Shown here: piece after piece, positions 1 through 18,349 of the stretch
Numbering within the stretch: position 1 is the first letter of the stretch
Layout of the letters: the number at the start of each line of letters is the position of its first letter
NCBI GenBank assembly: GCA_016180645.1
Contig: JACPAV010000058.1
Location: 1-18,349, forward strand
Direction: 5' to 3'
DNA length: 18,349 nt
DNA from: Nitrospirota bacterium
GTDB taxonomy: Bacteria; JACPQY01
The notes under the pieces: model-generated
The model's input: the letters and a program-made list of their open reading frames with translations, nothing else
What the model was told of the DNA's origin: nothing
The model's database searches: none
Translations under genes and position numbers: made by a program

Positions 1-265
1 AAGACTCGAAAGACATTTCTCTCTCCGGCGTTCACGTGCAACATTCGACGTTCCATCAGCCCCCGCCATGCCATGCGATTAACACACACACACACACAGG
101 GAATGTCAAGCACCCGCCGGAATGTAATCAAATGGGCATGGGGTCATGTGGTCAATTGAAGGAAACCAGCGCCCCGATCATGGACCGCGAATCAAGGTCG
201 CAAGAAACTGCACCTTCCTGGAGCAAGCACACTTTCGTGAGTTGTAAGTGCGTCTACCAGAATGC

Positions 266-367
266 GTAGGGGAGGGTCTTCAGACCCTCCCGACAAGAGG
301 GAGCATCTGAAGATGCTCCCCTACGAATCGGCATTCTTGCCGGGAGGGTCTGAAGACCCTCCCCTAC
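266..367. repeat. REP/BIME-like element A: three hairpins with GTAG/CTAC ends
   Basis: GTAG (266-269) is followed by a perfect 10-bp hairpin (270-279 with 282-291, two-base loop TC). A second perfect 10-bp hairpin (299-308 with 311-320) is closed by CTAC (321-324). After a spacer a third hairpin (342-351 with 354-363), a copy of the first, is again closed by CTAC (364-367). The hairpin centres read CTTCAG or CTGAAG. Known background: REP sequences carry a GTAG-type tetranucleotide at the foot of a hairpin and occur as inverted pairs (BIMEs) mobilised by RAYT transposases. Membership of that class is inferred from the architecture. Confidence 0.75.
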
Positions 368-370
368 TTT

Positions 371-400
371 CGTGAGTCGCCAGTCGTGAGTCGTGAGTCG
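371..400. repeat. Short heptamer tandem array (AGTCGTG unit)
   Basis: AGTCGTG is repeated 2.7 times at 382-400, with a degenerate copy at 371-381. The unit is the reverse complement of CACGACT, the unit of the large array at 7281-7378, so the same family occurs in both orientations in this window. Confidence 0.7.
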
Positions 401-518
401 AAACCCCAAGCAGGAATGTGATCATGTCATCATGTGCCCAAGGGAAGGAACTCAGCACGCAGATGCCCGTGGCGGATCCGCCAATCGATCATTTGCAAGG
501 GGCGCTGTTGTGAGATAG

Positions 519-1325
519 ATGGAACGCATGAAAGAAACAGCCGGCGGCAAATGGGCGCTTGTGTTGGGCGCATCCAGCGGGTTCGGGGCGGCGTGCTCCG
601 TGGCGCTCGCGAAAGGCGGATTCAACATCTTCGGAGTCCACTTGGACAGAAAATCCACCATGGACCAGGTTGAGAAGGTCATCGAATCGGTGAAGTCCAC
701 GGGGCGTGAGGTTGTTTTTTTCAACAAGAACGCCGCCGACGAAGAAGCGCGAAACGCGGTTCTCGATGAAATGCACAAGGCTCTGAATGGAGAGCCCGGC
801 GTGGCCGTTCTTCTCCATTCCCTCGCCTTCGGAACGCTCCGCCCTTACCTCGCGGAAAAGACCGCGGATTCCGTATCCAAGGCCCAATTGGAAATGACGA
901 TGGACGTGATGGCGAACAGCCTCGTCTACTGGGCGCAGGGCCTTTTCAATCGCCGGCTCCTGGCCCGAGGCGGCCGCATATTCGCCATGACGAGCGCAGG
1001 CGACGAACGCGTGTGGGCCACCTACGGGCCGGTCTCAGCAGCCAAGGCCGCCCTGGAAGCCCACATCCGGCAGCTCTCGGTCGAACTCGCGCCGCATGGA
1101 GTGACGGCCAACGCCATTCGCGCGGGCGTAACGGACACCCCGGCCCTTCGCAAGATTCCCGGCAACGACCGGATGATCGAAATGGCCCGTTCGAAGAATC
1201 CCTACCGGCGACTCACCACAACCGAAGACGTTGCCGGCGCGATCGTGAACCTGTGCTCGGAAGGCTGCGGCTGGATCACGGGTAACGTGATCAACGTGGA
1301 TGGCGGAGAGTTTATTGTCGACTGA
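519..1325 (+). CDS. Enoyl-ACP reductase, FabL/FabI-type short-chain dehydrogenase
   Basis: The 268-residue product is a single-domain short-chain dehydrogenase/reductase, expected in the cytoplasm. The nucleotide-binding glycine motif GASSGFG lies at residues 17-23. HSLAFG lies at about 100-105, and the active-site segment has Tyr169 followed by Lys176. This Y-x6-K spacing is typical of enoyl-ACP reductases rather than the Y-x3-K of classical SDRs. The C-terminal half (DTPALRKIPG at about 205-214, then NVDGGEF near the end) resembles Bacillus FabL more than E. coli FabI, and the SYLG tyrosine of FabI is not kept (TSAG here). The family reduces trans-2-enoyl-ACP with NAD(P)H in the last step of fatty-acid elongation. 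The gene stands alone. ATG 519 has only a weak, distant purine tract (AAGGGG near 497-502), and ATG at 528 is an alternative start. A generic SDR role cannot be excluded. Confidence 0.85.
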   Translation: MERMKETAGGKWALVLGASSGFGAACSVALAKGGFNIFGVHLDRKSTMDQVEKVIESVKSTGREVVFFNKNAADEEARNAVLDEMHKALNGEPGVAVLLHSLAFGTLRPYLAEKTADSVSKAQLEMTMDVMANSLVYWAQGLFNRRLLARGGRIFAMTSAGDERVWATYGPVSAAKAALEAHIRQLSVELAPHGVTANAIRAGVTDTPALRKIPGNDRMIEMARSKNPYRRLTTTEDVAGAIVNLCSEGCGWITGNVINVDGGEFIVD

Positions 1326-1332
1326 ACAGCCG

Positions 1333-1475
1333 TCAGCGATCAGCGATCAGCCGCCGGATGGGGATGGCTTCGCTTCGCCCGCAATAACCGGCGGGGTGTC
1401 ATCGCGAGGCTCCGCCAGCCGGCGGAGACGAGGCAATCTCACTTGCTGACCGCTGATAGCTGGAAGCTTTTTTAG
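1333..1475. repeat. Composite spacer repeat: TCAGCGA heptamers flanking a hairpin element
   Basis: Just after the reductase stop, TCAGCGA is repeated 2.7 times (1333-1351). A degenerate inverse copy follows at about 1444-1465. Between them lies a segment beginning GTCATCGCGAGG (1398) and ending GAGGCAATCTC (1440), with a perfect 7-bp hairpin (1410-1416 with 1421-1427). That segment resembles a dispersed spacer repeat common in many bacterial genomes. A T-run follows a small stem at about 1462-1473 and could act as a terminator for the reductase gene, but this is weak. Confidence 0.55.
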
Positions 1476-1520
1476 CTCGACTTTTGCCATTTTTTGAGAG
1501 GTTTATGTTGGTCATTATGC

Positions 1521-1579
1521 GTAGGGGAGGGTCTTCAGACCCTCCCGACAAGAGGGAGCATCTGAAAATGCTCCCCTCC
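1521..1579. repeat. REP/BIME-like element B, degenerate copy of element A
   Basis: GTAG (1521-1524) is followed by the same 10-bp hairpin as in element A (1525-1534 with 1537-1546). The second hairpin (1554-1563 with 1566-1575) has one arm mismatch, and the closing tetranucleotide is CTCC instead of CTAC. Flanking bases, including ATGC just before GTAG and a GCATTC downstream, are shared with element A. The element sits directly downstream of pilP, where a secretin gene would often be found. Confidence 0.75.
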
Positions 1580-1603
1580 GAATCTGCATTCTGTTAGAGG
1601 CTC

Positions 1604-2074
1604 TTATTTCTTCCCCGCTTCCTTCCGCTTCAGCGTAAACCCGGTCTTCTCTCCTGCCGAGGACTTCGCGCCCGTCAACGGTAGATCCACGACCCTCTCT
1701 TCGTCGGCCACAACCACCTTTTCGCGCGCAATCTCGACCACTCGCCTGCCGTGGATCAGGTCGCCCGGTCGCACCACCTGCCCTTCCACCACGGCCATCG
1801 AACGGCTCGGATCGCGCGCGTTGAAGAAGATCGCCGAGACCACGTCCGGCAGTCCCGGCTGCGTTCGCGGTCCCGTCTCGTGTTCCGAAAACGGATCCCT
1901 TCCCCAAGGGAGCACCGGCATGGGATTCAAGCGCACATGCGAATCGACATCCGAAAGAGGAGCGGCGAGCGCCAAAGGCGCCGTGAATCGTGAACCGTGA
2001 ACCGTGAATAGAAAGACGAAAAGCGCCGGGATTCCGGACCGCCAGGAACCAGGAACCAGATACCTCCACTTCAC
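1604..2074 (-). CDS. pilP: PilP-like pilus assembly protein
   Basis: This 156-residue exported protein is the last gene of the pilus cluster. The N-terminus has basic residues, a hydrophobic stretch (about residues 15-24) and an AxA-type site (LALAAP, about 34-39), so it looks like a signal peptide. No lipobox cysteine is seen, unlike classical PilP lipoproteins. The body has the short beta-rich PilP/GspC-like look: WGRDPF near residue 57, then GQVVRPGDLIHGRRVVEI and EERVVDLPL. PilP links the PilN/PilO inner-membrane subcomplex to the outer-membrane secretin. It starts with GTG overlapping the pilO stop as GTGA. Two different heptamer repeats lie inside the signal-peptide coding region, so a gain or loss of one unit would shift the frame. 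Identification rests on position and general features rather than strong motifs. Confidence 0.7.
   Translation of the reverse strand: MKWRYLVPGSWRSGIPALFVFLFTVHGSRFTAPLALAAPLSDVDSHVRLNPMPVLPWGRDPFSEHETGPRTQPGLPDVVSAIFFNARDPSRSMAVVEGQVVRPGDLIHGRRVVEIAREKVVVADEERVVDLPLTGAKSSAGEKTGFTLKRKEAGKK
1982..2059. repeat. Two heptamer arrays within the pilP 5' coding region
   Basis: Four adjacent heptamers of the CGTGAAC/CGTGAAT type occupy 1982-2009. A second, unrelated heptamer, CCAGGAA, is repeated 2.6 times at 2042-2059. Both lie in the part of pilP that encodes the signal peptide. The unit length is not a multiple of three, so each unit reads in a different frame (FTVHGSRFT across the first array). 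Confidence 0.85.
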
Positions 2075-2631
2075 TTCAGCATCTTCCCCTTTGCCGTCAT
2101 GCTGATCGAGAGATCCGGCTCACCCGGCTTGGAAGCGACCATTTGCAGGCCCTGGATTTCGAGCACGATCGGCAACGTTTCCACGCGTTCGATGAACTGG
2201 CCAAACTCCTTGTACGTGCAGAGAACGTTGAGCTGGAACGGAATCTCCACACTGTCGCTCAATTCCCGCGGCTGCGACGGCCTGAACTCCACAAAATTGA
2301 CCGGCCCCCGCACGTCATCCCGCGTCATGACCTCCATGAGCTGCGAGAGCCGCATTTCCTTGGGGAGTTTCTGCCGCGACATCTCCACCTGCGCGCGAAG
2401 CTCCTCCAGTTGCTTCCGCGCCTGCGCCACCACCTCTTCGGAGGCCGCGCCGCCCCTGGCGAGGATTTCCATCTGGGCCGCCTGCGATCGCAGACTCGTC
2501 AGATCTCCGTCCATCGCGATGATCGCCGCGCTCCTCACGCGATATAGACGCTCGTAAAATGCATACGTGCCCATCCCCAGGATGGCCAGAAGCATCGCCC
2601 ACTGCCGGTATTTCTCGAGCTTCTCCCGCAC
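2071..2631 (-). CDS. pilO: PilO-like type IV pilus inner-membrane protein
   Basis: The 186-residue bitopic protein has a short cytoplasmic N-terminus, one membrane segment at about residues 11-27, and a charged heptad-like coiled-coil region (about 40-90). The C-terminal ferredoxin-like domain reads FQLNVLCTYKEFGQFIERVETLPIVLEI, a characteristic PilO signature in which two segments pack around a conserved small-residue and aromatic stretch. PilO pairs with PilN in the periplasm to form the alignment complex. The GTG start at 2631 lies nine bases after the pilN stop, and the stop overlaps the pilP start. The Shine-Dalgarno signal is poor (GGGAG lies almost on the start), suggesting translational coupling. 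Confidence 0.88.
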   Translation of the reverse strand: MREKLEKYRQWAMLLAILGMGTYAFYERLYRVRSAAIIAMDGDLTSLRSQAAQMEILARGGAASEEVVAQARKQLEELRAQVEMSRQKLPKEMRLSQLMEVMTRDDVRGPVNFVEFRPSQPRELSDSVEIPFQLNVLCTYKEFGQFIERVETLPIVLEIQGLQMVASKPGEPDLSISMTAKGKMLK

Positions 2632-2640
2632 TCCCGAGCT

Positions 2641-3216
2641 CTATCGTTTCAGGTCCGCCGTAATCTCGAATTCCTGGAGCGACTCCCCGGCGCCCGCCGA
2701 CTCCCGGCTGAAATTCAGAAAGATGTTCTTGAAAAACCGGGATCGCTCCAAGGCCAGAATAAGTCCCGCCACGGCGTGGTTGTAGCGGGCCCTTCCCGTC
2801 ATCACGAAGGAGTGAATCGATTCCGTTGCCTCCTTGCCCGATTTGAGTTCGGTCAGCCAGAGCCCGTCGGGCGCGATGAAGCTGAGTTCCCGGAGAACAT
2901 CGGAAAAGTAGAATCGCTCGTCCTGGAAACTGCGGACCCGTTGGAGCTGGCCGTTCAGAGCCTCGGTCTCCCGGTTGATCGCCGCCATCGTGTCTGTGTA
3001 CTCCTTGAACTTGCTGCTCCGGCTCGACAGGGAGCCGATCCGCACCTGGAGGTCCGCTTTCTCATGCTTGAGCCGACGGTACGAGCGATCCTGGAAGAAG
3101 AAGGCCAGCGCCAGGATCAGCGCGAAGGTTCCGAAGACCGCCGCAAAAACGAAGTTAAACGGGACCTCAGGCGCTTTGAGTAGCTCCCGAGGGAGGAGGT
3201 TGATTCGATCCCGCAC
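2641..3216 (-). CDS. pilN: PilN-like type IV pilus assembly protein
   Basis: I start this gene at GTG 3216, giving 191 residues, instead of the longer upstream frame. The conserved PilN motif INLLP then falls at residues 5-9, and AAGGGG lies a suitable distance upstream. In the family this cytoplasmic tip is the segment that binds PilM. A membrane helix follows at about 20-42, then a coiled-coil (about 45-95) and a periplasmic ferredoxin-like domain (WLTELKSG, then FVMTGRARYNHAVAGLILALE). The first 100 bases overlap the end of pilM in another frame. Confidence 0.88.
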   Translation of the reverse strand: MRDRINLLPRELLKAPEVPFNFVFAAVFGTFALILALAFFFQDRSYRRLKHEKADLQVRIGSLSSRSSKFKEYTDTMAAINRETEALNGQLQRVRSFQDERFYFSDVLRELSFIAPDGLWLTELKSGKEATESIHSFVMTGRARYNHAVAGLILALERSRFFKNIFLNFSRESAGAGESLQEFEITADLKR

Positions 3217-4313
3217 TCTTTGATTCCCCTTGTCGCTTGCCCCAGCGCCACGGCGAACACCGGGGACAATTTCTTGAACGCGTTGATTTCCTCGGCCGTT
3301 CCCGCCAACGTCGCCGTCTGCAACGGGTTCATGACCGTGCAATCCAGCCCGAGAAATTCTCCGACCGAGGTGGAGAGACCGGGCAGCAGGGACAACCCTC
3401 CGGACAAATACACGGCTTCAATTTCGTCTTCCCGGAATTGCATGCGGAAGTAGTCGAGCGTTCGATGGAATTCCGCGCACGCTTCGTCGATCTCCGACCG
3501 CAGCGCCTCCGCCACTCCCTCGGGCGGCGGATCGCCTTCCTGCCGGGCCGCGGCTTCCGGCGCCAGGCCGACCCTTCGAACCAGGTCCTCCGCCGCCGCG
3601 ACCTCGAGAGTAAACGCCCGGCCCACCGCTTGGGTGAGATTGGACAGACCGAAGGGAAGACCCCGGGCAAAAACCAGCTTCGGCCCTTTCGCCACGGATA
3701 CCGTGGTGTTGGATCCGCCGAGATCGATCAGCGCGTAGTTCTTCCTCGCCTTGAAGGCGCCCAGGGACCGCCAACATGCGGCCAGTGCCGTCGGCACCGT
3801 GTCCACCGCCATGGGCACCAGGTCCGCCGCCTGGAGCATTTTGACGTGGTCGTCCACCGCGCGCCGTTCCACCGCGAAGACGACCATCTTCAGCATGCTT
3901 CTCTCCCGCAGTTCGCCGTCCGTCACGAGGTAGTCGAACACAATGTCATCCGTCTGCATCGCCACCTGTTTCTTCAGTTCGAAGCGAACCCCCTCGCGCA
4001 ACTCCGGTTCCGGCATCCAAGGAAGGGTGAGGTACGTCACCGTGAGCGAAGGATCCGAGACCACCGAGGATACCGGCGACTTCTGGAGCTGCCGCGCCTT
4101 GATCAACTCCTTCAGGAACCCGGTCAAGGTTTCCATATTGACGACGGATTCTCCCTCCGGGGCCGCGGGTGCCTTGGCATAGACAAGCTCCTCCACGTGA
4201 AGTCCGGTCTTGGTTTCCGCGAGTCGAACCATCTTGAGGTGCGAGCTGCCCAGATCTACACCCAGAAGCCGACCTTTGCCGCGAAGGCGGTCAAGGATGG
4301 ACCCACCGATCAC
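3117..4313 (-). CDS. pilM: PilM-like actin-fold ATPase of the pilus alignment complex
   Basis: This 398-residue cytoplasmic protein has the actin/FtsA fold motifs: LGVDLGSSHLKMV at residues 17-29 (phosphate 1), ALIDLGGSNTTVSV in the middle (phosphate 2) and VYLSGGLSLLPGL late in the protein (adenosine-binding). The family binds ATP and the N-terminal tip of PilN, coupling cytoplasmic motors to the inner-membrane complex. The GTG start at 4313 has a good upstream GGGGAGGA. The family normally ends soon after the VFAVALGQATRG segment. Here the frame runs about 37 residues further, into the pilN coding region, with a basic serine/arginine-rich tail. A 107-base gap separates it from the TPR gene upstream; I see nothing definite in that gap. 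Confidence 0.9.
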   Translation of the reverse strand: MIGGSILDRLRGKGRLLGVDLGSSHLKMVRLAETKTGLHVEELVYAKAPAAPEGESVVNMETLTGFLKELIKARQLQKSPVSSVVSDPSLTVTYLTLPWMPEPELREGVRFELKKQVAMQTDDIVFDYLVTDGELRERSMLKMVVFAVERRAVDDHVKMLQAADLVPMAVDTVPTALAACWRSLGAFKARKNYALIDLGGSNTTVSVAKGPKLVFARGLPFGLSNLTQAVGRAFTLEVAAAEDLVRRVGLAPEAAARQEGDPPPEGVAEALRSEIDEACAEFHRTLDYFRMQFREDEIEAVYLSGGLSLLPGLSTSVGEFLGLDCTVMNPLQTATLAGTAEEINAFKKLSPVFAVALGQATRGIKECGIESTSSLGSYSKRLRSRLTSFLRRSSEPSR

Positions 4314-4420
4314 GTATCGATTCCTCCCCGCGGCCCGAAACAGGCGGCGCGCGTCACCTTGACACTTCCGTTCGCCGACCTGGAGCGCAGCGGAATGGGC
4401 GACGCGTGCGCCGAACGGGG

Positions 4421-5284
4421 TTACCCGCCCAGCCGGATCCTTCGGTTAAGGCCCTTGAGAATTTCCGGATCGAGGTTTTCCGCGAGGTCCTTGTATTGAG
4501 CGTAGTGCCGGCCGGCTTCCTGCCAGTTTCCTTCCCTCTCCAGCATGATGGCCAGGTTGAGATGGGCGTCCGCGTAGCGCGAATTGGCCGCGATGGCCTG
4601 ATTGAAGAGGGCTTTGGCCTGCTCACTCTGCCCCATCTGCATCCACACCACCGCCAGGTTGTTCATGCACTCTACGCAGCCGGGATCGATCTCGATGGCC
4701 CGCTTGTAGTGGGTTTGCGCGTCAGACAGCCGCCCAAGCATCTTGAGCGTCAGGCCCACGTTGCTGTTGTACTCCCCCGATGTGGGATCACGCTTCAGGG
4801 CCTCCAGGAACTTGTCCCGGGCGCCCTCATAGTCCGCCTTCGCGAAAAGCGCCTTGCCCTCGTCGTTATACATTCCGGCCACCTTCACCTGCACCGGATC
4901 GGCATGGAAAGCCTGCGACCCACCCGCCCCCGGCGTCTCGCCTCTTTCCGGCTGCACGTCCTGGAGGTTCTTGGGCATCGGCACACCCAGCTTCTCGGGT
5001 GTGTCTCCAATGCCGGGCGCCAATTCGTATTTCGGCGTCTTCACGACGCCGATCTTGATCATCAACTCGGTGAACGCATCGCCTCGGATGAACCATGCGA
5101 GCAGCCCCGTGATCACAATGGCGATCAGGAGAACCACCACCCGGACGTTGATCTGGCCCCGGCGGCGCCCATCCGCCTGCGGAGGCGGCCCTCCGCGCGC
5201 AGCTTGGCGCGACATCGCCAAGGACGGAGGATTCTCCGCCGCCTGGCGATCAATTTTCTTGAGCGATCTGTGGATAATGCTCAT
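4421..5284 (-). CDS. Membrane-anchored TPR protein, MshN-like
   Basis: The 287-residue protein has a basic, disordered cytoplasmic N-terminus and one membrane helix (about 47-66). A proline/glycine-rich linker follows, then four tetratricopeptide repeats (about 138-167, 172-201, 206-235, 240-269) in which the Gly/Ala/Tyr positions are evident, e.g. NNLAVVWMQMGQSEQAKALF. Position next to an ExeA/MshM-like ATPase and pilMNOP matches MshN of MSHA-type pilus clusters. A scaffold or secretin-assembly role is inferred. The start is well supported by AAGGAGGG just upstream of ATG, 13 bases after the ATPase stop. Confidence 0.8.
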   Translation of the reverse strand: MSIIHRSLKKIDRQAAENPPSLAMSRQAARGGPPPQADGRRRGQINVRVVVLLIAIVITGLLAWFIRGDAFTELMIKIGVVKTPKYELAPGIGDTPEKLGVPMPKNLQDVQPERGETPGAGGSQAFHADPVQVKVAGMYNDEGKALFAKADYEGARDKFLEALKRDPTSGEYNSNVGLTLKMLGRLSDAQTHYKRAIEIDPGCVECMNNLAVVWMQMGQSEQAKALFNQAIAANSRYADAHLNLAIMLEREGNWQEAGRHYAQYKDLAENLDPEILKGLNRRIRLGG

Positions 5285-5297
5285 TGCGCCCTCCTTC

Positions 5298-7067
5298 CTA
5301 GAGACTGGGGACCTCTTCCCCGAGCTCTTTGGCGATCAGCATGCGGACGACGACGTCGGGACCCCCATGGTCCGGCAACGCATGTTGCCGCTGGAACTCG
5401 CGAAGAGCCTGATCGGTCAGCGTACCGTAGTATCCCGTGATCACTCCACGGTAGTAGCCGAGGTCGACCAAGTCCTTTTGAAGGCGAGCCACCCAGGGAC
5501 CGCTGGTGTCCTTCTTGAAGTCCTGCCCCTCATAATAATCCCTCCACAGATAGATCATCACATCCTGTGATGTTTGCACCAAAGAATTTTCATCCACGAG
5601 CCGTTCTCCATAGACCGGGTCCAACACCCTGAATCCATTATCCTCGACGGAGCGCAACAAGGCAAGACGGTCTCCCGCCACCCCGTCGGCCTTCAAGTTC
5701 ATGAGGCAGGGGTACCCGATCTTCCTGGCGATGTCGGCGGAGAACGGAAGCTCCAGGTAGCTGAGACCGGCGGCCTGCACCGGCTCGAGCTGGGCGAGGC
5801 CCTGTACGTCCACGCGGTCCAACGCCTCGACCATGGGAGGAGTCAACGCCACACCCCACAGGCGGAGATACTCGGACATGATTCGGCCGGACGAGAGGGT
5901 CACCCGTTCCGATTTCGCGAAGGCGGAGGGCGTGGCCGACCACCCGGCTCTCTCGGCAGACTTGGGTGTGGCCGCGGCATCCGCCGATGGGGTCGCTCCC
6001 GCGGCCTCCGACCGGTCCGGATCGGCGGAACCTTCCGGAGCCGATGCCGTCTCGATGGTTGCACCCAGGAGCTGACTGGTCAGTGACCTCAGATCCACTT
6101 TTTCGAAGAAGCCGCCCGCCATGAACCCGGCGGCCAGGAAAGCCGTTCCTGCCGCGCCCACCCCGGCGTATCGCAGTCCCTTCCGGGCCGCTTTCTTGGC
6201 ATGGATCGTCCAGGACGCCCGACGCGGCCTGGGGAGATGAATCTTCTGCTCCGGCTGATCGCCTTCGAGGTCCCGCATCGCATCCTCCACGATGCCGCGA
6301 TCGATGATGAAACTCTCGCGGGAGTAGGCCGCCAAAAGCACCCGCTCGCAGAGCAGATTGATTCGCCGCGGATAGCCTTCCGTGTACGTGAAAATCAAGT
6401 CGAGCGCCGGCTCAAAGAATTCGATTTCACCCTGCGAGCCGGCCTTTTTCAGCCGGAAGTAGATGTACTCGCGGGTTTCGTTCCGATCGAGCGGAAGAAG
6501 GTGGAATTTCACGGTGAGCCGCTGGTTGAGCGGTCGCAGCACCGGTTCCTGCAATCGATCCCGGAGTTCGGGCTGGCCGACCAGGATGATTTGAAGAAGT
6601 TTCTTCTTTTCGGTTTCGAGGTTGGAGAGCAGCCGAACCATTTCAAGCGAATCGTTGGAGAGATGTTGGCCCTCGTCGATGATGACCACGGCGTTGCCGT
6701 CCGCCCGGCTGCGTTCGAGGAGAAATTGATTGAGCGCTTCGATTTCTTCCGAGGCCGAAGCAGCCGAGCCGTAGGGAACCTCGAAATCTTTCATGATCGC
6801 GCGAAGAAGTTGGCGTTGGTCGGAAAATAGCGGATTCAGAACAAGGGCCGTCGAGGTATTGTCCGGGAGTTGATCGAGCAGACGGCGGCAAAGGGTGGTT
6901 TTTCCTGTTCCAACGTCGCCCGTAATCAGCAGAAATCCCCTTCGGTAGCGAACGCCATAGACGAGATGATCCAGTGCGGCCTGATGCTTCGCCGAAAGGT
7001 AGAAGAAGGCAGGGTCCGGGGTCGTCCCGAAAGGCCCCTCCTTCAGGCGGAAGAAGTGTTCGTACAC
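5298..7067 (-). CDS. ExeA/GspA/MshM-like AAA+ ATPase with peptidoglycan-binding domain
   Basis: The 589-residue protein is the first gene of the pilus operon. The N-terminal AAA+ domain has Walker A GDVGTGKT (50-57), Walker B VVIIDEGQHL (127-136), a sensor segment LVGQPEL (162-168), an arginine in NQRLTVKF (about 183) and GYPRRINLLC (231-240). One membrane helix (about 298-320) and a low-complexity Ala/Ser-rich linker follow. The C-terminus (about 525-585) reads as a peptidoglycan_binding_1 domain (RLQKDLVDLGYYRG, then LREFQRQHALPDHG). In Aeromonas, ExeA with ExeB helps place the secretin through the cell wall; MshM is the pilus counterpart. The same role is inferred here. The GTG start at 7067 has GAGGAAAATA just ahead. 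Confidence 0.9.
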   Translation of the reverse strand: MYEHFFRLKEGPFGTTPDPAFFYLSAKHQAALDHLVYGVRYRRGFLLITGDVGTGKTTLCRRLLDQLPDNTSTALVLNPLFSDQRQLLRAIMKDFEVPYGSAASASEEIEALNQFLLERSRADGNAVVIIDEGQHLSNDSLEMVRLLSNLETEKKKLLQIILVGQPELRDRLQEPVLRPLNQRLTVKFHLLPLDRNETREYIYFRLKKAGSQGEIEFFEPALDLIFTYTEGYPRRINLLCERVLLAAYSRESFIIDRGIVEDAMRDLEGDQPEQKIHLPRPRRASWTIHAKKAARKGLRYAGVGAAGTAFLAAGFMAGGFFEKVDLRSLTSQLLGATIETASAPEGSADPDRSEAAGATPSADAAATPKSAERAGWSATPSAFAKSERVTLSSGRIMSEYLRLWGVALTPPMVEALDRVDVQGLAQLEPVQAAGLSYLELPFSADIARKIGYPCLMNLKADGVAGDRLALLRSVEDNGFRVLDPVYGERLVDENSLVQTSQDVMIYLWRDYYEGQDFKKDTSGPWVARLQKDLVDLGYYRGVITGYYGTLTDQALREFQRQHALPDHGGPDVVVRMLIAKELGEEVPSL

Positions 7068-7084
7068 TATTTTCCTCAGAGTTC

Positions 7085-7113
7085 ATTTTCCCACAAACAA
7101 CTTCAATTGTCAA
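7085..7113 (-). promoter_or_regulatory. Candidate promoter of the pilus operon
   Basis: On the minus strand a perfect TTGACA (7113-7108) is followed after 17 bases by GAAAAT (7090-7085), ahead of the GTG at 7067. The -35 region is bracketed by two near-direct repeats beginning TGAAGTT (one interrupted by an extra A), which could be a regulator site. The -10 match is only four of six. Confidence 0.45.
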
Positions 7114-7280
7114 CAACTAACTTCACATGGCAAGTTCGGGGGTGGTGGCGTCACAATCGTCAATTGGTTGGGGGTGGGTACTGCTTGAAACTATTAGTCG
7201 ATACCAGGGAAATCGTGAATGGCAGCACGCTGGAGCGAATTTCCTGCACTTTTCGGTATCCGGAAGAATCCCCGTCGCGT

Positions 7281-7378
7281 CACGACTCACGACTCACGAC
7301 TCACGACTCACGACTCACGACTCACGACTCACGACTCACGACTCACGACTCACGACTCACGACTCACGACTCACGACT
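7281..7378. repeat. Perfect 14-copy heptanucleotide array (CACGACT)
   Basis: CACGACT is repeated exactly 14 times with no mismatch (98 bases). On the minus strand it begins directly after position 63 of a tRNA-Val gene and replaces the end of that gene. Stretches 7114-7280 and 7442-7551 on either side hold no gene that I can support. Confidence 0.97.
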
Positions 7379-7441
7379 AGGACTTGAACCTGTGACCTCC
7401 GCCGTGTGAAAGCGGCGCTCTACCAACTAAGCTAACCACCC
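7379..7441 (-). tRNA. tRNA-Val(CAC), truncated at the 3' end
   Basis: Read on the minus strand, the 5' acceptor arm GGGTGGT (7441-7435), T8, A9 and the D arm fit the standard numbering. The anticodon stem (7415-7411 with 7403-7399, one U-G pair) encloses a seven-base loop with anticodon CAC (7408-7406), reading the valine codon GUG. The variable loop and the T loop TTCAAGT (7388-7382) are also normal. Only three bases of the 3' T-stem strand remain (7381-7379). The rest of the T stem, the 3' acceptor strand (expected to pair with GGGTGGT) and the discriminator base are missing, replaced by the heptamer array. It is therefore probably a pseudogene, unless the junction is an assembly artefact. 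Confidence 0.8.
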
Positions 7442-7551
7442 GCGCAAGTCGTTACGCCAACTTACACGATGCGGCTGAAAATGCAATTGCACCCTTGTGC
7501 CTACATTGTGCTCATGACCAGCGGAAATCATGACTCATGGTCACCCCCCCT

Positions 7552-8535
7552 CTACCCGGCCTCAGACGCGGACTCTTGGTGTCCTTCCTCGCTCTGGCCT
7601 TGCCAATAGGCGTTGAGCACTCCCCCGGCGCGTTTCAGATTCCACGGGGACAGGTGCGCGTAGCGGAGCGTCATCTTGATCTCCTTGTGGCCGAGCAGTT
7701 CCTTGATCGTGAGAATGTCCACCCCGTTGATGGCCAGCCAAGAGGCGTAGGTGTGCCTCAAATCGTGAAAGCGGAAACCTTCGATCCCCGCCCGCTTCAT
7801 GGCCGCGTGAAAACCCTTCTTGAAATCCAGGTACTCTTTCCCGCTCTTGTTGAAGAACACCAACCCGGCCTTGATATGGTGGGGAAGGCTTGAAAGACAC
7901 TCCTTCACTTCGTTCGTCATCGGCACAACCCGCACCGTTCCATTCTTCGTCCCGATAATCTTGATTGCTCGGTTGGTGGAATCCACCTGCTCCCACGTCA
8001 TCGACAGGAGTTCCCCACGCCTTGCGCCCGTGTGCATCGCGGTGAGGACAACGGCGTACAGATGGGGGGAGCTACTGGCGCGGCACTCCGCAAGCAACGT
8101 TTTCCCTTTCTCCAAGGTGAGGTATCTCAGCCGACCGGGGGGACGCTTCAACGGCTTCACCTTGTGGGCGACACTCGATTCAAGTTCTCCCCACTCCACG
8201 GCTTTGGTGAACAGGTGCTTGAGGGTGGTGAGTTCCCGATTCACCGTATCCGGCGCTTTCCCCGCGTCCAGACGGGCGGATTCTTTCCCGTGCGACATGA
8301 GGCTCCGCAACGTCTTCACCGCCTCAAGCCCGGCCTCCGAAAGCTGGGCCATCGTCCGGTCCAGGATGTCCCGCTTGAGTCGGTCCAGTTCGGCCTTGAA
8401 TGCCGGATCGTCCAGGCGGCGGTAAGCGGTCGCCCGGCTCACTCCTGTGGCTTTTGCGCACTCGTCCACGCTCTTCCCGGCGGCTAGGGCCGCAAGCAGG
8501 GCCGCATCCTCGTTTTTCGTCTCACTACGGCTCAT
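7552..8535 (-). CDS. Tyrosine recombinase with N-terminal HTH domain (probable fusion)
   Basis: The 327-residue protein has a complete catalytic domain: Arg172 (TGARRGEL), Lys197 (TKNG hairpin), His257-x-x-Arg260 (HDLRHTYASW), His283 (LLGHKEI) and nucleophile Tyr292 (TLRYAHLS). Such enzymes integrate and excise phages and genomic islands. The core-binding domain is short. Only its end is visible (PDTVNRELTTLKHLFTKAVEWG, about 95-116). The first about 93 residues instead form a helix-turn-helix region (CAKATGVSRATAYRRL, about 26-41) followed by helices like those of small phage DNA-binding/terminase-small-subunit-like proteins. The junction lies near residue 94 (about base 8256). The start ATG overlaps the stop of the nuclease gene upstream as ATGA. 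The stop lies 110 bases from a tRNA gene. Confidence 0.88.
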   Translation of the reverse strand: MSRSETKNEDAALLAALAAGKSVDECAKATGVSRATAYRRLDDPAFKAELDRLKRDILDRTMAQLSEAGLEAVKTLRSLMSHGKESARLDAGKAPDTVNRELTTLKHLFTKAVEWGELESSVAHKVKPLKRPPGRLRYLTLEKGKTLLAECRASSSPHLYAVVLTAMHTGARRGELLSMTWEQVDSTNRAIKIIGTKNGTVRVVPMTNEVKECLSSLPHHIKAGLVFFNKSGKEYLDFKKGFHAAMKRAGIEGFRFHDLRHTYASWLAINGVDILTIKELLGHKEIKMTLRYAHLSPWNLKRAGGVLNAYWQGQSEEGHQESASEAG

Positions 8536-8855
8536 GGCGTCTCACCGACCGGGAACCCCTCCGGCTCATGCCCGTAGTCCTGCCACCGATGGACGATCCG
8601 CTTGAACCCGGCCGGGCAAGGGAAGACCGCGAGAAGGGCGATTTCCGCACGGCTGGGGCGTCGGTTCGCCTTCACTTGAACGAACAGCCCCCCGGACTCG
8701 TTCACCGCCACCACGTCCGCCGGGCCAGGAGATCCCGCCGACCGGATGCACCGGAACCCCTGCCGCTCAAGGTAGCGGATCGTCCGGTATTCAAGGCGCC
8801 CGTCCTCCGCAGTAGCCTCGCTACGGAGGGTGGATCGGCCTTTCGCGTAGCTCAC
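8532..8855 (-). CDS. Small PD-(D/E)XK-like nuclease, Hjc-like
   Basis: The 107-residue product has the compact restriction-endonuclease-like pattern of archaeal Holliday-junction resolvases and phage nucleases. It shows a helix with Glu22 (LEYRTIRYLERQGF), then RSAGSPGPADVVAV with Asp47, then the strand LFVQVKANR with Gln60 and Lys62, i.e. D-x(12)-QxK in place of the commoner ExK. Substrate and activity are inferred from family resemblance only. The GTG start overlaps the stop of a six-codon leader-like ORF (GTGA), and its own stop overlaps the recombinase start, so the two genes form one unit. Confidence 0.65.
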   Translation of the reverse strand: MSYAKGRSTLRSEATAEDGRLEYRTIRYLERQGFRCIRSAGSPGPADVVAVNESGGLFVQVKANRRPSRAEIALLAVFPCPAGFKRIVHRWQDYGHEPEGFPVGETP

Positions 8856-8893
8856 GGGTTGTACTGCGTCATGACAGATGGTAGCGTCCAGTC

Positions 8894-9082
8894 ATGCGGT
8901 GGGATCACGGACGCCGCTCCCGAATTGCCGGTATTCTTGAGAAGGTCGGCATCACGGCGTTGATTGCCGGGGTCGGTGATGTGGTCGTTACCCGGCAAGT
9001 GTCACCGGCCCTCGATGCCGTAAGCATCATCCTAGGGTTGATTGCCCTGACCGTTTCGGTTATCATTTCCTTTGATGAGTAG
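8894..9082 (+). CDS. Small two-helix membrane protein, unknown function
   Basis: The 62-residue ORF diverges from the nuclease gene. After a basic N-terminus it has two hydrophobic segments (about 15-32 and 41-58) joined by a short polar turn with TRQVSPALD, and it ends SFDE. I do not recognise the family. Support is moderate: a clear membrane-protein pattern and translational overlap with a second small membrane ORF, but no convincing Shine-Dalgarno signal. Confidence 0.5.
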   Translation: MRWDHGRRSRIAGILEKVGITALIAGVGDVVVTRQVSPALDAVSIILGLIALTVSVIISFDE

Positions 9083-9179
9083 CGCCACCGCCGTTTTCAT
9101 CTTGTTTCTCGCGGGAGTCCTTGGCCTTTCCATTTGGGGCCTCACCTCGCTTCGCCATCATTCGCGCAAGGCTCAATAG
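9075..9179 (+). CDS. 34-residue single-helix membrane peptide
   Basis: The start ATG (9075) lies within the last codons of the preceding ORF and overlaps it by eight bases (ATGAGTAG). The product begins MSSATAVFILFLAGVLGLSI, is a single hydrophobic helix, and ends in a basic tail (LRHHSRKAQ). Overlap in a different frame and the clean one-helix pattern suggest a coupled pair with the 62-residue gene. No function can be assigned. Confidence 0.45.
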   Translation: MSSATAVFILFLAGVLGLSIWGLTSLRHHSRKAQ

Positions 9180-9640
9180 CCTTTCCCACTCACTTCATCT
9201 CCGGCGAGAGAAATCCCTTCTTGAACATCGATCCGCAGAATTGCAGCAACGTCCCGCGCCGTCAACAGTGCTTCCCTGTCATTCATGGCGCCATTGTGAA
9301 ACAACTCGAACGGTTCTGGAATGAGCAATTCAGATCTGAAACCGGGGCGAACTACTCAAGTGGGGGTTCACCCAATCAAGAAGTCAGGCCAAGTGGTTCA
9401 GGCTCTTTTCTGCTTCCCCCTGCCCCTCCTTGCAAAGAAGGGGGTATCTTCTGCACTGCCCCTCCGATTCGTCTCAACCGCCACAGTCACCGCGGCCTGT
9501 TTCCAGTGCTGAATCTCGCCTTGCCTATTTCGGACTGACGGGCAGAGTCGCCGGCTTGCCCGCCGCCGTTCCGTTCGGGGATCGGTAGCCGCGGGTATCA
9601 TGCACGCGTCCAGACCCCCGCTCATCCCCGATGGGTCCGC
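9180..9640. other. Non-coding spacer
   Basis: I see no supported gene. Short ORFs on both strands here have unbiased composition and one passes through a hairpin repeat. The stretch probably marks the edge of the mobile-element remnant or decayed sequence. Confidence 0.55.
9423..9443. repeat. Hairpin repeat CCCCTCCTT-GCA-AAGAAGGGG
   Basis: A 9-bp stem (9423-9431 with 9435-9443) with one C-A mismatch and a three-base loop GCA. It resembles the common spacer hairpins built on CCTCCTTGCAAGGAGG. A terminator role is possible, but no long T-run follows. Confidence 0.5.
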
Positions 9641-10042
9641 CTACCAGATGGCTTGGACCAAACCGCTGCTGAGAATTCGCCGGTCTTTTGTCAGGAGCGT
9701 TGCGGCTTCCACCAGCGCGGTCGCCACAATCAGCCGATCGCATGGATCGCCGGGAAACGAATCGGGCAATTGGGCTGCCTGAACGGCGACGATCGGCGTG
9801 ATGGGCAACAGCTCAGCACCTGGGACCGCCAGGGCCTCTCTCATCCAATCCAGCGGACCGCGATCGATCGAAATGCGTCGCCGCGCAACCAACCTTGCGA
9901 ACTCCCAGCAACTGATGGCAGGCACGCCCACATGACGGGCGGAGCGCAAGGTTGCGGCTGCCCGTCGACTCAGCCGATCCGGGTTGCTCGTCCACCAGAT
10001 CCAGGCGTGCGTATCGAGAACGATCAGTCTTCCGTTCCCCAC
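9641..10042 (-). CDS. vapC: PIN-domain ribonuclease toxin, VapC-like
   Basis: The 133-residue PIN-domain protein has the expected acidic residues: Asp10 in VLDTHAWIWW, Glu47 in ISCWEFARL, Asp99 and Asp102 in GDPCDRLIVATA, and Asp120 in LLTKDRRI. These bind the metal ions for RNA cleavage in the family, whose members often cut tRNA or rRNA. It is the second gene of a two-gene toxin-antitoxin unit. Its GTG start overlaps the antitoxin coding end by 19 bases, the usual arrangement for coupled expression. The RNA target is unknown. Confidence 0.92.
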   Translation of the reverse strand: MGNGRLIVLDTHAWIWWTSNPDRLSRRAAATLRSARHVGVPAISCWEFARLVARRRISIDRGPLDWMREALAVPGAELLPITPIVAVQAAQLPDSFPGDPCDRLIVATALVEAATLLTKDRRILSSGLVQAIW

Positions 10043-10254
10043 TTCTCGCCGAGCGGTTCGACAATGTCACCCAGGTACCTCACGCTGCCCCGGAGAGTAC
10101 CCTTCGATGGCGGCTCCACCGACACGATCTTCGCGACGGGCCGTCCTCTCTTGGTCACCACCATCGGCTCACCCGTCCGCGACACCCGGTCCAACACGCC
10201 GAGGCACTCGGACTTGAACCGCCCGGCGGCCATGACCTTGACCCTGGCATTCAT
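10024..10254 (-). CDS. Phd/YefM-type antitoxin of the VapBC-like pair
   Basis: The protein has the Phd/YefM pattern: an N-terminal DNA-binding part (MNARVKVMAAGRFKSECLGV), then VSRTGEPMVVTKRGRPVAKIVSV, then a C-terminal toxin-binding tail ending GEKWGTED. I choose ATG 10254 (76 residues) over ATG 10260 and the longer 90-residue frame. The -10 box ends at 10262 and would place transcription start at or next to 10254, so longer forms would start at or upstream of the promoter. The antitoxin should neutralise the PIN toxin and repress its own operon. Confidence 0.87.
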   Translation of the reverse strand: MNARVKVMAAGRFKSECLGVLDRVSRTGEPMVVTKRGRPVAKIVSVEPPSKGTLRGSVRYLGDIVEPLGEKWGTED

Positions 10255-10255
10255 G

Positions 10256-10271
10256 GTCATAATAATATGAC
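10256..10271. promoter_or_regulatory. Operator-like palindrome at the toxin-antitoxin promoter
   Basis: GTCATA (10256-10261) and TATGAC (10266-10271) form a perfect 6-bp inverted repeat with a four-base centre. It covers the -10 box and the predicted transcription start, the position expected for autorepression by the antitoxin or toxin-antitoxin complex. Confidence 0.6.
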
Positions 10272-10290
10272 TATATAGGTCCCATGTCAA
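10262..10290 (-). promoter_or_regulatory. Near-consensus sigma-70 promoter of the toxin-antitoxin operon
   Basis: On the minus strand a perfect TTGACA (10290-10285), a 17-base spacer and TATTAT (10267-10262, five of six). The predicted transcript begins about seven bases further, at or next to ATG 10254, implying a leaderless antitoxin message. Confidence 0.65.
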
Positions 10291-10356
10291 GGCCATATTC
10301 TCGCATGTTGGGTGACAGATCCACTACCCGGTTCTGTCTGAAAACGTATCTCCGCG

Positions 10357-10411
10357 GTAGCCGCAGGCTTCAGCCTGCGTCCAAAGACGCACCCCTAAAG
10401 GGTGCGACTAC
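10357..10411. repeat. REP/BIME-like element C, same architecture with a different sequence
   Basis: GTAG (10357-10360) precedes an 8-bp hairpin (10362-10369 with 10372-10379, loop TC, centre CTTCAG). A second 7-bp hairpin (10388-10394 with 10400-10406, loop CTAAA) is followed by CTAC (10408-10411). Arms differ from elements A and B, but the order of tetranucleotide, hairpin, spacer, hairpin and inverted tetranucleotide is the same. It lies in the spacer before the Kelch gene. Confidence 0.65.
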
Positions 10412-10539
10412 CAAGGGATCGCCCGGCAATCATGGGGTTTCCAAACGGGGCCTGGGACCCCTTGCAGCATACCCCTACCGATCACGCCCTCCGCAGTCCG
10501 AGTCCCGCCTTCCGCTTGCCCGCCGCTGAGGCCGGTCGT

Positions 10540-12126
10540 ATGATTCGCGCGGTGGAGCGGAAAATCTCTCTCGCTTTGGCAATCGCGGGATTCGCCTTGT
10601 CCCTCGTTGGTCTCACGCTACCGAGCTCTTGCGCTGGTTTCCTAGGCACCCCTGCTGAGGACCAAATTGCGCCCGACGCGCCGACCGACTTCTCCGTTCA
10701 GTATAATCAGAATGAAAGGGAGGCACTTACGCTTCGGTGGAAAGACAATTCGGATATCGAAACCCACTACGTGATCGGGGTGTCCACTGAAGTCGAAGGC
10801 CTCGCGTTCAATTTTGAGCGCTCACTGCCACCCGATTCCCAGGAGTATTCAATGAGCCCTCGCAAACCTGTGCGTTTCCGGGTCGCCGCCTCCAACGGGG
10901 AGGTGCGATCGGAATACCTCCTGGGGTGTCTCTCCTACGAGGACATGGACGGTGACGGCTGGGGTACGCAACTGGCGGCTAATGTGGGGCCGTGCCCAAG
11001 CGCAATTTCATTCCTCAAACCCGGGGATTGCAACGACAAGGATTCGAACATTTCTCCCGGCAACAAGACGGGGAATGGCACGGACTGCACCCTTCCGATC
11101 GTGGCCGTACTTCCCTATGCCAAGGCGGGCCTGTCGTGCGCAGGGGGGAGCAAGGGAATGATCTATTGTTTCGGCGGTATGGGCTCGGCCGGCATACCCT
11201 CTAGTGAGATCCTGGAATTCGATCCGGATTCCAAGCGAGTGAACGTGCGCCCTGCACGACTTCCATCTGGTCGTTCAGGCCTCTCCTGCGTCAGCGCCGT
11301 AGATCGTCTGATATATTGCTTTGGTGGCGATCCAGAAACCGCTGACATCATCCAATACGATCCCTCCACCGACACGGCCGATCGGCTGTCCGCCTCCCTG
11401 CCCTCGAAGCGAGCCTATCTTTCCTGCGCCTCTTCCGCGAACGGAAACGTCTACTGCTTCGGGGGAGATGGTTCCGACCCTCAGGTTGTGGAGTTCGACC
11501 CCCGGAAGAGCACCGTGGAGCCCAAACTGTCTCAGATGCCGTCCAAGATCACCGGCCAAGCCTGCTCGCCGGGAGACGGGAACAAGATCTACTGTTTCGG
11601 GGGTGATAGCCTGTCCGAGCCCCAGCCCCACTTCCTCGATTGGATTCGGGAGTACAACCCGGATAGGAACGAAGTGAAGATGAAATCAGCCCGGCTGCCG
11701 GACAGGTGGTTTAGCGGATCGTGCGCGGGGGCAGGCGTGGGAATCATCTACTGCCTTGGGGGCGTGTTGAGTGGGCCGAATAACGTTCAATTTATCAAGT
11801 ACGATGCGAATACCGATTCGGTTTGGTCAAGATTCTCTCCCATAACATCGCCCCGAAGCTCGCTTTCGTGCTCACCTTCTGTCAGCGGCAAGATCTACTG
11901 CTTCGGGGGCCTAGTCCCGGGCAAGGACGGATACGTGCAGACTGACGAGATCGTGGAGTTCGATCCGAAGAGATTTCCGCTGGCTCCGGAGAGGCAGGTG
12001 AGCGTGACGGCTCCCATGATATTCTCCGGCGAATCTCCGCTTCGAATCGGCGACGGAACACCCCCGCTCCCGGAGGCGCCGGCCTTCGGCTGCTCCGCCC
12101 TGCCGTTCAAGCCGCGCGGCGATTGA
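10540..12126 (+). CDS. Secreted Kelch-propeller protein with FN3-like and MopE-like segments
   Basis: I start at ATG 10540 (528 residues) because a signal peptide begins there (basic start, hydrophobic core about 10-26, then LPSSC31). The longer frame reaches back into repeat element C. LPSSC is only an approximate lipobox, so a lipoprotein is possible but unsure. Residues about 45-120 look like a fibronectin type III domain (PDAPTDFSV, LTLRWKDNSD, VRFRVAAS). Residues 133-183 carry DMDGDGWGTQ and GDCNDKDSNISPG, the calcium-type motif of MopE-like surface proteins. Six Kelch-type blades follow, each with a Y-C-[FL]-G-G turn (Cys210, 260, 306, 352, 405, 454). Every blade also has a second cysteine about ten residues earlier (200, 250, 296, 342, 395, 444), suggesting one disulfide per blade. 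The location is probably periplasmic or on the surface, and no ligand is predicted. Confidence 0.82.
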   Translation: MIRAVERKISLALAIAGFALSLVGLTLPSSCAGFLGTPAEDQIAPDAPTDFSVQYNQNEREALTLRWKDNSDIETHYVIGVSTEVEGLAFNFERSLPPDSQEYSMSPRKPVRFRVAASNGEVRSEYLLGCLSYEDMDGDGWGTQLAANVGPCPSAISFLKPGDCNDKDSNISPGNKTGNGTDCTLPIVAVLPYAKAGLSCAGGSKGMIYCFGGMGSAGIPSSEILEFDPDSKRVNVRPARLPSGRSGLSCVSAVDRLIYCFGGDPETADIIQYDPSTDTADRLSASLPSKRAYLSCASSANGNVYCFGGDGSDPQVVEFDPRKSTVEPKLSQMPSKITGQACSPGDGNKIYCFGGDSLSEPQPHFLDWIREYNPDRNEVKMKSARLPDRWFSGSCAGAGVGIIYCLGGVLSGPNNVQFIKYDANTDSVWSRFSPITSPRSSLSCSPSVSGKIYCFGGLVPGKDGYVQTDEIVEFDPKRFPLAPERQVSVTAPMIFSGESPLRIGDGTPPLPEAPAFGCSALPFKPRGD

Positions 12127-12160
12127 AGCAGGATTTCTACTCGGCGGGCATCAGGGACAC

Positions 12161-12205
12161 AAGCTGATCGCTGATCCGCCTGAGGCGGACTGATCGCTGA
12201 AAGCT
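12161..12205. terminator. Probable bidirectional terminator/repeat between convergent genes
   Basis: Between two convergent stops lies a hairpin (TCCGCC 12175-12180 with GGCGGA 12184-12189), flanked on both sides by the CTGATCG heptamer also seen, inverted, at 1333-1351. AAGCT and AGCTT close the block, and a short T-run follows on the plus strand. The terminator role is inferred from position. Confidence 0.5.
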
Positions 12206-12209
12206 TTTC

Positions 12210-15200
12210 TCAGTGGTACCAGATCATCACGCCCATGGTGTAACGGACGTCATCCTCGCCGCCGTCGGGATCGGGAATGGCGGAGAACTGGGGCACGGCG
12301 GCATCCACATGCGGGATGAGCGTCCGCCAACCGATCCTCCTCGATCCGTTCTGCAAAAGCGGCGCGGCAGCCTTCTCTTTTGAAGGCTGCGAAGGAGTTT
12401 CGTCCCACTTCATGCGCGAGGTCACGAAGATCCCCGTGCCCAGCCCGATCAGACTCCCGATCGGCGCGCTCAAAAAGAACACGTCTCCTTCCCGGCTCAG
12501 GGGCAGCCCCATCGCGCTCCCCACGCCCAATCCCGTGAGACCAAACAGGTTGATCCATCCCATCCGGCGCGGCGGAATCTTCAGTTTCAGCAGCGAATAG
12601 GTCGTTGTGATCTGGCCGACGTTGCTCGCGATCACCGCCGCGGTCGTCGTGTTCTTCGGACTCCCCGCCGCGGCCTGCGCGAACATCGAGCCGACGAATC
12701 CGCCCCAGATGCCGCCGGTGTACGCCACGGCCGCCGTTCCGCTCCCCACTTCGAGATCGTAGGTGATGATCATCGAGGTTCCCATGCCGAGCGACGCCCC
12801 GAGGATCGCGGCCCCCAGTGTTCCGCGCGGCGACTGGTCGCCGAACTGTGCGAGCGCCACGCCCTGCCCGAATCCGTAGAGCGTGCCGAAGGTGGTGAAC
12901 AGCTTGGCGCCCGGTGTGTACCGGATCTGTGGCGCCGCCCGCGAGCCCAGCGCCATCGCGCTGAAGCCCATCGAGTACATCGAGATCACCACGTTCCGGC
13001 CGTTCCAATCCTCTGCCGTTAATCCAATTCCCAAGCCCGAAGCCGATCCCACGAGCCCGGCGAGCGTCACAAAGCCCGATGTGCCCGCCGCGGGTTCCCA
13101 AAGCGCAAAGCTCAGCGTAGTGACACCGAGTCCCAGTGGCAGACCCAACATGGCGCCTCCCAGGACCTGTTGGCTCGAAACATGCTTCGTAGTTCCCTCA
13201 AGGACCCACGGAAATACGGTGCCGTATCCGAGGCCGAAGAGCCCGCCCATGCGCAAGGCCTCAGCCTGCGCGGGCTTCGGCGTAATTCGCGGAAGGAGAC
13301 TCGCTCCGGCGGCGCCCATGACCGCCCCGCCCGACAGCATGAGCGCCGTATTCTTACGATATGAATTTTCGGCAAGAAATCCCGTGCCCGCGCCGGCCAT
13401 CGAGCCGAGAAGCTCTCCGGAGAAGAATCCGGTGTAGGCGCGGGGGTTGACTCCACTTCCCGCCAAGGCCATCCCCGTAGCCAGCCCCACCGGCCCGCCG
13501 ATCATGAGGCCGCCCGTGACGCGTTTCTGACTGATGTCCTCGAACTTCCTCGCCGCGAAGGTGGGCGACCACCCGCCGTACCACAGCCCGGCCATCGTTG
13601 AATACGCGATCAAGGGCGGGTAGGAAGCGCCGGCCGGCCCGGTTGGACCCGGAGGCCCGCCAGCCAGGAGCAGTCCCGCGATTCCGCTCGCCATTCCCGT
13701 TCCCAGCATGAGTGAGGTGGTGGCCCGGCGCGGAGCCAACGCCACGAATCCGATTCCGGTACCCACCGTCGCTCCCCACACCTGCCCGCCATAGAAACCG
13801 CCGAGCGACCGACCCGTCATGTCGTAGCGATTCGCGGCCCAGATGGATGACGTGAGGCCGAGCGGAACTCCTATCATGGTGCCCCCGACAATGCGCCTCT
13901 GCGGAATGTCGTTCAGATTCGCGCGCAGCAGCGTCGGCAGCCACGATCCATACCACGCTCCCGCGGCCGACCCGAGCCACAGGGAGGCTTTTTCCCCCGG
14001 CCCCCGAAGCGGCGAAGGTTCCACCATCTGCCGAACAAAGCCGTACCCGCCGATCGATCCCAGCGTCCCGCCCGCGAGCATGAAGGACGTGCGAGTCCTC
14101 GGTCCCTTCTCCGCCAGGAATACCGTTCCGGTTCCGGCCATGGAGCCGAAAACCTGCCCCAGAAAAAGACCCGAAGGCATGCGTGGCGGAATGTCCACGC
14201 GGTTGGCCACCCAAGTCGAAGTCGTCAGAGCCACGGGGACGCCGATCAACGCGCCGCCCGTGATTCTCCGTCGCGGCACATCCCGCGGATCGCGCTCGGT
14301 GAGAGTCGGCAGCCAGAAGCCGTACCACGCTCCGGCGAGTGTGGAGAGGTAGATGGAAGGCATACCCTGTCGCGGGGAAAGCACGAAGGGATCTCGCAGG
14401 TATTTTCCGTAGAAGTATCCGACCGACTGGCCGAAGGCCGTTCCGCCGAGCATCAGGGCGCGTGAGGTGCGCGGCGCGGCAAGTGAAGTCAGCCCCAGAC
14501 CTAATCCAAGGGAGGTCCCACTCAGACCGCCGAGAAAAAGAGAGGGGATCGTCCGCGCCGAAAGGTCGGTGTGGTTCGTGATCCACATGGAGGACGCCAT
14601 CGCCGTCGGAACGGCCATCATCATGCCGCCCGCAATATGGCGCTGTTCCACATCCGGCAGTCTTGCCTGCCCAAACGTGGGAAGCCATGCGCCATACCAA
14701 GCCGCGGAACCCGAATTCAGGAGCAGGAAACCGATCTCGCGCCCGCCGCGGAGCGGATTCGGTTCCACCAGCCGCGTGGCGAAGAAGTAGCCGCCTACTG
14801 AACCGGCCAGACCGCCGGAAGCCATCGTGTAGTACGAGCGATCGATCTGATCCCGGATGGCATCGCGTTTCGCTTCGGTGAGCTTGGGCGTGGTGCGCCC
14901 TGTTGAGAGCAGCCCCGCGCCCTGCCCCATCGAGGCGCCAAAGACCTGTCCCCAGAACAGGCCGGGAAGAACTCGCGGCCGGATGTCGTGACGATTGGCC
15001 ACCGCCAGCGCCCCCACGAGTCCGACCGTGCTCCCCATCATCCCCGCGCCGGCCACGCGGTTGTACGACACGCGGTCGCGAGGTTGCGCCGTCCGGAGCC
15101 CCTTCCTCAATTCCGGCACCCTGAAATACCGTCCGGTCCACGCGCCGTACCAGGCTCCATTGATCGAACCGTAGGCGAGAAAGAGGTCCTCGCGCCAGCC

Positions 15201-18116
15201 GCGGACAGGTGATGGCGGGGCCATGGCTCGGATGAAGCCGTACCCACCAGCCATGCCGAGGGCACCGCCGCCCAGCATGAGCGCCGTGAAAGGGCGACGA
15301 TTCTCCCGCAACGCGAGTCCCATCCCTGTCCCAAACCACAGGCCGAGCGCCTCGCCCATGAACAGGCCGTGATTCACGCGGGGCACAAGTTCCAAGTGGT
15401 GGATGGTGAAGAAGGAGAGGCCCAGCGCGGCGGGCGTGCCGGCCATTATTCCGCCGACGGACCGACGATCCCCATGTCGGCGTTTGGGCAACAATGTGGG
15501 AACCCAGCCTCCGTACCACGCGCCGCTTGTCGTGGTGAGCCATGCAAAGCTTTTTTCGCGCAGCGTCAGATTCCAGAGATAGCGCTGACTCATCTCGTAA
15601 CCCGTCAGCATTCCGGCGGCGCCGCCGCCCAGCATGAGGAGGGTGTGGGGTTCACGATCGGTCATGAACAGTCGCCCCACTCCGCTCCCAAAAGAAAATC
15701 CCAGCGCTTCTCCGAGAAACATGCCGTGATTGGATCGGAGCGGCAGGTCGAAACGATTTACCGCAATCAGCGATGCACCCAGTGTTGCCGGGACCGCGGT
15801 CATCATACCCCCGACGATCCGCCGCTCGGTGGATTTGCGTGCATGTAGCGCGGATGGAAGCCAGGCCCCGTACCACGCGCCACTGGCCGTCGCGAGAGAA
15901 ACGAACGCTTCTTCGCGGGTGGAGTAGGTCCACCGGAGGTTTTGGCTCATCCGGTAGCCCGTTGCGGCTCCGAGGGCGCTGCCGGACATCATGAGAAGCG
16001 AGAGCATCGGACGATTCCCTTCATACATCAGCGAGGTGCCTGCTCCTGCCACGCCGCCCAAGATTTCCCCGAAATAGAGACCCTGCGTTCCGCCGGTCGG
16101 GACCTCGATCGCATTGCCCACGGAGATCGTCGTCGCGACCAAGACCGGGAATCCCATCATCACGCCGCCGAGGGCTCGCTGCCGGCTCGAGGGTTCGTCC
16201 GGCTCCTGCGCAGGTCCGGAGAGGTCCACCGTGGTCCCTCCTCCCACGGGCGGTGGCGTTGGAGGTTTGCCGCCGGTCGGCGGGGGCTGCGGGGTAGGCG
16301 TTGGAGGCGCGACGGGTCCTGGAATTCGTCCCGGCCTCCCACCGATGGCCAGCGGCGCGAGCGCGCCGTAGTACGCGGCCGACGCAAAAACCCACGACTT
16401 GAATCCCGGCTGCTTGCGGGTGGCAGGGAAAATGCGGGCGTAGTTCGCCCCCACCAGGAGGCCCGCGGCTGAGAACGATTCCATTAACGTAACGGAGGCC
16501 CGGTCGAAGTCCCCGAAAAGCATCCAGCCGAGACCCGTGCCGAACTGCGCGCCGAGTCCCGTCCATGCGGCCGTCCGCAGCGACGTTGTCGGCGCATCGG
16601 CCATGTATTGATTCGTGATGAGTCCCGAAAAGTAGCCCGTGGACGCCCCCACCATGGCAGCACCCACGCGGGAAGTTTTCGCCGGTCCGGCTTTGAATAT
16701 CTCCGGCGCCCACGCGCCGGCCCACAAACCGTAGCCGGTACCCAGGAAAACATGGGACACGTTGGCGGAGCTGACGCTCACGCGGCTCGTCGCCATCGCG
16801 GCAGCGGCCAAGCCGGACGCCGATCCCCCCAGCGCAAGCCACGATGCCTTGGCGGCGCGGTCCCCCGGACCCGCCATGACTTCCAGTCCCCATCCGAACA
16901 TCCCTCCCGAGATCCCGCCGAAATTCACAAACATGGTGTCACCCACGTCCCAATCGAGCCGGTATGCCGAGATCGCGCCCACGGTGATGCCCATGCCCTC
17001 CCCCGCAAGATTGTACAGCCTCCGGATGTGCGGCTTCTCCTCCTTTATGCCGTTGGCCGCGAAGTGCGATGCGCCGATCCCCCAAATTGTGGAAGAGGCC
17101 CACCAGTAGGCCTTGCCGGTCGGCACGCCCTCGGAGAAGTGCGTGAGCAGATAGGCCGTGCCTCCGCCCACAGTCAGACCGATGGGATACGTCCATCCCG
17201 GCGAGACTTCCGATTGCGAGGCCCGCCGCATGAGTTCCATGAACGATGCGCTGTAGATCGCCGCGCTGGAGATGACGAGCCAGCGGCCTCTCATGCGGGG
17301 TGCCCCCGGCATTTCGGGCACGGGTGGCACGGCCGGCAAATCCGGGATGACAAGGGCGGACTCCGCCTGTTTCACCGGCGCGGGCGCGACGGATGGAGCG
17401 CCGGAATTCCCTGAGGCCACGGGAGGCGCGGGCGGCGGCTGCGTTTTCGGGGGCGCCGGAGCGGCCTTCGTCTCCACCGGCCCTGCCAGAACGCTTGCCG
17501 CCTCATCCTGATTGAGCACCGGCCCATTGGGCGTGATCTCAAGAACCCGATCGATTTCATCTCGCAGATCGTCGGGAATTCCCCACCGGATGGAGCTCAG
17601 CACTTTCTCCCAACCGGGCGGCGCCCGCTGCGCATAGTGTCGCACCGCACGACTGCGCACTGTCACCCAATATCTGTCGCTCATGATGACCCCTTCCAAT
17701 TCCAAGTCCACGAGGCCGGTCTGGAACGTGGATATCGATTCGAGGATCTCGGTCAAGATGTCCGTCTTGCGCTCCTTCTCGATCCTCTGTCGGAGGGCGG
17801 GAAACGCGACGTCTTCCGGCAATTGCCGGAGGGCGCGAACAACGGCCCTCCTCACATCGGGGACCTTGTCCCCCGACGCCCATTCAAGGGGCTTCGCGAA
17901 TCGGGCATCGCCGGTGCGACCCAGCCATTCCGCCGCCGCGATGCGTGCCGCGGGATCATCGGGGTTCATGAGCTGGATAAGCGCATCCGCCTCGTCCTTG
18001 ATCTCCACACAGAGGGCCGTTTGTGGAGAGAGCAGGTTGACAATGAGGAAGGATGCCAGGAACGGCAGCAGGAAGGCCCACAAACGACCGCACCCACAAC
18101 CACGACGGTCAGTCAC
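12210..18116 (-). CDS. Giant exported protein: HEAT-like N-terminus plus about a dozen glycine-rich hydrophobic modules
   Basis: The 1968-residue product is not a family I recognise. It has an N-terminal signal sequence (hydrophobic about 12-35) and HEAT-like helical repeats (about 40-195; e.g. DPAARIAAAEWLGRTGDA). A proline/alanine-rich linker follows (about 205-285) and a second one lies near 600-645. Nearly all the rest consists of modules of about 117-124 residues. Each has four small-residue-rich hydrophobic segments with recurring signatures: RRIVGG near the start, N-R-x-D-x-P-x-R, G-L-F-x-G-[EQ], L-M-L-G-G-G, and GAWYGAWLP at the end. Key tyrosines of the last signature or its equivalent fall at residues 583, 749, 868, 990, 1141, 1265, 1389 and 1513, with weaker copies at 1631 and 1747 and an Ala at 466. 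That predicts some 40 or more hydrophobic segments, probably glycine-zipper helices. The C-terminus ends in a short aromatic strand (MGVMIWYH). The GTG start at 18116 has no strong ribosome site and may be imprecise. Location and function are unknown. Confidence 0.85.
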   Translation of the reverse strand: MTDRRGCGCGRLWAFLLPFLASFLIVNLLSPQTALCVEIKDEADALIQLMNPDDPAARIAAAEWLGRTGDARFAKPLEWASGDKVPDVRRAVVRALRQLPEDVAFPALRQRIEKERKTDILTEILESISTFQTGLVDLELEGVIMSDRYWVTVRSRAVRHYAQRAPPGWEKVLSSIRWGIPDDLRDEIDRVLEITPNGPVLNQDEAASVLAGPVETKAAPAPPKTQPPPAPPVASGNSGAPSVAPAPVKQAESALVIPDLPAVPPVPEMPGAPRMRGRWLVISSAAIYSASFMELMRRASQSEVSPGWTYPIGLTVGGGTAYLLTHFSEGVPTGKAYWWASSTIWGIGASHFAANGIKEEKPHIRRLYNLAGEGMGITVGAISAYRLDWDVGDTMFVNFGGISGGMFGWGLEVMAGPGDRAAKASWLALGGSASGLAAAAMATSRVSVSSANVSHVFLGTGYGLWAGAWAPEIFKAGPAKTSRVGAAMVGASTGYFSGLITNQYMADAPTTSLRTAAWTGLGAQFGTGLGWMLFGDFDRASVTLMESFSAAGLLVGANYARIFPATRKQPGFKSWVFASAAYYGALAPLAIGGRPGRIPGPVAPPTPTPQPPPTGGKPPTPPPVGGGTTVDLSGPAQEPDEPSSRQRALGGVMMGFPVLVATTISVGNAIEVPTGGTQGLYFGEILGGVAGAGTSLMYEGNRPMLSLLMMSGSALGAATGYRMSQNLRWTYSTREEAFVSLATASGAWYGAWLPSALHARKSTERRIVGGMMTAVPATLGASLIAVNRFDLPLRSNHGMFLGEALGFSFGSGVGRLFMTDREPHTLLMLGGGAAGMLTGYEMSQRYLWNLTLREKSFAWLTTTSGAWYGGWVPTLLPKRRHGDRRSVGGIMAGTPAALGLSFFTIHHLELVPRVNHGLFMGEALGLWFGTGMGLALRENRRPFTALMLGGGALGMAGGYGFIRAMAPPSPVRGWREDLFLAYGSINGAWYGAWTGRYFRVPELRKGLRTAQPRDRVSYNRVAGAGMMGSTVGLVGALAVANRHDIRPRVLPGLFWGQVFGASMGQGAGLLSTGRTTPKLTEAKRDAIRDQIDRSYYTMASGGLAGSVGGYFFATRLVEPNPLRGGREIGFLLLNSGSAAWYGAWLPTFGQARLPDVEQRHIAGGMMMAVPTAMASSMWITNHTDLSARTIPSLFLGGLSGTSLGLGLGLTSLAAPRTSRALMLGGTAFGQSVGYFYGKYLRDPFVLSPRQGMPSIYLSTLAGAWYGFWLPTLTERDPRDVPRRRITGGALIGVPVALTTSTWVANRVDIPPRMPSGLFLGQVFGSMAGTGTVFLAEKGPRTRTSFMLAGGTLGSIGGYGFVRQMVEPSPLRGPGEKASLWLGSAAGAWYGSWLPTLLRANLNDIPQRRIVGGTMIGVPLGLTSSIWAANRYDMTGRSLGGFYGGQVWGATVGTGIGFVALAPRRATTSLMLGTGMASGIAGLLLAGGPPGPTGPAGASYPPLIAYSTMAGLWYGGWSPTFAARKFEDISQKRVTGGLMIGGPVGLATGMALAGSGVNPRAYTGFFSGELLGSMAGAGTGFLAENSYRKNTALMLSGGAVMGAAGASLLPRITPKPAQAEALRMGGLFGLGYGTVFPWVLEGTTKHVSSQQVLGGAMLGLPLGLGVTTLSFALWEPAAGTSGFVTLAGLVGSASGLGIGLTAEDWNGRNVVISMYSMGFSAMALGSRAAPQIRYTPGAKLFTTFGTLYGFGQGVALAQFGDQSPRGTLGAAILGASLGMGTSMIITYDLEVGSGTAAVAYTGGIWGGFVGSMFAQAAAGSPKNTTTAAVIASNVGQITTTYSLLKLKIPPRRMGWINLFGLTGLGVGSAMGLPLSREGDVFFLSAPIGSLIGLGTGIFVTSRMKWDETPSQPSKEKAAAPLLQNGSRRIGWRTLIPHVDAAVPQFSAIPDPDGGEDDVRYTMGVMIWYH
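13225..16370 (-). repeat. Periodic coding repeat within the giant gene (core modules)
   Basis: Marks of the GAWYGAW signature or its equivalent in DNA occur at 13225, 13579, 13951, 14323, 14695, 15148, 15514, 15871 and 16369. Intervals are 354, 372, 372, 372, 453, 366, 357 and 498 bases. All are multiples of three, and the three identical 372-base steps show the unit length (124 codons). The longer steps contain insertions: a charged segment (RTTPKLTEAKRDAIRDQ) and a proline-rich linker. DNA identity between units is low while protein signatures persist, so the duplications are old. Confidence 0.85.
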
Positions 18117-18349
18117 GCCGCCATACTAACGGAGTGGCCTCCTCAATACCAACACATTCGCCCTCTGTCAGGCGGCATTCATGTTGTAGTTTAGTCAACA
18201 TGTCCGCTTTACTGTTGAGTGAAAATGTCCTCCCCTGCGCGTGGCATGGGTGAGGGGGGAGCGGGGGGAGAGGGGGTCCGATTGTTGCGGCGCAGAGTTC
18301 GGAGGAGCCGATCCTGACCCGGTTTTTCCGTTTCGAGTAGAATTCGGTG
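18117..18349. other. Upstream region of the giant gene with a 7-bp palindrome
   Basis: No gene is supported. CATGTTG (18180-18186) and CAACATG (18196-18202) form a perfect inverted repeat around nine bases. ATGTCC occurs at 18200-18205 and again about 25 bases on. This could be an operator for the giant gene, or the end of an insertion sequence that continues beyond the window; neither can be decided here. Confidence 0.4.

Follow-up and report, generated by a model that had tools for sequence, protein, structure and literature searches.

A 1968-residue, putatively exported protein of tandem glycine-rich modules from a groundwater bacterium, and its relatives

The locus and the giant gene

The window (the whole 18,349-nucleotide stretch analysed here, in contig C58) belongs to a 4.7 Mb, 97% complete genome of a groundwater bacterium whose phylum is almost unsampled; comparison at the phylum level comprises one other genome, G001. 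The minus strand of the window carries a 1968-codon open reading frame with a GTG start (Table 1), for which the preliminary description, made from the sequence alone, had named no strand. Against its relative in G001, an orthologous N-terminal fragment, the gene has a dN of 0.30 and a dS of 1.32 (ratio ~0.23); against a 1762-aa paralogue in the same genome the values are 0.45 and 1.54 (ratio ~0.29). These low ratios, together with its GC3, indicate that the open reading frame is not a chance one and that the giant gene is real. Purifying selection acts on it.

Table 1. Features of the giant gene, in window coordinates
Feature	Position	Strand	Evidence
Giant gene, 1968 aa, GTG start	12210..18116	-	dN/dS ~0.23-0.29, GC3 0.76
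Signal peptide region, residues ~1-36	18009..18116	-	hydrophobic segment 12-31, read by eye
HEAT repeats, residues 44-127	17736..17987	-	Pfam HEAT_2, E 3.8e-11
Proline-rich linker 1, residues 213-272	17301..17480	-	sequence
Tandem module array, residues 280-1912	12381..17279	-	14 profile matches; AF2, four helices per module
Proline-rich linker 2, residues 589-641	16194..16352	-	alignment; interrupts array, missing from paralogue
Module with ~16 extra residues inside, residues 1020-1159	14640..15059	-	alignment
372-bp module, residues 1160-1283	14268..14639	-	profile matches
372-bp module, residues 1284-1407	13896..14267	-	profile matches, AF2
372-bp module, residues 1408-1531	13524..13895	-	profile matches
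C-terminal tail, residues 1913-1968 (56 aa), ending RYTMGVMIWYH	12213..12380	-	alignment with relatives

The signal peptide, HEAT-like repeats and proline-rich linkers of the preliminary description were all recovered at the positions listed in Table 1. Relatives of the protein carry leaders at the position equivalent to its own. The match to PF13646 (HEAT_2) reaches 43.6 bits against a cut-off of 27.7, in the N-terminal domain only, and the same region also matches alphaRep/HEAT chains in the PDB. At the other end of the chain, the tail occupies the same position as the Phe-ending tail of most relatives.

Several further features lie in the window. A Type IV pilus/secretion-type cluster spans 2071-7067 on the minus strand, with PilM (3117-4313), PilN/PilO-like genes (2641-3342 and 2071-2631), a TPR protein, and an ExeA-like AAA ATPase with a peptidoglycan-binding domain (5298-7067). 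Between genes, at 7280-7378, the heptamer TCACGAC is repeated 14 times in tandem without a mismatch; a small ORF near 1990-2070 contains a run of a related heptamer (TTCACGG type). At 7552-8855, on the minus strand, a phage-type integrase sits beside a small Hjc-like nuclease-fold protein, with a lone PIN-domain protein behind the pair (9641-10042). The gene convergent with the giant gene (10402-12126, plus strand) encodes a Kelch-repeat protein that looks exported and has a MopE-like motif and a weak match to fibronectin-III.

Repeat modules, paralogue and wider family

Self-BLAST missed the repeats; an iterated profile HMM revealed them, matching 14 times within residues 291-1912 (E < 1e-9 throughout and mostly between 1e-20 and 1e-35). 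The array consists of 13-14 tandem modules of ~107-124 aa each, where the preliminary description had counted roughly a dozen. Each module is predicted to form four helices with glycine-zipper spacing, equivalent to two hairpins, or ~27 hairpins per chain. Module starts at residues 1160, 1284, 1408 and 1532 bear out the earlier observation of three successive spacings of exactly 372 bp (124 codons), and small in-frame insertions do occur elsewhere; the ~16-aa insertion in the module that starts at residue 1020 is common to the giant and the paralogue. Two of the 14 profile matches half-overlap near the C-terminus, which suggests that the repeat unit may be a half-module of ~55-60 aa. There is no more than a hint of two-fold symmetry inside a module: hhalign scored 16.4 (probability 8), and shuffles reached up to 13.3.

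The paralogue, on contig C35, is 50% identical to the giant. Nine or ten modules pair one-to-one and in order between the two proteins, at 43-72% identity; identity among modules within one protein is mostly 23-46%. This ordered pairing implies that most of the tandem duplication is older than the gene duplication. For two of the giant's modules, those at 766 and 1284, the paralogue offers no clean counterpart; judging by these alignments, one or two modules turned over after the gene duplication, the earlier expansion being ancient. Tandem duplication followed by divergence under selection, as first proposed, is in keeping with both this comparison and the dN/dS ratios. In G001, the orthologous fragment is ended by the edge of its contig (JACPQY010000062, from a groundwater metagenome), and the same genome encodes a distant 683-aa version with HEAT repeats and ~4.5 modules (~9 hairpins). 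A small, frame-broken remnant of this 683-aa type is found on contig C33 of the giant's genome. A candidate operon partner of the paralogue starts seven bases past its stop codon (L012:13935-14504): a gene for a 190-aa exported protein that lacks Pfam matches and itself contains a glycine-rich hydrophobic hairpin. MlaE/MlaD/MlaF-like genes lie further on, on the opposite strand.

The modules have no match in Pfam, NCBIfam, PHROGs or the PDB, and a literature search returned no description of the module family. Pfam and PDB profile matches of the modules, such as those to Wzz, TraT and DUF992, are at chance level, as is an NCBIfam match of the giant to NhaA (15.7 bits vs. a cut-off of 254, over 50 residues only). 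The preliminary description, which knew of no characterised family with this plan, was therefore right on that point, but other proteins have the modules too: among several hundred genomes sampled across Bacteria, the module profile matches proteins in ~20 genomes and at least 14 families. One of these genomes (G189), of another phylum, encodes another giant of the same plan, 1709 aa long. Most relatives are 340-500 aa in length (those of G054, G150, G268, G288 and G333, for example) and comprise a leader, a variable N-terminal domain, 4-8 hairpins and a tail. Many have an N-terminal domain with the motif FPE..F..ARL, and HEAT repeats are absent from most; a leader and a glycine-rich repeat are found in all. 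The last residue is Phe or Trp in 17 of 20 family members, counts that are not phylogenetically independent, and the window protein and its paralogue end in ..MIWYH, that is, in His.

Three tests argue for homology rather than a shared glycine-rich composition. Relatives score 22-65 bits with the module profile; when each protein was shuffled 200 times within local windows, the maximum was 4-10 bits. In an independent comparison of profile with profile, modules of the window protein align with those of other phyla at an hhalign probability of 97.6 (E 4.7e-12, 106 columns). A profile built without the window protein recovers, in the giant's genome, only the giant, the paralogue and the C33 remnant (E 1.2e-5 to 0.0015); this reciprocal search is the weakest of the three, given its weak to moderate E values. 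The giant itself scores above the composition controls and is recovered reciprocally. On these profile comparisons, the modules define a widespread and undescribed homologous family, and the 1968-aa protein is its largest member found here. The occurrence of the family in ~20 genomes without an entry in Pfam, NCBIfam or PHROGs means that a large putative envelope component has gone unannotated.

Among the neighbourhoods of 13 relatives, none is conserved beyond one family pair beside DoxX and ETF-QO, and the genes nearby offer no clue to function. A plasmid search was empty. The G189 giant is followed after 2 bp by a gene (L056:6235-7530) for a polytopic membrane protein which, by eye, has a nucleotide-translocase/MFS-type look. 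Four short proteins—L085 in G195, L082 in G100, L084 in G366 and L087 in G238—have a leader, a single glycine-zipper hairpin and a family-like tail. It is possible, given their weak homology, that these are one-hairpin members. The resulting size series, from possibly one hairpin in 133 aa, through 4-8 in ~450 aa and ~9 in 683 aa, to ~27 in 1968 aa, offers a test case for the scaling of glycine-zipper hairpins via tandem duplication.

Predicted structure and location of the array

An AF2 model of one module (residues 1284-1407), made with the module alignment, has helices at 3-24, 31-51, 56-81 and 90-115 (pLDDT 63.7, pTM 0.38), and a three-module model made with separate alignment rows has the same secondary structure (pLDDT 43); both place four helices of ~21-26 residues in each module. 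A Foldseek search against the PDB returned nothing at E < 1. The models support helical hairpins, if weakly. The preliminary description was accurate and aptly cautious about membranes. The role that it suggested for the chain, a scaffold or pore in either membrane, is unproven; the predicted helices are marginally hydrophobic and the confidence of the models is low to moderate.

Apparent dG values derive from a simplified reimplementation of the biological hydrophobicity scale rather than from the predictor as published. By this measure, the repeat regions of the giant, the paralogue and the G189 giant contain no segment at dG < 1, vs. 1.0-1.2 such segments in every 100 aa of LacY and NhaA, and the KD19 maximum of the window protein is 1.8 vs. 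2.5 in those transporters; the window protein has no strongly hydrophobic, transporter-type transmembrane helices. At a loose threshold, hydrophobic segments are as dense in the array as in LacY and NhaA, and segments of 19-23 residues with dG < 5 occur 2-3 times per 100 aa in the array vs. never in four beta barrels. The array is intermediate in hydrophobicity, below inner-membrane transporters and above outer-membrane barrels, and close to SlyB. Its Ala/Leu/Met content is that of NhaA, and Asn and Asp together make up 4% of it vs. 14-17% of OmpF, BamA, LamB and FadL, the four barrels tested, which it does not resemble. Gly, Ala and Ser account for 36-38% of the array, and charged residues are almost missing from long stretches.

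One reading of these values is a polytopic inner-membrane protein, a scaffold or channel with HEAT repeats in the periplasm, whose marginal helices would be inserted cooperatively, as hairpins, by Sec/YidC. The composition near that of NhaA and the transporter-like segment density at the loose threshold are consistent with it, as are Arg/Lys-rich loops between the helices of the window protein. However, neither paralogue, nor the G189 giant, offers a repeat segment at dG < 1, and the C-terminal Phe strand of the relatives would have no role at the inner membrane. We consider this reading unlikely, albeit the most credible of the alternatives.

Residue periodicity bears on a second reading. In module segments 1 and 2, small residues alternate with large ones at period 2; side-chain volume in the relatives does so less strongly (z +0.39, as in barrels). 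A very large or multiple beta-barrel outer-membrane protein, in which the glycine-rich segments would be strands or strand pairs and the tail a beta-signal, could account for this alternation, for the signal peptide and for the frequent C-terminal Phe/Trp. Yet both AF2 models are all helix, the array is poor in Asn/Asp and rich in Ala/Leu/Met, and it contains the helix-length segments that are missing from the four barrels; it does not combine a barrel composition with amphipathic strands and an absence of such segments. Further, module segment 4 has a period of ~4, and the large-residue face of segment 2 carries a conserved Glu/Gln. Helix N-cap [ST]P pairs are not enriched (19 observed vs. 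16.8 expected). A barrel architecture is improbable, and we retain it because of the period-2 alternation.

It is also conceivable that the hairpins pack against each other without spanning a membrane, as a periplasmic or extracellular helical solenoid, soluble or lipid-associated. The marginal hydrophobicity of the segments would permit this, and HEAT is itself a soluble repeat. But a soluble solenoid needs polar faces, and an array with few charges and so much Gly, Ala and Ser makes this the least probable of the readings considered.

The reading that we tentatively prefer, at somewhat less than an even chance, is that the giant is an exported protein of the envelope, its hairpins joined into a single, probably outer-membrane, belt, with the HEAT domain as periplasmic adaptor. 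Its leader would be removed after export through the inner membrane; the HEAT adaptor would sit in the periplasm, followed by a flexible proline-rich arm; and ~1630 residues, or ~27 glycine-zipper hairpins, would pack against one another in a row, most probably within the outer membrane, as one long belt or arc. Such a belt might lend the membrane organisation or support, or encircle a protein partner bound by HEAT. The giant would share the family plan of leader, variable N-terminal domain, hairpin array and C-terminal strand. We infer membrane insertion, outer-membrane location and belt function.

Omp85/BamA proteins are encoded in the giant's genome, and the host is therefore diderm. In most Escherichia coli outer-membrane proteins, a C-terminal beta-signal (GXX-aromatic-X-aromatic) is read by BAM (PMC13067283). 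The relatives' C-terminal aromatic strand resembles this signal and, together with the leader and the marginal helices, favours export across the inner membrane and assembly in the outer one. Set against a belt are the low AF2 confidence, the empty Foldseek search, the lack of a sequence relation between the modules and SlyB, the giant's terminal His in place of Phe, the absence of conserved gene neighbours, and the period-2 volume alternation in the relatives, which helices do not predict. Integral outer-membrane proteins are, as a rule, beta barrels, and no polytopic helical protein this large is known to us from that membrane. The more specific proposition—that a bacterial outer membrane houses a single-chain polytopic alpha-helical belt of ~54 helices, whose class of size and topology is undescribed there, and that its family extends across many phyla—seems to us rather doubtful.

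Comparison with known systems

HEAT repeats are common to a thousand unrelated proteins, and the genuine HEAT_2 domain of the giant accounts for no more than ~4% of the chain, at its N-terminus. Lipoproteins of the YiaD glycine zipper/OmpA type (NCBIfam NF053611) give a weak match to the G054 relative (E 0.038; 13.7 bits vs. a cut-off of 175), and a protein of glycine-zipper plus OmpA type in G093 is a marginal match to the family; the window protein has no OmpA domain. No Pfam glycine-zipper family was reported for the modules. The relatives, the G189 giant included, share the giant's module repeats, leader and C-terminal tail, but mostly have 4-8 hairpins and other N-terminal domains, HEAT repeats being present in the 683-aa protein of G001.

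The nearest model for the array is SlyB of E. coli, an outer-membrane glycine-zipper lipoprotein. SlyB assembles into ring-shaped oligomers that span the membrane and enclose outer-membrane proteins (PMC13067283; for the rings, Janssens et al., 2024, as cited in PMC13082787). Sequence homology of the modules to SlyB, of the SlyB/17-kDa antigen glycine-zipper family, was looked for and not found (hhalign probabilities of 2.4 and 1.3). SlyB is exported and has a glycine-zipper helical hairpin, as is predicted for the giant, and the two are alike in glycine content and marginal hydrophobicity. Unlike the giant, with its ~27 predicted hairpins and HEAT repeats, it is a 155-aa lipoprotein with one hairpin region that oligomerises. 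The giant's leader, LLSPQTALCVEI, has T-A-L before Cys which, by eye, is not a lipobox, and that of the paralogue ends in ..PSWSQTEE. By analogy, the array might act as SlyB rings do, with the subunits joined in one polypeptide. An outer-membrane location, if real, would make it an exception to the beta-barrel rule: a polytopic chain of tens of helices, in contrast to a small, oligomerising lipoprotein.
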